The translations under genes and the position numbers were made by a program. DNA of 64,000 bases, taken from the NCBI GenBank assembly GCA_025060635.1, contig JANXBN010000005.1:1-64000 (forward strand). The letters run 5' to 3'. The number at the start of each line of letters is the position of its first letter. Positions within the stretch are counted from its first letter, which is position 1. Origin of the DNA: Candidatus Kryptonium sp. (GTDB lineage: Bacteria > Bacteroidota > Ignavibacteria > Kryptoniales > Kryptoniaceae). Below are positions 1 to 64,000 of this stretch, one piece after another. Below the pieces are notes generated by a model, which worked only from the letters and a program-made list of their open reading frames with translations, was not told where the DNA came from and ran no database searches.

Positions 1-16
1 CTCGTCGGATCGAAAC
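1..16 (+). repeat. Possible end of a degenerate CRISPR repeat at window edge
   Basis: The first 16 bases end in GGATCGAAAC, one base different from the repeat end GGATTGAAAC, and are followed by a 37-nt spacer-sized stretch before the first clear repeat at 54. Only about 10 of 16 bases match the repeat. It may be a variant repeat or a chance similarity; the rest lies outside the window. Confidence 0.35.
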
Positions 17-53
17 TCTTCTTATTTAATCAATTCAATAAGATGACAATTGA

Positions 54-3000
54 GTTTGAATCGCACCTGTGAGGGATTGAAACTAAGCACAAAGAATTTC
101 CCCAGCGGGGTTTCAAATTCTTGTTTGAATCGCACCTGTGAGGGATTGAAACTTCAAATTGGTTATTTCTTCTCTGTCCTCATCTTTTGTTTGAATCGCA
201 CCTGTGAGGGATTGAAACAAATTAAAAAGCTGTTGGTGCAAGGAGGTAAGCATAGTTTGAATCGCACCTGTGAGGGATTGAAACCCTGGAGGGGCTCCTA
301 CCCACTCCAGGAGGACGTACTGTTTGAATCGCACCTGTGAGGGATTGAAACTGTTTCCTTTTAACTCAATTTCTATCCAATTAACAAGTTTGAATCGCAC
401 CTGTGAGGGATTGAAACTATAACATCCGCGGGCGGATTTCCCGCCCACTCCAAGTTTGAATCGCACCTGTGAGGGATTGAAACTTTAGCTTGAGCAATAT
501 ATCACTCGGAGTGGCACCTTGTTTGAATCGCACCTGTGAGGGATTGAAACCTGCATTTTCTATTTCTTCAAGTTGTTGGATATTGTTGGTTTGAATCGCA
601 CCTGTGAGGGATTGAAACTACATAAATCTCAAAAACTTTTCGGTGGGTTTAATAAGTTTGAATCGCACCTGTGAGGGATTGAAACATTTCCGTTACTTTC
701 CAATTTACAGTAAGAACAACAGGTTTGAATCGCACCTGTGAGGGATTGAAACGGAGGCTCAACTTCGTAGGCAAACCTTAGGAATTTCTGTTTGAATCGC
801 ACCTGTGAGGGATTGAAACTTTGAGATAATGTTCAAATACATCGTTATTTCCTCCGTTTGAATCGCACCTGTGAGGGATTGAAACCCAAAAGAAAGACCC
901 CTAAAATTTGTTTACGGAATCAAGTTTGAATCGCACCTGTGAGGGATTGAAACTAATTACTTTCTCGTCTGAAAAGATATTTAAATACAGTTTGAATCGC
1001 ACCTGTGAGGGATTGAAACTATTTAAATTGTAATTCGTTTAACCTCAGGCTTACGTGTTTGAATCGCACCTGTGAGGGATTGAAACTTTTGTTTTACTGA
1101 AAAAACCTCGGGATTATCAGCAGTTTGAATCGCACCTGTGAGGGATTGAAACCAGAATTTTTCGGTTGGTTCAAGAAATTTTTGTTGTTGTTTGAATCGC
1201 ACCTGTGAGGGATTGAAACCTTCATACACCTTCAAATTACCTTGCTTTCCACGTTGTTTGAATCGCACCTGTGAGGGATTGAAACTTTATTTTTAAAGTA
1301 ACATCCGTGGGTAAACTTCCTAGTTTGAATCGCACCTGTGAGGGATTGAAACTTCTGTACGACTAATTTTTTTATTTCGTAATTATTAGTTTGAATCGCA
1401 CCTGTGAGGGATTGAAACATAGGTGCACTTTCGCGCGAATTACATTCAGCGAAGGTTTGAATCGCACCTGTGAGGGATTGAAACACGGTTTTTCAAATGC
1501 TTTGAGAAAATTCGCTTGCTTGTTTGAATCGCACCTGTGAGGGATTGAAACCAATCTGCACCCCACACCTGTCATCCCCACCACACCGTTTGAATCGCAC
1601 CTGTGAGGGATTGAAACGTAGAAAGGTTTCTGAGATTTATGTATCAAGTGGAGGTGTTTGAATCGCACCTGTGAGGGATTGAAACTTTTGCTTTAGTTCT
1701 TCAAGCTTTAAAACAACATCCGGTTTGAATCGCACCTGTGAGGGATTGAAACTAAACAAATCTCAAATTTTTTTCAAACGGTTTAATGAGTTTGAATCGC
1801 ACCTGTGAGGGATTGAAACTTTAAGGTTCTCAAGGCTTTTTCTATTTTTTCCACTGTTTGAATCGCACCTGTGAGGGATTGAAACTATTTTCAATTTTCA
1901 ATTCATCAAGCGATTTCAATCTGTTTGAATCGCACCTGTGAGGGATTGAAACTTTAACTTCAAGCTCACATCACTTGGAATGGCACCCGTTTGAATCGCA
2001 CCTGTGAGGGATTGAAACAGTGGCCATAACCGTTCCTAAGCAACATCAGGCACAGTTTGAATCGCACCTGTGAGGGATTGAAACATTGCAATCTTCGGAC
2101 TATACAAACGCTCAATTTCAGGTTTGAATCGCACCTGTGAGGGATTGAAACTATTCAAAACGGAAAATATGTGTTCCTGGAGTGGGTGGGTTTGAATCGC
2201 ACCTGTGAGGGATTGAAACTTGAAAGTGTAAATTTCTATGAAAAAAATTTTAATTGTGTTTGAATCGCACCTGTGAGGGATTGAAACTTATGGTCAATAG
2301 CTATGCAATAAAGATAATCATTAGTTTGAATCGCACCTGTGAGGGATTGAAACTTTTTATTTGGTGCATATTGTTTTAAAGTTTTGTTTTGTTTGAATCG
2401 CACCTGTGAGGGATTGAAACAATCATTAGTTACTACAGCATATATTCCGTTACGTAGGTTTGAATCGCACCTGTGAGGGATTGAAACTAGCACAAAAATT
2501 TTCCCTATAGGGTTTTCAAACATGTTTGAATCGCACCTGTGAGGGATTGAAACATCAGTGACCAGTTTACACAAAAACTAAGTTTATGAGTTTGAATCGC
2601 ACCTGTGAGGGATTGAAACAAAGTAACATCCGTGGGTAGACTTCCTACCCACTCTGTTTGAATCGCACCTGTGAGGGATTGAAACCACAATTGCGCTATT
2701 GCACAATCGCACAATTGCATTGTTTGAATCGCACCTGTGAGGGATTGAAACTCTTCAAATTGTAAATTGCTCTTATTTTTTCGTCCGAGTTTGAATCGCA
2801 CCTGTGAGGGATTGAAACTTTCGGATTATAAACTGATATTATCTTTTCATCTGAGTTTGAATCGCACCTGTGAGGGATTGAAACCATGCTTTGAGAAAAT
2901 TTCCCTGCTTGAACGAAAATAGTTTGAATCGCACCTGTGAGGGATTGAAACTCAGATAACCATACCCATTTTTTATTAACATCATAGTTTGAATCGCACC

Positions 3001-5139
3001 TGTGAGGGATTGAAACGAAAATACTTGCCAGCAAACTTGCGGTAATTAGGTAGTTTGAATCGCACCTGTGAGGGATTGAAACTTAAGATTAAATGTTAAT
3101 CTTTCTTTTAATATAAGCATGTTTGAATCGCACCTGTGAGGGATTGAAACTACTTTTTTTGTTTTTAACTTTTTAATTTTATTGTTTTGTTTGAATCGCA
3201 CCTGTGAGGGATTGAAACATCGGTTTCCAATTTACAGTAAAAACAATGCTTTTGTGTTTGAATCGCACCTGTGAGGGATTGAAACGATTCAATTTCAATG
3301 CCATTGAGTTTCATTATGTCTTGTTTGAATCGCACCTGTGAGGGATTGAAACTTTCAGACGAAAGAATTATGGCAATTTACAACTTAGTTTGAATCGCAC
3401 CTGTGAGGGATTGAAACTAATATGTATGGGCTTGGTTAAGATTGGGTTAAGTTTGTTTGAATCGCACCTGTGAGGGATTGAAACGTTGAAGATGTTTTGG
3501 CGATACCGATTCCATATGAGTTTGAATCGCACCTGTGAGGGATTGAAACCAAATGCTTCATTTACAATTTTCTTCAAATCTTCAAAGTGTTTGAATCGCA
3601 CCTGTGAGGGATTGAAACGCGTTTCCAAATTTTTCACTGCAAATAAATTATTCTCCGTTTGAATCGCACCTGTGAGGGATTGAAACATCAGTTTCCAACC
3701 TACACTGAAACTAATCCGAGGAGTTTGAATCGCACCTGTGAGGGATTGAAACTAAACTTACTTTTAGCACAAATTGGACATTAATTGGTTTGAATCGCAC
3801 CTGTGAGGGATTGAAACTTGTATTACTCCTTCTTTTGTTTTTGATTTATTACGTTTGAATCGCACCTGTGAGGGATTGAAACTCCAAATCCAGTTTTCAT
3901 ACCTTCAACCCACAATAAGTTTGAATCGCACCTGTGAGGGATTGAAACTTTACGATATTCAAATACATATTGTTATTCCCTCCCTTGTTTGAATCGCACC
4001 TGTGAGGGATTGAAACAGTTCAAAAACCTCAACAGCATTATAAATTACACCATGTTTGAATCGCACCTGTGAGGGATTGAAACGCGTGCCTTTCCTTTAT
4101 CGGAAAGGCCAAATTACTTTGTTTGAATCGCACCTGTGAGGGATTGAAACTAGTATTGACCAATTCGGTTCTCAAAAGTGTTTGAATCGCACCTGTGAGG
4201 GATTGAAACAAATTCATTTGTCCAACCAAATTTGGCAAATTGTCAAGTTTGAATCGCACCTGTGAGGGATTGAAACGTGTTTTGCTGTGTTTTGTTAAAC
4301 TTGATAATCAAGTTTGAATCGCACCTGTGAGGGATTGAAACTGGTTTGTGATTTTGGTTGCACAATCGCATAAACGCAGTTTGAATCGCACCTGTGAGGG
4401 ATTGAAACAAGTTTTTAACTACGTATAGATTATCTTCCAATTTGTTTGAATCGCACCTGTGAGGGATTGAAACTATTTAAATTGTTTTAATTCGTTTAAC
4501 TTCAAACTTAGTTTGAATCGCACCTGTGAGGGATTGAAACGAAATAATGTTAAGATACATATTTTACCTCTCCTCTTTGTTTGAATCGCACCTGTGAGGG
4601 ATTGAAACTGATATACAGGAAAGAAACTTCGCATATTCTTGAGGTTGGTTTGAATCGCACCTGTGAGGGATTGAAACTATTTGCCAATTTACATTAAAAG
4701 TAATAGTTTTAGTTTGAATCGCACCTGTGAGGGATTGAAACTCTTCAGCTATCAATTGTTGTTCTCCCAAAACTTCTAGTTTGAATCGCACCTGTGAGGG
4801 ATTGAAACACAATATTTAAATACATCTTACTCCTCCTTTTTTTGTTTGAATCGCACCTGTGAGGGATTGAAACTGACAAAATCATTTGACAGTATTTTTC
4901 AATAAACATTTGTTTGAATCGCACCTGTGAGGGATTGAAACTAATTTATTGTTATTGTTTTTATGGTTTTCAAATAACGTTTGAATCGCACCTGTGAGGG
5001 ATTGAAACAAATTAATTTCTAATCTTTTCATCACAACAACTGGGTTTGAATCGCACCTGTGAGGGATTGAAACGAAACTGGAGGTAATTTAAAAAGCGCG
5101 AGAACATAAGTTTGAATCGCACCTGTGAGGGATTGAAAC
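54..5139 (+). CRISPR. Long CRISPR array, 77 intact 30-bp repeats
   Basis: Seventy-seven near-identical 30-bp repeats were counted by hand, the first at 54-83 and the last intact one at 5110-5139. Left half is GTTTGAATCGCACCTG and right half is TGAGGGATTGAAAC. The unit length is about 64-69 bp; spacers are mostly 34-39 nt, with one short spacer of 29 nt at 4151-4179. Repeats ending in ATTGAAAC normally give the 8-nt crRNA 5' handle, so the array is read left to right and the leader should lie left of the window. The decayed repeats to the right fit a leader-distal end. No cas gene is present in the window, so subtype is not shown directly; the repeat form is usual for types I-B and III. Translated reading frames inside the array are repeat artefacts. 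Many spacers are related to each other (see findings). Confidence 0.98.
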
Positions 5140-5175
5140 AATTGAGAAAAAGTGTGTCACATATTGGTAAAAAAT

Positions 5176-5228
5176 GTTTGAATCGCACTTGTCCCGAAGC
5201 ACTCCCCTTAAGGATGAGGGATTGAAAT
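5176..5228 (+). repeat. CRISPR repeat split by a 23-nt palindrome-like insert
   Basis: Bases 5176-5191 match the left 16 nt of the repeat with one change, and 5215-5228 match the right 14 nt with one change. Between them, 5192-5214 is a 23-nt insert that starts TCCCGAAG and ends CTTAAGGA. Removing it restores a 30-nt repeat. The flanking spacers (5140-5175 and 5229-5264) are 36 nt each, so the unit keeps normal array spacing. Confidence 0.9.
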
Positions 5229-5264
5229 GTTTACTTTTTGTTTACTGTATTGTTGAAATGAACA

Positions 5265-5316
5265 ATTTGAATTGCATCTGTCCCGAAGGGATCCCTTAGG
5301 AATGAGAAATTGAAAA
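5265..5316 (+). repeat. CRISPR repeat split by a 22-nt palindrome
   Basis: Left half 5265-5280 and right half 5303-5316 are degenerate repeat halves. The insert 5281-5302 is 22 nt and contains CCGAAGGGATCCCTTAGG, a near-perfect inverted repeat (AAGGGA/TCCCTT core, G-A mismatch, CC/GG outer pairs). It sits at the same point, after repeat base 16, as in the copy at 5176. Confidence 0.9.
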
Positions 5317-5355
5317 GTTAATTTGCTGTTAACTACAGCGTTATAAATGAAACTA

Positions 5356-5385
5356 ATTTGAATCACACCTGCCAAAAATTGAAAC
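5356..5385 (+). repeat. Degenerate CRISPR repeat without insert
   Basis: Thirty bases align over their full length with the array repeat, with changes concentrated in the middle (CTGCCAAAAATTGAAAC where the intact repeat has CTGTGAGGGATTGAAAC). A 39-nt spacer-sized stretch precedes it. This decayed copy has no palindromic insert. Confidence 0.8.
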
Positions 5386-5418
5386 TTGAAAAATGACCCC
5401 CCAACAATTAACAAATCA

Positions 5419-5469
5419 GCTTGAATCGCACCTGCTCCAAAGAAACCCATCAAGAATGAACAGAAAAAC
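5419..5469 (+). repeat. Degenerate CRISPR repeat with a decayed 22-nt insert
   Basis: 5419-5434 matches the left half of the repeat with one change. Then 22 nt (5435-5456) that vaguely resemble the palindrome (TCCAAAG...) precede a poorly conserved right half ending GAAAAAC. Insert length and position match the other split copies, but its sequence is too decayed to be certain. The next gene starts 15 bp downstream. Confidence 0.6.
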
Positions 5470-5484
5470 AAAACAAAAAAAGAT

Positions 5485-5916
5485 ATGATAATAAAGTACA
5501 AGAAAAATCAAAACATTTGCGAAGTATTAATTAAATTTGAAATTCCCAGAGACGCGCTTGAATATCAAGGCAGAATAGTGAAAAGCGGATTAGATAACTT
5601 CTTAAAAGATAGAGTAAAAATGGAGCTATTTTCTAAAACCTTGCTGGATTTAATACAGAATTTGAATATAGATGCTGATGATTTCGTGAATTTGTTAATG
5701 ATATATGCTGCTGATTTAACGCAGATAAGTGTGAAGATGGTTTGTGATGAATCCGGGATATTTGAAGGTTTACTTGAAAAACAAAAAGAGGAAGGAGTAG
5801 ATGAGATAACCATTGCAAGTTTGGTATTGAGCCTGATTGAAGTGCTAAGATATAAGGGTTATAAAATAGAAATAGAAGAAAACAAAAATTCAAACGAATT
5901 ACAATACCAGGCCTAA
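5485..5916 (+). CDS. Hypothetical protein between CRISPR array remnants
   Basis: This reading frame encodes 143 residues and I do not recognise it. It is predicted to be largely helical and acidic towards the C-terminus, with no membrane segment, signal peptide or Cys/His cluster. The ATG follows an A-rich stretch without a clear Shine-Dalgarno site, and Met46 is another possible start. The gene begins 15 bp after the last decayed repeat of the array, and further split repeats appear from 6211, so it lies inside what looks like an old, disrupted array. The next fragment overlaps its 3' end in another frame and looks like a broken replication protein. A piece of mobile DNA landing in the array would explain this, but that is inference. 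It may also be a remnant. Confidence 0.5.
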   Translation: MIIKYKKNQNICEVLIKFEIPRDALEYQGRIVKSGLDNFLKDRVKMELFSKTLLDLIQNLNIDADDFVNLLMIYAADLTQISVKMVCDESGIFEGLLEKQKEEGVDEITIASLVLSLIEVLRYKGYKIEIEENKNSNELQYQA

Positions 5917-6088
5917 TGAAGTTTTAAGGATAAATGAAAATTTGAAACTGGTCGGTAAGCCGATCGCTTATTATCCTGTTATTGCTAATGTTGTTGGTTC
6001 TGTTGTTGTTATTGTGTTTTTGTGTCAGTTTTTATACCGGCAAGGCAAAAAAATCATAGTCGGATTTGCAAAACGACTTACGAAATAA
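5903..6088 (+). pseudogene. Fragment of a phage/plasmid replication-type protein
   Basis: A frame ending with TAA at 6086-6088 reads RPNEVLRINENLKLV, then GKPIAYYPVIANVVGSVV, then FLCQFLYRQGKK. The pattern PIAYYP..A...GSV....L.QFLY.QGK is typical of the N-terminal region of DnaD/helix-turn-helix replication proteins of phages and plasmids, which normally read LYW where this has LYR. There is no good start codon (TTG 5942 is the only obvious one), and the frame stops after about 60 residues, far short of a full protein. I call it a truncated remnant. Family assignment is from motif memory. Confidence 0.45.
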
Positions 6089-6210
6089 ACAAGAAGACAA
6101 GTCTCTTAAGAAACCAACAGGAAACGGCAAAAAAGCGGTTGAAAAAGCTGAGTATATATTAGAGGAAAACGTGAGGGCTTGCCAGCCAGGCTGTTTTACA
6201 AGTTTAACTG
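6089..6210. other. Gap between replication remnant and split repeats
   Basis: An A-rich stretch can be read as a lysine-rich peptide (start 6066, running into the split repeat), but it has no family signal and I do not annotate it as a gene. Nothing else is recognised here. Confidence 0.4.
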
Positions 6211-6262
6211 GTTTAAATCGCACTTCTCCCAAAGGGATCCCTTTGGAATTAGGGATTGAAAC
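6211..6262 (+). repeat. Isolated CRISPR repeat split by a 22-nt palindrome
   Basis: Left half 6211-6226 (two or three changes) and right half 6249-6262 (13 of 14 bases identical) flank a 22-nt insert at 6227-6248. The insert contains AAAGGGATCCCTTT, a perfect 14-nt palindrome, framed by TCC and GGA. Without the insert a 30-nt repeat is restored. It lies about 740 bp beyond the end of the recognisable array, and a 36-nt spacer-sized stretch follows it. Confidence 0.85.
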
Positions 6263-6298
6263 ATTATGTTAAGATAATAAACCAAATATCGCCTGTTT

Positions 6299-6352
6299 GT
6301 TTGAATCGCACCTGTCCCGAAGTGATCCAATTAGGGAATGAGAAACTGAAAC
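6299..6352 (+). repeat. CRISPR repeat split by a 24-nt palindrome-like insert
   Basis: The left half at 6299-6314 is a perfect match to the array repeat. The right half at 6339-6352 has three changes. The 24-nt insert at 6315-6338 begins TCCCGAAG and ends TTAGGGAA, with TCCC/GGGA as outer pairs. Together with the copy at 6211 this forms a repeat-spacer-repeat unit with normal spacing, so it is an old piece of array. Confidence 0.85.
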
Positions 6353-6422
6353 ATCACTGCACACAACTTAACATAGGAATAGAAGTTTGTATTTTGAGCC
6401 TGCCTTTATTAAATTATATCAA

Positions 6423-6470
6423 GTTTAAACCGCTCTTGTCCCAAAAGGATTCCTTAGGGGGAATTGAAAC
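6423..6470 (+). repeat. Degenerate split CRISPR repeat
   Basis: 6423-6438 resembles the left half of the repeat, followed by a palindrome-like stretch (AAAAGGATTCCTT with flanking TCCC and GGGG), and then AATTGAAAC as the repeat end. The split is again after base 16. The right half has lost or merged about 4 nt. The 70 bp between this copy and the previous one would hold about two spacers. Confidence 0.75.
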
Positions 6471-6497
6471 TAAAACAAAACTAAAGGGCACAACATT

Positions 6498-6974
6498 ATG
6501 GAAAAGTTTACAAACAAGGTTGTAGTTAATGTTGATCCTTGCGTCATTAGATTTTTAAGAAGGAAATCTGGGCTTGATCCTGATACGGCTGCCCAGAAAT
6601 TAAACATTAGCAGAAAACTGTATACAGATTTGGAGTTCGGAAAGTTTAAAATTACGATTGGAGTGATAAAAAGATTAGCACGGGCTTTTGAGATAAATCC
6701 TTCCGATTTTTTCATAAGTGATATTTACGATCATTACGAATACAATCCATTTAGCAGCGTTACGATCGTAAATGATGTTGAGGAGATGTTAAAAGTCTTA
6801 AGAGGGATAAGTAGTTCAACTATTAGGGTATTGGACAAAAAGGTTGATATTTCTGTCGTAATTTATCGGAGGAAGTCTGACAAACTAAGAAGAGGGCTTG
6901 AAAAGATAAAAAAGAAGTGCGAAGAGATATTTCCGATGCTTAGTTTTGATTTAACAGTTATAAACTTAAGATAG
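6498..6974 (+). CDS. XRE-family helix-turn-helix protein
   Basis: The product has 158 residues. Residues about 14-75 form an XRE/Cro-type helix-turn-helix (SGLDPDTAAQKLNIS, then YTDLEFGKFKITIGVIKRLARAF, ending INPSDFF), as in phage repressors and HigA-like antitoxins. The C-terminal half is basic (RRKSDKLRRGLEKIKKK) and I do not recognise it. The gene stands alone after the split repeats. Downstream (6975-7200) there are only broken frames where a toxin or peptidase partner might have been, so it may be an orphan regulator left by a mobile element. The ATG has only a weak AAAGG upstream. The target is unknown. Confidence 0.75.
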   Translation: MEKFTNKVVVNVDPCVIRFLRRKSGLDPDTAAQKLNISRKLYTDLEFGKFKITIGVIKRLARAFEINPSDFFISDIYDHYEYNPFSSVTIVNDVEEMLKVLRGISSSTIRVLDKKVDISVVIYRRKSDKLRRGLEKIKKKCEEIFPMLSFDLTVINLR

Positions 6975-7417
6975 GGGTAGGACTATAATAAGGGAAGTTG
7001 AATAGTGCTTGGTTCAAGCGGGAAAGCGAAATTTTTGTTGAGAAAAAGAATTTGCTAGCTGGCGAAAGCATTAGTCCAGTTTTAGTTAAATAGTTGAATG
7101 CAAAAAACTTGGGATATGTGGAAGAGTTAGGTAAGGTATTCGTTCATTGGGCTGTTTGGAAATGAATTTGGGTTAACGCATTATTGCGTTATTCTTAAAT
7201 CTTTATGTGAATTGCGCCTGTCCTGAATAGTGAAGTCATTCACACATATACATTCTTGAATGAATCTGTTTATGACAAAAGATTAAAAACTTCCGACATA
7301 TACTCATACGCCTGCTATCAAACGGCACTTTGTCCTTCCATTGCTCCTTCTGAGCTTTTGATTTGTAATCTTTCGTTCTTAAATTTTTGTGAATTTTAAA
7401 ACAAATTCATCCTCGCT
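6975..7417. other. Intergenic region with decayed coding fragments
   Basis: This 443-bp stretch has no intact gene. Short frames such as FKRESEIFVEKKNLLAG (about 7010-7092) and NLGYVEELGKVFVHWAVW (about 7100-7165) look protein-like but are broken by stops, which suggests a decayed partner of the XRE gene. A small inverted repeat AACGCA-TTAT-TGCGTT lies at 7175-7190. At 7205-7220 there is a faint similarity to the left half of the CRISPR repeat. The last 150 bp form the upstream region of lpdA. Confidence 0.4.
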
Positions 7418-8812
7418 ATGCCAGAAAAATTTGACATTGTCGTAATTGGAAGCGGTCCTGGCGGTTATGTCTCAGCAATAAGAGCATCACAATTGGGTTT
7501 TAAAACTGCTATAATAGAAAAAGATCGCGTCGGTGGTATTTGTCTTAATTGGGGCTGTATTCCAACAAAAGCACTTCTTAAATCCGCTGAACTTTTCAAC
7601 TTGTTTAAAAGAGCTGATGAATTTGGGTTAAAGGTTGAAAATTTAAATTTTGATTTCAAAAAAATAATTCAAAGAAGCAGGCAGGTCGCTGAAAGATTAA
7701 GCAAGGGTGTTGAATTCCTATTGAAAAAAAATAACATAACAAAAATAGTCGGACACGGCTTTATACTGAAACCTGGCTTGATAGGTGTAAAAAATGAAAA
7801 AGATGAAATTGAAGTCGTTGCAGATAATATAATAATTGCAACCGGTGCTCGCCCAAGAGAGTTGCCTGGAATTCACATTGATGGTAAATTAATCATCACA
7901 AGCAAGGAAGCTATGCTTCTTGATGAGCCTCCTAAATCAATGATAATTATCGGCGCTGGAGCAATTGGTGTTGAATTCGCTTACTTTTACAACACATTCG
8001 GGACGAAAATAACTTTAATAGAGATGATGCCATCAATTCTTCCAAACGAAGACAAAGAAATAACTGATATACTTGCGAAATCTTTCCAAAAGTCGGGGAT
8101 TGAAATTTTAACAAATACAAAAGTTGTTCAAGCGAAAGCGGTTAACGGACAAGCGGAGGTAATAGTTCAAAATGAAAGTGGCGAAAAAGCTTTAAAAGCC
8201 GATGTTGCACTTGTTGCAGTCGGAGTTCAAGGTAACGCTAATAATCTTGGGCTGGAGAATGTCGGAGTTGAGGTTGAAAATACTTTTATAAAAGTTGATA
8301 AGAAGACATATAAAACAACTGCGGAGAGAATTTATGCAATTGGTGATGTGATCGGACCACCGCTTCTTGCGCATGTCGCTTCAGCGGAAGGAATTAGATG
8401 TGTTGAGAATATAGCTGGAGTTGAAACCTTGCCGATTGATTACGATAACATTCCAAGTTGCACTTACAGTATTCCACAAGTTGCAAGCATCGGTTTAACT
8501 GAACAAAAAGCAATTGAAAGGGGATATAAAATTAGAGTAGGTCGTTTCCCATTTAGAGCTAATGGCAAAGCGCTCGCAATTGGTGAAACGGAGGGCATGG
8601 TTAAAGTGATTTTTGATGAAAATTACGGTGAATTGCTCGGCGCTCACATCATCGGACCTGAGGCGACAGAATTAATTGCTGAATTTGGCGTTGCTAAAAC
8701 GCTTGAGAGCACAGCTTTTGAAATAGTTAAAACAATCCATGCACATCCAACTTTATCTGAAACTCTTATGGAAGCTTCTGCTGATTCATTGAAGGAAGCG
8801 ATACACATTTAA
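7418..8812 (+). CDS. lpdA: Dihydrolipoyl dehydrogenase (E3)
   Basis: A 464-residue flavoprotein disulfide reductase that reoxidises the dihydrolipoyl groups of 2-oxoacid dehydrogenase or glycine cleavage complexes with NAD+. The FAD-binding GSGPGG motif is near residue 11, and the redox disulfide is CLNWGC (Cys42 and Cys47). A second dinucleotide motif, GAGAIG, is near residue 180. The C-terminal HAHPTLSE gives the catalytic His443-Glu448 dyad. Length is normal for the family. No E1/E2 genes are adjacent; the next gene is a TIGR03546 membrane protein 21 bp downstream. The close E3 relative mercuric reductase is unlikely because the extra cysteines are absent. Confidence 0.96.
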   Translation: MPEKFDIVVIGSGPGGYVSAIRASQLGFKTAIIEKDRVGGICLNWGCIPTKALLKSAELFNLFKRADEFGLKVENLNFDFKKIIQRSRQVAERLSKGVEFLLKKNNITKIVGHGFILKPGLIGVKNEKDEIEVVADNIIIATGARPRELPGIHIDGKLIITSKEAMLLDEPPKSMIIIGAGAIGVEFAYFYNTFGTKITLIEMMPSILPNEDKEITDILAKSFQKSGIEILTNTKVVQAKAVNGQAEVIVQNESGEKALKADVALVAVGVQGNANNLGLENVGVEVENTFIKVDKKTYKTTAERIYAIGDVIGPPLLAHVASAEGIRCVENIAGVETLPIDYDNIPSCTYSIPQVASIGLTEQKAIERGYKIRVGRFPFRANGKALAIGETEGMVKVIFDENYGELLGAHIIGPEATELIAEFGVAKTLESTAFEIVKTIHAHPTLSETLMEASADSLKEAIHI

Positions 8813-8833
8813 AAACAAAATTTAGCTCAAAAA

Positions 8834-9367
8834 GTGCCGATCCCGATAATACAATTAATTGCAAGGATCATAAAAATTTTGCGGTCGCAGGGTTCACCAG
8901 GACAAGTTGCTGCTGGCTTTGCCTTTGGAATGTGTCTTGGTTTAATCCCGTGGAATACTTTGCATAGTTTTTTGATCTGGATAATCGTCATAATTTTGAA
9001 TGTAAATTTTGGAGCTGTTCTCTTGGCAATTGGACTTTTTGCGCCAATTGCTTATATCTTTGATCCTTTTTTTCATTCGTTCGGATATTGGATACTTGTT
9101 GATATTGAAGGATTAAGAGGTGTATGGACATCGCTTTATCAAACATCGTTGATCCCATTTACAAGATTTTACAACACTGTGGTAATGGGTAGCACGGTCA
9201 CATCTTTTATATTGTTTTTGCCAGTTTATTTTTTAGCAAAGTGGTTCGTTAAAAATTATCGTGAGAAAATTGATCCACACATTCAAAAGTTGCCAATTAT
9301 AAAAGCAGCGAAAGCATCAAAACTTTACCAGATTTATGAGAAAATTAAGATTTGGAGCGAGACATGA
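8834..9367 (+). CDS. TIGR03546/DUF2062-type membrane protein
   Basis: A 177-residue integral membrane protein starting with GTG. It has several hydrophobic segments (about residues 25-75 and 112-140) and the GFAFGMCLGLIPWN motif typical of the DUF2062-like TIGR03546 family. Function is unknown. The stop codon overlaps the ATG of the next gene (ATGA at 9364-9367), which fits the TIGR03545 family; these two families are known to occur as neighbours, so the pair is probably a functional unit in the envelope. Family naming is from recall of motif and neighbourhood. Confidence 0.8.
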   Translation: MPIPIIQLIARIIKILRSQGSPGQVAAGFAFGMCLGLIPWNTLHSFLIWIIVIILNVNFGAVLLAIGLFAPIAYIFDPFFHSFGYWILVDIEGLRGVWTSLYQTSLIPFTRFYNTVVMGSTVTSFILFLPVYFLAKWFVKNYREKIDPHIQKLPIIKAAKASKLYQIYEKIKIWSET

Positions 9368-11220
9368 AATACATAAGAAAATCTGGCGTCATATTTCTTG
9401 GCGTTGTCGTAGTCATAATCATTTTGCTTAACATTTTTTTAACTGATAAATGGCTTGAGAGACAACTTGAAAATGCAGGTTCAAACATAGTCGGAGCAAA
9501 GGTTGAAATAGATAACCTTGATTTTTCTTTCTTGAAGTTGAGGATCAAATGGGATAGAATTCAAGTCACACACCCAAAGCACACGATGAAAAATATGATT
9601 GAAACAGGCCCCGTAGAGTTTAAGTTGTCTTTGTCCGCTCTGCTAAAGAAAAAGTTCGTCATAGAAAATATGCAAGTTTTGAACATAAGGACATTTACAG
9701 ATAGGAAAACCGATGGACGATTGCCAAAAAAACAAGAAAAGGTTGAAAAAAGAGAACCAAGTTTTATTGAAAAGCAATTTGCTCTCTTGCTTGATGAATT
9801 GAAGAAAGCGCCCGCTTTTGAGCTCGTATCTGAACTTGAAGATATTAAGCCCAAAGACATATTGGACAAAATTCAACTTGAAACGCCTTCAAAAATTGAT
9901 TCAGTAAGGAACTTTGTTGAAGCAGAGATCCAAAAATACAGGACGGATATTGAAAATTTGCAAAATGATGTCAGGAAACTTAAAGAAATTGAAGCAAATC
10001 TTAGGTCAATAAATCCATCCGCAATAAAAACTGTAAACGACCTTAAAACGACCTACGAAACTGTAAACGGAAGCATCAAGCAAATAAATGAAATAAAAAA
10101 TCGCTACGAGGCAAAAGTTAACGAAATAAAGCAACTGCCTGACAAATTCAACAAAATCAAACTTGAAATTCAAGAGCATATAAAAAACGACATTCAAAAA
10201 GTAAAGGGCTACGCAAAACTTCCAGATGTTCAAAACATAAATCTTATCAAGTATCTTGTCGGCCCGAAGATTTATTCTTACTATTTGACATATGAGGAAT
10301 ATTCCGAGACGGCAGAGAGATATATTCAGAAAATGCAGGCACTTAAGCCAGAGAAGGAAGAAAGACCTCCGCGACTAAAAGGGCAAGATATACAATTCGT
10401 TAAAGAGAGAGCTTTACCTGAATTTTGGCTAAAAAGATGTGTCTTATCCGGCGAAACTAACGCAGGTTTTCGCATCAAAGGTGAGATCACGAATGTAAGC
10501 AATCAACCGAAGATAGTTGGCTTGCCAACTCGCATTGTGATCACTGGTGATAGACCTGACAAGGCAAGTTTGAAACTTGAAGTGGAGCTTGACTTCGTAA
10601 GCAATCCATCAAGCCAAAAGTTAAATTTTGAGTTCAAGAGGTTGCCGATTTCTGATTTTAACTTTGATCATTCCGTTAAATTTTTACCAGTCAAAGTTGA
10701 TAATTCCATCGGCGATATAAATTTCAGATTGACAAGACAAGGTGGAGATGTTAAATCGGAGTTCAATCTAATGTTTTACAATCCGCAATTTGTCTTTTTG
10801 TCATTTTCTCCAGCGAATTTCTATGAGGAAAGATTGTTCAATGTCGTCAAAAATACATTTAGCGCAGTCAGATATTTAGATGTAAATGCGTCTATTAGCG
10901 TTATCAATAAGGAGTTTAAGGCAAGCATAAGTTCAAGTTTGGATAGACAATTAACAGCTGGATTCAGGGATGCTATCGGAAGGGAAGTAGAGAGGTTGAA
11001 AAGAGAAGCGGAAGCGATGGCACGAGCGAAATTAGAGGAAATTAGAAAAGAATTTGAAGCGAGGGCAGAAGAAAAAATCAAGGAATTGGTAAGTAGGGCA
11101 GAGGAATATAAAGATGTTGTTAGCTTGGTTGAAAGTTTGAGGGAGCAAAAATTAAAAGAGCTTGATCAAGAGATTAAAAAACGAGGGACGAGAATTCTTG
11201 AAAACATCCTCAGAAGATAG
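9364..11220 (+). CDS. TIGR03545-family envelope protein, AsmA-like
   Basis: About 618 residues from ATG 9364, chosen because GGAG at 9354-9357 is at proper distance and the ATG overlaps the previous stop; an in-frame TTG 12 bp upstream is less likely. An N-terminal membrane anchor (residues about 8-27) is followed by an AsmA-like start (NIVGAKVEIDNLDFSFLKLRIKWD, broken here: LDFSF then LKLRIKWDRIQV). A long coiled-coil region follows (about 170-250), then a beta-rich middle and a very charged helical C-terminus rich in Arg/Glu/Lys. The protein would face the periplasm. Function is unknown; AsmA-like proteins are linked to lipid transport between membranes. Confidence 0.75.
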   Translation: MKYIRKSGVIFLGVVVVIIILLNIFLTDKWLERQLENAGSNIVGAKVEIDNLDFSFLKLRIKWDRIQVTHPKHTMKNMIETGPVEFKLSLSALLKKKFVIENMQVLNIRTFTDRKTDGRLPKKQEKVEKREPSFIEKQFALLLDELKKAPAFELVSELEDIKPKDILDKIQLETPSKIDSVRNFVEAEIQKYRTDIENLQNDVRKLKEIEANLRSINPSAIKTVNDLKTTYETVNGSIKQINEIKNRYEAKVNEIKQLPDKFNKIKLEIQEHIKNDIQKVKGYAKLPDVQNINLIKYLVGPKIYSYYLTYEEYSETAERYIQKMQALKPEKEERPPRLKGQDIQFVKERALPEFWLKRCVLSGETNAGFRIKGEITNVSNQPKIVGLPTRIVITGDRPDKASLKLEVELDFVSNPSSQKLNFEFKRLPISDFNFDHSVKFLPVKVDNSIGDINFRLTRQGGDVKSEFNLMFYNPQFVFLSFSPANFYEERLFNVVKNTFSAVRYLDVNASISVINKEFKASISSSLDRQLTAGFRDAIGREVERLKREAEAMARAKLEEIRKEFEARAEEKIKELVSRAEEYKDVVSLVESLREQKLKELDQEIKKRGTRILENILRR

Positions 11221-11221
11221 T

Positions 11222-12253
11222 TTACTCAGAAAGAGCGAGCTTCACAATTCTATCAACGAGTTCTGGGAATTCAATTCCAGCAGCTTTAGCTGCTTTTGGA
11301 ACTAAGCTTGTCCCTGTCATTCCTGGGATTGTATTGATTTCAAGGCAGTAAATTTCCCCTTTTTCCGTGACTCTGAAATCAACTCTTGCGAATCCTTTGC
11401 AACCGATGGATTCAAATGCGATAATTGATTGCTCTTTGAGTTTTTCTGTCCATTCGTCCGGTATTTGAGCTGGGACGATGTATTCAGTTGCTCCCTTTGT
11501 ATATTTGTGATAATAATCGTAAATCCCACCTTTGGGTATTATCTCAATAACTGGCAAAGCCAAATTACCGAGTATTCCAACTGTTAATTCTTTTCCTTCT
11601 ATGAAATCTTCAACTAAAACCAAATCCGAATACTTGAAAGCAAGTTCAATAGCTGGCTCAATTTCTTCGGGACAATGGACGATCGTCAATCCGACTGTTG
11701 AACCTTGGTCGTTTGGCTTGACGACGCAAGGGTAGGAAAAGGATTTTTCTATCTTTTGGCGAATTTCATTTATGTCAATTCTATTTTTCTTGACAACGAA
11801 CCAATCGGGCGTTTGAACTCCGTAATGTTCAAAAACAATCTTTGACATGTTTTTATCAATCCCTATCGCACTTGCAAGCACTCCGGAGCCAGTATATTTT
11901 TTCCCCCTAAGATCAAGCAACGCTTGGACTGTCCCATCTTCTCCCCATTTACCATGCAAAACTATGAAAACGACATCAACATCATCAAGCAGATGTGAAT
12001 TAATGCATTCTATTACATTTTTATTTGAAAATTTCGCAAGCTCTTCTTCTGTTGGTGGTGTTTCTCTTATTGAACTTATGAAAAGTTTTTCTTCGTCATC
12101 GGGTTGATTTATCCCAAGAGCTGGGTCAATCGGTTTTACGATATAACCTGCTTCTCTTAAACCTTGAGTTACATATTTCCCCGAGATTATTGAGACATCC
12201 CTTTCTGGTGATGTCCCACCAAGTAGAACAGCGACTTTAATCTTTTCCATCAA
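11222..12253 (-). CDS. ddl: D-alanine--D-alanine ligase
   Basis: A 343-residue ATP-grasp ligase that makes D-Ala-D-Ala for peptidoglycan in the cytoplasm. The N-terminal LLGGTSPERDVSIISG motif, the central VLHGKWGEDGTVQALLD, the ATP-grasp loop VKPNDQGSTVGL and the C-terminal FRVTEKGEIYCLEINTIPGM (Mg-binding Glu and Asn) are all present. Length is usual. It is the last gene of a leftward group with a class II aldolase one base upstream, and it ends tail-to-tail, one base from the TIGR03545 gene. It makes sense as a single-copy cell-wall gene. Confidence 0.96.
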   Translation of the reverse strand: MMEKIKVAVLLGGTSPERDVSIISGKYVTQGLREAGYIVKPIDPALGINQPDDEEKLFISSIRETPPTEEELAKFSNKNVIECINSHLLDDVDVVFIVLHGKWGEDGTVQALLDLRGKKYTGSGVLASAIGIDKNMSKIVFEHYGVQTPDWFVVKKNRIDINEIRQKIEKSFSYPCVVKPNDQGSTVGLTIVHCPEEIEPAIELAFKYSDLVLVEDFIEGKELTVGILGNLALPVIEIIPKGGIYDYYHKYTKGATEYIVPAQIPDEWTEKLKEQSIIAFESIGCKGFARVDFRVTEKGEIYCLEINTIPGMTGTSLVPKAAKAAGIEFPELVDRIVKLALSE

Positions 12254-12254
12254 T

Positions 12255-12929
12255 TTAAATCTTTATTTGTTTACCGTACGCTTCTGGACTTACAGATAAA
12301 AGTTTTTGTAAATCTTCGGGTGTTAAATTTTTTTCACCACCAAGGATCCTCGCAAGCAATATGATCATTGCATAATGTTCAAGTTTTTCCATCTTGTAAT
12401 ACGCATCTCTTAAATTTTCCCCAAGTGTCACAGCGCCATGGTTTTGAAGCAAAAATGCATCGCATTTTTCAACAAATGGCTCAATTGATTTTGGAACTTC
12501 GTCGGTTGATGGAGTTGCATATTTTGCAAGCGGGATTTTGCCAAGGTTTATTATAACTTCGGGAAGGACAAATCCCTCAAGCGAGATCCCAGCGGTTGCG
12601 AACGCAGTTGCAAAGGGCGGATGTGCGTGAACGATCGCCTTCACATCTTTCCTTTGACTGTAAATGAAAAGATGCATCTTTATCTCGGTTGATGGTTTGT
12701 AAATCCCATAAATCAAATTTCCATCAGGGTCAACTTCAACAATTTGGGATTTTTTTATCTCGCCTTTATTTACAGCGGTTGAAGTGCAAAGTATGTTTCC
12801 ATTTCCAAGTCGTGCAGATATGTTTCCATCCATTGCTGAAACAAATCCCTTTTTATAAACCAAATGCGAGATTTCTACGATCTCTGAAATTAGTTTTTCT
12901 TTTTCCATTGTAATTTTCTTATCCCTCAT
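12255..12929 (-). CDS. Class II aldolase/adducin family protein
   Basis: A 224-residue zinc aldolase or epimerase of the fuculose-1-phosphate aldolase/ribulose-5-phosphate 4-epimerase family. His101 and His103 (HAHPP) and His164 (QNHG) are the metal ligands, and Glu82 in PSTE is the catalytic acid/base. GNISAR near residue 35 is the phosphate/substrate loop. The substrate cannot be read from sequence: fuculose-P, methylthioribulose-P dehydratase-like or other sugars are all possible. The frame overlaps the end of the upstream small membrane protein; Met8 is another possible start. It lies one base upstream of ddl and is probably co-transcribed. Confidence 0.85.
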   Translation of the reverse strand: MRDKKITMEKEKLISEIVEISHLVYKKGFVSAMDGNISARLGNGNILCTSTAVNKGEIKKSQIVEVDPDGNLIYGIYKPSTEIKMHLFIYSQRKDVKAIVHAHPPFATAFATAGISLEGFVLPEVIINLGKIPLAKYATPSTDEVPKSIEPFVEKCDAFLLQNHGAVTLGENLRDAYYKMEKLEHYAMIILLARILGGEKNLTPEDLQKLLSVSPEAYGKQIKI

Positions 12930-13128
12930 CCCGTTTTTCAGAAATTGATTGTTTGATCATTATGGTGCGCAAGATCAAGCGAAGGAAAAAAATCGCAAAA
13001 GCGACAACAAGCGCATGGATTGAATATTCAGGTGGAATGATTTTAGTCAGCATACCGAGTAGCAATAGAACCAATATCGCCAAACTTATGTAGGTTATCC
13101 AATTGAAAGCCTTGGTTGAAATTCTCAT
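12919..13128 (-). CDS. Small two-helix membrane protein
   Basis: A 69-residue protein with two hydrophobic helices (about residues 11-30 and 38-55) and a charged C-terminal tail. I do not recognise a family. It is the first gene of the leftward group with the class II aldolase and ddl, and its 3' end overlaps the aldolase start by 11 bp, which suggests coupled translation. It is divergent from lysS, with the upstream region shared. Confidence 0.6.
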
Positions 13129-13224
13129 TTTCGCCTCGCTTTGTTTTCCGATGGAAGCGTTTTCATTTTTTTACCAAATTTAATTAAATTAAAAACAATA
13201 AAAAACAAAACGACAACGCCAAAA

Positions 13225-14745
13225 TTGCAAGACGAGCTAAAGCTTCAATACTGGGAAGAATTTAACCAGTTAATGAAAAGACGACTTGAAGAACTTGAAG
13301 AGCTTAAAAAGCTCGGCATCAATCCATATCCCTACGAGTTTCCAGTAAACGCTTACTCAGAGGACATCCTGAAAAACTTCAAGGATGAAGATCCACCTAT
13401 GAGCGTTTCAATTGCAGGGAGAATTATGTCAATTAGGAGAATGGGCAAAGCAACATTTTCACACATTCAGGATTCAAAAGGGAAAATACAAATTTATTTT
13501 AAAAAGGATGTCCTCGGCGATAAATATGATATATTGAAACTCCTTGATATTGGCGATATAATCGGTGTTAAGGGTGAAGTTTTCAGGACGAAAACTGGTG
13601 AGATAACTGTAAAAGTTGAGGATTATCAAGTCCTTGCGAAATCAATACGACCTTTGCCAATCGTTAAAGAAAAAATAGATGAAAGCGGTAATAGAATAGT
13701 TTACGATCCGTTCACAGATAAAGAGATGAGATACAGACAAAGGTATGTTGATTTGATAGTAAACCCGGATGTAAAGCAAGTTTTTATAAAGCGTGCGAAG
13801 ATAATCAGCACGATTCGCGAAATCCTTGACTCACATGGTTTCATTGAAGTTGAAACCCCGATTCTTCAACCGATTTATGGTGGTGCAACCGCAAGACCGT
13901 TCATAACGCATCACAACGCATTGGATATGGATCTATATTTAAGGATCGCCGATGAGCTTTATTTGAAAAGATTGATAGTAGGTGGATTTGAAGGAGTTTA
14001 TGAGATCGGAAAAGATTTCAGAAACGAGGGGATGGATAGGATGCATAATCCGGAGTTTACGATGCTTGAGCTTTATGTTGCCTATAAAGATTATAACTGG
14101 ATGATGGAGTTTACTGAAAATTTGATTTACACTGTGAACTTGCGTGTGAATGGGACGGCGAAGATAAAATTTGGAGAAAACGAAATTGACTTGACACCTC
14201 CGTGGAGAAGGATTCCGATGTTTGAACTTTTGAAACAATATACTGGTGAAAATCTTGAAGGCAAAACTGAAGATGAACTTCGTGCAATTGCAAGGCGATT
14301 AAATGTTGATGTCTCGTCAAAAATTGGGGTTGGCAAAATAATTGACGAGATCTTTTCTGAGATCGTTCAACCAAATCTAATTCAGCCGACTTTTGTAATT
14401 GATTATCCTGTTGAGATGTCTCCGCTTGCAAAAAGACACAGAAATAATCCACGACTTGTTGAAAGATTTGAAGTTATAATTTGCGGGATGGAGGTATGCA
14501 ATGCCTTCAGCGAGTTAAACGATCCAATTGATCAGCGCTTGAGATTTGAAGAACAAGCCCGACTTAGAGCGCAGGGAGACGAGGAAGCGATGACAATTGA
14601 TGAAGATTTTATAAGAGCTCTTGAATATGGGATGCCTCCAACTGCAGGACTTGGAATTGGAATTGATCGCCTTGTGATGATTTTAACTAATCAAAAAACA
14701 ATCCGAGATGTAATTCTTTTCCCGCACATGAGACCCGAAAAATAG
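13225..14745 (+). CDS. lysS: Lysyl-tRNA synthetase, class II
   Basis: Charges tRNA-Lys. About 506 residues from TTG 13225. The frame is open back to a TTG at 13141, but family members begin only some 10-20 residues before the (L)[20 protein letters not shown] segment, so the long extension is unlikely; ATG 13273 is the other candidate. The OB-fold anticodon domain is followed by class II motifs: motif 1 [10 protein letters not shown], motif 2 [15 protein letters not shown], and motif 3 [11 protein letters not shown]. Length and order are normal. It is divergently transcribed from the small membrane-protein operon and followed 25 bp later by a GH57 gene. Confidence 0.95.
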
Positions 14746-14770
14746 TTGAAAACAAAATCAGAAGTTTAAA

Positions 14771-16906
14771 GTGAAAAAAATTAATCTCGTCCTCGGAATC
14801 CATAACCATCAACCAGTGGGTAATTTTGACTTCGTCTTTGAACATGCATATGAAGTCGCTTATAAACCATTTATCAAAATCCTCGCAAAATATCCGAAGA
14901 TCAAACTCGCACAACATTATACCGGCATCTTATTTCAATGGATTTTAAAAAATCATCCCGAGTTCTTTGATGACTTGAAGGCCCTCGTTGACAAAGGACA
15001 GGTGGAATTGATAACTGGGGGATTTTATGAACCGATTCTTGCAGTAATTCCAGATCAAGATAAGTTGGATCAAATTAAAAAGTTAACCGACTTTATCGTT
15101 AAACATTTTGATAAAACACCAGTTGGAATGTGGCTTGCTGAAAGAGTGTGGGAACAGCACATCGTCAAGTTTATCGCAATGGCTGGGGTTAAATATGTGA
15201 TAATTGATGATACACATTTTCGGTATGCTGGTTTAACTGGGGAGAAACTTCTCGGATATTACATCACCGAGGAACAAGGTTATACTGTTAACATCTTCCC
15301 GATAAGCAAAATGTTAAGATATACGATCCCGTTTCAACCTGTTGAGAAGACAATTGATTACTTAAGAGAAATTGCAACGGAAGAAGGCGATAGAGTTGTC
15401 GTCTATGCCGACGATGGCGAGAAGTTCGGCGTCTGGCCAAATACATATAAACATGTCTATGAGGATGGATGGCTTGAGGAGTTCTTCACAGCACTTGAAG
15501 AAAACAGCGATTGGATAAACATACTTCACTTTTCCGAGGTAATTCAAAAAATAAAACCAATTGGTAGAATTTATTTGCCTAATGCCTCCTACGCTGAGAT
15601 GATGCATTGGGCTTTGCCAGCAGATGCGTATCTTGATTATGAAAAACTTGAAGAACACCTAAAGGAAGAGGGAATGTATGAGCAATATTCAAGATTTTTC
15701 AGAGGTGGCTTCTGGAGAAATTTCCTTGTAAAATATCCCGAGGCAAATAACCTTCACAAAAAAATGCTAAGAGTTTCCGAAAGAGCGAGGAAACTTCAAG
15801 CGAAAGGAAAAGATGTAAGCATCGCTCTTGATAAAATTTGGTCTGCACAATGTAATGATCCATACTGGCATGGGATCTTCGGTGGTTTATATCTTACAAA
15901 TTTAAGGTCAACTGCTTATAGAAATTTGATAAGCGCTGAAAATGAACTTGATAAAATTGAATCTAAGAAGCTCATTCGTTATGAGTTTACCGATTTTGAC
16001 AGAGATGGAAGGGATGAACTTATCGTTGAATCACCAAACTTTAACATTTATATAAATCCAAATTACGGTGGGCAGATTTTTGAACTTGACTTCAAGCCAG
16101 TTGAGTTTAACATAACGGATGTGATCACAAGGAGAAAGGAGGGTTATCATGAAAAATTAATTCGGCTCGCAAGCGAGCAAAATAATCCAAACAATCACGG
16201 CGTCGCAAGCATACACGATATGCTATTAGCAAAGGAAGAAGGACTTGAAAGGTTCTTGCATTATGATTGGTATAGGCGAGGCAGCTTAATTGATCATTTC
16301 CTGGGCGATGGGACAACGCTTGAGAATTTTTATCAGTGTAGATATCCAGAACAGGGTGATTTTGTTGATCAACCTTATCATGTTGAGACAAATTTCAAGA
16401 AGAGCGCTCTTGAGATCATACTCTCAAGGGAAGGTAATGTTTGGGTTGAAAACGAAAGGAAAAGGGTTCGTGTTGAAAAAAGGATAACGGTAAATAAAAA
16501 CGCTAACGATCTTTTCATAGATTACAAAATTGAAAATCTTGAAGATGAGATGCTTGATCTGTGGTTTGGAGTGGAGTTCGCTTGCAACTTTCTTGCGCCT
16601 GATTCTGAAGATAGATATTTTTACTTTGTTGGATATGAAATTGAAGATAAAAAATTAAGAAGCATCGGTTCTGTTGATGATGTTGTTTCCTTCGGCGTCG
16701 TTGATGAATGGGTTGGGCTTGATATGAACTTCTATTTAAGCAAGTTCGCAAATGTTTGGAGATTTCCGCTTGAATCAATTTCTCTTTCTGAAGCTGGCTT
16801 TGAAAGAGTTTATCAAGGTTCCGTTATTTTACTCAACTGGAACATAAAGTTAAGCAAAGAATGGACTGTCCAAATTCATAAATCGTTCAGGAAATTAAAA
16901 AAGTAA
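14771..16906 (+). CDS. GH57 4-alpha-glucanotransferase/alpha-amylase
   Basis: A 711-residue glycoside hydrolase family 57 enzyme, cytoplasmic, starting with GTG. It fits the thermostable 4-alpha-glucanotransferase type of Thermococcus litoralis, which transfers maltooligosaccharides. The conserved regions are visible: HNHQPVGNFD at residues 11-20, GQVELITGG at 76-84, WLAERVWE with the expected nucleophile Glu124, and YADDGEKFG with the expected acid Asp214. The C-terminal half has the DUF1925/DUF1926 beta domains of this subgroup. No signal peptide is seen. GH57 enzymes are frequent in thermophiles, which supports a hot habitat. Whether it is a transferase or a hydrolase cannot be settled by sequence alone. 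Confidence 0.9.
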   Translation: MKKINLVLGIHNHQPVGNFDFVFEHAYEVAYKPFIKILAKYPKIKLAQHYTGILFQWILKNHPEFFDDLKALVDKGQVELITGGFYEPILAVIPDQDKLDQIKKLTDFIVKHFDKTPVGMWLAERVWEQHIVKFIAMAGVKYVIIDDTHFRYAGLTGEKLLGYYITEEQGYTVNIFPISKMLRYTIPFQPVEKTIDYLREIATEEGDRVVVYADDGEKFGVWPNTYKHVYEDGWLEEFFTALEENSDWINILHFSEVIQKIKPIGRIYLPNASYAEMMHWALPADAYLDYEKLEEHLKEEGMYEQYSRFFRGGFWRNFLVKYPEANNLHKKMLRVSERARKLQAKGKDVSIALDKIWSAQCNDPYWHGIFGGLYLTNLRSTAYRNLISAENELDKIESKKLIRYEFTDFDRDGRDELIVESPNFNIYINPNYGGQIFELDFKPVEFNITDVITRRKEGYHEKLIRLASEQNNPNNHGVASIHDMLLAKEEGLERFLHYDWYRRGSLIDHFLGDGTTLENFYQCRYPEQGDFVDQPYHVETNFKKSALEIILSREGNVWVENERKRVRVEKRITVNKNANDLFIDYKIENLEDEMLDLWFGVEFACNFLAPDSEDRYFYFVGYEIEDKKLRSIGSVDDVVSFGVVDEWVGLDMNFYLSKFANVWRFPLESISLSEAGFERVYQGSVILLNWNIKLSKEWTVQIHKSFRKLKK

Positions 16907-16924
16907 AAATTTTCTTCTAACATT

Positions 16925-17812
16925 GTGCAGGTTAAAATTCTGAAAATTTTCCTGCTTCTTGTTTTCTGCTTTGGTGAGGTTTTTCCATTTGGGAATTATT
17001 TTTCCGCGGATGATTCAATCTCAAAACCAGTTGGTGAAAAAATTAACTACACGAAGCTTGCGATCGTTGGACTTGGGACTGTTGGAGTGATGGGCGTTAT
17101 ACATGTCTATCAGCAAAACGCTTGGTGGAGTGGACAGAGGAGATCATTTCATGTCGTGAACGATTGGGATTATGCTCTTAACATTGATAAGATTGGGCAT
17201 TTCTATGGTGCAAATTTGATTTCAAATTTATTTGCTTCATCGCTTCAATGGGCTGGGGTTGAAAAAAAGAAATCAATGATATATGGGGCCGTGCTTGGAT
17301 CGGTTTTTGGACTTTATGTTGAATTTGAAGATGGATTCGCAACTCAATGGGGCTTTAGCCCAGGCGATGCAGGCGCAAACATACTTGGGGCATGGTACCC
17401 AATCGCTCAACACTATGTCCCGTTTCTAAAGAATTTCAACTTCAAATGGAGCTACATTCCAACATCCCAGCTTAGAAGCGGAAAGAAAAAAATTTTCATT
17501 GATGATCACGAAGGACAGGTAATGTGGCTTTCAATTTCAGTTAACAATTTCCTTCCAAAAGAAATTGAAAAATTTTATCCCGACTTCCTTAACATCGCAA
17601 TAGGTTATGGCGTAAGAGAACTTGACGGTCTTGGTGGGGGAAAACGAGAATTTTATATTTCGCTTGATTATGATCTTGAGAAACTTCCCGGCGATGGTTG
17701 GTTTCTAAAACTTTTGAAGAAAAATTTAAACTACATTCATCTCCCGGCACCTGCCGTAAGATTAACACCCAGTTTTGCTTTTTTTGGATTTTTCTTCTCA
17801 AAGAGAATCTAA
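16925..17812 (+). CDS. DUF2279-type exported protein
   Basis: A 295-residue protein with an N-terminal signal peptide (residues about 1-21), starting with GTG. The segment FHVVNDWDYALNIDKIGHFYG, shown here as NDWDYALNIDKIGHFYG, resembles the DUF2279/YfiM family signature (His in a KIGHF motif), followed by hydrophobic stretches and a GFSPGDAGANILGA motif. Function is unknown; the family is associated with the cell envelope. It is the first of three consecutive envelope genes (with a PorV/Q-like protein and a helix-hairpin-helix barrel). Confidence 0.7.
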   Translation: MQVKILKIFLLLVFCFGEVFPFGNYFSADDSISKPVGEKINYTKLAIVGLGTVGVMGVIHVYQQNAWWSGQRRSFHVVNDWDYALNIDKIGHFYGANLISNLFASSLQWAGVEKKKSMIYGAVLGSVFGLYVEFEDGFATQWGFSPGDAGANILGAWYPIAQHYVPFLKNFNFKWSYIPTSQLRSGKKKIFIDDHEGQVMWLSISVNNFLPKEIEKFYPDFLNIAIGYGVRELDGLGGGKREFYISLDYDLEKLPGDGWFLKLLKKNLNYIHLPAPAVRLTPSFAFFGFFFSKRI

Positions 17813-17859
17813 ATTTTGGTTTCACTGAAAAAGCGTAAAAAGATTGTTCATTTAATTTT

Positions 17860-18660
17860 ATGCTCAAGATATTGATATTTATACTTCTCTTCGGCTCAAA
17901 AGTTTTCGGAAGCGAGAATGTCGGTGCAAGGGCTTTCGCTTTGAAAAGTTATGTCGCGGTTGCAAACGATGCTTGGACGATTTTTTACAATCCAGCTGGA
18001 TTGGCAAATTTGAAAAGCAGGGAATTATCTTTTTCATATATCCCTGCTAAATTCGGGTTAAGTGAGCTTTCGGAAAAATCTATTGCTTTTTACGAGCCAT
18101 CCTTGCCATTTAAGATTGGGTTTGGTTTCAAGACATTCGGGTTTGAACTTTATAAGGAAAACATCTTCAAGTTTTCAATTGCCTATGGTTTTGAAATTTT
18201 TAACTTTGGTCTGAATCTCTGTTATAACTTTGTGTCCATCAAAAATTACGGAAAAGCTGGTGCTTTCAGCGCTGATCTTGGTTTCTTCTCAAGGTCGCTA
18301 AAATCTATTAGATTTGGGTTCGTTCTAAAGAATTTAGTTGCCGACAAAATTGGCAAAGCAAAGGAGAGAATGCCTAAGGAGATTGAATTTGGCTTCGCTT
18401 TTTTGCCATATGATAATTTGATAATTTCTGCCAGCGCTCATAAAGAGATAAACTTTAGAGAAGGCTTAAAATACGGGCTTGAATATACGATAGCAAACAT
18501 TGTGATGTTAAGATTTGGCCTTTCAAATTATCCCATTCAATATTCCGGTGGAATTGGGGTCAAATTATCAATTTTTCAATTTGATTATGGGGTGGATAAT
18601 CATCAATTGCTTGGTTTGACACACCAAATTACATTGACAGCAAAGTTTGAGAGAAAATGA
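17860..18660 (+). CDS. PorV/PorQ-like outer-membrane barrel
   Basis: A 266-residue exported protein with signal peptide ending near residue 17. The motif GARAFALKSYVAVANDAWTI, followed by FYNPAGLANL, is the hallmark of the PorV/PorQ and UPF0164-like beta-barrel families of the FCB group, which serve type IX secretion. The rest alternates as amphipathic beta strands with aromatic residues. The stop overlaps the next gene's ATG. A T9SS role is inference from family and the type IX-like C-terminus of the protein at 59852-63220. Confidence 0.75.
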   Translation: MLKILIFILLFGSKVFGSENVGARAFALKSYVAVANDAWTIFYNPAGLANLKSRELSFSYIPAKFGLSELSEKSIAFYEPSLPFKIGFGFKTFGFELYKENIFKFSIAYGFEIFNFGLNLCYNFVSIKNYGKAGAFSADLGFFSRSLKSIRFGFVLKNLVADKIGKAKERMPKEIEFGFAFLPYDNLIISASAHKEINFREGLKYGLEYTIANIVMLRFGLSNYPIQYSGGIGVKLSIFQFDYGVDNHQLLGLTHQITLTAKFERK

Positions 18661-20519
18661 ACAAATTAGCGTTAGTTTTTTTATTCATTATCGCTGTGGC
18701 GAGGGCACAAGATGTTGAAGTTGATATGCTAAGGAATTTTGAAGAAGATATTATAGAAAATCTTGAAGTTGATGCACGAGTTGATGAGCTGATAGATCAA
18801 TTTGAGATCAAAAGGATAGAACTTAACAAAGCTGATGTTGACGATTTGACTGAATTTCCATTAATAACAAGGGAAATTGCCAACAAAATAGTTGAGTATC
18901 GTAAGAAAATTGGTGGTTTTAAAACAAGGGAACAGGTTTTTGAGATCCCGAATGTTGACGAAAATGTGAAATCTTTTCTTTACAGAAATGGATATATTCA
19001 AAGACCAAATGTGCATTTCCGCGTTCGCTCTCGCGTTTTGAGCAGAAATAACTTTAGAAACTTTTCAAATAACTTTGAGGAAAACTTTAAGACATACCAA
19101 CTTGCTTATCTCAATGTCTCAAATCTTTCTGGTGGCTTTATAGTTGAAAAAGATTACGGGGAGAGCAAAATCAATGAACTGATGAATTTTTATATTGAAT
19201 ACAAAAGCTCTGGCAAGATAAGGAAAATTATCATCGGAAACTATGCCTTGCAATTCGGGCAGGGAATTTTGATGTGGAAACCTGTTGCTCTCGGTAAAGG
19301 TTCGGATGCGATTTCACCTGCTGTTCGTAGCTTTGAAAATTATTCCTCTGGATATGTTTCAACGACCGAAGTCAAGCCATTATTTGGAGCTGTGATAAAC
19401 TCTAAAGTTAAGAATTTTGAATTAACACTTTTTTATTCAAGAACGGATTTGCCATCCTCGGTTGATTCGCTTGGCAGTGTTAAGTATATTGACTTCTCCG
19501 GGATAAACAAGAGAAGAAGATCTTCCCTGTTTAGAAACTTATATGGTGGTATTTTAAACTTAGGATGGACAAATTTCGCCTTGGGAATTTTGAACTATTA
19601 TGAAATTTTTGATCGTGATTTCTCGCAGACAAGCTCAAGACCATTTCAAAAGAGAGGTTTTTACAATGGAATTGAGTTTGATTTTTATTTTAGAAACCTG
19701 AATTTCTTCGGCGAAGTTGCATCAAGAGGTTTGAAAAATTTTAGCTATGTCGCTGTTTTAACTATCGGATTTGATAACTTAAACTTCGTCTTTCATTTGA
19801 GAAACCTTAATCAAAATTTGTTCTCAATTAACGGAAATGCGTTCTCTGAAAGATATGGTGAGGCTTGGAATGAGCAAGGATTTTATTTTGGAGCTAAGTT
19901 TAAAGTTTGGAAATTCCAATTTTCAGGTTATTGGGACATCTTTAAGTTTCCAAGATTTGACCTTGACGATGTTAAAAATGGGAATGATTATAGAATTGAA
20001 ACGAGTTTTTCCGCTTCAAGAAATCTAATTTTTAAGTTAATGTTTCGTGAGAAGGTGAGGGTGAAGGGAATTAAAACATCAGATGAATTTGGGAGAAGTT
20101 CATTAGGTGAGGGAAGCGAAAGGAGAAGAAACTTGAGATTTGAGGTGGAAAACAGACTTGCTAAAATTTCTCTCAGGAGTAGAATTGAAGCTGTGCGAAG
20201 AAGTTTAAACGATGTTGAAAAGGGAGTTTTGATCTATCAAGGCGCAAGATTTGAACCTATCAAAAATTTGAGAATCTATGGTCGTGTTATGTTTTTTAAA
20301 ACCGATTCGTATTCCTCAAGAATTTATGTTTACGAAGACGATATTGATGGTGTCGTCTCTTTGCTTCCGTTTTATGGAAGCGGATTGAGATGGTATCTTG
20401 TGGTGAAATATAAATTTGGAAAGATCCTATCAGTGCAATTAAAGTATGGTGAAACTTTCATCAGTTATATAGAAACAGTCCGAAATATCTTCGGCTTGCA
20501 GATTGAATTGAGAAATTAA
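18657..20519 (+). CDS. Exported helix-hairpin-helix protein with beta-barrel-like C-terminus
   Basis: A 620-residue protein with a signal peptide (residues 1-17). Residues about 56-115 form a ComEA-like helix-hairpin-helix region ([32 protein letters not shown]), which in ComEA binds DNA. The remaining 500 residues are aromatic and strand-rich, as in outer-membrane barrels. This arrangement is common in Bacteroidota and is not functionally defined; DNA uptake is a guess. It overlaps the previous gene by 4 bp (ATGA) and ends tail-to-tail overlapping gmhA by 4 bp. Confidence 0.7.
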
Positions 20520-21109
20520 TCTTCAGGTTCTCCGTAAAGTTCAATCTCAACCAGTTCGCTTATGATGTGTCCGATTGTGATATGTCCTTCTTGAATTCGC
20601 TGTGTATTATTTGAAGGGACGATAATTGCGATATCACAAAGTTCTTTCATCTTTCCGCCGTCTCGTCCAAGAAAACCGATTACTTTCATTCCTTTTTCTT
20701 TTGCTGTTTTTATCGCACGGATGACATTTTCAGAATTTCCGCTTGTGCTGATCCCTATCAATACATCTCCTTCATTTCCCAAAGCTTCAACAGTTCTTGC
20801 AAATGTATTTTCAAATCCAATGTCATTTCCACCTGCGGTGAGGTTTGATGTGTCGGTTGTGATTGCAATTGCAGGAAGCCCAGGGCGCTTTATTTTTGGA
20901 TTCAATCTGATGACAAATTCTGTCGCTATGTGTTGGGAGTCAGCTGCGCTTCCGCCATTTCCGCAAAGCAATAATTTTTTGCCGTTTTTAAATGCGTTTG
21001 AGATGAGCTCAACAGCTTGTAGAATTTGCTCAGTGCATTGGTTAAATATGTTTTTCTTTATCTCGGCGCTTTCAAGAAGTGAGCGTTCTATGAATTTTAC
21101 TTTATCCAT
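20516..21109 (-). CDS. gmhA: Phosphoheptose isomerase
   Basis: A 197-residue SIS-domain isomerase that converts sedoheptulose-7-phosphate to heptose-7-phosphate, the first step of ADP-heptose synthesis for LPS cores. The sequence shows [19 protein letters not shown], the loop [10 protein letters not shown], and the C-terminal [15 protein letters not shown] with the catalytic/metal His and Glu. Length is typical. It overlaps the upstream GGGP synthase-like gene by 8 bp, in a leftward group starting with alaS. The GT9 glycosyltransferase at 41074 may use the product. Confidence 0.94.
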
Positions 21110-21926
21110 TTCTTTTTTCTTTTTTGTTTTCGTGGATTGCGTTGACGAATTCGCAGATTAAATTTTTATAGTTTTGTGATGATGTGTTTTCAAGTATGTT
21201 TCCAGTGACGATTATATCTGCACCTGCTTTTGCCTTTTCAAAAGCCGTTTCGGGATTTCTTATGCCACCACCTACGATGATCGGAATTTTTACAAACGAT
21301 TTAATTTGTTGAATTATTTCTATTGGGACGGAATTATCTGCGCCACTTCCAGCTTCAAGATAAATAAATTTCATCCCAAGATATTGTGCAGTTAATGAGT
21401 AAGCAACTGCAATGTCTGGTTTATCTCGGGGTATGGGTTTGCTTTGGCTTATAAAAATTGCGGATGTCATTTTTCCAGATTCTATCAAAAGATAAGCAGT
21501 TGAAATTGCTTCAATCCTGTGTTTAAAAATAATTGGCGACGCAAGAATTTGTTGCCCGATTATATATTCCGTGTTTGTGCTTGTTAAAACGGATAAGAAA
21601 AGAATTGCATCTGCATCTTTTGAGATCTGATAAATGCTTCCAGGAAAAATTATTACTGGTTTATCGGTGTTTCTCTTGATGGTTCTGACGCATTTCTCAA
21701 AATTTTGTGAAAGTAGCAAGCTGCTTCCGACCAAGAAAGCATCAACCCCACAATCTGTTGCTGTCCTGATGAATTTTGGAAGATTTGAATTCGGTTTGTC
21801 AGGATCAATTAAAATAAAATAAAGCGAGCCCCTTCGGTTAATTTCATTCAAGATATGTTCGTAAATTTTTCCCGAAGGGGCGTAATTTTGTAAATATCCC
21901 CCAAAATTTGAATCTTTCGTGTTCAA
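21102..21926 (-). CDS. Geranylgeranylglyceryl phosphate synthase family protein (bacterial)
   Basis: A 274-residue TIM-barrel prenyltransferase of the PcrB/GGGP synthase family, which joins glycerol-1-phosphate to a polyprenyl diphosphate and makes ether-linked precursors. Visible signatures are [10 protein letters not shown] near the N-terminus, [20 protein letters not shown], the [11 protein letters not shown] motif and [11 protein letters not shown] with the phosphate-binding Gly-rich loop, then GADIIVTGN. Group II enzymes of this type occur in Bacteroidota as well as archaea. Which chain length it uses is not visible. It is between alaS and gmhA. Membrane ether lipids in this organism are an inference only. 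Confidence 0.9.
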
Positions 21927-21939
21927 CCTTGCTTTAGGT

Positions 21940-24621
21940 TTATTTTACTTGTGTTAATTCTTTTACTATTTTTGTGAATTCTTTTATCGCCTCATCAATT
22001 TTTGATATATCTCTGCCGCCGGCAGTTGCCAGGTTTGGTCTTCCGCCACCTCCACCACCAGTGATTTTTGCGACTTCGCGAACTATTTTTCCAGCATCTA
22101 ATTTTTTCTCTTTAACGAGGTCGTCTGTCACAACACATACAAAATTAACTTTATCTTCCGAAACATTCGCAAGCAAACCAACACCACTGCCGATTTTGCT
22201 TCTTAAAATGTCAGCATATTGTTTCATTTCCTCAATATCTTTTGGAGCTAATTCCCATTTGGAAACATTTAAAGCGACAACCTTAAAACCGTTTATTCTT
22301 ACAACATCTGGCGAATTAACAGCTTTTTCTATTTCATCTCCTGCAAGTTTTAATTTCAACTTTGAAAGTTCCTTTTCAAGATTTTGTTTCTCTTCAAGAA
22401 TTGAATCAATTCTCTCGGTAAGCTTTTCAATTTCTTCTTCCTTCTCCTTCAGATATTTCTCAAGTGCTTTTCCAGTTATCGCTTCAACTCTTCTGACACC
22501 GCTTGCTATACTGCTTTCGTAGATGATCTTGAAATATCCAGTTTCAATCGTTCTATCAAGGTGTGTTCCGCCACAAAGCTCATAGCTAAAATCGCCAATT
22601 CTAACAGTTCTGACTATATCGCCATATTTATCTCCGAAAAATGCTAAAGCGCCTTCCTCAAGTGCTTGTTTTATGGGTTTATATTCCTTAACGAGCTCAA
22701 TATCTTCAAAGATGACGGTGTTTACAAGATGTTCAATCATTTCAATTTCTTCTTTTCCAAGTTTTCTCGGATGCGTGAAATCAAATCTTAATCTATCTGG
22801 TGCGACAAGTGAACCTGCTTGTTGAACATGTGTTCCAAGGACTTTCCTCAGTGCGGAATGCAGAAGATGAGTAGCGGAGTGATTTTTCATTATTGATTTT
22901 CTTCTGTCAAGGTCAATCTTTGCGATGAATTTCCCGCCATTTTTGATGTAGGATTCAAGTTCTTTTGCATCTTTGCTGTCTTTTTTGATCTTTGGAATAA
23001 AGTGAACAATTAAATCATCAATTCTTTGTGTATCAATTATTTCAATTTCACCGCCCGGATAGATCAATTTACCTGTGTCTCCAACCTGACCTCCTGACTC
23101 GGGATAGAAAATTGTCTTCTTTGAGAAAACAATTTGATCAATATGTTCATCATCGCTTGAAAGAAGGATAACTCTGTTTGATTCATCATTCACTTCAAGT
23201 TCGTACTGTTTCAAATCGGGATTGAATTCGGTTTTTAGAACATCTCCCTTTCTTAATAATACTTCAACTTTTTCAGCGATGCTTATTTTCCCTTCGGTAA
23301 AAATTTTCTTCGTTGCCTCTCTTGACCTTTCTCTTTGCTCCTCCATCAATTTTTCGAATTCGCTGAGTTCAACTTCAAAACCTCTTTCCTGCGCCATTAG
23401 ATTCGTTAGATCAACTGGGAAGCCATATGTATCGTAAAGTTTGAAAACTACCTCGCCAGGTAAAACTTTTATTCCTTTCTTTTCTAATTTTGAAATCTCG
23501 TTCTCAAAGATTTCAATTCCTCTGTCAAGCGTTTGGTTGAAGTTTTCTTCCTCTGATTTTATAACATTTTTCACATATTCTTTTTTCGGTTCAATTTCCG
23601 GATATGCTTCGCCCATTATTTCAACGACTTTGTCAACAAGTTTATAGATGAAAGGTTCGTGCATATCAAGATTTCTTGCGTATCTTGAAGCGCGTCTTAA
23701 AATTCTACGAAGGACATAACCTCTTCCTTCGTTTGATGGAACAGCGCCATCAGTAATTGCGAAAGTTAGCATTCTAACATGATCTGCAATTACACGCATC
23801 GCGATTTGATACTTATCTCCCACATATTCTTTGCCAGTTAGGTTGGAGATTTCTTCTATCAGTGGCTGGAAAAGGTCGGTATCATAATTTGAATTAGTTC
23901 CCTGCAGCACTGCGACAATTCTTTCAAGCCCCATTCCAGTGTCAACATGTTTTGCCGGAAGAGGTTCAAGTTCACCTCTTTCATTCCGATTAAATTGGAT
24001 GAAAACGAGGTTCCATAATTCTCTAAACCTTAAGCATCCATCAACATTTACACCGCACTCGTGATTCTTGTTGCACACACCTTCACCAAGATCAATATGA
24101 ATTTCTGAACACGGCCCGCATGGACCTGTATCTCCCATCTCCCAAAAGTTTGATTTTTCATCAAATCTCAAAATTCTGCTGGGTGATATATCGGTTACTT
24201 TTTTCCATAATTCTTCAGCTTCGTCATCATCTTTGAAAACGGTTGCATACAATCTATCTTTTGGAAGATCCCATTCTTTTGTGAGAAGTTCCCAAGCCCA
24301 CAAGATTGCCTCTTCTTTATAATAATCTCCAAACGACCAATTTCCAAGCATTTCAAAAAATGTATGATGATATGTATCTTTTCCAACTTCCTCAAGATCG
24401 TTGTGCTTTCCACTTACGCGAATGCATTTTTGATAGTTTACCGCTCTTTTGTAAGGTCTTGTTCCAGTTCCGAGAAATACATCTTTAAATTGGTTCATCC
24501 CGGCGTTCGTGAAAAGCAAAGTTGGATCATCAAATGGTATAACTGGCGACGATGGGACGAATGTATGTCCTCTTTTTTCAAAAAATTTAACGAAAGATGT
24601 TCTTATCTCTTTTGCTTTCAT
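21940..24621 (-). CDS. alaS: Alanyl-tRNA synthetase
   Basis: An 893-residue class II synthetase for tRNA-Ala. The N-terminal catalytic domain begins KAKEIRTSFVKFFEKRGHTF with the motif 2 region after FTNAGMNQFKDVFLG. The editing domain has the zinc-site motifs HSATHLLHSALR and CGGTHLD. A coiled coil (about residues 730-770) leads to the C-terminal DHHA1/C-Ala domain with GGGGGGRPNLATAGG. Full length is normal. It is followed leftward by the GGGP synthase-like gene 13 bp away and gmhA. Confidence 0.97.
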   Translation of the reverse strand: MKAKEIRTSFVKFFEKRGHTFVPSSPVIPFDDPTLLFTNAGMNQFKDVFLGTGTRPYKRAVNYQKCIRVSGKHNDLEEVGKDTYHHTFFEMLGNWSFGDYYKEEAILWAWELLTKEWDLPKDRLYATVFKDDDEAEELWKKVTDISPSRILRFDEKSNFWEMGDTGPCGPCSEIHIDLGEGVCNKNHECGVNVDGCLRFRELWNLVFIQFNRNERGELEPLPAKHVDTGMGLERIVAVLQGTNSNYDTDLFQPLIEEISNLTGKEYVGDKYQIAMRVIADHVRMLTFAITDGAVPSNEGRGYVLRRILRRASRYARNLDMHEPFIYKLVDKVVEIMGEAYPEIEPKKEYVKNVIKSEEENFNQTLDRGIEIFENEISKLEKKGIKVLPGEVVFKLYDTYGFPVDLTNLMAQERGFEVELSEFEKLMEEQRERSREATKKIFTEGKISIAEKVEVLLRKGDVLKTEFNPDLKQYELEVNDESNRVILLSSDDEHIDQIVFSKKTIFYPESGGQVGDTGKLIYPGGEIEIIDTQRIDDLIVHFIPKIKKDSKDAKELESYIKNGGKFIAKIDLDRRKSIMKNHSATHLLHSALRKVLGTHVQQAGSLVAPDRLRFDFTHPRKLGKEEIEMIEHLVNTVIFEDIELVKEYKPIKQALEEGALAFFGDKYGDIVRTVRIGDFSYELCGGTHLDRTIETGYFKIIYESSIASGVRRVEAITGKALEKYLKEKEEEIEKLTERIDSILEEKQNLEKELSKLKLKLAGDEIEKAVNSPDVVRINGFKVVALNVSKWELAPKDIEEMKQYADILRSKIGSGVGLLANVSEDKVNFVCVVTDDLVKEKKLDAGKIVREVAKITGGGGGGRPNLATAGGRDISKIDEAIKEFTKIVKELTQVK

Positions 24622-24743
24622 GGTCTATTGTTAAAAAATTTGTTTTCCTTTCCTAAAATCTAACAAAAGGTAGGTTTTCTTGCAAATTCAGAGGCAGTTG
24701 GCTATCCCGCTGAATCCAAAAATTTGAAAGTGTAGGGTTTATC

Positions 24744-26111
24744 TTAAAAAACAAACTTCAAAAGAATCATAGCGCCGATTATCAACAATGTGCAAAAGAC
24801 GATTATTGTCGGATAACCCTTGAGTGATTGAATTGAGTCGTTTATTGAATTTATGGTTGATACAATATCTTGTTTTTGACCCTTTATCTCCTTGGAAATT
24901 TCCGACCTTAAAACAGCGATCGTTTCCGTCATGTCTTTTCTCAACGACTTGGACAAATTGGGAAGCTCAGCAGTTAAGATAGCGATTTTCTCAAGCAAAT
25001 TTCCTATGTTGTTTTGAACCTCATACTGTGAAGTTGCAACCTCATCAAACACATTTTTCATTTCTTTTATCCGATCATCTATTGATTTCAAACTTTCATC
25101 AAATTTTGCTGAAGGTGTGAATGTAAGTGAGCTTGTGTTTAAGGCTATGTCTTCTGAAATTTTTCTCAATAAGTTAAGGTTATCTTGAATTTCTTGAGAG
25201 AAAACCTTTAAAAACTCAATATCAGGGAATTCCGGCACTACAAATTCTCTCCCAACTTGCTGGGATGATTTAATCTCTTCTATTTTCGCGCTGATGTCCA
25301 GAAGTATTTGTGAAAAATCAACCTGTGGGACTGTTATTTCTCTTGGTTGGGCATTTTGATAAATGTTTTTAATCTCAGCTATATCCTGATTTATTGAGTT
25401 GATAAGTTGGAAAATTTCATTTTTAAATTCGGTTAATCCGGAAATATCAATGTTTCCGTTTATTTCAAGCGAGTTTATTTTTTGCGCGATGGAATCTTTA
25501 AGTGTGTCGGCAATTGTTAGGACTTTTGAATCAACACTTTGGAGAGTGGATTTAATTATTTCGTCTATTTGACGATTGATTTCGCCACTTATGTTTGAGT
25601 AGAAATTTTGAATTAAATGAAGATTTGTTTCAATCGCTGAAAGTTTGTTTTTAAACTCGTTTAATTCGCTAAGCATCGGGGAGAAAAGATAGGGGATGAG
25701 ATCGGCGTTGTTTTCAAAAAATGTTTTAAGATCGTTTTTGGATAGAAATTCGTAAAAGTCCTTGCGGTATTTTTCAAACTCGGAAATTAACGATGTATTT
25801 AGTTGTGTAAATTGCTGATTTATTTCGGCAAGCTTTTGAGTGAAAAAGTTGTTAATTTCAAGCACTTTATAACTTAGGTTGGTGATTCGTGTTATAAATT
25901 CGGAGTTTAAAATTCTAAACTGTTCCTTAAGTGCTTCAAGCTCTGCTTTTAGATTGAGTTTTTCTTCAAGATAATTGAATTTTGACTCTTTTAGCTGTAG
26001 AAGTTTAGATTCAATCTCCCTTTCAAGCGCCTCAAGTCGGTCAGCAAGAAATCGCTGGAGCTGGTCATAAGTGACATAATTGTTGGTTGGTTTTAATTCT
26101 TCCAACGGCAT
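24744..26111 (-). CDS. Tail-anchored coiled-coil protein of unknown function
   Basis: A 455-residue protein that is almost wholly alpha-helical coiled coil, rich in Glu, Lys, Ile, Leu and Asn, with a single hydrophobic segment at the very C-terminus (about residues 432-452) and no signal peptide. It would be anchored in the membrane by its tail with the long rod in the cytoplasm. I recognise no family. ATG 26111 has a strong GGAGGT site, and a perfect-consensus sigma-70 promoter lies just upstream (26148-26176), so it is probably highly expressed. A structural or chromosome/cell-shape role is possible but not shown. Confidence 0.75.
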   Translation of the reverse strand: MPLEELKPTNNYVTYDQLQRFLADRLEALEREIESKLLQLKESKFNYLEEKLNLKAELEALKEQFRILNSEFITRITNLSYKVLEINNFFTQKLAEINQQFTQLNTSLISEFEKYRKDFYEFLSKNDLKTFFENNADLIPYLFSPMLSELNEFKNKLSAIETNLHLIQNFYSNISGEINRQIDEIIKSTLQSVDSKVLTIADTLKDSIAQKINSLEINGNIDISGLTEFKNEIFQLINSINQDIAEIKNIYQNAQPREITVPQVDFSQILLDISAKIEEIKSSQQVGREFVVPEFPDIEFLKVFSQEIQDNLNLLRKISEDIALNTSSLTFTPSAKFDESLKSIDDRIKEMKNVFDEVATSQYEVQNNIGNLLEKIAILTAELPNLSKSLRKDMTETIAVLRSEISKEIKGQKQDIVSTINSINDSIQSLKGYPTIIVFCTLLIIGAMILLKFVF

Positions 26112-26147
26112 TTTTAGACCTCCGCTTTATATTTGGCTCTTCGCTTA

Positions 26148-26176
26148 ATTATAATAAATTATTTAACAAATGTCAA
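26148..26176 (-). promoter_or_regulatory. Consensus sigma-70 promoter of the coiled-coil gene
   Basis: On the minus strand TTGACA (26176-26171), a 17-bp spacer and TATAAT (26153-26148) match the consensus in all 12 positions. Transcription would start near 26140, about 30 bp before the ATG at 26111, and the Shine-Dalgarno site falls within that leader. Confidence 0.85.
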
Positions 26177-26348
26177 GTATCGCTATGTAAAAATGAGATT
26201 TTAAGGATTGGATTTGGGATCAATGGGGATCTATCCATTCTTTCGCATTTTACGAGTGAAAGCATAGTTTCAGCAAAGAGATGGAATAATCTACTTCCTC
26301 CCAGAAATGGATAATTTGTTTCCGCTTTTGCAAAATTTTAAAAACGGA

Positions 26349-26377
26349 TTGACTTTTTAAGTTGCTTGATTTATATT
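26349..26377 (+). promoter_or_regulatory. Sigma-70 promoter of the sphingolipid gene group
   Basis: TTGACT at 26349-26354 and TATATT at 26372-26377 are separated by 17 bp (10 of 12 consensus bases). It lies about 44 bp upstream of the TTG start at 26421. The rest of the 26112-26420 gap shows no gene and holds the divergent promoter on the other strand. Confidence 0.75.
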
Positions 26378-26420
26378 TAAAGAGGAAGTTTAGTCAAAAA
26401 TTTAAAATAGGAGGTAAAAA

Positions 26421-27620
26421 TTGGACTTATTTGACAAATGTTATGCATTCAAAAGGCATGAGGAAGTTAAAGCAATGGGGCTTTATCCTTATTTTCAACC
26501 TATCTATGAGAATTATGGACCTATCGTTAAAATGGATGGGCGTGAGATCATAATGGCGGGGTCTAATAATTATCTTGGTCTTACCACAGACCCGCGAGTT
26601 AAGGAAGCTGCTATTGAAGCGATCAAAAAATACGGGACAGGATGTTCAGGCTCAAGATATTTGAATGGGACACTTGATATCCATATCAAGCTTGAAGAAC
26701 AACTTGCGGAGTTCGTAGGTAAGGAAGCCGCGCTTTTGTTTAGCACAGGATTTCAAACTAATCAAGGGGCAATTGTCCCATTAATTGGAAAAGATGAATA
26801 TGTTATTTCAGACAAAGACAATCATGCAAGTATAGTTCAAGGGACGCTTATATCTAAAGGTTTGTGGGGTAGCGATGTTCTCGTTAGATATAGGCATAAT
26901 GATATGGAGCACCTTGAAGAGGTTATATCAAAATTACCACGTGAAGCTGGGAAATTAATCGTAACTGATGGTGTATTCAGTATGAGCGGAAACATTGTGA
27001 ATTTGCCTGAAGTCGTAAGAATAGCTAGAACTTATAACGCACGGATAATGCTTGATGATGCCCATGGACTCGGTGTCCTTGGTAAAGGTGGGAGAGGAAC
27101 AGCAAATCATTTTGGACTTGACGATCAAGTAGATATCATTATGGGGACATTTAGTAAAAGTTTTGCTTCGCTTGGTGGGTTCATAGCTGGTGAGAAACCA
27201 GTTATTGATTACATTAAACATCATTCACCGGCTTTAATTTTTAGTGCCAGCATGACCCCACCACAGGTTGCTTCTGTTTTAAAGGCGATTGAGATCATAA
27301 AATCTGAACCTGAAAGGATTGAGAAATTGCATTACAACGCAAATAAGGTTAGGCAAGGACTAAAAAGCCTTGGTTTTAATGTCCTTGATGGGCAAACGCC
27401 GATAGTTCCAGTTGTGATCGGAGATGATTTGTTAACATTTAAGTTCTGGAGGATGTTGTTTGACAATGGCGTCTTTGTAAATGCGGTTATAAGCCCGGCG
27501 GTCCCACAAGGAATGCAACTTTTGAGATTGAGCTTTATGGCAACTCATGAAGACAAACATCTTGATATAGTAATTGAAAAGTTTGAAAAAGTTGGAAAAG
27601 AGCTTGCCTTGATTGATTAA
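26421..27620 (+). CDS. spt: Serine palmitoyltransferase-type alpha-oxoamine synthase
   Basis: A 399-residue PLP enzyme that condenses serine with an acyl-CoA, the first step of sphingolipid synthesis; glycine C-acetyltransferase and 8-amino-7-oxononanoate synthase are close relatives. The TTG start is fixed by a strong TAGGAGGT five bases upstream. Visible motifs are NNYLGLTTDP near residue 49, GTGCSGSRYLNGT, DDAHGLGVLG, and the PLP lysine Lys246 in TFSKSFASLGG. The start (CYAFKRHEEVKAMGLYPYF) resembles bacterial serine palmitoyltransferases. The downstream acyltransferase-like gene, 8 bp away, supports a ceramide pathway. Moderate certainty on the exact substrate. Confidence 0.85.
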   Translation: MDLFDKCYAFKRHEEVKAMGLYPYFQPIYENYGPIVKMDGREIIMAGSNNYLGLTTDPRVKEAAIEAIKKYGTGCSGSRYLNGTLDIHIKLEEQLAEFVGKEAALLFSTGFQTNQGAIVPLIGKDEYVISDKDNHASIVQGTLISKGLWGSDVLVRYRHNDMEHLEEVISKLPREAGKLIVTDGVFSMSGNIVNLPEVVRIARTYNARIMLDDAHGLGVLGKGGRGTANHFGLDDQVDIIMGTFSKSFASLGGFIAGEKPVIDYIKHHSPALIFSASMTPPQVASVLKAIEIIKSEPERIEKLHYNANKVRQGLKSLGFNVLDGQTPIVPVVIGDDLLTFKFWRMLFDNGVFVNAVISPAVPQGMQLLRLSFMATHEDKHLDIVIEKFEKVGKELALID

Positions 27621-27628
27621 AAAAATAA

Positions 27629-28768
27629 ATGGTTAAAAAAATGTCAATTGAGATTCGCCGGGTTTCATCCCGAAAAGAGATATCTTTCTTTGTTAAGTTC
27701 CCTTACCATCTTTACAAAAATCATCCTTATTGGGTTCCCCCGCTTTTAATTGAGCAAAAAGATCTCGTTGATGTTAAAAGGAATCCTTTTTATAAGCATA
27801 GTGAAGCTGTATTTTATTTAGCCTTTAGGAATGGACAAGTCGTCGGAAGGATCGCAGGTATTTTGAATCATAATCACAATGAGTTTCATAATGAAAATAT
27901 AGGATTTTTTGGTTTTTTTGAATCTATCAACGATAAAGATGTGTCCGCAAAGCTTTTTGAATCTGTTGAAAACTGGGCACGAAGTAAAGGCTTGGATGAA
28001 GTTAGAGGTCCAGTAAATCCATCAACAAATGATTCATGTGGAATTTTGATAGAGGGCTTTGACAAATCCCCATGCTTTATGATGCCATACAATTATGATT
28101 ATTATCCTAATCTTTGTGAAAGCTACGGATTTGAAAAAGCGAAGGATTTATACTCTTATTACATCTCTCAAGAAATGTTAACACCCAAGGTAATGCAAAG
28201 GCTTGAGAATGGAGTTGAACTCGTTTTAAAAAGAAAGAATGCCGTGATTAGACCGGTTGATTTGAAAAATTTTGATGAGGAGGTGAAGAAGGTTAAAGAG
28301 GTTTACAACAACGCTTGGAGCAAAAACTGGGGCTTCGTCCCTCTTACCGATGACGAAATAAATCATATCGCAAAAGGATTAAAGCAAATAGTTGTCCCAG
28401 AGATTACTCTATTTGCGGAAATAAATGGAAAACCAATTGGTTTTTCTCTTTCTGTTCCTGATATAAATCAAGCGTTGAAAGGTTTAAATGGAAGATTGCT
28501 TCCTTTTGGAATTTTCAAATTGATGCGAAATATGAAAAAAATTACGATGATCCGTGTTATGATAATGGGTTTAGTTCATGAATATCGCTTCTCTGGCATA
28601 GATGCAGCATTTTATTATTACACGATAAAAAATGGGATCGCAAAAGGTTTCTCTGAAGCTGAACTCGGTTGGGTTTTGGAAGACAATGAACCAATGAAAA
28701 GGGTTGCCGAAAACCTCGGCTCAACCCCTTATAAAAAATACAGAATCTATACAAAAAAATTAAGGTGA
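27629..28768 (+). CDS. GNAT-fold protein, candidate bacterial ceramide synthase
   Basis: A 379-residue protein of the GNAT superfamily. The N-terminal part has FVKFPYHLYKNHPYWVPPLL and a GxVVGRIAGILNHNHNEFH segment, followed by the RGPVNPSTNDSCGILIEGFD motif seen in a conserved family of long GNAT proteins. In Caulobacter the ceramide synthase bCerS is a GNAT-type protein encoded near serine palmitoyltransferase; this gene sits 8 bp behind an spt-like gene, so N-acylation of a sphingoid base is a reasonable proposal. It is not proven, and another acyltransferase role is possible. Met at residue 5 is another possible start. Confidence 0.7.
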   Translation: MVKKMSIEIRRVSSRKEISFFVKFPYHLYKNHPYWVPPLLIEQKDLVDVKRNPFYKHSEAVFYLAFRNGQVVGRIAGILNHNHNEFHNENIGFFGFFESINDKDVSAKLFESVENWARSKGLDEVRGPVNPSTNDSCGILIEGFDKSPCFMMPYNYDYYPNLCESYGFEKAKDLYSYYISQEMLTPKVMQRLENGVELVLKRKNAVIRPVDLKNFDEEVKKVKEVYNNAWSKNWGFVPLTDDEINHIAKGLKQIVVPEITLFAEINGKPIGFSLSVPDINQALKGLNGRLLPFGIFKLMRNMKKITMIRVMIMGLVHEYRFSGIDAAFYYYTIKNGIAKGFSEAELGWVLEDNEPMKRVAENLGSTPYKKYRIYTKKLR

Positions 28769-28774
28769 AGAGAT

Positions 28775-29695
28775 ATGCCTCTACCAAAAGTAGAAAAAAT
28801 TTGGATGAACGGGAAATTAGTTGACTGGGATGACGCAAAAATTCATGTGTTATCCCATGTCATCCATTATGGAACAAGTTGGTTTGAAGGAATCAGGTGT
28901 TATGATACTCAAAAAGGTCCAGCTGTTTTTCGCCTTTATGAGCACATAAAACGACTCCACGATTCTGCTAAAATGTATCGTACTGAAATTCCTTACACCA
29001 TTGAAGAATTAATTCAAGCAGTGATTGAAACGATCAAAGTTAACGGTTTAAAAAAATGTTACATAAGACCTATTGTTTTTCGCGGTTATTATGAACTTGG
29101 TGTTAATCCGTTAAGCTGCCCTGTTGATGTTGTTATCGCTGTGTGGGAATGGGGTGAGTATCTTGGAAAAGATTCTATTGAGAAAGGTGTGGATGTTAGA
29201 GTTTCAAGCTGGCGAAGACCTGCTCCCGATACTCTTCCGATGATGGCGAAAGTAGGTGCAAACTATATGAATTCTCAGCTCATCAAAATGGAAGCAGTTG
29301 TTGATGGTTACGCTGAAGGAATTGCTCTTGATTATAACGGTTTTGTAAGCGAGGGAAGCGGAGAGAATATATTTGTAATAAAAGATGAGGTAATTTACAC
29401 ACCGCTTATAGCGTTGGGGATCTTGCCAGGAATAACTAGGTCTTCTGTAATTCAAATCGCAAAGGATCTTGGATATGAAGTTAAAGAGACATTGATACCG
29501 CGTGAGATGCTTTATATCGCTGATGAAATCTTTTTCACGGGAACAGCTACAGAAATAACACCTGTGAGAAGCGTTGATAGGATAAAAATTGGGTGTGGTG
29601 AACCTGGAAAGATCACAAGAAAGATCCAAGAAGTTTTTTACGACATTGTTAGAAATGGAAATGATCCTTATGGCTGGTTGACATGGGTTAAATAA
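28775..29695 (+). CDS. ilvE: Branched-chain amino acid aminotransferase
   Basis: A 306-residue fold-type IV PLP aminotransferase for leucine, isoleucine and valine. Lys159 in [11 protein letters not shown] is the PLP lysine and falls at the same number as in E. coli IlvE. Other motifs are [13 protein letters not shown] near residue 31, [21 protein letters not shown] and GTATEITPV. Length is usual. It follows the GNAT gene by 6 bp and is probably in one transcript from the promoter at 26349; a strong terminator lies at 29829-29865. Confidence 0.95.
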
Positions 29696-29700
29696 ACAAG

Positions 29701-29772
29701 CTGCCCCGCGAGGATTCGAACCTCGATTACCTGATCCAGAGTCAGGCGTGTTGCCAGTTACACCACGGGGCA
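29701..29772 (-). tRNA. tRNA-Gln (CTG)
   Basis: Minus-strand cloverleaf of 72 nt: acceptor TGCCCCG/CGGGGCA, anticodon arm CCTGA-CTCTGGA-TCAGG with anticodon CTG, T arm CGAGG-TTCGAAT-CCTCG, and discriminator G, as in many tRNA-Gln. No CCA is encoded. It lies antisense in the gap between ilvE and its terminator. Confidence 0.95.
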
Positions 29773-29828
29773 GTTCAAGCAAATTAAATATATAAAAAAA
29801 GGGAATCAATTTCAAGTTGAAAATCTTT

Positions 29829-29865
29829 CCCCTTTCCCTGCAGAGGGAAAGGGGTTTAAGTTTTT
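29829..29865 (+). terminator. Strong rho-independent terminator
   Basis: An 11-bp perfect stem CCCCTTTCCCT/AGGGAAAGGGG with loop GCAG (29829-29854) is followed by TTTAAGTTTTT. On the plus strand it would end the spt-GNAT-ilvE transcript after it reads across the antisense tRNA-Gln. Confidence 0.8.
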
Positions 29866-29895
29866 GTTTGAGAAAACTAAGATATCTTTTAAGTT

Positions 29896-31200
29896 GTGAA
29901 GATTTCTCTGATTTTATTTGCCACAATGAATTTTTTCATTCAAGGTGAGAAATTTGATAACAAATCTGGACCGATAGTAAAACGAATTATTTTTCTTGGA
30001 AACGAGAAAACGAAAAGCGAGATCATAGCAAGAGAATTAACTTTTGCGGTTAATTCAGAACTTGACACGAGCGAAATTGAATATAATGAGAATAGAATTT
30101 ATGGAACAGGGCTCTTCAATAAAGTCAAAATATGGGTTGAAAAAGATTCCTTGGGGGACAGTGTAAATGTTTATGTTTGGGTAAATGAAAGATGGTACAT
30201 ATGGCCATTTCCGATTTTTGGATGGAGAGATAGGGATTTAAAAAAATTATATTATGGAGCAGGGCTGATACATACAAATTTTAGAGGTAGAAATGAGAAA
30301 ATCATCTTCAGTTTTGCACTCGGTTATGATCCATGGATTGAAATTGAATATATAAATCCTTGGGTTTTGGGAAGTAAAGATTTGTTCTACTCCGCTGAAA
30401 TTTATTACCAGCGACTTAGAAGTAGAAGTAAAGAGCTTGAGAAAGAAACAGGGGAATTTCATGAAGACAATTTTGCTTTTAACTTCTTGCTTGGCAAGAG
30501 GTTTGGGCTTTATAGAAGACTGTGGGGAAGTGCTGGATTTAGAAACATTTCAACGACAGGTGGCAATTTTGAATTAAAAACAATTTCGCCTTCGGGAACG
30601 GATAGAATTTTAGTTTTAAAATCCGGATTTAGGTATGATACAAGAGATATACCAGTTTATCCAAATACAGGATTGTTTTTTAACTTTGTTTTCGGATTTA
30701 ACAAACTTTTAAATCATAGCGCATTTTTCTTTCAAGGCGGCTTTGAGATTCAAACATATCAAAGGTTTCTATTGGGGTTATTTGCTGGTAGATTTTTTGT
30801 TCTAAATTCAATTGGGCGAAAGATTCCTTCATATTCACGCTATTATTTCGGATATCAAGAGAGATTGCGGGGATATTTCAATGAAATTTTTGAAGGAGAA
30901 AATATAATTAAAGGCACAGTTGAGTATAGAATTCCGATTATAAAACAAAATTTTTTCAAGTGGGAGAAAGCGCCTCTTGAAGAATTTTCAATTTTGAGGT
31001 TTGGGATTGATTTCACTTTCTTTGGAGATATCGGAAAAACTTGGTTTAACAGCGAAAAATTTTTCAAATTGAGATATTTAAAAGGTTATGGTGTCGGGGT
31101 CAATTTTTTATTGCCTTATGATTTAATTTTAAGCGTTGAGTTTGCGCGAAATGATAAGGGACAAGGACAATTTATCGTTGATCTCGGGAGCAGATTTTAA
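29896..31200 (+). CDS. BamA/Omp85-like outer-membrane protein with one POTRA domain
   Basis: A 434-residue protein starting with GTG, with a short hydrophobic N-terminus that may be a signal peptide. Residues about 28-100 form a POTRA domain (IVKRIIFLGNEKTKSEIIARE ... GLFNKVKIWV; the first part in pieces IVKRIIFLGN and EKTKSEIIARE). The remainder reads as a 16-strand Omp85 barrel with alternating aromatic strands. The motif GYQERLRGYF near residue 318 corresponds to the conserved RGF/RGY of loop 6. Family members insert or secrete proteins; one POTRA and short length suggest a BamA paralogue rather than BamA itself. Confidence 0.8.
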   Translation: MKISLILFATMNFFIQGEKFDNKSGPIVKRIIFLGNEKTKSEIIARELTFAVNSELDTSEIEYNENRIYGTGLFNKVKIWVEKDSLGDSVNVYVWVNERWYIWPFPIFGWRDRDLKKLYYGAGLIHTNFRGRNEKIIFSFALGYDPWIEIEYINPWVLGSKDLFYSAEIYYQRLRSRSKELEKETGEFHEDNFAFNFLLGKRFGLYRRLWGSAGFRNISTTGGNFELKTISPSGTDRILVLKSGFRYDTRDIPVYPNTGLFFNFVFGFNKLLNHSAFFFQGGFEIQTYQRFLLGLFAGRFFVLNSIGRKIPSYSRYYFGYQERLRGYFNEIFEGENIIKGTVEYRIPIIKQNFFKWEKAPLEEFSILRFGIDFTFFGDIGKTWFNSEKFFKLRYLKGYGVGVNFLLPYDLILSVEFARNDKGQGQFIVDLGSRF

Positions 31201-31324
31201 TTGCAAAAATTATGCCAGCTTTGGGAGATTGCGAAAAATTACAATAATTTGGGGGTTTAAAATTTGGATTATTTTTGAAATTTTCTAAAATTTTGATTGA
31301 GTTTTAAAACTAAAAAACTAAGAG

Positions 31325-32440
31325 GTGAGGGTGAGGAAAAAGCATTTGCTTTCAGGCAAGCCAATTAACAGAAAACCAATTGAAGCAGATATAAAAATTA
31401 CAAAGCTCGTAGATGAATACTTTCAAGCATATAATGCTGGAAGGTTAAGGGAAGCTTGTCAATTGTTTGTTGAGAAAATGCTTGAAGAAGATGTAACTAT
31501 TGGAATGAGTTTAACGGGGGCTTTGACTCCAGCTGGACTTGGTGGAAGTTGTGTGGTTCCTCTTATAAAAGCAGGTTTCGTTGATTGGATAGTTTCAACA
31601 GGAGCAAATCTATATCACGATATTCATTTTTCTATAGGGCTTGAGCTTCATCGTGGGACTCCGTTTATTGATGATAGAATCCTTAGAAAAGAAGGAGTCG
31701 TTAGAATTTATGATATTTTATTTGACTATGAAGTTTTGCTTTCAACGGATAAGTTTATAAGAGAAGTTTTGAAACAGCCAGAATTTCAAAAGGAGATGGG
31801 AACATCGGAATTTCACTTTTTGCTTGGTAAATATGTCTATGAAAGGGAAAAGGTTTTAGGGATAAAACATATGAGTATTCTTTCTGCAGCTTATAAGTAT
31901 GGAGTCCCTGTTTATGTTTCCTCTCCTGGTGATAGTTCCATTGGAATGAATTTGGCAGCGATGGTTTTAAATGGGTACAAAATTAAAATTGATATTGCAA
32001 GGGATGTAAATGAAACCGCTGGTATAGTTTATTGGGCGAAGTCAACAGGTGGGAAAAGCGCTGTTTTAATCTTTGGTGGAGGATCACCTAAAAACTTTAT
32101 GCTTCAGACCGAACCTCAGATTCAAGAGGTTCTTGGAATTGATGAGAAAGGTCATGATTATTTCCTTCAGATAACAGATGCAAGACCTGATACAGGTGGA
32201 TTATCTGGCGCTACTCCAGCCGAAGCTGTAAGTTGGGGGAAAGTTGATCCGAATAAATTGCCCGATGCTGTTGTATGCTATACTGATTCAACAATCGCGA
32301 TGCCAATACTTACTTCTTATGCGCTTGCTAAAAGGAAGCCCAGGAAACACAAAAATCTTTATCATAAGCTTGATCAATTAGTTGAAAATTTAAAAAATGC
32401 ACATTTAAAAGCTTTGTCAAAGGGAAAAGTAAAAATATAA
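31325..32440 (+). CDS. Deoxyhypusine synthase-like protein (bacterial)
   Basis: A 371-residue NAD-dependent enzyme of the deoxyhypusine synthase fold. Motifs include [50 protein letters not shown] (in two parts [10 protein letters not shown] and [10 protein letters not shown]), and SWGK with Lys306, which matches the imine-forming lysine of the eukaryotic enzyme. Bacteria lack eIF5A, so the usual substrate is absent; bacterial homologues have been linked to polyamine chemistry such as homospermidine formation. A GTG at 31331, with AGAGG at better spacing, is another possible start. It stands between an Omp85 gene and the histone-like gene. Confidence 0.88.
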
Positions 32441-32491
32441 CACCCCCTAAATCTTCAAAACTAAATTAAAAACTCAAAAGTGGAGGTTAAA

Positions 32492-32701
32492 ATGCATCAC
32501 AGATTTCAGCAGCTTCGGGAATTTATTGATTCATTGGAGGATGATTTTCGGAAGTTCTATGAAAAGGGTGTTATGTCTGCCGGGACACGCTTGAGGAAAA
32601 AGATGCAAGAATTAAGGAAACTTGCTCAAGAGATAAGGGTTGAAATACAACAAATTAAGCAGGAAAAGAAAGGCGCAAAAAAAGAGGAAAAATCAGAGTA
32701 A
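32492..32701 (+). CDS. Histone H1-like DNA-binding protein
   Basis: A 69-residue basic protein starting at ATG 32492, chosen because GGAGG (32482-32486) is correctly placed; an in-frame GTG overlaps that site and is rejected. The sequence LREFIDSLEDDFRKFYEKG, then AGTRLRKKMQELRKLAQEIR and a Lys/Glu-rich tail, matches the Hc1/histone H1-like mini-proteins of Bacteroidota and Chlorobi, which bind and compact DNA. A strong terminator follows immediately, so it is probably expressed on a short abundant mRNA. Confidence 0.88.
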   Translation: MHHRFQQLREFIDSLEDDFRKFYEKGVMSAGTRLRKKMQELRKLAQEIRVEIQQIKQEKKGAKKEEKSE

Positions 32702-32713
32702 TTTATTTTTAGA

Positions 32714-32736
32714 GGGGCACAAAAGTGCCCCTTTTT
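32714..32736 (+). terminator. Rho-independent terminator after the histone-like gene
   Basis: GGGGCAC-AAAA-GTGCCCC forms a perfect 7-bp stem followed by TTTTT (32732-32736). It ends the histone-like transcript and touches the last codons of the convergent metallophosphoesterase gene. Confidence 0.9.
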
Positions 32737-33901
32737 AGATAAGTGTAATGTATGTTATTTCGGGCGGACAATTTAACCGTAAAGGTAAACCAACAACTCC
32801 AACACCGCGAGAAACATAGAGATAAGAGTCTCCGAGTTTGTAAAGTCCCGCTACAAATTTTGAGACGAGCGAGGCAGGTGCTATATATGTATCATCAATC
32901 TTTGCAAATACAATTTGCCCGCCGTGAGTATGCCCGGAAACAGTTAGTTCAATTTGATTTTTTGCGAATTTGGGGAAATCATAAGGTTTGTGGGAAAGAA
33001 GAATTTTAATTTTATCTCTCTCAACGCCTTTCATTGCTTTATCAAGGTCTGCACCGTAGCGTAGGTCATCAATCCCAATTATGAAGATCTTTTGTCCGTT
33101 TATTTCAATTTTTTCATGTTCATTTCTTAAAACTCTTATTCCATTTTCTTCCATTAATTTTGCGATTTTCTGCGGTTGTCTTGGGATATATTCATGATTT
33201 CCGAGGACTGCGAAAACGCCGTGTTTTGCTTTCAAGTTTTTAAAAACATCCACAAACGGATAAATCTCATCCATCTCTGATGTTATGAAATCGCCAGCCA
33301 AAAAGACAAAGTCAAGATTTAGAGAATTCAGCGTTTGAAGATACGGACGCATATCTTCTTCGGACATAAAGATCCCAGAGTGAACATCACTTATCAATCC
33401 TATAGTTAATCCCTTCAATTCTTCAGGAAGATTTCGGATTTTTACCTTGACTTTTTCAACCTTGAAATCGCTTCTTGTTATTGCTCCGATTGTTGAGCCA
33501 GTGAAAGCATATGCGGTGATTCCGAGAAAAGCTGTTTGTAGAAATTTTCGCCTTGATCTATTTAATTTCTGCATATGATTCATTGGTAATTTTTTTGAGA
33601 TCGCTTTGAACAGTAGAGAAATTAACTTTAAACTCATCAACACGATAAATATGAAAATAGTTGCACCTTGCCATATCGCAAGTGGATATAGAAGCAGCGG
33701 GGAGCTTGTAATTATTTGTTGTTTCAAAATTCTGCTTATAAAAAGTAGAATGACTGGTAAATTGAAAATGATGAAAAGCGGTGGAATAAGTTTTGAAAAT
33801 TTGCCAAGGCTCGTTGTCGCTATGTAAAGTGTGAGCTGTCTATATAGATAATATTGAATTCCGAAGATGAATAAGAGCATAAAAATTGCAAAGAAAAGCA
33901 T
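32735..33901 (-). CDS. Membrane-anchored metallophosphoesterase (YkuE-like)
   Basis: A 388-residue protein with three to four hydrophobic segments in the first 140 residues, then a Tat-like RSRRKFLQT stretch before another hydrophobic segment, and a calcineurin-like phosphoesterase domain. Metal-site motifs are GLISDVHSG (DxH), LAGDFI (GD), VLGNHEY (GNHE), SHKPYDF and SGHTHGGQI (GHxH). The active site would face outside the cytoplasmic membrane. Relatives hydrolyse UDP-sugar lipids or phosphodiesters; substrate unknown. The gene is alone, convergent with the histone-like gene. Confidence 0.88.
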   Translation of the reverse strand: MLFFAIFMLLFIFGIQYYLYRQLTLYIATTSLGKFSKLIPPLFIIFNLPVILLFISRILKQQIITSSPLLLYPLAIWQGATIFIFIVLMSLKLISLLFKAISKKLPMNHMQKLNRSRRKFLQTAFLGITAYAFTGSTIGAITRSDFKVEKVKVKIRNLPEELKGLTIGLISDVHSGIFMSEEDMRPYLQTLNSLNLDFVFLAGDFITSEMDEIYPFVDVFKNLKAKHGVFAVLGNHEYIPRQPQKIAKLMEENGIRVLRNEHEKIEINGQKIFIIGIDDLRYGADLDKAMKGVERDKIKILLSHKPYDFPKFAKNQIELTVSGHTHGGQIVFAKIDDTYIAPASLVSKFVAGLYKLGDSYLYVSRGVGVVGLPLRLNCPPEITYITLI

Positions 33902-33967
33902 GATGAAGCCATTCCATTGTTTTTAGTTAGAATTTAGAAATTGGAAAAGTTAGTTCAAAATTTTGAT

Positions 33968-33996
33968 TTGCATTCTTTTTGGAAATTTTTTATATT
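33968..33996 (+). promoter_or_regulatory. Promoter of tRNA-Phe
   Basis: TTGCAT (33968-33973) and TATATT (33991-33996) are 17 bp apart, placing the start site about 9 bp before the tRNA. Moderate match to sigma-70 consensus. Confidence 0.55.
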
Positions 33997-34011
33997 TTAA
34001 GCGGAAATTAA

Positions 34012-34084
34012 GGGCAGGTAGCTCAGTCGGTAGAGCAACGGCCTGAAAAGCCGTGTGTCCGCGGTTCGATTCCGCGCCTGCCCA
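34012..34084 (+). tRNA. tRNA-Phe (GAA)
   Basis: A 73-nt cloverleaf: acceptor GGGCAGG/CCTGCCC, anticodon arm ACGGC-CTGAAAA-GCCGT with anticodon GAA, T arm CGCGG-TTCGATT-CCGCG, discriminator A, no encoded CCA. A short T-rich stretch follows. Confidence 0.96.
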
Positions 34085-34207
34085 CTTTTTATTTTTATAC
34101 GGGGGAATCAAAGAACACTTTTAACTCTGTGATTTTGAGTATTGATAAAAATTTTAGCCCTTCTTATCTTATATGGTGTGGTTAAAAAAATTAATTAGGA
34201 AATTTTT

Positions 34208-35950
34208 ATGACCGCTACAAAGTTCTTAACAATTTTATTAATCTCATCTTTAGCCTTTTCCTTTTGTATTGCCCAGGAAGAAGGTTTTAAACCTTCGGAA
34301 AAATACTTTGCGCGGACAATTGCTTATTATGACAATGCTGTTATCATAGGTGAGGTCTTAAGACCTCCTTCCGAAAAAAACAGAAGATATTTTGCATCAT
34401 TAATTGAAAAACAAATTAAACTACCGAGATTTTATTGGGAGAGTTTGCCAGATGAGATAGTTTCAAAGTTCAATGATATCGTCAAGGAAAAAAATTACAA
34501 GTCCGTGGATGAACTTAATCAAGATGTTGAAATTTACCTTGCTCCAGAGATTGTAAAGATACTTGACATCAACAAGGAAATTCGTGCTCTTTCGCTTGTT
34601 ACTGAAGCTGAAAGATACTGCTTCTTCGCAACGTAAGCAAAATCGCTCGGGTTCTCTGCTGTATAAGTGGAACGAGTTATGAATTCAGGTTATGTTGTCG
34701 TTCCGTTTATTGAGAAATATCATGCAATGAGAGATACTATCATAGTAACCGAGAAGAACAAAAACGATGAAAGAAGGATCAAAGTCCCAGTAGTAAGAGT
34801 TACATTACAGGGTGGTTTAACATTTTTTAGGGTTATTTTCAAAGAAAATCAATACTTTGTTAAGCCAGAGTTTGCAGTTGTTCCAAAAGAGGAGGGAAAA
34901 TCATTTTTTGAGATAAAGGGTGGAGATATTTCTGCTGCTGAGGATTCTGCGTTTATGAAGTCAGCATTTGATGTCGTGATGAACTTTGAACTTACAATTA
35001 GAAACATTTTCAGATTATACACTCCGATCGCAGAAGTTGATATTAATAGCGTTAGTTTTCCGCTTGGTAAGAGGGAAGGGATCGGAATTGATGATGGATT
35101 TGATGTGGTTGAGATGGTAGAACAGCCAGATGGGACGATTAAGCCTAAAAATGTTGGGTTTGTGCGTGTTATAAAAGTTGCGGATAATACAGCGAGAAAT
35201 GAGTTTACTCGGGCTCAGATAATAATCGGTGGATTACTTTGGGGTAAAATTGAGCGTGGAATGATGGTGGTTGAGCGACCGAGATTTCCAGTTGATTTTA
35301 TATTTGGTGGATTTATGGCACCAGTTAAGATTCAAACCGGCAAATTTAAGTTAAACGAGAGTCGGGTAGCAAATGATACCTTGGAAATAAAATCACACGG
35401 CAGATTTTCATATCTTGGATGGCTTAATATAAACTTAAACACCGGAAGAATATCGGGTTCGCAAGTATCACAACTTTGGTTTATTTTCGGCGGAGGCGTA
35501 GGTGTAATGCCAATTGAAGCAAGATTTTTTGGAGAGGAGGTAGAAGGTGCGATTTTTGGTTCTTTTAATATGGGTTTATTGAAAAAATTTTATTTTAGAA
35601 GGCTAGCATTTTTAGTTGAATCAGGCGTAGGTTTGTCAAACTTTAAATTTTCAATAGAGAAGAAGGGGACGGACACAGTTAAATATGCTTTGAGCCCAAG
35701 ACGATGGTTCTGGAACGGTAGTGTTGGGGCAGGTTTAGAATTGGTTTTAAATCCTGATGTTAACTTAGGAGGCAGGGTGCGTTATCAAATAACCTCTGAA
35801 ACGAATGAATGGACATATTTAAGAAAAGTTAGAGGTAAGGATGAAAGAAAAAAGATGAAACTTGGCAATGTAAATCTATCGGGTTTTGGTTTTCAACTTT
35901 ATCTTAACATAAGCATAAAAAACTTCGCAAAGGTTAAAAGATTTGATTGA
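34208..35950 (+). pseudogene. Exported protein gene interrupted by two in-frame TAA codons
   Basis: Two open stretches of 142 and 427 codons (34208-34636 and 34667-35950) lie in the same frame, separated only by TAA at 34634 and TAA at 34664, with nine codons between. The intervening peptide reads naturally (AKSLGFSAV). Both TAA would be CAA (Gln) with a single transition, giving a continuous product of about 580 residues. The N-terminus has a signal peptide (residues 1-22). The second half contains a beta-rich, glycine-rich end as in outer-membrane proteins. I recognise no family. It may be a recent pseudogene, two sequence errors, or two genes (GTG 34667 could start the second). Downstream neighbour is an M28 peptidase. 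Confidence 0.6.
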
Positions 35951-36075
35951 AGATGAAAGTTTTTTCAGTTTTATAACTTGTTTCGTTTAATTTAGCACGG
36001 GAATTTTATCGTTCTTGGTCAATTTGTAAAGTTTTGATTGTGTCAATGTTTTTTAAAATCAAAGAATTAAAACTT

Positions 36076-37647
36076 ATGAAAGTATTTCTCCTGCTGATCA
36101 TAGGATTATTTTTTCTTTCCTGTGCTTCCGTGGATGGAACTGTTGAGTTGGGACTCAACAAAATTTCAGTAGAGAACATTCAGAAAAATATATCTTTTCT
36201 CGCCTCGGATTCTTTAAAAGGTAGAAACACGCCAAGTCCCGAACTTGATATCGCTGCTGAATTTATTGCACAGAAGTTTAGGGAATATGGTTTAAAACCT
36301 ATCAACGGAAGCTATTTTCAAAGGGTTGAATTTGTTAGGGTTGACCTTGGAGATGTTAATAATTTTGTCCTTTTAAAAAATGGAGAGAGGATAAACTTTG
36401 AGATAGGGACTGATTTTGTTCCATATAATTTTGGCGAAGGTGAGATTGAAGCGGGGATTGTGTTCGCGGGATATGGGATAACGGCGAAAGAATATGGATA
36501 TGATGATTATCAAGGAATAGATGTAAGGGGTAAAATTGTGGTTGTGTTAAGAGATGAACCACAAGAAATGGATACATCAAGTATCTTTAATGGTGCTCGT
36601 CCGACGAGATATTCTTTCCCGAGGTATAAAGTTCAAAACGCGCTTGAACACGGCGCGGTTGGTGTTATAATTTTACCAGATCCATTGAATCACATGATAT
36701 TAAAACCGCGAGGTCATGCTTGGCCAAGGCTCTTTAGGAGTTTACCTCAAACCTCTTTACCAATTCAACTTGCGTATTTACAAAGGGGTTCTATCCCAGC
36801 GGTTGAATCTGGTGAAAGATTCATCAATGAAGTTTTCGGTGATGTTCAAGTTTTGAAAGACATACAAAGATCAATTGATGAAACATTGAAGCCAAGATCT
36901 TTTGAGATTGAAAATGTGAGAATAAAAATCAATATAGATTTCGCAAAGGAATATGTCTATGCAAATAATGTAGTTGGATTTGTTGAAGGAAGCGATAAAA
37001 AACTAAAAGATGAGATTATAATTGTTGGAGCACATTATGACCATGTTGGATATTTTTCACCGTCTGTGATGGGTTCCGCCGAAAAAGACAGCATCTATAA
37101 TGGAGCTGATGATAATGCCTCTGGAACTGTGGGAATGATGGAAGTAGCGAGGGCTTTTGGACTAAGTAGGACTAAGCCCAGAAGAAGCATTCTTTTCATT
37201 GCTTTTTGTGGGGAAGAAAAAGGACTTCTCGGTTCAAGGTTTTATGTTGATAATCCACTTTTCCCAATTGAGAAAACAATTGCGATGGTGAACCTTGATA
37301 TGATAGGGCGTAATTCAATTGATAGTTTGATATTGATCGGATGGAGTTATAGTGATGATATGAGAAAGTTGGTTGAGGAGGAAAACAAAGCGATTGGATT
37401 TAAGTTTTCTTACAACGGTGAAAGGGATTTCTCAAGGAGTGATCAAGCAAGTTTTGCAAGGAAGGGTATCCCTGTAATCTTCTTTCATTCGGGGGAGCAC
37501 CAAGATTACCATAAGGTAAGTGATGAGGTTGCTAAAATTAATTTTGCAAAAATTGAAAGGGTCGCAAAGCTTTGTTATCGGGTGGTTTATAAACTAGCAA
37601 ATTCGGAGCTTAAGCCAAAGTTAAATGAGATCCGACCTTCAGATTAA
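36076..37647 (+). CDS. M28 family zinc aminopeptidase lipoprotein with PA domain
   Basis: About 523 residues from ATG 36076; this start gives a clean lipoprotein signal (LFFLSC with Cys near residue 16), while the longer frame from 36034 puts 14 extra residues before it. The protein would be exported and lipid-anchored. A protease-associated domain (about 120-280) is inserted before the peptidase. Zinc ligands are visible as VGAHYDHVG (His), GADDNASG (Asp), CGEEKGL (Glu pair), NLDMIGR (Asp) and a C-terminal HQDYHKVSDE (His). It probably cleaves amino acids from exported peptides, which fits a peptide-using heterotroph. Confidence 0.92.
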   Translation: MKVFLLLIIGLFFLSCASVDGTVELGLNKISVENIQKNISFLASDSLKGRNTPSPELDIAAEFIAQKFREYGLKPINGSYFQRVEFVRVDLGDVNNFVLLKNGERINFEIGTDFVPYNFGEGEIEAGIVFAGYGITAKEYGYDDYQGIDVRGKIVVVLRDEPQEMDTSSIFNGARPTRYSFPRYKVQNALEHGAVGVIILPDPLNHMILKPRGHAWPRLFRSLPQTSLPIQLAYLQRGSIPAVESGERFINEVFGDVQVLKDIQRSIDETLKPRSFEIENVRIKINIDFAKEYVYANNVVGFVEGSDKKLKDEIIIVGAHYDHVGYFSPSVMGSAEKDSIYNGADDNASGTVGMMEVARAFGLSRTKPRRSILFIAFCGEEKGLLGSRFYVDNPLFPIEKTIAMVNLDMIGRNSIDSLILIGWSYSDDMRKLVEEENKAIGFKFSYNGERDFSRSDQASFARKGIPVIFFHSGEHQDYHKVSDEVAKINFAKIERVAKLCYRVVYKLANSELKPKLNEIRPSD

Positions 37648-37761
37648 CTTGTTTTGTAATTAGATTTTATTTTTATAATTTTACCAAGATTTAGGCGCGA
37701 TTGAGGTTCTCTTTAAAAGAAAATGAAAAGTTCGGTTATTAAAAACAGATTGTAAAACAAA

Positions 37762-40700
37762 GTGTTTTTCGGAGTTAGATTAGCGAGCCAGATTTTGAAT
37801 TTTATTTTTTCTTTCTTTCCAATTGCGACTTTGCTATATCTTGCATACAAAATTTGGGAGAGGAAAAGAACTCCATCGGGCTTTTTTCAACTTTTTCTAT
37901 CTCTTATTTTGACATTTGTTTCATCTTTCCAAACTTTTATCCTTGTTTTGTTCTTTGATTATCTTTACGATTATGAAGCAACGATCGCAACGATTGTTTT
38001 TTCGGCAGGGCTCGTGTTTGCTTTAAGTGGAATTAGCAAAATTGCTGATAATTTATCACAGAATTTAAATGAAGAGATAAAAAAGATCATTAAATGGATT
38101 CTTTTCCTTTCCTTAGTTTTTATACTCATCTACTATGTTCCAGTTTACTTTAAAATTCAACGAACTTTTATCTGGAAGGTTGGGGCTCTTTTTTATATTT
38201 TGAGCCATATCATGCTTTGGGGGATATTTACATCAATCGCAGAGATCGCAGCACTTGTTGAAGAGATGAAAAATAAACGCAATGTTTTGAGAGTTTTAAG
38301 TTTTTATTTTCTCGTTGAACCGTTGATTTATCTTACGCTTGTTACATTTAATGTTTTACCTTCCTGGCTTTTCACAGCAAGGACTATAATGGCAGTGATA
38401 AGTGCTGGAATCGCGCTTTATGTTGTTTTTTTCACAACCGTTTTTACATTAAAATTTCTAAATAAAATCATTTCTGGTGTTGAAAGAGCTTATGAGGGAA
38501 GGATAAAACTTATTTCATTGCGGAAGATAAGATCCTTCGTTTTCACATCTTTGCCCTTTATTGGTGTTCTTTTGTTTTTGCAAGCACTTTTGATAAAAAC
38601 ATATATTGAGTTTGAAGTCAAAGGGTACGCGAATGATAAAGTGAGTCTTCTGAAAAGCATTGCAAATAGTGTAGAGTTTGAAGTCAAAAATACTTATAAA
38701 ATTCTTGAGGAACTTTCAAAGGATAAAGATATCGTTGAAATCAATACCCCGATGCTTCATCAAAAATATGAAGGAGTTTTTCCCAGATTTCCTAATTACA
38801 TAAGAAATGTTAGCAGAATTGATGAAAAAGGGGTTTTGAGATATACATATCCAGTTGATCTGAAAGTAATTGGTCTTGATGTGAGTTATCAGGAGCACAA
38901 TAAGAAGTTTTTGATGTTGAAAAAGCCGATCGTTGGTTCGGTTTTCAGAGCGGTTCAGGGTTACGATGCGGTTGCAATTGCATTTCCAGTTTTTGATTCT
39001 ATGGGGAAGTTTAGAGGTGGGGTTTCGTGTTTAATTGATGTCAATAGAATGCTTGAGCATTTCATAGAGATAACTGGAGGTGGGTTGGATGAGTTTTTAG
39101 TTTTCAATGTTAACTCCGGTTCTGTTCTTTTCGCAAAGAATTTAGAATTCATTGGAGTTGATTTTTACAATGCTTTAAATAAACTTGTCCGCTCAGATGT
39201 TAAAGCGATAGTTATGGAACGGATCAATCAATCTTCTTCTGATGGTTTTGTCATTTCCGGAAGACATAAGTGGTTGAGAAAATTAAACTTTGCCTTTTCA
39301 TTTGCGAAAGTTGAACTTCTTGATAATCCGACGGAAACATGGGCAATTGTAAATCTGCTTGACGAGGAAAATCTTTTAACAAGATTTGGGTATCATTTGA
39401 GAATATATGTTATTTTATTTATTGGTTCGCTTTTGATTTTGGGTTATTTGCTTTTTGTTTATTTCAACTCCGTTAAATACAGCTTTGACCTTGAAGAAGA
39501 ACTTAATCAGAGAACGAAGGAAATTTTTGATTCAGAGCGCAAATATAAAGAGCTCGCGGATAATCCGCTTGCCGGGTTGGCTATTTATAATCAGGATGCT
39601 TTCATATTTGTTAATAGAAAATTATGTGAAATTTTTGGGTATGAAATGGACGAGTTTTTAAAACTTACACCTTTTGATATAATTCATCAAGATGATAGGG
39701 ATAAATGGATTGAAAGAACTATGAAAATGTTGCGCGGTGAATTTGCCCCTGAGAAGGCATCATATAGAGGAATAAAGAGGGATGGAAGCGTCGCTTATCT
39801 TACATGTTATTCCAAGTTGGTGTATCACGAGGGGAAGCCTGCTGTTCAAACTGTTATCCTTGATACGACAAAGGAAAAGTTGCAAGAAGATATGTTGAGA
39901 CATTTGCAGAGGGTTGAATCAATTGGAACATTTACGATGGGGATGGCACACGATTTTAACAACATACTACAGGTAATCGTTGCTTCTGCGCAGATGATAG
40001 ATATTAAATCTCAAAAAGGCGAGTTAAAAAGTGAAGATTTGAAAAAATATATTGATAACATCATCACGATATCAAATCGCGGGGCTGAACTTATAAAGCG
40101 TTTGAAGATTTTTGTGCGTAAAGAGATACCAAGCGCGGAAGTTCTTGAATTTGAGCAAGTGGTACTAAACACGGTTGAGATTTTGAAATCGGTATTTCCA
40201 AAGTTTATTGAGATTGAGGTCAAATTGAATACAAAGGATACCAAAGTTTATGGGTCAAGAACGGAAATTCAACAAGCTTTGTTAAACATTGCAATAAACG
40301 CCAAGGACGCAATAGTTGAAAAAAGAGAAAAAGGTTTACTTGATGGAGGTGGGATGATAACGATTGAAACTGGAATTAAAGATGTTTCATTTGAGGATTC
40401 CGAGATTTTAAAAGTAAATCCGGGTAGGTATGTTTGTGTCGCTGTGACTGATAATGGTATTGGAATGGATGAAAACGTAAAAACGCGAATCTTTGAACCA
40501 TTCTTCACAACGAAAAGACCTGAAATTGGCACTGGACTTGGAATGGCAACTGTATTTGGAATTGTGACATCACATAGTGGATACATCACGGTTGATTCAA
40601 AACCGGGAGAAGGAACAAGGGTTGAATTTTGTCTTCCAGTGATTGGAATTGAAAAATCTCCAGAGAAAATTACAACTGAAATTCTTTCTAAAGAAAAAGC

Positions 40701-41055
40701 GCTCCAAAGAAGTGCTACCTTGATTATTTCTGAAAATGATGAATTAAGAAAAAAATTAAAGAAAATTTTGGAAAGTGCTGGATTTGAGGTCCTATGTTCA
40801 GATGACAGAGTTCTAGCTGTCAAAATGTTGAGCGAAAATTTGGATAAAATTGATTTGATCCTTATAAATTCAAAAACGCCGAGGATAAAGTTAAAAGATA
40901 CTATTGCTGAGTTGAAAATTCTGAAGCCGGAGGTTAAAATTGTCTTGCTTTACTCAACACCTGAAACATTGGAAATTGAAGGAGTTGAAGTTCTTGAGAA
41001 ACCCGAGGAGGAAATTGAGAGTATCATAAGAATTTTCAATAAAAGCGAAACATGA
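37762..41055 (+). CDS. Large membrane sensor histidine kinase with degenerate receiver
   Basis: A 1097-residue protein starting with GTG. Residues about 5-235 contain several membrane helices, 270-285 another helix, about 300-530 a Cache-like sensor domain outside the membrane, then a helix near 550, a PAS domain (about 590-710), HisKA with phospho-acceptor His730 in GMAHDFNNILQ, and an ATPase domain with the N box NIAINAKDAI, G1 VTDNGIGMD and G2 GTGLGMATVFGIV. The C-terminal 115 residues are receiver-like, but the expected phospho-Asp is replaced in LILINSKTPRI, so phosphorelay to it is unlikely. The ligand is unknown. No partner regulator is adjacent. Confidence 0.9.
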   Translation: MFFGVRLASQILNFIFSFFPIATLLYLAYKIWERKRTPSGFFQLFLSLILTFVSSFQTFILVLFFDYLYDYEATIATIVFSAGLVFALSGISKIADNLSQNLNEEIKKIIKWILFLSLVFILIYYVPVYFKIQRTFIWKVGALFYILSHIMLWGIFTSIAEIAALVEEMKNKRNVLRVLSFYFLVEPLIYLTLVTFNVLPSWLFTARTIMAVISAGIALYVVFFTTVFTLKFLNKIISGVERAYEGRIKLISLRKIRSFVFTSLPFIGVLLFLQALLIKTYIEFEVKGYANDKVSLLKSIANSVEFEVKNTYKILEELSKDKDIVEINTPMLHQKYEGVFPRFPNYIRNVSRIDEKGVLRYTYPVDLKVIGLDVSYQEHNKKFLMLKKPIVGSVFRAVQGYDAVAIAFPVFDSMGKFRGGVSCLIDVNRMLEHFIEITGGGLDEFLVFNVNSGSVLFAKNLEFIGVDFYNALNKLVRSDVKAIVMERINQSSSDGFVISGRHKWLRKLNFAFSFAKVELLDNPTETWAIVNLLDEENLLTRFGYHLRIYVILFIGSLLILGYLLFVYFNSVKYSFDLEEELNQRTKEIFDSERKYKELADNPLAGLAIYNQDAFIFVNRKLCEIFGYEMDEFLKLTPFDIIHQDDRDKWIERTMKMLRGEFAPEKASYRGIKRDGSVAYLTCYSKLVYHEGKPAVQTVILDTTKEKLQEDMLRHLQRVESIGTFTMGMAHDFNNILQVIVASAQMIDIKSQKGELKSEDLKKYIDNIITISNRGAELIKRLKIFVRKEIPSAEVLEFEQVVLNTVEILKSVFPKFIEIEVKLNTKDTKVYGSRTEIQQALLNIAINAKDAIVEKREKGLLDGGGMITIETGIKDVSFEDSEILKVNPGRYVCVAVTDNGIGMDENVKTRIFEPFFTTKRPEIGTGLGMATVFGIVTSHSGYITVDSKPGEGTRVEFCLPVIGIEKSPEKITTEILSKEKALQRSATLIISENDELRKKLKKILESAGFEVLCSDDRVLAVKMLSENLDKIDLILINSKTPRIKLKDTIAELKILKPEVKIVLLYSTPETLEIEGVEVLEKPEEEIESIIRIFNKSET

Positions 41056-41073
41056 GATCTTTTTTGCCGTTTT

Positions 41074-42270
41074 ATGAAGATTTTTGATTTTGAAATACCT
41101 GAATGTAAAAACTTTACTGGTTATAAGCCTTGTTATCCATATTCAAAATGTTACGAACAAGGTTGCATTGACCCTAAACCTTTTGGTGTTAAAATTTTGA
41201 TAATCAACCTTGATGCAATGGGCAATGTCCTCTTGACTACATCCATTCTTCCTGCTATAAAGAGAAAATACCCACAAAGCACGATCTATTGGTTAACCCT
41301 TAAAAATACTCATCTTTTGCTTGAGAACAATCCATATCTTGATGAGGTTTTTGTTTGGGATCCCGAAACATGGCTTGTGCTTGAAAATATGAAGTTTGAT
41401 ATAATAATGAATGTTGATAAGTCAAGAAGGGCAACTGCTTTAACTATGAAATTAAAAGCAGATAAAAAACTTGGCTATGGTATGAATGAGCATGGGCAGA
41501 TAATACCTTTAAGTGAATCCGCAAGCTATGATTATAAGTTGGGACTTGATGACGAGTTAAAGTTTAGGAGAAATCAAAAAACGAGGCAAGAGATCTTGTG
41601 TGAGATGTTTGAATTGGACTATAAACGAGATGAATATGTTCTCGTTTTGAGCGAAGAAGAAAAAAAATTCTCGGAAGAGTATAAGAAAAAAGTTGGGATA
41701 AAAAGCGGTGAGCTTGTTGTTGGATTTAACACTGGATGTTCCCCTTTATACCCGAATAAAAAAATGACAATTGAACAGCATGTTGAATTGATAAGGCGTT
41801 TTTCAAAATATGACGATTTAAAGCTTGTTTTACTTGGTGGACCTGAAGATACGAAGCGAAACGAAGAGATATTTAATCGCGCGATTCAGATTGACGGAGT
41901 TGCTGGTAAACTCATCAACACTCCAACGACCGAAGGAATTAGACGAGGAATTTGCTATGAAAACATTTGCGATGTTGTTATAACTGGCGATTCGTATGGG
42001 ATGCATCTTGCTATTGCTTTAAAAAAGTTCGTAATCGCGTGGTTTGGATTAAGTTCGTGGGTTGAAATTGATCTTTATGATAGAGGTGTTAAGTTAATAC
42101 CAGAAGGACTTGAATGTGCACCGTGTTGGAAAAAAGTTTGTCCGTATAATCTTGAATGCATAAAGATGATTGATCTTGATAAAATTGAACAAGTGGTTTT
42201 AAGTTACAGAAAGGAATTTCTTGACGCTCGGGCTGAAAGGAATAAAGTTGAAAAGGTTTCTAAAATTTAG
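41074..42270 (+). CDS. Family 9 glycosyltransferase (heptosyltransferase-like), cysteine-rich
   Basis: A 398-residue GT-B glycosyltransferase related to ADP-heptose:LPS heptosyltransferases. Motifs include INLDAMGNVLLTTSILPAIK near residue 43 and the C-terminal donor region VVITGDSYGMHLAIALKK. Two cysteine clusters are unusual: residues 11, 20, 26 and 31 before the first Rossmann fold, and CAPCWKKVCPYNLEC near residue 350. Four plus four cysteines could bind a metal or Fe-S cluster or form structural disulfides. It probably acts at the inner membrane in LPS core assembly, consistent with gmhA at 20516. It follows the sensor kinase by 18 bp. Confidence 0.85.
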   Translation: MKIFDFEIPECKNFTGYKPCYPYSKCYEQGCIDPKPFGVKILIINLDAMGNVLLTTSILPAIKRKYPQSTIYWLTLKNTHLLLENNPYLDEVFVWDPETWLVLENMKFDIIMNVDKSRRATALTMKLKADKKLGYGMNEHGQIIPLSESASYDYKLGLDDELKFRRNQKTRQEILCEMFELDYKRDEYVLVLSEEEKKFSEEYKKKVGIKSGELVVGFNTGCSPLYPNKKMTIEQHVELIRRFSKYDDLKLVLLGGPEDTKRNEEIFNRAIQIDGVAGKLINTPTTEGIRRGICYENICDVVITGDSYGMHLAIALKKFVIAWFGLSSWVEIDLYDRGVKLIPEGLECAPCWKKVCPYNLECIKMIDLDKIEQVVLSYRKEFLDARAERNKVEKVSKI

Positions 42271-42370
42271 TAAATTTTTATTGCGGTCGGTCGTGTGTTC
42301 TTTTAAAATTTAGATTTAAGCAATTGCTATATCACCAAGAATCTTGAATCTGGCAAAAATGTAAGTTTTC

Positions 42371-42399
42371 TTGAAGATTTTTCAGAGTTAAATTTTAGT
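42371..42399 (+). promoter_or_regulatory. Weak promoter candidate for tRNA-Pro
   Basis: TTGAAG (42371-42376) and TTTAGT (42394-42399), 17 bp apart, sit 8 bp upstream of the tRNA. Only moderately close to consensus. The second tRNA copy at 42800 does not share this upstream sequence. Confidence 0.35.
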
Positions 42400-42407
42400 A
42401 AAAAGCT

Positions 42408-42482
42408 CGGGACGTAGCGCAGCCTGGTTAGCGCACTACCTTGGGGTGGTAGGGGTCGCGGGTTCGAATCCCGCCGTCCCGA
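42408..42482 (+). tRNA. tRNA-Pro (GGG), intact copy
   Basis: A 75-nt cloverleaf: acceptor CGGGACG/CGTCCCG, anticodon arm CTACC-TTGGGGT-GGTAG with anticodon GGG, T arm GCGGG-TTCGAAT-CCCGC, discriminator A, followed by CTTTTTAT. No CCA is encoded. A disrupted second copy lies 317 bp downstream, after a GIY-YIG gene. Confidence 0.96.
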
Positions 42483-42521
42483 CTTTTTATGTTAAGTAAA
42501 AGACAAAATTGAAAAACTTTT

Positions 42522-42776
42522 GTGTCATACTTTGTTTACATACTTAAAAGTTTGAAAGACGACAATTTTTATATAGGACATACAAGGGATATAAGCAAAA
42601 GATTAAATCAACATAATTCTGGTAAGGTTAAGGCTACAAAAGGAAGAAGACCATTAAAGTTGATATATGTTGAGAAATTTGAAACCCGAAGTGAAGCTTT
42701 CAAGAGAGAAAAGTTTTTGAAAAGTCCCGCAGGTTATTTTGAGAAAATGGATATTATTGCTAAGTTTGGCAATTGA
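42522..42776 (+). CDS. Small GIY-YIG nuclease between two tRNA-Pro copies
   Basis: An 84-residue protein starting with GTG, made only of a GIY-YIG nuclease domain: YFVYILKSLKDDNFYIGHT contains both the (G/Y)VY and YIG strands, then the Arg in RDISKRLNQHN, His29-like HNSGKVKATKGRRPL, and the catalytic Glu in RSEAFKREK. It is of the UPF0213/UvrC-N type common in Bacteroidota genomes next to tRNA and rRNA genes. It lies 39 bp after an intact tRNA-Pro and 23 bp before a disrupted copy. A role in copying itself into tRNA loci, as homing endonucleases do, is an inference from this position. Confidence 0.9.
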   Translation: MSYFVYILKSLKDDNFYIGHTRDISKRLNQHNSGKVKATKGRRPLKLIYVEKFETRSEAFKREKFLKSPAGYFEKMDIIAKFGN

Positions 42777-42825
42777 AACTCGGTTGTTCTTTTAAAACTC
42801 GGGACATAGCGCAGCCTGGTTAGCG

Positions 42826-42847
42826 TCCCGAAGGGAGTCCTTAGGAC
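42826..42847 (+). repeat. 22-nt palindromic element, copy in tRNA (D/anticodon junction)
   Basis: The 22 nt begin TCCCGAAGGGA and end TCCTTAGGAC. They fold as a hairpin with AAGG/CCTT and CC/GG stems and a G-A mismatch. The same element type splits CRISPR repeats at 5176-6470. Confidence 0.85.
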
Positions 42848-42879
42848 CACTACCTTGGGGTGGTAGGGGTCGCGGGTTC

Positions 42880-42901
42880 TCCCGAAGGGACTCCTTTGGA
42901 G
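42880..42901 (+). repeat. 22-nt palindromic element, copy in tRNA (T loop)
   Basis: The 22 nt begin TCCCGAAGGGA and end CTCCTTTGGAG. Together with the preceding C it can pair CTCC with GGAG and AAGG with CCTT. It lies precisely between the two halves of the GGGTTC/GAATCCC inverted repeat of the T arm. Confidence 0.85.
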
Positions 42902-43028
42902 GAATTCCGCCGTCCCGACTTTTTATTTAAAATTCCGAAGCACATAAAGATTTTATAACTTTTTAAAATCCTCCCTAAAGCACCTGCCTTTAAATAGATC
43001 GGGGTAAAATTTAACGCTTTTAAAGCCT

Positions 43029-43946
43029 ATGGATATAGTCATTGGCTCACTAAAAAATATATTTGACGATGCTTTAATTGCTGCATCAACTGACGAACCG
43101 GTTTTGATACTTGGTGAAACTGGAACGGGGAAGGAAGTTTTAGCAAGATTTATTCATCAAAACTCAAGTAGAAAAGACAAAATTTTCATACCTATAAATT
43201 GCGCTGCCATTCCTTCAAATCTTCTTGAAAGTGAACTTTTTGGATACAAAAAGGGAGCATTCACTGGGGCAGATAAGGATAAAAAAGGAATTCTTGAAGA
43301 AGCGGATGGTGGAACGGTTTTTCTTGATGAGATCGGAGAGTTACCGATTGAATCCCAAGTTAAAATTTTGAGAGCAATAGAAGAAAAAGAGATAATTCCC
43401 ATTGGTGACACAAAACCTAAACACGTTGATGTTCGTTTTATCGCTTCAACGAATGTTGATTTAAAATCAAAAGTTGAGAAAGGTGAATTCAGGAAGGATT
43501 TATACTATAGACTTTCTGTTTTTGTGTATAAGCTTCCACCGTTGAGAGAAAGAATTTACGATTTGCCTGATTTCGTTAGATATTTTATTCAGTCATCAGG
43601 AAAAAATGTCAAGGTTGATCCAGCGGTGATGGAGATTTTCTTTTGTTATCCTTGGCCAGGTAATATACGAGAATTGCGAAGCGTTATAGTTTATTCACTC
43701 GCAAAGTCAAATGGTTCTGATATTAAGATTGAAAATTTACCTGATTATTTGATTAATTTCTGTAAGCATCCTAAAGTTTTAAGAAGCAGTAACGCCAGGG
43801 AAAAACTTGAATGCTTTGAAGCATATTTAATCTCTGAAACAATGAAGGAACATCCAGAGCCAAAAGAGGCGGCGAATTTTCTTGGAATAAGTTTGAGGAC
43901 ATTCTATCGGAAATTAAAGAAATATAAAATCAACCTTCCGAAATAG
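43029..43946 (+). CDS. Sigma-54 activator without sensor domain
   Basis: A 305-residue bacterial enhancer-binding protein. It starts directly with the AAA+ domain: Walker A GETGTGKE at residues 29-36, the sigma-54 contact loop GAFTGA at 76-81, Walker B VFLDEIGEL near 97, and the Arg finger region DLYYRLSVFVYKLPPLRER. The C-terminal Fis-type helix-turn-helix is KEAANFLGISLRTFYRKLKK. There is no receiver, GAF or PAS domain, so control must be by expression, by a partner protein or not at all. Two dyad sites and a -24/-12 promoter follow within 110 bp, directly before the CO dehydrogenase/hydrogenase operon, which is its likely target. Confidence 0.93.
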   Translation: MDIVIGSLKNIFDDALIAASTDEPVLILGETGTGKEVLARFIHQNSSRKDKIFIPINCAAIPSNLLESELFGYKKGAFTGADKDKKGILEEADGGTVFLDEIGELPIESQVKILRAIEEKEIIPIGDTKPKHVDVRFIASTNVDLKSKVEKGEFRKDLYYRLSVFVYKLPPLRERIYDLPDFVRYFIQSSGKNVKVDPAVMEIFFCYPWPGNIRELRSVIVYSLAKSNGSDIKIENLPDYLINFCKHPKVLRSSNAREKLECFEAYLISETMKEHPEPKEAANFLGISLRTFYRKLKKYKINLPK

Positions 43947-43952
43947 CCTACT

Positions 43953-43968
43953 TTGTCAATCTTGGCAA
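43953..43968 (+). promoter_or_regulatory. Upstream activator site 1
   Basis: TTGTCAATCTTGGCAA is an imperfect dyad (TTGnCA....TGnCAA). A second copy lies 32 bp further downstream, three helical turns away. Both are upstream of the -24/-12 promoter and are probable binding sites of the adjacent activator. Confidence 0.75.
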
Positions 43969-43984
43969 AATTTTGATTTTATGA

Positions 43985-44000
43985 TTGTCAAATCTGGCAA
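43985..44000 (+). promoter_or_regulatory. Upstream activator site 2
   Basis: TTGTCAAATCTGGCAA repeats site 1 with 13 of 16 bases matching. It ends 40 bp before the -24 element. Confidence 0.75.
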
Positions 44001-44039
44001 ATTCCCCTCTTTAATTTTTTATTTTTCAAGTTTTTTGAA

Positions 44040-44055
44040 TGGCACGATTGTTGGA
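44040..44055 (+). promoter_or_regulatory. Sigma-54 (-24/-12) promoter of the CO dehydrogenase/hydrogenase operon
   Basis: TGGCACG-ATTG-TTGGA fits the consensus TGGCACG-N4-TTGCW except for G in place of C in the -12 element, with exact spacing. The transcript would start near 44067, about 34 bp before cooF. Confidence 0.82.
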
Positions 44056-44100
44056 TAATATTTTCTTCAGAGGTGAAAATTTAACTTTGGAGGCGAAGTG

Positions 44101-44625
44101 ATGAAGAGAGTTTTCATTGAACCGGCCAAATGCACAGGTTGTAAGAGTTGCGAAATAGCCTGTGCAATTGAGCATTCAGTTTCAAAGGATCTTTACAAAG
44201 CAATTTTTGAGGAACCACATCCACCAAGATTTAACACTGTTTTGAAGTTTGATGGTTTTATGGCTTCTTTGCGATGCAATCACTGTGATGACGCACCGTG
44301 CGTTGCTATTTGTCCGACATCAGCAATTTATAGAGATAGTGAAACTGATCTTGTAGTTTATAATGATACTAAATGTATTGGTTGTTGGCAGTGCGCAATT
44401 GCCTGCCCGTTTGGTGCAATTTATCCGGATTTGGATCGGAAAGTTTCAAGAAAGTGCGATGGATGTAATGAAAGGATTAAAAGTGGGGGAATCCCAGCGT
44501 GTGTTGAAGCATGTCCGACAAATTCATTGATTTATACCGATGTTGTCACACTTGAACAATATAAAAAGATCTCAACGCTTTCGGCTCTTTCAAAGACAAC
44601 AAAAACTTATATGGAGGTAATATAA
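44101..44625 (+). CDS. cooF: CooF-like 4Fe-4S electron transfer protein
   Basis: A 174-residue polyferredoxin from ATG 44101, which has GGAGG seven bases upstream; the preceding in-frame GTG is rejected. Cysteine motifs for four clusters: CTGCKSCEIAC (Cys11-21), CNHCDDAPCVAIC, CIGCWQCAIAC and CDGC...CVEAC. It belongs to the HycB/DmsB/CooF family. As the first gene before cooS it should carry electrons from CO dehydrogenase to the flavoprotein or membrane acceptors. Confidence 0.92.
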   Translation: MKRVFIEPAKCTGCKSCEIACAIEHSVSKDLYKAIFEEPHPPRFNTVLKFDGFMASLRCNHCDDAPCVAICPTSAIYRDSETDLVVYNDTKCIGCWQCAIACPFGAIYPDLDRKVSRKCDGCNERIKSGGIPACVEACPTNSLIYTDVVTLEQYKKISTLSALSKTTKTYMEVI

Positions 44626-44626
44626 A

Positions 44627-46597
44627 ATGGCAGATATTTTAAAAGACAAAGAAAGAGTTTGGGAGAGCAAATCAAATAATTACGGTCTACTTCCAGAATC
44701 AAATATTGAACTTTTAAAGAAGGAAGCAAGAGAATCTAAAACAACATCTTTGCAAAGATTAGCTTTGCAAGAACCTCAATGTGGATTCGGTGAGCTTGGA
44801 GTTTGTTGTAGGATGTGTTATATGGGTCCGTGTAGAATTGATGTTTTCAACGGAGGGCCAAGGGTTGGAGTTTGTGGTGCAACTGCTGATGTTATAGTTG
44901 CGAGGAATTTGTTAAGGGAAACAGTTGGTGGGGCAGCTGCTCACACGGAACATGCAATGGATATTGCAGAAGTTCTCAAAGAAGTTGCTGAGGGCAAAAT
45001 TTCAACTTATACAATCAAGGATGAGGAAAAACTTAAAAGAGTTGCGGAAAACCTTGGAATAAAAACAGAGGGAAAAGATATAAAAGAGATAGCGAAAGAG
45101 GTTGCTGAAATATCACTTGAGGATTTCCGACGGCTTGAGAAGGAGCCAGCGGTATGGCTTAAGGCTTATACTCCAAAGTCAAGTTATGAACAACTTGAAA
45201 AGCTTGGAGTAATTCCACACAATGTTTGGCGTCCTATAATGAATGCGATGCATAGAACGAGCATGGGGAATGATGCTGACACAGTGAACATAATGCTTGC
45301 TGATTTACAAATGGGCTTGATAGACGGGCTTGGTTTAATCATGGCGACTGAACTTTCGGATGTTCTTTTTGGTACTCCTAAACCAATACATAGTTGGGCA
45401 AATCTTGCTGTTATAAAGCAAGATTTTGTCAATATTGCTGTGCATGGTCATAATCCGCTCCTTTCTGAGAAAATTGTTGAATGGGCAAATAAGTTGAACG
45501 ATAAAGCTAAAGCCCTTGGAGCAAAAGGAATAAACATTGTTGGGGTTTGCTGCACAGGAAATGAGGTTTTAATGAGACATGGGGTTCCCATGGCTGGTAA
45601 TGAATTTCAAGCGGAACTTGCAATCGCAACTGGTGCACTTGACGCAATGGTGGTTGATTATCAATGTGTATGGCCAATTTTGAGTGATGTTGCTTCATGT
45701 TATCATACAAAGCTTATTACAACAATTTCATTTGTGAAGATCCCAGGAGCGATTCATATTGAATATTCACCTGAAAAAGCTGATGAAATTGCTCAAAAGG
45801 TGATCGAAACCGCTCTTGAAGCTTATAAAAAAAGAGACCCAGCGAAAGTTTTCATACCTGATTCAGTAGAAGAAGTGGTAGCGGGATTCTCAGTTGAAGC
45901 GTTGATTGATATACTTAAAAAGATTAATCCGGAGGATCCGCTTAAACCATTGATTGATAACATTGTAAATGGGAATATATTTGGTGTTGTTGCAATAGTT
46001 GGTTGTCCAAATCCAAAGACAAGACGACTTGCTTTCACCGAAAGAATGATAAAGGGTTTGATAAAGAATAATGTTTTGGTTATTGTAACTGGTTGCACTG
46101 CACATATAGCTGGTCAATCGGGATTTTTGAATCCAAACAAGGTTGATTCGTTTGAAGTTGGGGAAGGGTTAAAACAAGTTTTAAAAGCGCTTGGGAATGT
46201 TGCTGGATTAAATAGTTTGCCTGTTGCAATTCACATGGGTTCTTGTGTAGATAATTCAAGAATTGGTTTCTTACTTAAAGCGTTGTCTGAAAAACTTGGT
46301 TTAAAGGTTTCAGATTTGCCTGTTGTTGCATCGGCTCCGGAGTTAATTTCTGAGAAAGCGATCTCAATTGGAACTTGGGCTTTAGCTCTTGGCGTAACAG
46401 TTCATGTTTGTCCACCGCCAAGGGTGCTTGGAGGTCCAAAAGTGACGGAGATATTAACGAAAGATTTAAAAACATTAACAGGCGGAGAAGCTTATGTTGA
46501 ATGTGATCCAGAGCTTGCTGTTAAGGGAATACTTGATAGAATTAAGCAAAAGAGAATAGCCTTAAACTTGCCTATCCCTGAACTTGTTCTAGTTTAA
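44627..46597 (+). CDS. cooS: Anaerobic Ni-carbon monoxide dehydrogenase catalytic subunit
   Basis: A 656-residue enzyme that oxidises CO to CO2 at a Ni-Fe-S C-cluster. A GGAGG lies just upstream of the ATG. The N-terminal cysteine region for the B and D clusters is PQCGFGELGVCCRMCYMGPC (exactly the conserved order), followed by GVCGATADVIVARNLLR. C-cluster ligands are in VGVCCTGNEVL and in the region DYQCVWPILSD, VVAIVGCPNPKTRR-like segments and MGSCVDNSRI, plus HVCPPPRVLGG near the end. It is monofunctional: no acetyl-CoA synthase genes are nearby, so it serves energy or redox needs. The enzyme class is O2-sensitive. Confidence 0.96.
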   Translation: MADILKDKERVWESKSNNYGLLPESNIELLKKEARESKTTSLQRLALQEPQCGFGELGVCCRMCYMGPCRIDVFNGGPRVGVCGATADVIVARNLLRETVGGAAAHTEHAMDIAEVLKEVAEGKISTYTIKDEEKLKRVAENLGIKTEGKDIKEIAKEVAEISLEDFRRLEKEPAVWLKAYTPKSSYEQLEKLGVIPHNVWRPIMNAMHRTSMGNDADTVNIMLADLQMGLIDGLGLIMATELSDVLFGTPKPIHSWANLAVIKQDFVNIAVHGHNPLLSEKIVEWANKLNDKAKALGAKGINIVGVCCTGNEVLMRHGVPMAGNEFQAELAIATGALDAMVVDYQCVWPILSDVASCYHTKLITTISFVKIPGAIHIEYSPEKADEIAQKVIETALEAYKKRDPAKVFIPDSVEEVVAGFSVEALIDILKKINPEDPLKPLIDNIVNGNIFGVVAIVGCPNPKTRRLAFTERMIKGLIKNNVLVIVTGCTAHIAGQSGFLNPNKVDSFEVGEGLKQVLKALGNVAGLNSLPVAIHMGSCVDNSRIGFLLKALSEKLGLKVSDLPVVASAPELISEKAISIGTWALALGVTVHVCPPPRVLGGPKVTEILTKDLKTLTGGEAYVECDPELAVKGILDRIKQKRIALNLPIPELVLV

Positions 46598-46615
46598 AAA
46601 TAAACTTGTTCACTT

Positions 46616-47503
46616 ATGCCTTTTACAAAAGCGAGCGAAGAAGAAAGAGATAGGATTATAAAAGAGATACTTTCTGAAGTTCCAGAGGTTAATAGGAAAG
46701 TTGAGGAGGGAAGGAGGATAGTTATAACGGGTAAAGGCGGGGTTGGGAAAACAATAGTTTGTGCCGTGCTTTCTCATTTGTTTGCAGATGCTGGTTTTAA
46801 TGTTCTTGCTGTTGATGAGGATCCACAGATGAATTTGCCATTTGCAATTGGTTTGCCCTTTGACAAAGCAAATGAAATAGTGCCACTAAACAAGCAGATT
46901 GATTATATTGAGGAAAAGACGGGAGCAAGACCAGGAAGTGGTTGGGGATTGTTTTTCAAGTTAAATCCAGATGTAAGCGATGTAGTTGAAAGATTTGGTG
47001 TGAAAGTCAAAGATAGGTTAAACCTTCTTGTTATGGGGACGGTAGCCCAGCCATCGGTGGGATGCGCTTGCCCTGAAAATGATTTGCTTCAAGCGGTGGT
47101 AAACTACATAAATTTGCGCAGGGGTGAGATCATCTTGATGGACACCGAGGCTGGGCTTGAACATTTCGGAAGAGCTATTGCAAAAGGATTTCACCACGCC
47201 ATTATTATTTCAGAACCGAATTTTAATTCAATCTATGTGATGAGTCAAGCTGTTAAACTCGCAAAAGGGCTTGGGATCAAAAACCTTCATCTTGTTTTCA
47301 ACAAAGTGAGAAATGATAGGAAGAAGGTTGAAGAATTACTTTCAACTTTTGATAGCGAACTAAACAAGTTGCCTGTTTATTTCTTGCCGTATGACGAAGA
47401 GATTTTAAAAGCGGAGCCATCTATTCTTCCAGTCCTTGAGAATAAAGAGTCGCTATTCGTTAGGTCGGTTCTTACGCTTTTCAAAAATCTATTGCAGGAT
47501 TAA
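46616..47503 (+). CDS. cooC: CooC-type nickel-insertion ATPase
   Basis: A 295-residue MinD/SIMIBI ATPase that loads nickel into CO dehydrogenase. The deviant P-loop GKGGVGKT is at residues 39-46 and the dimer-interface CxC metal motif is in SVGCACPEND. The first 30 residues are a charged extension before the P-loop, which is a little unusual. Position directly after cooS supports the assignment. Confidence 0.93.
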   Translation: MPFTKASEEERDRIIKEILSEVPEVNRKVEEGRRIVITGKGGVGKTIVCAVLSHLFADAGFNVLAVDEDPQMNLPFAIGLPFDKANEIVPLNKQIDYIEEKTGARPGSGWGLFFKLNPDVSDVVERFGVKVKDRLNLLVMGTVAQPSVGCACPENDLLQAVVNYINLRRGEIILMDTEAGLEHFGRAIAKGFHHAIIISEPNFNSIYVMSQAVKLAKGLGIKNLHLVFNKVRNDRKKVEELLSTFDSELNKLPVYFLPYDEEILKAEPSILPVLENKESLFVRSVLTLFKNLLQD

Positions 47504-47506
47504 GTT

Positions 47507-48754
47507 ATGGAAATTGTGATAATTGGAAATAGTATTGCTGGTGTTTCTGCCGTTCGTGAAATTAGAAAGTGGGATAAAAAAAGCTCAATAACTGTTATTT
47601 CCAAGGAGTCCCTTGATCCAACGATGCCGTATTATTCGCCCGTGGTTCTTCCTTATTACATAGAAGGCACTTTGTCAAAGGAAAATTTATTTTCAATTCG
47701 TGCAGATTTTTACAAGGAGATGAATGTAAAGTTAGTTCTTGGCGAAAGAGTCATTGGGGTTGAACCAAAAGAGAAAGTTGTTTTGACTGATAAGGGTAGA
47801 TATTTCTATGATAAACTTTTGATAGCAAGTGGAGCTTCGCCACGAGTTTTGGATATTCCTGGAGCAAGGAATAAAAGAGTTTATGTTTTGCGAACATATG
47901 AAGATGCAGAAAAAATTAAGAAAGATAACTCAAAGGAAGTAGTTATTATCGGAGGTGGACCTGTTGGGGTTGAGTCAGCACTTGCACTTTTACATTTCAA
48001 GGAAAAAATAACAATAATTGAAATTGCACCTTACATATTAAATACCGTGTTTAGCAAAACCGTCTCTGAGATGATAGAAAATCAGCTTGTCAGCAATGGA
48101 ATTGAGATTTTAAAAAATGAAGAACCACTTGAAATAACGGGCAATCCTGTTAAGTCGGTTAAAACTAATAAACGAAAGATAAAATGTTCATCTGTGATAA
48201 TGGGCGTTGGTGTTGTGCCGAATACCGATTTCGTCAAAGATGTTTTGAAGCTCGGACCAAGAAATGGAATTATTGTTGACGAAAGGATGAAAACATCGGA
48301 ACCGGATATTTATGCAGCTGGTGATTGTGTTGAGCTAAGAAGCTTGATTGATGAGACCATAAGACCTTTTCCAGTTTGGCCGAATGCCTATGAAACTGGT
48401 AAAGTTGCAGGTTCTAACATAGCAGGTTGTGATATGACTTATGAGGGTGGAGTAAGGGTTAACGCTTTAAATGTTTTTAATAAAATTTATTTTTCAATTG
48501 GAAATGTTTATGATGAAAGCAAGGCGTTGAGAAAGATAGAAAGAAACGGGGGAATTGAGATTTATTATTTTGAAGGTGAAAGGTTGATCGGCGTGGAGTT
48601 GGTTGGCGATGTTAAACCTGCCGGGCTAATAAAGCAGGTGATGAAAAGGAAAATTCAGTTTGACATAGATAAAATTGAAAGTTTGAACCAGCTTTTTGAA
48701 GTAATAGCACCTTTGCATAAGCCGAGTTTACTCTTTACAAAAAACTTCGTTTGA
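47507..48754 (+). CDS. FAD/NAD(P)H oxidoreductase linked to CO dehydrogenase
   Basis: A 415-residue two-dinucleotide-domain flavoprotein of the rubredoxin reductase/NADH oxidase type. FAD motif IIGNSIAGVSAVREI is at the N-terminus; the NAD motif VVIIGGGPVGVESALALL lies near residue 146; the second FAD motif is PDIYAAGDCVEL. The active-site Cys of NADH oxidases is not seen at the usual place. Such proteins follow cooF-cooS in several genomes and are thought to pass electrons from CO via CooF to NAD(P)+. Confidence 0.88.
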   Translation: MEIVIIGNSIAGVSAVREIRKWDKKSSITVISKESLDPTMPYYSPVVLPYYIEGTLSKENLFSIRADFYKEMNVKLVLGERVIGVEPKEKVVLTDKGRYFYDKLLIASGASPRVLDIPGARNKRVYVLRTYEDAEKIKKDNSKEVVIIGGGPVGVESALALLHFKEKITIIEIAPYILNTVFSKTVSEMIENQLVSNGIEILKNEEPLEITGNPVKSVKTNKRKIKCSSVIMGVGVVPNTDFVKDVLKLGPRNGIIVDERMKTSEPDIYAAGDCVELRSLIDETIRPFPVWPNAYETGKVAGSNIAGCDMTYEGGVRVNALNVFNKIYFSIGNVYDESKALRKIERNGGIEIYYFEGERLIGVELVGDVKPAGLIKQVMKRKIQFDIDKIESLNQLFEVIAPLHKPSLLFTKNFV

Positions 48755-48757
48755 AAC

Positions 48758-49222
48758 TTGAAAGTTAGCCTTTTTGAAAAAGTTGAAACGAAAGAATTTT
48801 CTATGCAAGAAGTTGATAGCATTTTAAAATTTCAAGATGAATTGAGAAAAAGAGGAAACTATAGCTTCTTCTGCGAGAAAGTATTTATTGACATCTTGAA
48901 AGAGATCCAAACATCTGGAACTTTGTTTGGTAGAGTTGCATATCTTGATGAAGAAATTGTTGGTTTTATTTTTGGTGATACGCAACCGAAGTGGTATCGA
49001 GGTCGTGAATGTGCTTGGTTAATTGCTATCGTTGTTCATCCCGATTACAGACGGCAAGGGATCGGCAAGCGACTTCTTGTTGAATTTCTTGACAAGGTGA
49101 GAGAGCTTGGATTGAAAAAGATTTGCACTGTTGCTGAATTTACCGACGAAGAGACTTTATCCTTTTTGCAGAAAATGGGATTTAAAAGAGGGAAATTTGT
49201 TCAATTGGAAAAACAAATATAG
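48758..49222 (+). CDS. GNAT acetyltransferase inside the CO dehydrogenase/hydrogenase operon
   Basis: A 154-residue GNAT protein starting with TTG 3 bp after the flavoprotein stop. The acetyl-CoA loop is VHPDYRRQGIGKRLL (R/Q-x-x-G-x-G), with the C-terminal FLQKMGFKRG typical of the fold. Substrate is unknown. It lies tightly between the CO dehydrogenase genes and the hydrogenase genes, so it is part of the operon; whether it modifies one of the enzymes cannot be told. Confidence 0.85.
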   Translation: MKVSLFEKVETKEFSMQEVDSILKFQDELRKRGNYSFFCEKVFIDILKEIQTSGTLFGRVAYLDEEIVGFIFGDTQPKWYRGRECAWLIAIVVHPDYRRQGIGKRLLVEFLDKVRELGLKKICTVAEFTDEETLSFLQKMGFKRGKFVQLEKQI

Positions 49223-49234
49223 GGAGGTTTAAAA

Positions 49235-50347
49235 ATGGAGAGGCAAGAAACATTCTATGAAGCGGTGAGAAGAAATGGTATCTCAAGGCGTGATTTTTTG
49301 AGGTTTTGTCTTTTGACAACCGCATATCTTGGGCTTGAGGCAAGTATGTTTTCAAAAGTTGTTCGCGCCCTTGAATCAAAACCGCGTCTGCCGGTTTTCT
49401 GGCTTAACTTTGCAGCTTGTACATGTTGCACTGAATCATTGATAAAGTCATCGCATCCTTTGATTACCGATGTAATTTTGAGTATTATATCTCTTGATTA
49501 TATGGAGACAATTCAAGCTGCAGCTGGTCATCAGGCGGAGGAAATCGTTTGGGAGGGGATCAAGAAAAATTTTGGAAACTATGTCCTCGCGGTGGAAGGT
49601 TCAGTTCCAACCAAAGACGGGGGAATTTATTGTACTGTTGGCGGGATGACAGCGCTTGAATATCTAAGAAAAGCGTCTCAAGGAGCTAAAGCAATAATTT
49701 CAGTTGGTTCTTGTTCATCGTTTGGATGTGTGACAACAGCTCATCCGAATCCAACTGGTTGTAAACCAATTTATAAGTTAATTACTGATAAACCTGTTGT
49801 AAATATCCCAGGTTGCCCGCCAATAGCTGAGGTAATTGTTGGAACAATAGTTCATCTTTTAACATTTGATACGCTTCCAGAGCTTGATTCTTTAAGGAGA
49901 CCTAAAGTTTTTTATGGCCAAAGAATTCACGACAAGTGTTATCGTAGGGCTTTCTTTGACGCTGGTATGTTTGTTGAAAAGTTTGATGATGAAGGAGCAA
50001 GGAAAGGTTGGTGTCTATATAAAGTTGGATGTAGAGGACCTGTAGCCTACAATGCCTGTTCTGTCGTGAAGTGGAATGAAGGGACAAGTTTTCCGATTCA
50101 ATCTGGTCATCCTTGTATTGGATGTTCAGAGCCAGATTACTGGGATAAGAGACCTCTTTATCAGCATGTTGCTGATGTCCCATTGCCAGGATTTGCAACA
50201 GCCGATGATATTGGCAAGGGGTTTGCAATAGGCGTTGCAGTTGCAACTGGAGCTCATCTTGTGGCATCAATTGTTAAGAAAGCGGTGCAAAAATCAAAGG
50301 AATCAAAAGAAGGAAAAGTTGAAGAAAAGAAACAAAAGGAGGAATGA
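49235..50347 (+). CDS. hyaA: [NiFe] hydrogenase small subunit, O2-tolerant type
   Basis: A 370-residue group 1 uptake hydrogenase small subunit. A Tat signal (SRRDFLRF, residues 17-24) directs the folded enzyme across the membrane, and a C-terminal hydrophobic helix (about 330-348) anchors it. Cluster ligands match E. coli Hyd-1 mature numbering with an offset of 45: Cys62, Cys65, Cys160 and Cys194 for the proximal site, plus extra Cys64 (CTCC) and Cys165 (SSFGC), the two supernumerary cysteines of O2-tolerant enzymes with a [4Fe-3S] cluster. Good GGAGG upstream. The large subunit starts 3 bp after the stop. Confidence 0.95.
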   Translation: MERQETFYEAVRRNGISRRDFLRFCLLTTAYLGLEASMFSKVVRALESKPRLPVFWLNFAACTCCTESLIKSSHPLITDVILSIISLDYMETIQAAAGHQAEEIVWEGIKKNFGNYVLAVEGSVPTKDGGIYCTVGGMTALEYLRKASQGAKAIISVGSCSSFGCVTTAHPNPTGCKPIYKLITDKPVVNIPGCPPIAEVIVGTIVHLLTFDTLPELDSLRRPKVFYGQRIHDKCYRRAFFDAGMFVEKFDDEGARKGWCLYKVGCRGPVAYNACSVVKWNEGTSFPIQSGHPCIGCSEPDYWDKRPLYQHVADVPLPGFATADDIGKGFAIGVAVATGAHLVASIVKKAVQKSKESKEGKVEEKKQKEE

Positions 50348-50350
50348 AAA

Positions 50351-52087
50351 ATGGCACAAAGAGTTGTAATAGATCCAATGACCCGAATTGAGGGTCACCT
50401 CAGAGTGCAAGCGATAGTTGATGGAAATGTTGTAAAAGACGCATCCTGCACAAGCGCTCTTTTCAGAGGAATTGAGATAATTTTGCGTGATAGAGATCCG
50501 CGTGAAGCGTGGGCAATTGCAGAAAGAATTTGTGGCGTCTGCACTCTTGTCCATGCTGTTACATCTGTTAGAGCGGTTGAAGATGCTTTAAAGATAAGAA
50601 TACCGAAGAATGCAAACTTGATAAGAAATATAATGATTGCTACGCTTTATATTCACGATCATGTGGTTCATTTTTATCATCTTCATGCTCTTGATTGGGT
50701 TGATGTTGTTTCAGCTTTAAAAGCCAATCCGAAGGCAACCGCAGAACTTGCTCAAAAAATTTCAAACTGGCCAAAGTCATCAGTTGGATATTTCACAGAT
50801 GTTCAGAATCGCTTGAAAAAGTTTGTTGAATCAGGTCAGCTCGGAATTTTTGCAAATGCGTATTGGGGTCATCCTGGATATAAACTCCCACCAGAAGCGA
50901 ATCTTTTAGCAGTTGCTCACTATATTGAAGCTTTGAACTGGCAGAAGGAAATTGTGAAAATTCACGCTGTATTTGGTGGAAAGAATCCGCATCCGAATCT
51001 TATTGTTGGAGGAATGCCTTGCTCAATCAACTTAAATCATCCAGACGCAATTAATGTTGATAAACTTGCGCTTGTTAAATCAAAAATTGAGGAAGCTGAG
51101 CAGATAGTTGAACAACTTTATTATCCAGATTTGCTTGCTATAATGTCGTTCTACAAAGAATGGGCGAAGTGGGGTGGAGGTGTAAGCAAAAAAGGAGTCC
51201 TTGATTATGGTGAATTTCCGGAAGATACCGGTGATATACACACTATTTTGAAAACGAACAGATGGAAAGGTGGTGTAGTTCTTGATGGAAACTTAAATGA
51301 GGTTCATGAAGTTGATCCAACCGATCCTGAACAAATTCAAGAGTATGTCGCTTATTCTTGGTATGACTATTCAAAAGGTGATAAAATTGCATTTCATCCT
51401 TGGGATGGTGAGACAAATCCAAAATATACTGGGCCGACTCCGCCTTGGGAATTTCTTGATATGGATAAAAAGTATTCATGGATGAAAGCACCGCGCTGGC
51501 GTGGGAAACCAATGGAAGGTGGACCTCTTGCGAGAACTATAATTGCGCTTGCACATAAAGATGAAGAAGTTAAATTCTATGTTGATGAAGCTTTAAAAAA
51601 ACTCGGGCTTCCGTTTGATGCTATGTATTCAACACTTGGTAGAACTATTGCGAGGGGAATTGAGACGAGAAGATCAGTAACTATATTGAAAAAACTTTAC
51701 GATGAACTTATAGCAAATATCAAAGCAGGTGACTATCAAACCGCAAATATGGAGAAATGGGAACCTGAAAAATGGCCAAAAGGCGAAATTAAAGGAGTCG
51801 GAACTTACGCAGCACCTCGTGGAGCACTCGCACATTGGGTCAAAATCAAAGATGGCAAAATTACAAATTATCAAGCTGTGGTTGCGACAACTTGGAATGG
51901 TTCGCCGCGTGATGCTATGGGTCAGCGCGGTCCTATGGAAGAAGCTTTAGTCGGTGTGCCGATTGTTGATCCGCATAAGCCACTTGAAATTTTAAGAGTT
52001 ATTCACTCGTTTGATCCTTGCCTTGCTTGTTCAACGCATGTTTTAGATGTAAATGGTAATGAGATAACTAAAGTTGAAATTTTATAA
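50351..52087 (+). CDS. hyaB: [NiFe] hydrogenase large subunit
   Basis: A 578-residue catalytic subunit that oxidises H2. The N-terminal Ni ligands are in RICGVC (Cys61 and Cys64) and the C-terminal pair in DPCLACSTH (Cys557 and Cys560). Cleavage after His563 by the protease at 52841 would remove 15 residues. RIEGHLR near the N-terminus is the usual conserved start. Length fits group 1 enzymes. It follows the small subunit by 3 bp and precedes the cytochrome b subunit. Confidence 0.97.
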   Translation: MAQRVVIDPMTRIEGHLRVQAIVDGNVVKDASCTSALFRGIEIILRDRDPREAWAIAERICGVCTLVHAVTSVRAVEDALKIRIPKNANLIRNIMIATLYIHDHVVHFYHLHALDWVDVVSALKANPKATAELAQKISNWPKSSVGYFTDVQNRLKKFVESGQLGIFANAYWGHPGYKLPPEANLLAVAHYIEALNWQKEIVKIHAVFGGKNPHPNLIVGGMPCSINLNHPDAINVDKLALVKSKIEEAEQIVEQLYYPDLLAIMSFYKEWAKWGGGVSKKGVLDYGEFPEDTGDIHTILKTNRWKGGVVLDGNLNEVHEVDPTDPEQIQEYVAYSWYDYSKGDKIAFHPWDGETNPKYTGPTPPWEFLDMDKKYSWMKAPRWRGKPMEGGPLARTIIALAHKDEEVKFYVDEALKKLGLPFDAMYSTLGRTIARGIETRRSVTILKKLYDELIANIKAGDYQTANMEKWEPEKWPKGEIKGVGTYAAPRGALAHWVKIKDGKITNYQAVVATTWNGSPRDAMGQRGPMEEALVGVPIVDPHKPLEILRVIHSFDPCLACSTHVLDVNGNEITKVEIL

Positions 52088-52106
52088 AAACAAACGAGGT
52101 GAAACC

Positions 52107-52844
52107 ATGCGAGCAAATCAAGTATATAGAGTTGAAACTGAGTGTGTTACAAGATATTATGTTTGGGATGCCGTTGTCAGAATAAGCCATTGGCTTAATG
52201 TTATTGTGCTGGGGATTTTGATTTTCACAGGTTTTTACATCAGCACACCTTTTTATAGACCAACTGCTGATGAACCATTTGGTGCAAGCGTAATGGCAAC
52301 GATGAAAAATTTACACTTTTTATCTGCAATTATCTTTACTTTGAATGGGTTATTTCGTGCATATTGGTTCTTCGCTGGTAATACATATCGTCAGTGGTTT
52401 AGGTTTCACATTTGGAAGGCTGACTTCTGGAAAGAAGCATGGTGGAAGCTGAAAGATTATGTGACATTGAGATATACTGATTATGAGCTTCACACTCTCG
52501 GTCATAACACGCTTGCGACATTGATCTATGTCCTTATCTTTTTTGCTGCATCTGTTCAGGGATTAACTGGTTTTGCGATGGCAGGGAAAATCAATCCAGG
52601 TGGATTTTTTGATACGCTGTTTGGATGGGTCATACCCTTATTTGGTGGTGAAGCAAATGTCAGAATGATACATAAATTGATAATGTGGGGAATAATTGGA
52701 TTTATGATTCATCACATAAGTTTTGTGATTTATCTTGAAGTTTTTCGCGAAAAGGGAATGCTTTCATCTATGATAACTGGGTTAAAAACAAGACCTCTTG
52801 GTTGGGAGCCAATTGAAAAACCGTGGGAGAAAAAAGAAAAATGA
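52107..52844 (+). CDS. hyaC: Hydrogenase cytochrome b subunit
   Basis: A 245-residue membrane protein starting at ATG 52107 (GAGGTGA upstream; the in-frame extension into hyaB is rejected). Four hydrophobic segments carry histidines expected to bind two b hemes, for example RISHWLNV near the N-terminus, MKNLHFLSAI, HTLGHNT and MIHHISFVI. It passes electrons from the hydrogenase to the quinone pool. Its stop overlaps the maturation protease start (ATGA). Confidence 0.93.
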   Translation: MRANQVYRVETECVTRYYVWDAVVRISHWLNVIVLGILIFTGFYISTPFYRPTADEPFGASVMATMKNLHFLSAIIFTLNGLFRAYWFFAGNTYRQWFRFHIWKADFWKEAWWKLKDYVTLRYTDYELHTLGHNTLATLIYVLIFFAASVQGLTGFAMAGKINPGGFFDTLFGWVIPLFGGEANVRMIHKLIMWGIIGFMIHHISFVIYLEVFREKGMLSSMITGLKTRPLGWEPIEKPWEKKEK

Positions 52845-53311
52845 AAATTTGTGTCCTCGGCGTGGGAAATCCATTGCTCGGTGATGATGGCTTTGGAATT
52901 GAAGTTGTAAAAAAATTAAAAAATGAAATTGGGGAGTCACCAGATATTGAAATTATTGATGGTGGCTCCCTTGGTATTTATCTTCTGCCCTATCTTGAAG
53001 ATAAAACACATCTTATCGTCGTTGATATAATTAACTTCGGTGGAAAACCAGGGGAAATTGTAAAACTAAAACTTGATGAAATCCCTGCTTTCCTCGGATT
53101 AAAAGTATCGGAACATCAGATAACATTTCATGAGGTCATTGCTTTGATGAATTTTCTTGAAGTTAAACCTGTTGAAGGTTTTTTAATAGGTGTCCAACCA
53201 AAGAGAAGCGAATGGGGCGAGAAAATTAGCAACGAAGTTGAAGAGGCAATTGATATAGTGGTAAGCGAAGTTAAAAAACAAATAGAAATATGGAAATGCA
53301 ATCAAACTTAA
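52841..53311 (+). CDS. hyaD: Hydrogenase maturation protease
   Basis: A 156-residue HyaD/HupD-type endopeptidase that trims the large subunit C-terminus after Ni insertion. Motifs GVGNPLLGDDGFGIEVV at the N-terminus (Ni-binding acidic residue in DDGFG-IE), VDIINFGG near residue 62 and SEHQITFHEV with the Ni-binding His. The start at 52841 overlaps hyaC by 4 bp and is preferred over an upstream in-frame codon within hyaC. Confidence 0.94.
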   Translation: MKICVLGVGNPLLGDDGFGIEVVKKLKNEIGESPDIEIIDGGSLGIYLLPYLEDKTHLIVVDIINFGGKPGEIVKLKLDEIPAFLGLKVSEHQITFHEVIALMNFLEVKPVEGFLIGVQPKRSEWGEKISNEVEEAIDIVVSEVKKQIEIWKCNQT

Positions 53312-53679
53312 TAAATGCGTTTTATCTCCTGAACGAGATTAAACATGCTCTAATTGAGCTTAAAGATAAAGGCGTGGCAAAGACGATAAACTTGAGTAAT
53401 TTTCCTCTTTCTTATGAAGAAGCAAGTTTTCTTGATGAAACGCTCGGCAGAGGTAAAATCAAAATCATCTATGAGGGTTCGGAATTAACGGTCTGGCAAG
53501 AGAGCAAAATCGCGGGCGTTTGGTGGGGAGAATATAGAAATTCAAATGGGAAAATAGTTTTACGAACGATTGAAATCACTTTTTATCCTGAACTTGCTAA
53601 ATCTCAAGTTGAAGATATTGAAGACGCAATAAAAGATCTTGAACAAATTCTTTCATCATCTCATCCATCCTACCTATGA
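53290..53679 (+). CDS. HupH/HyaF C-terminal-like hydrogenase expression protein
   Basis: A 129-residue protein resembling the C-terminal domain of HupH/HyaF: SELTVWQESKIAGVWWGEYRN (in the form VWQESKIAGVWWGEY) is the conserved stretch. The HupH N-terminal part is missing, so it is a short version. It overlaps hyaD by 22 bp and is the last gene of the operon. HupH-type proteins help mature hydrogenases, often under oxygen, which fits the O2-tolerant small subunit. Confidence 0.8.
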   Translation: MEMQSNLINAFYLLNEIKHALIELKDKGVAKTINLSNFPLSYEEASFLDETLGRGKIKIIYEGSELTVWQESKIAGVWWGEYRNSNGKIVLRTIEITFYPELAKSQVEDIEDAIKDLEQILSSSHPSYL

Positions 53680-53783
53680 ACCTCCCTTAAAAATCAGGCT
53701 TGAGATAAACCACTTGCAATTATATGTCCTGTTAAATTATTTTAAAAATCAAGTTGAAACGAAAATAAACCTGGAGTAATTCA

Positions 53784-54785
53784 GTGAAATCAATCAAGAT
53801 CCTCGCCCTTGCTACCTTTTTAACTATGTTAATTCATTCCGCTATCGCTCAGGTCAAAATCAATGGATTTTTACAGTATATGTATCGTGCCGATTTGAAA
53901 GAAAATAAAGTTGAAGGCAATTTCACTCCTGGAACTATGAACTTAAAATTTTCTGGTTCTTTAGATAAAAATGTCAGGTGGGAAGTCCAATTCGGGATCA
54001 AGGAAACCAGTTTTAACAAGTTTTTAAAAGATTATTACATAGAGATTGTTGATTTGTTTCCAAACATTAAAGGGCTCAAGTTCAGATTTGGTCAGTTTAA
54101 ATATCTCTGGTCAGTTGAAAGAAATGAAAGCTCTTCTGATAGGAAGACAATTTTGCGCTCTCAGGTTGTCTCTGCTCTTGTTGCAGATAGAGACCGCGGG
54201 ATTGAGATATCTTACTCTGGTATAGAAAGCTTGCATCTTGCGATTGGCTTATGGAATGGGGAGGTTGTTTTTAGAAATCATGGGACAATTTTTGAAACAA
54301 TTGACTATACCAGAAACCTTGACGATTCAGACGCGAGAAAAGACATAGCTGGTTTCATAGGTTATGAGTTAAAATTTAACGATGAAAACTTCGTTGCTTT
54401 AAATGGTAGCTTTTTGTTTGGCTCAAACGGAAGAATGAACATAAGAGATAAAAAGAGATATGGACTTGGGGTTGACGCATTTTTTGTTAACAAAAACTTG
54501 CATTTTAGAAGTGAACTCGTTAGCGGAAATGACGACGAAATTAAAAAATTTGGTTATTATTTGCAGGTAAGTTATAGGTTTTTTGATTATTTTGAGCCAG
54601 TTTTTAAATATGAAATCTGGGATAATGATCTGAATGCGACAGGCGAAAGCAATTGGTTTACTTTTGGAATTTATTCAAAAATTCTCAAGAATGTCGTTTT
54701 TAGAGTTAATTATGTCAAGAAAGACGAAAAACCGATTGAGATAAGAAACGACGAGCTTATGTTTATGATACAGACCACATTTTGA
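53784..54785 (+). CDS. Porin O/P-like outer-membrane protein
   Basis: A 333-residue exported protein (signal peptide cut near residue 22, GTG start behind TGGAG). Aromatic, alternating strands with charged loops, the FRFGQFKYLWSVE segment and the DRDRGIEISYSG motif fit the phosphate-selective porin O/P family (OprP). Transport substrate is not known. It is separated from the hydrogenase operon by about 100 bp with its own upstream region. Confidence 0.8.
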   Translation: MKSIKILALATFLTMLIHSAIAQVKINGFLQYMYRADLKENKVEGNFTPGTMNLKFSGSLDKNVRWEVQFGIKETSFNKFLKDYYIEIVDLFPNIKGLKFRFGQFKYLWSVERNESSSDRKTILRSQVVSALVADRDRGIEISYSGIESLHLAIGLWNGEVVFRNHGTIFETIDYTRNLDDSDARKDIAGFIGYELKFNDENFVALNGSFLFGSNGRMNIRDKKRYGLGVDAFFVNKNLHFRSELVSGNDDEIKKFGYYLQVSYRFFDYFEPVFKYEIWDNDLNATGESNWFTFGIYSKILKNVVFRVNYVKKDEKPIEIRNDELMFMIQTTF

Positions 54786-54909
54786 ACGGGCGCAAGTTTT
54801 AACATTTTGTAATGATTTTTGTCGCTCTGGTTAAATAGTCGCAAATACGCTTGGATTAGTGATTTTTTTGAGTTATATTTATGTGAAAAAACAACAAACA
54901 GGCTTGTAT

Positions 54910-55419
54910 ATGAAGTTAAATGTTAATGATTTAAGCCTTGAAATTGACATCAAGAAAACCAATCCAAACAAATTTGAAGTGAAAATAGGGGATAACCAGC
55001 ACAAGGTTGAAATCCTCAACATCACAGATAATCAAATCACCATCCTGATAGGGAACAGGGTATTTACATTTAATTTCGCTCTAAGCGAGGATTCAATAAT
55101 TTTAAGTGATTCGCTAAACGACTATCATTGTAAAGCTACAAGCAAATATCAAGAGATCATAAATTCCTACCGTAGCACCTCCTCCGGCGAAGCTAAAAAA
55201 GAAAAACTTCTCAAATCACCTATGCCCGGGTTGATAACAAAGATCTTTGTCAAGCCCGGGACAAAAATCAAAGTTGGCGATAAGCTCTTGATCCTTGAAG
55301 CGATGAAGATGGAGAACGAGATAAGAAGTGATTTAGATGGAGTGGTTGAAGAAGTTTTGGTTAATGAAGGAACCGCAGTAGAAAAAGGATCTTCACTTCT
55401 AAAAATTTCTACAAACTAA
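54910..55419 (+). CDS. Biotin carboxyl carrier subunit
   Basis: About 169 residues from ATG 54910; an in-frame ATG at 54859 gives 17 more residues without family similarity. The C-terminal 75 residues are a biotinyl domain with SPMPGLITKIFVKPG and the biotinylated lysine in EAMKMEN. The N-terminal domain is like that of carrier subunits of propionyl/acetyl-CoA carboxylases and oxaloacetate decarboxylases. The partner carboxylase genes are not in the window. Confidence 0.88.
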   Translation: MKLNVNDLSLEIDIKKTNPNKFEVKIGDNQHKVEILNITDNQITILIGNRVFTFNFALSEDSIILSDSLNDYHCKATSKYQEIINSYRSTSSGEAKKEKLLKSPMPGLITKIFVKPGTKIKVGDKLLILEAMKMENEIRSDLDGVVEEVLVNEGTAVEKGSSLLKISTN

Positions 55420-55437
55420 ACAAAATACGGAGGACAC

Positions 55438-56646
55438 ATGCGATTTATTCTTTATTGGCTTATTATAGCCATAGTCTTTTCAAATTTTATATTCGCTGGT
55501 GGATTTCAAATTAATGAGCATGGCGCAAGAGCTACTGGAATGGGAGGTGCCTTTGTGACTTCATACGCTCCGATTAGTATTTTTTACAATCCAGCTGGTT
55601 TGGTTTATCTAAAGGGAACGAATTTATCAATTGGAACGACGCTTATATTCCCATCAGCAAGATTTCGTGGACCGTATCAGTTCAATACGACTGCAGAGAC
55701 AAAAATGGTTAAACAAGTTTTTTATCCAAGCAATCTTTATTTGACACATACCTTTGATAATGGACTTGCATTTGGAATTGGGGTTTTTAATCCGTATGGG
55801 CTTGGTTCAAAATGGCCAGATAACTGGGTTGGTCGTGCTATAACTGTTGAATCCGATCTTAAAACATTTTACATCAATCCAACCGTTGCATACAAATTTT
55901 CAGAGGATCTTTCAATCGGTGCGGGGTTTAATTTTGTCTATAGCACTGTGACTTTGACGAGAAAAATTACAACATTCAATCCAGAAGTTGATGTCAAACT
56001 TTCTGGTGATGGAACAGGGATGGGATTCAATGTGGGTTGGTTATTGAAGCTTGATCCGGTTTCAGTTGGATTTTCTTATCGTTCGCAAGTCAAGGTTGAT
56101 TTCTCAGGGACTGCTGATTTTAAAAAGCCAGCGGCTTTGAATGCTCTCTTACCGGGAGGAAATATAAAAACAAGCGTTGAAATGCCAGATATTGTTCTTG
56201 CAGGTGTTGGATTTTCAACCGAGAGCGTGACGCTTGAATTTGCATATCAATTTACGAGATGGTCGTTATATGATGTTGTTGAGATTGACTTTGAAAAAGA
56301 AACGACAGCCCAAAGGGATCAGAAACTTGAAAGATATTACAAGGATGCTTCAATTTACAGAGCAGGGCTTGAATATCGCTTTGAAAACATTGCGTTAAGA
56401 GGTGGAATTGCTTACGATCGGAATCCAATTAGCGACAAGTATCTTGAGCCATCTTTGCCAGATTCAGATAGATGGATATTTACAGTTGGCGCTGGATATA
56501 CAATGGGCAATTTAACGATTGATCTTGGATATATGTTCGTTAGATTTAAACAGAGAGAAGTGATAGGGACGATCGTTGGATTTGACGGGGTTTATAATAG
56601 CAGTGCCCATCTTCTTGGCATAAACTTTTCTTATAAACTTTTTTAA
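55438..56646 (+). CDS. OmpP1/FadL-family outer-membrane transporter
   Basis: A 402-residue protein with signal peptide (cut near residue 20) followed by GGFQINEHGARATGMGGAF and FYNPAGLVYLKG, the classic FadL/TodX N-terminal hatch motifs. A 14-strand barrel follows. Members take up fatty acids or hydrophobic compounds. GGAGG lies 6 bp upstream of the ATG. Confidence 0.92.
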   Translation: MRFILYWLIIAIVFSNFIFAGGFQINEHGARATGMGGAFVTSYAPISIFYNPAGLVYLKGTNLSIGTTLIFPSARFRGPYQFNTTAETKMVKQVFYPSNLYLTHTFDNGLAFGIGVFNPYGLGSKWPDNWVGRAITVESDLKTFYINPTVAYKFSEDLSIGAGFNFVYSTVTLTRKITTFNPEVDVKLSGDGTGMGFNVGWLLKLDPVSVGFSYRSQVKVDFSGTADFKKPAALNALLPGGNIKTSVEMPDIVLAGVGFSTESVTLEFAYQFTRWSLYDVVEIDFEKETTAQRDQKLERYYKDASIYRAGLEYRFENIALRGGIAYDRNPISDKYLEPSLPDSDRWIFTVGAGYTMGNLTIDLGYMFVRFKQREVIGTIVGFDGVYNSSAHLLGINFSYKLF

Positions 56647-56673
56647 ACGAAAACTAAAAATGGGTTTTAAACC

Positions 56674-58104
56674 ATGAGAAAAAACTTTAGGTTTCCAAAA
56701 ATTCTCTCAATTGCTCTCGTTTTTATCATTGCTGTTATCTTTTATGCTTGTGAGGACTTTTCGGAAGTTGGAACTCCACCGACGCTTGGAACGCAAATTG
56801 ATTTTTCAAGGGTTGTGGCAATCGGAAACTCAATTACAGCTGGATATCAAGATGGTGCATTGTTTGAGGGAGCGCAACAGTATTCTTATCCGAATTTGAT
56901 AGTTCAGCAAATTAACAAAACCTTTGGAACAAACATCACATTCGTTCAACCGTTGATCGCTGAACCCGGATTTGGAACGAGATTGCGTCTGACTTCACTC
57001 ACACCACTTCAAATTCAATCACAGCCTGTTACAGGTTCCCCAAGAAATTCAGCTCATGCTGCTCCATTTAATAATCTCGCTGTTCCCGGTGCAATCCTTT
57101 TTGATATGTTTGATACAACCGATTACACAGCAAAAGCAGGACCGCCAAGAAATAACCCATTTTTCCAAATTGTTTTGAGAAGCAGAACACTTGGACCAAC
57201 GATGTTTCATCAAGCGAGAGCGTTGAACCCAACTTTTGTATTTTTCTGGATGGGGAACAATGATGTCCTTGGTTATGCTTCAAGTGGTGGGACAAGAGGA
57301 ACTGATCCAACTGGGAAACTTCCAACCCCTGAAGCAACTTTCCAACTCTTATTCAGGCGCTCACTTGATTCACTTCTTAGAATTAACACGACTGTGAGAA
57401 TTGCTGTCGCTAATATCCCCGATGTCACTGTGATTCCTTTCTTTACAACAGTTCCATGGTTTGTAGTTGATCCAAATACTGGTCAGCCAGTTCGTGATGC
57501 ACAAGGGAATTTAATACCTTTAACTGGTGTAAAAGGAGGAACTCCACGACCGCTTGGACCTGGGGATCTTGTTCTTTTACCAGCAAGCCAATTAATTTCT
57601 ACAGGTTATGGGCTTCCACCTGTTCCTCCATTCAATCAACTTCCAAACGCTGGAAAACCATTGCCTGATGATGTTGTTCTTGATGCAAGTGAAGTTAATA
57701 TTGCAAGAACTGCGATTCAGAGATATAATTTTATAATTGATACAGTCATCGCTAGCTCAGCAAGAGCTGGAAGAGTTGTTAAGGTTGATATCTTCTCAAA
57801 GTTGAATGAAGTTAAAGCACAAGGGCTTGAGATTGCAGGATTCAAGTTCACAACGGACTTTATAACTGGTGGACTTTTCAGCTTAGATGGGATTCATCCG
57901 TCAACTCGCGGTCATGCGATAATTGCAAATGAATTTATTAAAGCAATAAACGGCAAATTTGGTTCAAATATCCCGTTAATTGATGTTATGTCATTGCCCG
58001 GGATTCAATTGCCAACATCTGGCAATATCGTTGGGAAGTATCAAATCCCGAAAGTCCCTGCCGAAGTATGGAAAAATGTTGTTGAACTCTTTACCGCAAG
58101 ATAA
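56674..58104 (+). CDS. SGNH/GDSL hydrolase lipoprotein
   Basis: A 476-residue lipoprotein (signal with FYAC, Cys near residue 26). Block I is AIGNSITAGYQDG with the catalytic Ser, block III FFWMGNNDVLG with the Asn, and block V DGIHPSTRGHAII with Asp and His, so an esterase/lipase of the SGNH type. Inserted segments make it longer than simple family members. It follows the FadL-like gene by 27 bp; release of fatty acids by one and uptake by the other is an attractive inference. Confidence 0.88.
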   Translation: MRKNFRFPKILSIALVFIIAVIFYACEDFSEVGTPPTLGTQIDFSRVVAIGNSITAGYQDGALFEGAQQYSYPNLIVQQINKTFGTNITFVQPLIAEPGFGTRLRLTSLTPLQIQSQPVTGSPRNSAHAAPFNNLAVPGAILFDMFDTTDYTAKAGPPRNNPFFQIVLRSRTLGPTMFHQARALNPTFVFFWMGNNDVLGYASSGGTRGTDPTGKLPTPEATFQLLFRRSLDSLLRINTTVRIAVANIPDVTVIPFFTTVPWFVVDPNTGQPVRDAQGNLIPLTGVKGGTPRPLGPGDLVLLPASQLISTGYGLPPVPPFNQLPNAGKPLPDDVVLDASEVNIARTAIQRYNFIIDTVIASSARAGRVVKVDIFSKLNEVKAQGLEIAGFKFTTDFITGGLFSLDGIHPSTRGHAIIANEFIKAINGKFGSNIPLIDVMSLPGIQLPTSGNIVGKYQIPKVPAEVWKNVVELFTAR

Positions 58105-58127
58105 GGTATTCTAAAAATTAATTCTGA

Positions 58128-58158
58128 GGGCGTGCAAAAGCACGCCCTTTTGTTTTTT
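58128..58158 (+). terminator. Rho-independent terminator
   Basis: GGGCGTGC-AAAA-GCACGCCC, a perfect 8-bp stem at 58128-58147, followed by TTTTGTTTTTTT. Ends the FadL/SGNH transcript. Confidence 0.92.
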
Positions 58159-58206
58159 TAATTGTGAGATTTAAATTTTTTAAAATTAAATCGCAAAGGA
58201 TTCACT

Positions 58207-58851
58207 GTGCTTAATCTCGCTTTGATAATTCTTTTCAGCTATCTCGCAGGTTCAATTCCAACAAGCATAATCGTTAGTAAACTTGTCAAGGGAATTGATA
58301 TAAGAAACTATGGAAGTGGAAACCCAGGTGGGACAAATGTCATAAGAGTTGTGGGATTGGGTTGGGGAATTTTCGTTATCTTGTTTGATGCATTTAAGGG
58401 ATTCTTTGCAACTTATTTTATAGCTAAATGGTTTTATACCGAAACAATGTTTTTGAATTTAACAACTGTTCAAATAATAGCGGGATGTTTTGCTGTGGTC
58501 GGGCATATGTGGACTATATTTGCAGGATTCAGAGGCGGAAAAGGTGTAAGCACATCTGCAGGAATGTTGCTTGGGATTGCTCCACTTGATTTTTTGATCG
58601 TTTTTTTAGTTTTTATCATAATCGTTGGATTAACAAGATATGTCTCGCTTGGTTCAATTACTTCAGCCATATCTTTTCCGTTTGTGATCATCTTTACTGA
58701 GAAGGTTTTAAAATTAGAGCATAATGACTTTCTCACTCTTTTGATCTTCGGAACTGTGCTTGCGGTTCTTATAGTTTATCGTCATAAAAGCAACATTAAG
58801 CGTTTACTCTCTGGGACGGAGAACAAGATAAGTTTCAGTAAAAAGCCATGA
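58207..58851 (+). CDS. plsY: Acyl-phosphate glycerol-3-phosphate acyltransferase
   Basis: A 214-residue membrane enzyme for the first acylation in phospholipid synthesis, starting with GTG. Motifs: SYLAGSIPTSIIVSKLV, YGSGNPGGTNVIRVVG and GFRGGKGVSTSAG. Multiple hydrophobic segments are as expected. The stop overlaps the gpsA start (ATGA), so both genes of glycerol-3-phosphate supply and use are coupled. Confidence 0.95.
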   Translation: MLNLALIILFSYLAGSIPTSIIVSKLVKGIDIRNYGSGNPGGTNVIRVVGLGWGIFVILFDAFKGFFATYFIAKWFYTETMFLNLTTVQIIAGCFAVVGHMWTIFAGFRGGKGVSTSAGMLLGIAPLDFLIVFLVFIIIVGLTRYVSLGSITSAISFPFVIIFTEKVLKLEHNDFLTLLIFGTVLAVLIVYRHKSNIKRLLSGTENKISFSKKP

Positions 58852-59855
58852 AAGTATCTGTAATAGGAGCAGGTAGCTGGGGGACTACGCTTTCGCTTTT
58901 ACTTTATGACAATGCTCATAATGTTAAATTGTGGTTTAGAAGGAGTGATTATCTTGAAAAAGTTAGATCAAACCGCGAAAACATTCTTTACCTTCCTGGG
59001 ATTAAAATTCCAGATGAAATTTTATTAACATCTGACTTGAACGAGGCAATAGATGAATCTGAAATAATTGTCTTAGCTATTCCGACGCAACATTTGAGGG
59101 AATTTTTATCAAGGGAGGAATTTGAAAAATGTAAAGATAAAGTCGTGGTTAATGTCGCAAAGGGAATTGAGAATAAAACTTTGATGCGAATTTCCGAAAT
59201 ATTGTTTGATGTTTTGAAGGTCAATGAGAATTACTGTATCTTATCCGGTCCGAGTCATGCTGAAGAGGTGAGCCAGAAAATGCCAACTGCTGTAGTCGTT
59301 GCTTCTTCAAATAAAGATGTCGCAAAGCTTGTTCAAGGTGTTTTTATGAATCAATATTTTCGTGTTTATACAACTGATGATGTCATAGGTGTTGAGCTCG
59401 GCGGGGCTTTGAAAAATATAATTGCAATCGCAACTGGAATTGCGGATGGCATAGGTTTCGGAGATAATACAAAAGCTGCTCTGATGACAAGGGGAATAGC
59501 TGAGATCGTTAGATTAGGAATGGCAATGGGAGCAAGGTTTGAAACATTTTCAGGTCTTTCTGGAATTGGTGATTTAATCGTCACCTGCACAAGTAAATAC
59601 AGCCGAAATAGATTCGTTGGAGAACAAATCGGAAAAGGAAAAAAACTTGATGATATTTTAAAAAATATGGTCATGGTCGCAGAAGGCGTGTGGACAACGA
59701 TTTCCGCAGTTGAACTTGCAAGGAAATTGGAAATTGAGATGCCTATAACAAACGCAGTTTATGATATCTTATTCAAAGGTAAAGATCCAGTAAGAGCAAC
59801 ATATGAATTGATGACCAGAAGCGCAAAGCCAGAAGTGTGGGGAATTAAAATTTAA
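58848..59855 (+). CDS. gpsA: Glycerol-3-phosphate dehydrogenase [NAD(P)+]
   Basis: A 335-residue enzyme that makes sn-glycerol-3-phosphate. N-terminal VIGAGSWGTTLSLLLY, the central AKGIENKTLMRIS, LSGPSHAEEV and the catalytic Lys region GGALKNIIAIATGIADG are all visible. Normal length. Overlaps plsY by 4 bp and ends overlapping the convergent lamin-tail gene. Confidence 0.96.
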   Translation: MKVSVIGAGSWGTTLSLLLYDNAHNVKLWFRRSDYLEKVRSNRENILYLPGIKIPDEILLTSDLNEAIDESEIIVLAIPTQHLREFLSREEFEKCKDKVVVNVAKGIENKTLMRISEILFDVLKVNENYCILSGPSHAEEVSQKMPTAVVVASSNKDVAKLVQGVFMNQYFRVYTTDDVIGVELGGALKNIIAIATGIADGIGFGDNTKAALMTRGIAEIVRLGMAMGARFETFSGLSGIGDLIVTCTSKYSRNRFVGEQIGKGKKLDDILKNMVMVAEGVWTTISAVELARKLEIEMPITNAVYDILFKGKDPVRATYELMTRSAKPEVWGIKI

Positions 59856-62800
59856 AGTTTCTTTGCCAAGACAACAGTAAATTTACGCTTAAATGTCTCT
59901 CCATTTTCAGAAATTGCTTCAAATAAAATAATGTAAATCCCGATCCTTGCTATCTTGCCATTATCGTCTGTCCCGTCCCAAAGTAAATTTCCATTTTTGT
60001 TGGTAAATTGATTAACAGCAAGGGTTTTTATCTGTCTCCCGTATGAATCAAATATCTTCACATTTAGAATTCCAGAGTTAAATGGCAAATCATACGAAAT
60101 TAAGCAAACATCATCAAAACCATCGCCGTCAGGGGAAAACGGATTTGGGGAGACATTAATTCTTGCTGTTCCCAATTCATTTGGAGCTTCAATAAAAGCG
60201 GTATTCTTTCGCCCAGGTGTTCCTCCAACTTTCGCGGATGAAGTCATCCAGCTTGACCTTTCTGATGAAGCTAAATTCGGATTTACTTTTTCAAGTGCTC
60301 TACCTCTTTTGTCCCAAACAATAGGACTATGCCAGTTTGAAAAATATCTCACGCTGTCTATTATTTTTCCCGTTAAGTCGGTGATGACGATATCATCAAA
60401 ATCGTTGTTTAAGCTCAAACTTTTGTTAAGTATAACAAGCTTGAAATCTACCGAATCGCCCTGTTGAAGGTATCTATGAAAACTTGAATCAGCAGCTAAA
60501 ACAAGATACTCTTTCGGGTTGATAATTAAATCAAGCGGTGAGATTGTGGCAAAGTTAGCTTGTCCAGATTGATTCCTCATATCGTTAAATCTCCAATTTT
60601 TCAAATTCACGGGCTTAGTAGAACGATTGTATAATTCAATGTATTCACAATATCCTGAAAGCGGTTCAAACATAATTTCGTTTATGACAATACAATTCGT
60701 TGGGAAACTAACTCTTACCTTTTTTAATACCTTGTTGTTTTTTGGGTTTTCATCAAGTTGAAGGTCAATCGTGAAAATAACCAGGTTCTCCCCATCGGCG
60801 AGATTTGCGATTTCAAAATTTAACTTAACGGAATCTTTTTTATTTAGCGTGATTTTAAAGCTTTGAGCAAAGATGATTTCATTTTCTGTGCTCGTGGAAT
60901 CAAAGTTTAAATCTTTATAAACTTTTATGGAGAACTCATTAACTGGTTGTAGTCCGAAATTTTGAACTGTAAGTTGAACTCTTAAAATTTCGCCTTGATC
61001 TATTGAAGAGGGAATTTCAACAGATTGGATTTTCAAGTCAAAATTTTTTCGCTTTGATGAATTTTCCCTGCTCGGAGTCGCTTTTACAGAATCAGATGGA
61101 ATTGACCAATTTGATGAATCTGTAGTTGGTTCTTCAAAATCAATTCGTTCAATTGAGAAACCTGTTTTGCCCCAGTTTCCATAATACAAAAGTGAATCTA
61201 TTTTAAATCCAGTGTGATCATAAATTACAACAGCGTCTCCAAGATTGTTTAAGGTTGGCAAGGAAAGCGTCAGCACATTTAATGATGTCGGATAGAAACT
61301 CAAGATTGAGCTATCTTTTGATAGCACAAGATATTGATTGGGCAAGATGAAAAAATCATTCTTTGTTATCGTGATATTGTCAGCGACATCAGCTATTTTC
61401 CAGTTTTTAAGATTTACGATATCTTTGCTTGCATTGTAGATTTCAATCCATTCTGGTTCATCGCCGATTGGAGCGAACATGACCTCGCTTATCAAAAGCG
61501 TCCCGCTTGGATACGAAATCTCAAGCCGGCTATGAAGTGTGTTATTAAGCGTATCTTCGTCTTCGGGATGTGAAACGGTGGCAATTAAGTTATATGATTT
61601 TACAAAGCCTGGTGTGAAGTAGAAATTAAGATTTATTGAATCACCTGGGGCAAGATTTAAGTTGCTAATTTTTTCACCGATCAATTCATTTTGTTGAGGT
61701 AATTTATCTGTGTTTTCGTCGTTAAAAAGTTTAACTGTAAAATCTTTAATTGCCGAAATTCCGATGTTTTTGACGAAAATGTTTATTTCAACCGGGTTTG
61801 ATTTAAGAGCAGGTTTTGAATGTTGTATGCTTGTGATAGTCAAATCTTTGTTTTTTTGAGTCAGCGAGTTTTTAAGTAATGGTGTAGCTCTAAAGGGACT
61901 TTTTGAAGTGCCCCAGTTTGAGGCAAGGTTTGAAGGTTTATCTGGTGAAATTCTCTCAAGTGAGAAGCCATTTGTTCCGCCCATGCTTGAAAAGTAATAA
62001 ACCGAATCAATTAAGTTCCCATATTGATCATAAATTCGCACAGCGTCTTCATCATTATTGAATGCAGGAAGGGAAATCACTAAAATTTTGTTTGCTCTAT
62101 CCCTAAGCCATGGATAAATTGAGGTGATCGTATCTCTTGATGATAAAACAACATAATCGTTCGGGTTTAAGATAAAGTCAATGTTTATCGTTCGTAAGGT
62201 TTGAGAATCCCCAATTCTCCAGTTTTTCAAGTTTATTGATGTCCCAGTTCTGTTGTAAAGCTCTATCCACTCCGATTCTGGTGAAATCGGAGCATACATT
62301 ATCTCGTTAATTACGATGGAATTGAAGGAAAGAGGAGGTGGAAGTATTGATATGGATTTTCTCACGGAATTATTCGTAGTATCTTCGTCTGGACTGAAAA
62401 CAACTTTTAAGAGTGATTGATAATCTCCAGAAATTAAGCCGGAAATGTTAATTTCAAAAGAAGTTGAATCAGTTGATTCAATATGTTGTGAAATCGTAGT
62501 TTCACCAACTTTTTCATCTTCGTTAAAAATGGAGTTTTTGTTCAAATCCACATAGAACTCTACTTTTAAATTTTCAGCTGTTCTTATCCCGATGTTATAA
62601 ACAGTCGCTTTGACTTTAAAAGGTTGACCTTGGAGAACTTGAGAAGGTTCAATTGTAAATGTCCTCACGGCGACATCGTTATATTTAGCCATTATGCTGT
62701 TTTTCCGTCCAGGCGTCCCTCTTTTTGGATCAACGGAAGTTCCCCAAGTTGATCTTAAATTTGAGTTTCCGTTTGGATAAATTCGCTCTATTGAATATCC

Positions 62801-63220
62801 ACTGACGACCCAAGTTCTTTTGTAATAAACACTGTCAACAATGTCATCGGTTGAATCAAAAATCACCACCGCATCGGAATCGTTTCTGAATAAAAAAGTC
62901 GGCATTCTGGAAACTATGAAAACCTTGGAAGGTATGCTGTGGAAATAAAAAATAGTGTCGCTTCTTGTTATAACTGCATAGCTATCTGGTTGAAGGATGT
63001 AATCAGTTGATGTGATTGTGTATTTTGTGGATGTATTTCTATTTGATATTTTCCAGTTTTTTAAATTGATCGGCTCGCTTGAGAAATTCAAAATCTCTAT
63101 CCATTCCGGTTCTCCGCCTTGAGGGGCATTCATTATTTCGTTTATTACAACACCTTGTGAAAAAGATTTCACCACAAGCGAAAATAACAAGCAAAGGTAT
63201 ATATTAAGAAATTTGCTCAC
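59852..63220 (-). CDS. Secreted protein with four lamin-tail domains and T9SS-like C-terminus
   Basis: A 1122-residue exported protein (signal peptide cut near residue 22). Four repeats each begin with a lamin-tail domain: INEIMNAPQGGEPEWIEI, INEIMYAPISPESEWIEL, ISEVMFAPIGDEPEWIEI and INEIMFEPLSGYCEYIEL, each leading to NLKNW(K/R). The first three are followed by CARDB-type Ig domains (for example FTIEPSQVLQGQPFKVKATV), and a fourth such domain precedes the last LTD. The end has SPNPFSPDGDGFDDVCLI and a FlgD-like domain (WDGTDDNGKIARIGIYIILF), typical of gliding/type IX sorting C-termini. Probably a cell-surface structural or adhesive protein. Confidence 0.88.
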   Translation of the reverse strand: MSKFLNIYLCLLFSLVVKSFSQGVVINEIMNAPQGGEPEWIEILNFSSEPINLKNWKISNRNTSTKYTITSTDYILQPDSYAVITRSDTIFYFHSIPSKVFIVSRMPTFLFRNDSDAVVIFDSTDDIVDSVYYKRTWVVSGYSIERIYPNGNSNLRSTWGTSVDPKRGTPGRKNSIMAKYNDVAVRTFTIEPSQVLQGQPFKVKATVYNIGIRTAENLKVEFYVDLNKNSIFNEDEKVGETTISQHIESTDSTSFEINISGLISGDYQSLLKVVFSPDEDTTNNSVRKSISILPPPLSFNSIVINEIMYAPISPESEWIELYNRTGTSINLKNWRIGDSQTLRTINIDFILNPNDYVVLSSRDTITSIYPWLRDRANKILVISLPAFNNDEDAVRIYDQYGNLIDSVYYFSSMGGTNGFSLERISPDKPSNLASNWGTSKSPFRATPLLKNSLTQKNKDLTITSIQHSKPALKSNPVEINIFVKNIGISAIKDFTVKLFNDENTDKLPQQNELIGEKISNLNLAPGDSINLNFYFTPGFVKSYNLIATVSHPEDEDTLNNTLHSRLEISYPSGTLLISEVMFAPIGDEPEWIEIYNASKDIVNLKNWKIADVADNITITKNDFFILPNQYLVLSKDSSILSFYPTSLNVLTLSLPTLNNLGDAVVIYDHTGFKIDSLLYYGNWGKTGFSIERIDFEEPTTDSSNWSIPSDSVKATPSRENSSKRKNFDLKIQSVEIPSSIDQGEILRVQLTVQNFGLQPVNEFSIKVYKDLNFDSTSTENEIIFAQSFKITLNKKDSVKLNFEIANLADGENLVIFTIDLQLDENPKNNKVLKKVRVSFPTNCIVINEIMFEPLSGYCEYIELYNRSTKPVNLKNWRFNDMRNQSGQANFATISPLDLIINPKEYLVLAADSSFHRYLQQGDSVDFKLVILNKSLSLNNDFDDIVITDLTGKIIDSVRYFSNWHSPIVWDKRGRALEKVNPNLASSERSSWMTSSAKVGGTPGRKNTAFIEAPNELGTARINVSPNPFSPDGDGFDDVCLISYDLPFNSGILNVKIFDSYGRQIKTLAVNQFTNKNGNLLWDGTDDNGKIARIGIYIILFEAISENGETFKRKFTVVLAKKL

Positions 63221-64000
63221 TGCTTAAACGAGGATTTTTTATAATGAATACAGTTGAAATGACAAGCACCAAGCTCGTAAGTAAACTTCCCTCTGGACCG
63301 AAATCTCCACCAGATATCAAATTTTCAGCCGCTATTTCAACATCAAAAATCGGCTCTATCAAAGTTGTTCCACTTACCGGGAGAGAGTAAAGATAACCTT
63401 GAAAGAAGTTCCAGGAAAAGTGAAGTGAAATTGGAAGCCATAGGGAACGAGTTTTGATATATGATACCGAAAGCCATATGCCAGCAAGAAAGATATTTAA
63501 GCCTGCAATTACATTGATATTTGGATTTTGAAAATGTGCCAATGAGAAAACAAATGAAAAAATTAGTGTGGCAATAGTTGGATTAGTTCCATCAATTAAC
63601 CTCTGAAAAGGATAGCCACGAAACAACATCTCCTCTGCAAACGCAACGAGCGTAAAAAATAATATCGCTTCAAAAATCTGCGGTATTATACGATTCGGCG
63701 CAAGATCAAATCTATAATAACCAAGAATTATGTTCGGGAGGACTACAACTGTTATCATCAGAAAACCTAAAATCAAACCGAGCACAATTTCGTAAGTGGT
63801 TCCAGATTTAAATTTTAAACCTATGTTAAGCAAACTTTCCTTTTCCAAAGACCTCATCATTATAAAACTGGAGATTATCACTGAAACCAGCACAATGATT
63901 TCGCTAATTATGAAATCGTAAATTGGGAAAAATAAGCTGAAGATTGAACTTACTACTGCGATGGAGATGGCGAAAGTTATTATGAAAAGCAAAATTTTCC
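63204..64000 (-). CDS. CPBP-family intramembrane protease, cut by window edge
   Basis: At least 262 residues; the frame stays open to the window edge, so the start (TTG 63992 or upstream) is not fixed. Several hydrophobic helices surround the CPBP motifs AEEMLFRGYPFQRL (Glu pair and Arg), FSFVFSLAHFQ (His) and ISLHFSWNFFQG (His/Asn). These are glutamate-type intramembrane endopeptidases of the Rce1/Abi group; substrate unknown. It overlaps the lamin-tail gene by 17 bp. Confidence 0.87.
   Translation of the reverse strand, partial: KILLFIITFAISIAVVSSIFSLFFPIYDFIISEIIVLVSVIISSFIMMRSLEKESLLNIGLKFKSGTTYEIVLGLILGFLMITVVVLPNIILGYYRFDLAPNRIIPQIFEAILFFTLVAFAEEMLFRGYPFQRLIDGTNPTIATLIFSFVFSLAHFQNPNINVIAGLNIFLAGIWLSVSYIKTRSLWLPISLHFSWNFFQGYLYSLPVSGTTLIEPIFDVEIAAENLISGGDFGPEGSLLTSLVLVISTVFIIKNPRLSSEQIS

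Follow-up and report, generated by a model that had tools for sequence, protein, structure and literature searches.

Palindrome-bearing spare tRNA copies beside stand-alone GIY-YIG nuclease genes: a possible tRNA-homing module of Bacteroidota

Why should a tRNA gene be followed, a few hundred bases downstream, by a second copy of itself that is interrupted twice by short palindromes? The question is raised by positions 42408-42918 of the window, the 64,000 nt stretch of Candidatus Kryptonium DNA analysed here. The first feature of this locus, at 42408..42482 on the forward strand, is an intact tRNA-Pro(GGG) gene, identified by both ARAGORN and Rfam (RF00005, 65.5 bits); it is one of 45 tRNAs in the genome (listed as G000:C5:42408) and the sole full-length copy of this gene found there, there being no other close match. 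On the same strand, at 42522..42776 and therefore between the two tRNA-Pro copies, lies an 84 aa open reading frame with a GTG start, which matches the GIY-YIG nuclease family PF01541 and encodes a stand-alone nuclease. The third feature, at 42800..42918 on the forward strand and 317 nt downstream of the intact tRNA, is the interrupted copy. Direct reading against the intact gene bears out the length given in the original prediction: 119 nt, made up of 75 nt of tRNA and two exact inserts of 22 nt each, with two base differences from the intact copy once these are taken away.

The first insert, TCCCGAAGGGAGTCCTTAGGAC, occupies 42826-42847 on the forward strand, between GCG and CAC, and folds as a double hairpin, TCCC-GAA-GGGA followed by GTCC-TTA-GGAC. 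The second, TCCCGAAGGGACTCCTTTGGAG, occupies 42880-42901 on the same strand, between GGTTC and GAATT in the T loop (tRNA positions 56 and 57), and likewise folds as a double hairpin, TCCC-GAA-GGGA followed by CTCC-TTT-GGAG. Both insertion points had been predicted correctly, with the refinement that the first falls at the 3' end of the D stem, between tRNA positions 24 and 25, and not in a loop. Compared with its paralogue, the copy shows exact insertion without target duplication. Neither ARAGORN nor Rfam calls a tRNA at 42800-42918, both recognising the intact copy only. A group I intron core was also sought; there is no Rfam intron in the window, and the inserts are 22 nt long, lie in two places and have an intact paralogue. 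The feature is a broken spare rather than a live interrupted tRNA. This spare status, the intervening GIY-YIG gene and the phylum-wide module to which they belong had been missed in the earlier reading of the sequence.

The possibility of an assembly artefact is excluded by the recurrence of the tRNA-Pro copy and both insert positions in Candidatus Chrysopegis kryptomonas JGI-23 (locus L079, genome G002), a member of the same genus, and, in a related form, in a further genome, G004. The order in Chrysopegis is a tRNA-Pro with both inserts, an intact tRNA-Pro, the GIY-YIG gene and a third tRNA-Pro copy, which has lost the whole stretch from one insert position to the other. G004 harbours insert-bearing spare copies and no nuclease of this GIY-YIG kind. 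The position of the first insert is also occupied in G013 and G008, as it is in G002 and G004, by palindromes that are partly different. In three other genomes of the genus, G001, G003 and G006, an intact tRNA-Pro is found at this place with the same downstream gene after it, and neither a GIY-YIG gene nor an extra tRNA copy is present; these are natural module-free loci. The spare tRNA-Pro copies share lineage-specific bases with the intact copy of their own genome (window 42408-42918 compared with L079:2380-2592), namely TT or T in the D loop and G or A following the insert in the T loop. To judge from these shared bases, there may have been gene conversion between copies, or the spares may have formed independently at identical sites.

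The nuclease gene gives some indication of the age of the arrangement. The 84 aa product scores about 68-69 bits against PF01541 (cut-off 22.6); besides it, the genome has one further GIY-YIG match, within a 617 aa ORF that we take to be UvrC. It has the GIY and YIG tyrosines, the conserved arginine and glutamate and, in a predicted model, the compact alpha/beta fold of the superfamily; across 25 tRNA-linked relatives, Y6, Y17, G19, R27, H31 and E63 are invariant. The predicted structure has a pLDDT of 96.6, and the nearest solved structures, by sequence as well as by fold, are the UPF0213 proteins and Slx1, which fit better than I-TevI. A phage origin was considered and rejected, phage GIY-YIG matches being distant, at < 60% identity. 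The Chrysopegis counterpart is 66% identical, with a dN of 0.27 and a dS of 1.42, values indicating that the gene is under purifying selection. This selection and divergence together imply that the linkage of tRNA and nuclease is not recent, and the earlier suggestion that the hairpins had inserted recently is not supported, as their positions are common to Chrysopegis and G004 although the neighbouring nuclease has diverged to 66% between the window and Chrysopegis.

The arrangement recurs widely. GIY-YIG genes were collected by profile search. Of 109 small loci sampled across the class, taken from the top of the score-ranked list and not independent where they share a genome, 45 had a tRNA within 400 nt (about 2-3 would be expected from tRNA density). 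The tRNA and the nuclease gene were on the same strand in all 45, and extra, partial copies of the linked tRNA were present at 42 loci of the sample. No tRNA was detected near 63 of the 109, some of which are at contig ends and some of which belong to other subfamilies. Outside the class, 13 of 17 GIY-YIG loci were linked to a tRNA, all on the same strand and 12 with extra copies. By contrast, random DNA drawn from the genomes sampled (397 kb) contained nine tRNAs and no extra copies; the single GIY-YIG gene in this control likewise comes after a tRNA. Similarly, extra copies were found at none of 40 sampled tRNA loci in two GIY-free genomes and at 4 of 20 in one that is GIY-rich. The module consists of an intact tRNA, a same-strand stand-alone GIY-YIG nuclease gene and at least one extra copy of that tRNA.

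Variants of this anatomy exist. At four loci (L066, L071, L085 and L089), element-bearing spare copies were found with no GIY-YIG gene detected nearby. When the tRNA-less GIY-YIG loci were searched with Rfam for other RNA targets, only one group I intron was found. At L180:1801-2047, a group I intron adjoins a GIY-YIG ORF, apparently within a tRNA gene, so that genomes of this class also contain the classical type carried by an intron. At L192 and L237, tRNA-less GIY-YIG genes are flanked by palindromic repeats, GTCATTCCCG..CGGGAATGAC, of dispersed occurrence, which may be another target of related nucleases.

The manner in which the spare copies are broken follows a consistent pattern. None of the 130 extra-copy tRNA fragments at 52 loci is full length. 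The arms least often retained are the anticodon loop (20 fragments) and the T loop (27), and those most often retained are the 3' strand of the acceptor (44) and the D loop (42); many spare copies are without the 5' acceptor strand or the entire 5' half. Where tRNA pieces are separated by an interruption, this contains a stem of at least 5 bp in 30 of 37 cases, compared with 11% of shuffles. The interruptions are either insertions, between positions 24 and 25, in the anticodon loop or between 56 and 57, or replacements of an arm. The site of the second insert is occupied in the same way in spare copies of many other tRNAs. In spare copies of tRNA-Lys, tRNA-Gln and tRNA-Ile, the 17 nt anticodon arm has been swapped exactly for a palindrome, the replacements being of the kinds TCCCGA..TCGGGA, CTCCGA..TCGGAG and TCCCGCC..GGCGGGA, and one tRNA position may carry different palindromes in different genomes. 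The GIY-YIG loci, 239 kb in all, contain 43 palindromes of the TCCCGA..TCGGGA type, which mostly abut tRNA fragments if a tRNA is present, as against one in 397 kb of control DNA.

These observations bear on two ways in which the spare copies might be functional. The original prediction had raised the removal of the hairpins from the RNA, such that the copy would be a live tRNA from which both 22-mers are precisely excised. The remainder of the tRNA, only two bases away from the intact gene, is as this would have it, but the idea is highly improbable given the intact tRNA-Pro upstream, the lack of an Rfam intron in the window, the replacement of the anticodon arm in the spare copies of many relatives, the absence of any full-length fragment and the deletion derivative present in Chrysopegis. 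A second proposal is that the spares act as functional tRNA-like RNAs, either as signals for the processing of the nuclease mRNA or as decoys for tRNA-targeting enzymes or integrases, with palindromes being selected because a cloverleaf-like fold stays while the anticodon goes. Hairpin is indeed exchanged for hairpin, the remaining tRNA is nearly identical, and changes in the inserts between species preserve their stems. Tandem arrays of three to eight broken tRNA copies are also found (L014:150-700, L066:918-1700 and L298:801-1470), and these could be transcribed as tRNA-like RNAs; at L066, each unit ends in an apparent terminator of its own, a further point in favour. Set against this are the many spares that lack the 5' acceptor strand or 5' half, the Chrysopegis copy with nothing between its two inserts, and the failure of Rfam and ARAGORN to call the window copy; the conservation, moreover, is explicable by gene conversion from the intact copy. 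Such a role therefore appears unlikely.

The explanation we favour, with a probability of about 0.5, is that 42408-42918 is one example of a Bacteroidota-wide selfish tRNA module, which spreads by SegB-like homing with a nuclease of the Slx1 fold and whose spare copies gain hairpins at the nuclease-sensitive arms. Besides the recurring anatomy, the same-strand linkage, the module-free loci and the palindromic breaks described above, the proposal rests on the similarity of the nuclease fold to UPF0213 and Slx1, and on the precedent of SegB with its T-loop motif. SegB, a phage GIY-YIG enzyme, cuts within tRNA genes and causes tRNA and segB to be amplified in tandem (PMC13096335). Its recognition motif is RAWTSGAAC (PMC13096335); by our own comparison, this corresponds on the opposite strand to GTTCSAWTY of the T loop, the site of the second insert. 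The resemblance to SegB and the free-standing GIY-YIG homing endonucleases of T-even phages extends to the placing of a nuclease gene among tRNA genes, the tandem tRNA and nuclease, the position of the gene beside its proposed target and the existence of module-free alleles (G001, G003 and G006). Unlike SegB, the modules described here are found in bacterial chromosomes rather than phage, encode a minimal Slx1-type domain of 80-100 aa for which cutting is inferred, and are accompanied by extra tRNA copies that are broken and bear palindromes.

Slx1 is a structure-specific endonuclease for branched DNA. The 84 aa nuclease resembles Slx1 and the UPF0213 (YhbQ-like) proteins in sequence and predicted fold, and differs from them in its linkage to tRNA genes and their broken copies. 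In the proposed homing cycle, the nuclease would cut the DNA of tRNA genes at arms or loops capable of forming hairpins, and repair from the module-bearing allele would both spread the nuclease and leave tandem tRNA copies. Copies dispensable for translation would then be disabled as short palindromes, probably entering at breaks, invade their loops or replace whole arms. Such events would be lethal in the essential tRNA copy, and hence purged, and tolerated in a spare. The palindromes may even be favoured there, through removing the nuclease's own target and preventing the production of an aberrant tRNA. As regards such self-protection, the spares are always broken, yet the adjoining intact tRNA is unaltered and T loops are often kept; with so many spare fragments having an intact T loop, blocking of this loop is not universal. 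The 22 nt inserts of the window would represent one palindrome family, a double-hairpin element that would also move elsewhere to sites able to form hairpins, CRISPR repeats among them.

This element can be followed beyond the tRNA genes. The sequence TCCCGAAGGGA occurs exactly three times in the 64 kb, where about 0.03 occurrences would be expected, and a strict form of the 22-mer pattern has two exact copies in the genome, which are the two tRNA inserts. Among the matches listed, the 22-mer is found in genomes of Ignavibacteria, Bacteroidia, Marinimicrobia and KSB1, and it is present in 12 of 296 sampled Bacteroidota genomes; the full pattern read backwards has no match in the 296. It is thus dispersed in genomes of the FCB group. 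In G054, identical 22-mers lie in spare copies of different tRNAs and at unrelated intergenic sites with unrelated flanks, which shows dispersal of the element itself. Sixteen variants from tRNA and CRISPR contexts show covariation consistent with two hairpins of 4 bp each, with 94.5% of cells paired, 13 double-sided changes and none of 500 shuffles as good; a single long hairpin was not supported by the covariation. When flanks were joined across element sites, ARAGORN found almost no full tRNAs, and the element-bearing copies are accordingly recognised as partial spares. In G008, a larger dispersed repeat is present in nine near-identical copies (L311-L319), with the double hairpin nested in other palindromes.

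Two classes of known repeat invite comparison. Mitochondrial double-hairpin elements are very short, are found in intergenic regions and inside genes, and are reportedly retained in transcripts (PMC2800124). The 22-mer is similarly short and hairpin-built, as are the repetitive hairpin-forming elements in the mitochondrial DNA of fungi and sponges, and has two adjacent hairpins with compensatory changes and a precise, dispersed insertion; the likeness is one of architecture, and unlike the mitochondrial elements it is bacterial, 22 nt long and situated in broken copies of tRNAs as well as in CRISPR repeats. Likewise, the REP or RAYT palindromes, tagged with GTAG or CGTC, are dispersed bacterial sequences of 20-40 bp (PMC3733652). 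The 22-mer shares their short, palindromic and dispersed nature, but no fixed tetranucleotide of this type stands at its base in 124 contexts, the flanks vary (the left flanking base is G in 45, T in 36, C in 32 and A in 11), and it sits inside tRNA and CRISPR units.

The inserts in CRISPR repeats, which had been noted as closely related to those in the tRNA, were verified at three places on the forward strand of the window: in a degenerate repeat at 5281..5302, where the element lies between CCTG and TGAG in the loop of the dyad CCT-GTG-AGG; in a solitary degenerate repeat at 6227..6248 (TCCCAAAGGGATCCCTTTGGAA); and, as a diverged copy, in another solitary degenerate repeat at 6439..6460. Contigs C15 and C25 of this genome likewise have related inserts in their CRISPR arrays, and in the better preserved repeats the insertion, between CCTG and TGAG, is again in the loop of the small dyad. 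The palindrome-bearing forms of the repeat GTTTGAATCGCACCTGTGAGGGATTGAAAC (window 5100-6470, L004 and L006) are mostly at array ends or solitary and degenerate, and on contig C25 a single one lies inside an otherwise regular array.

Such sites suggest the main rival to the homing module, that the 22-mer is an independent, non-autonomous mobile double hairpin entering the loops of any DNA hairpin, with no causal part for the GIY-YIG gene; spare tRNA copies, CRISPR repeats and terminators would simply be dispensable hairpins in which it survives. The insertions into CRISPR repeats here, which have no nuclease gene in their neighbourhood, the spare copies bearing the element at GIY-less loci (L066, L071 and L089) and the identical 22-mers at unrelated sites of G054 are all in keeping with this. 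At sites other than tRNAs, a flanking stem of at least 5 bp surrounds the insertion in 10 of 77 cases, compared with 2.3% of random sites (P ~1e-5), and at L300 the element occupies the centre of a 15 bp hairpin; the preference for hairpin centres is therefore real but partial, the majority of these sites being no hairpin centres. Furthermore, most exact 22-mer matches lie outside tRNA genes, which counts against the homing module in that it points to palindrome mobility independent of it, as do the GIY-YIG loci with no tRNA detected nearby and the spare copies with no nuclease detected nearby, those of G004 included, on more general grounds. On the other hand, the exact swap of a 17 nt anticodon arm is not an insertion, the control DNA of GIY-rich genomes is almost free of these palindromes, and many spares carry unrelated palindromes, such that what they share is the tRNA site and not any single element. 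An independent hairpin-seeking element is consequently regarded as possible, though on the doubtful side. As for the initial conjecture of a mobile hairpin entering structured RNA genes, the analysis upholds a defined, dispersed hairpin with a preference for hairpin sites, and does not uphold its restriction to RNA genes.

A broader form of the homing proposal is put forward more tentatively, as plausible without being the expected outcome: across the phylum, an Slx1-type nuclease in these minimal modules may recognise hairpins or cruciforms formed by tRNA DNA, leading to hairpins being inserted or exchanged for arms, and the same process may also seed CRISPR repeats and terminators. Palindrome capture and arm swapping would then constitute a DNA-structure-guided process without earlier description. 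A literature search, largely outside subscription papers and so weak evidence on this point, found no account of palindromic insertions in bacterial tRNA copies; within the same limits, no description was found of tRNA-linked GIY-YIG modules in chromosomes with tRNA copies disabled by palindromes.

Were the homing module to be borne out, it would represent a large and apparently undescribed family of tRNA-homing nuclease modules in bacterial chromosomes, one that leaves a visible record in the form of spare tRNA copies with palindromes in place of arms. Many tRNA-like fragments in Bacteroidota genomes would then have to be annotated as broken parts of modules, rather than as interrupted tRNAs. 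Short palindromic repeats, the spread of which has long been puzzling, would also gain a nuclease and a target that are testable in vitro.
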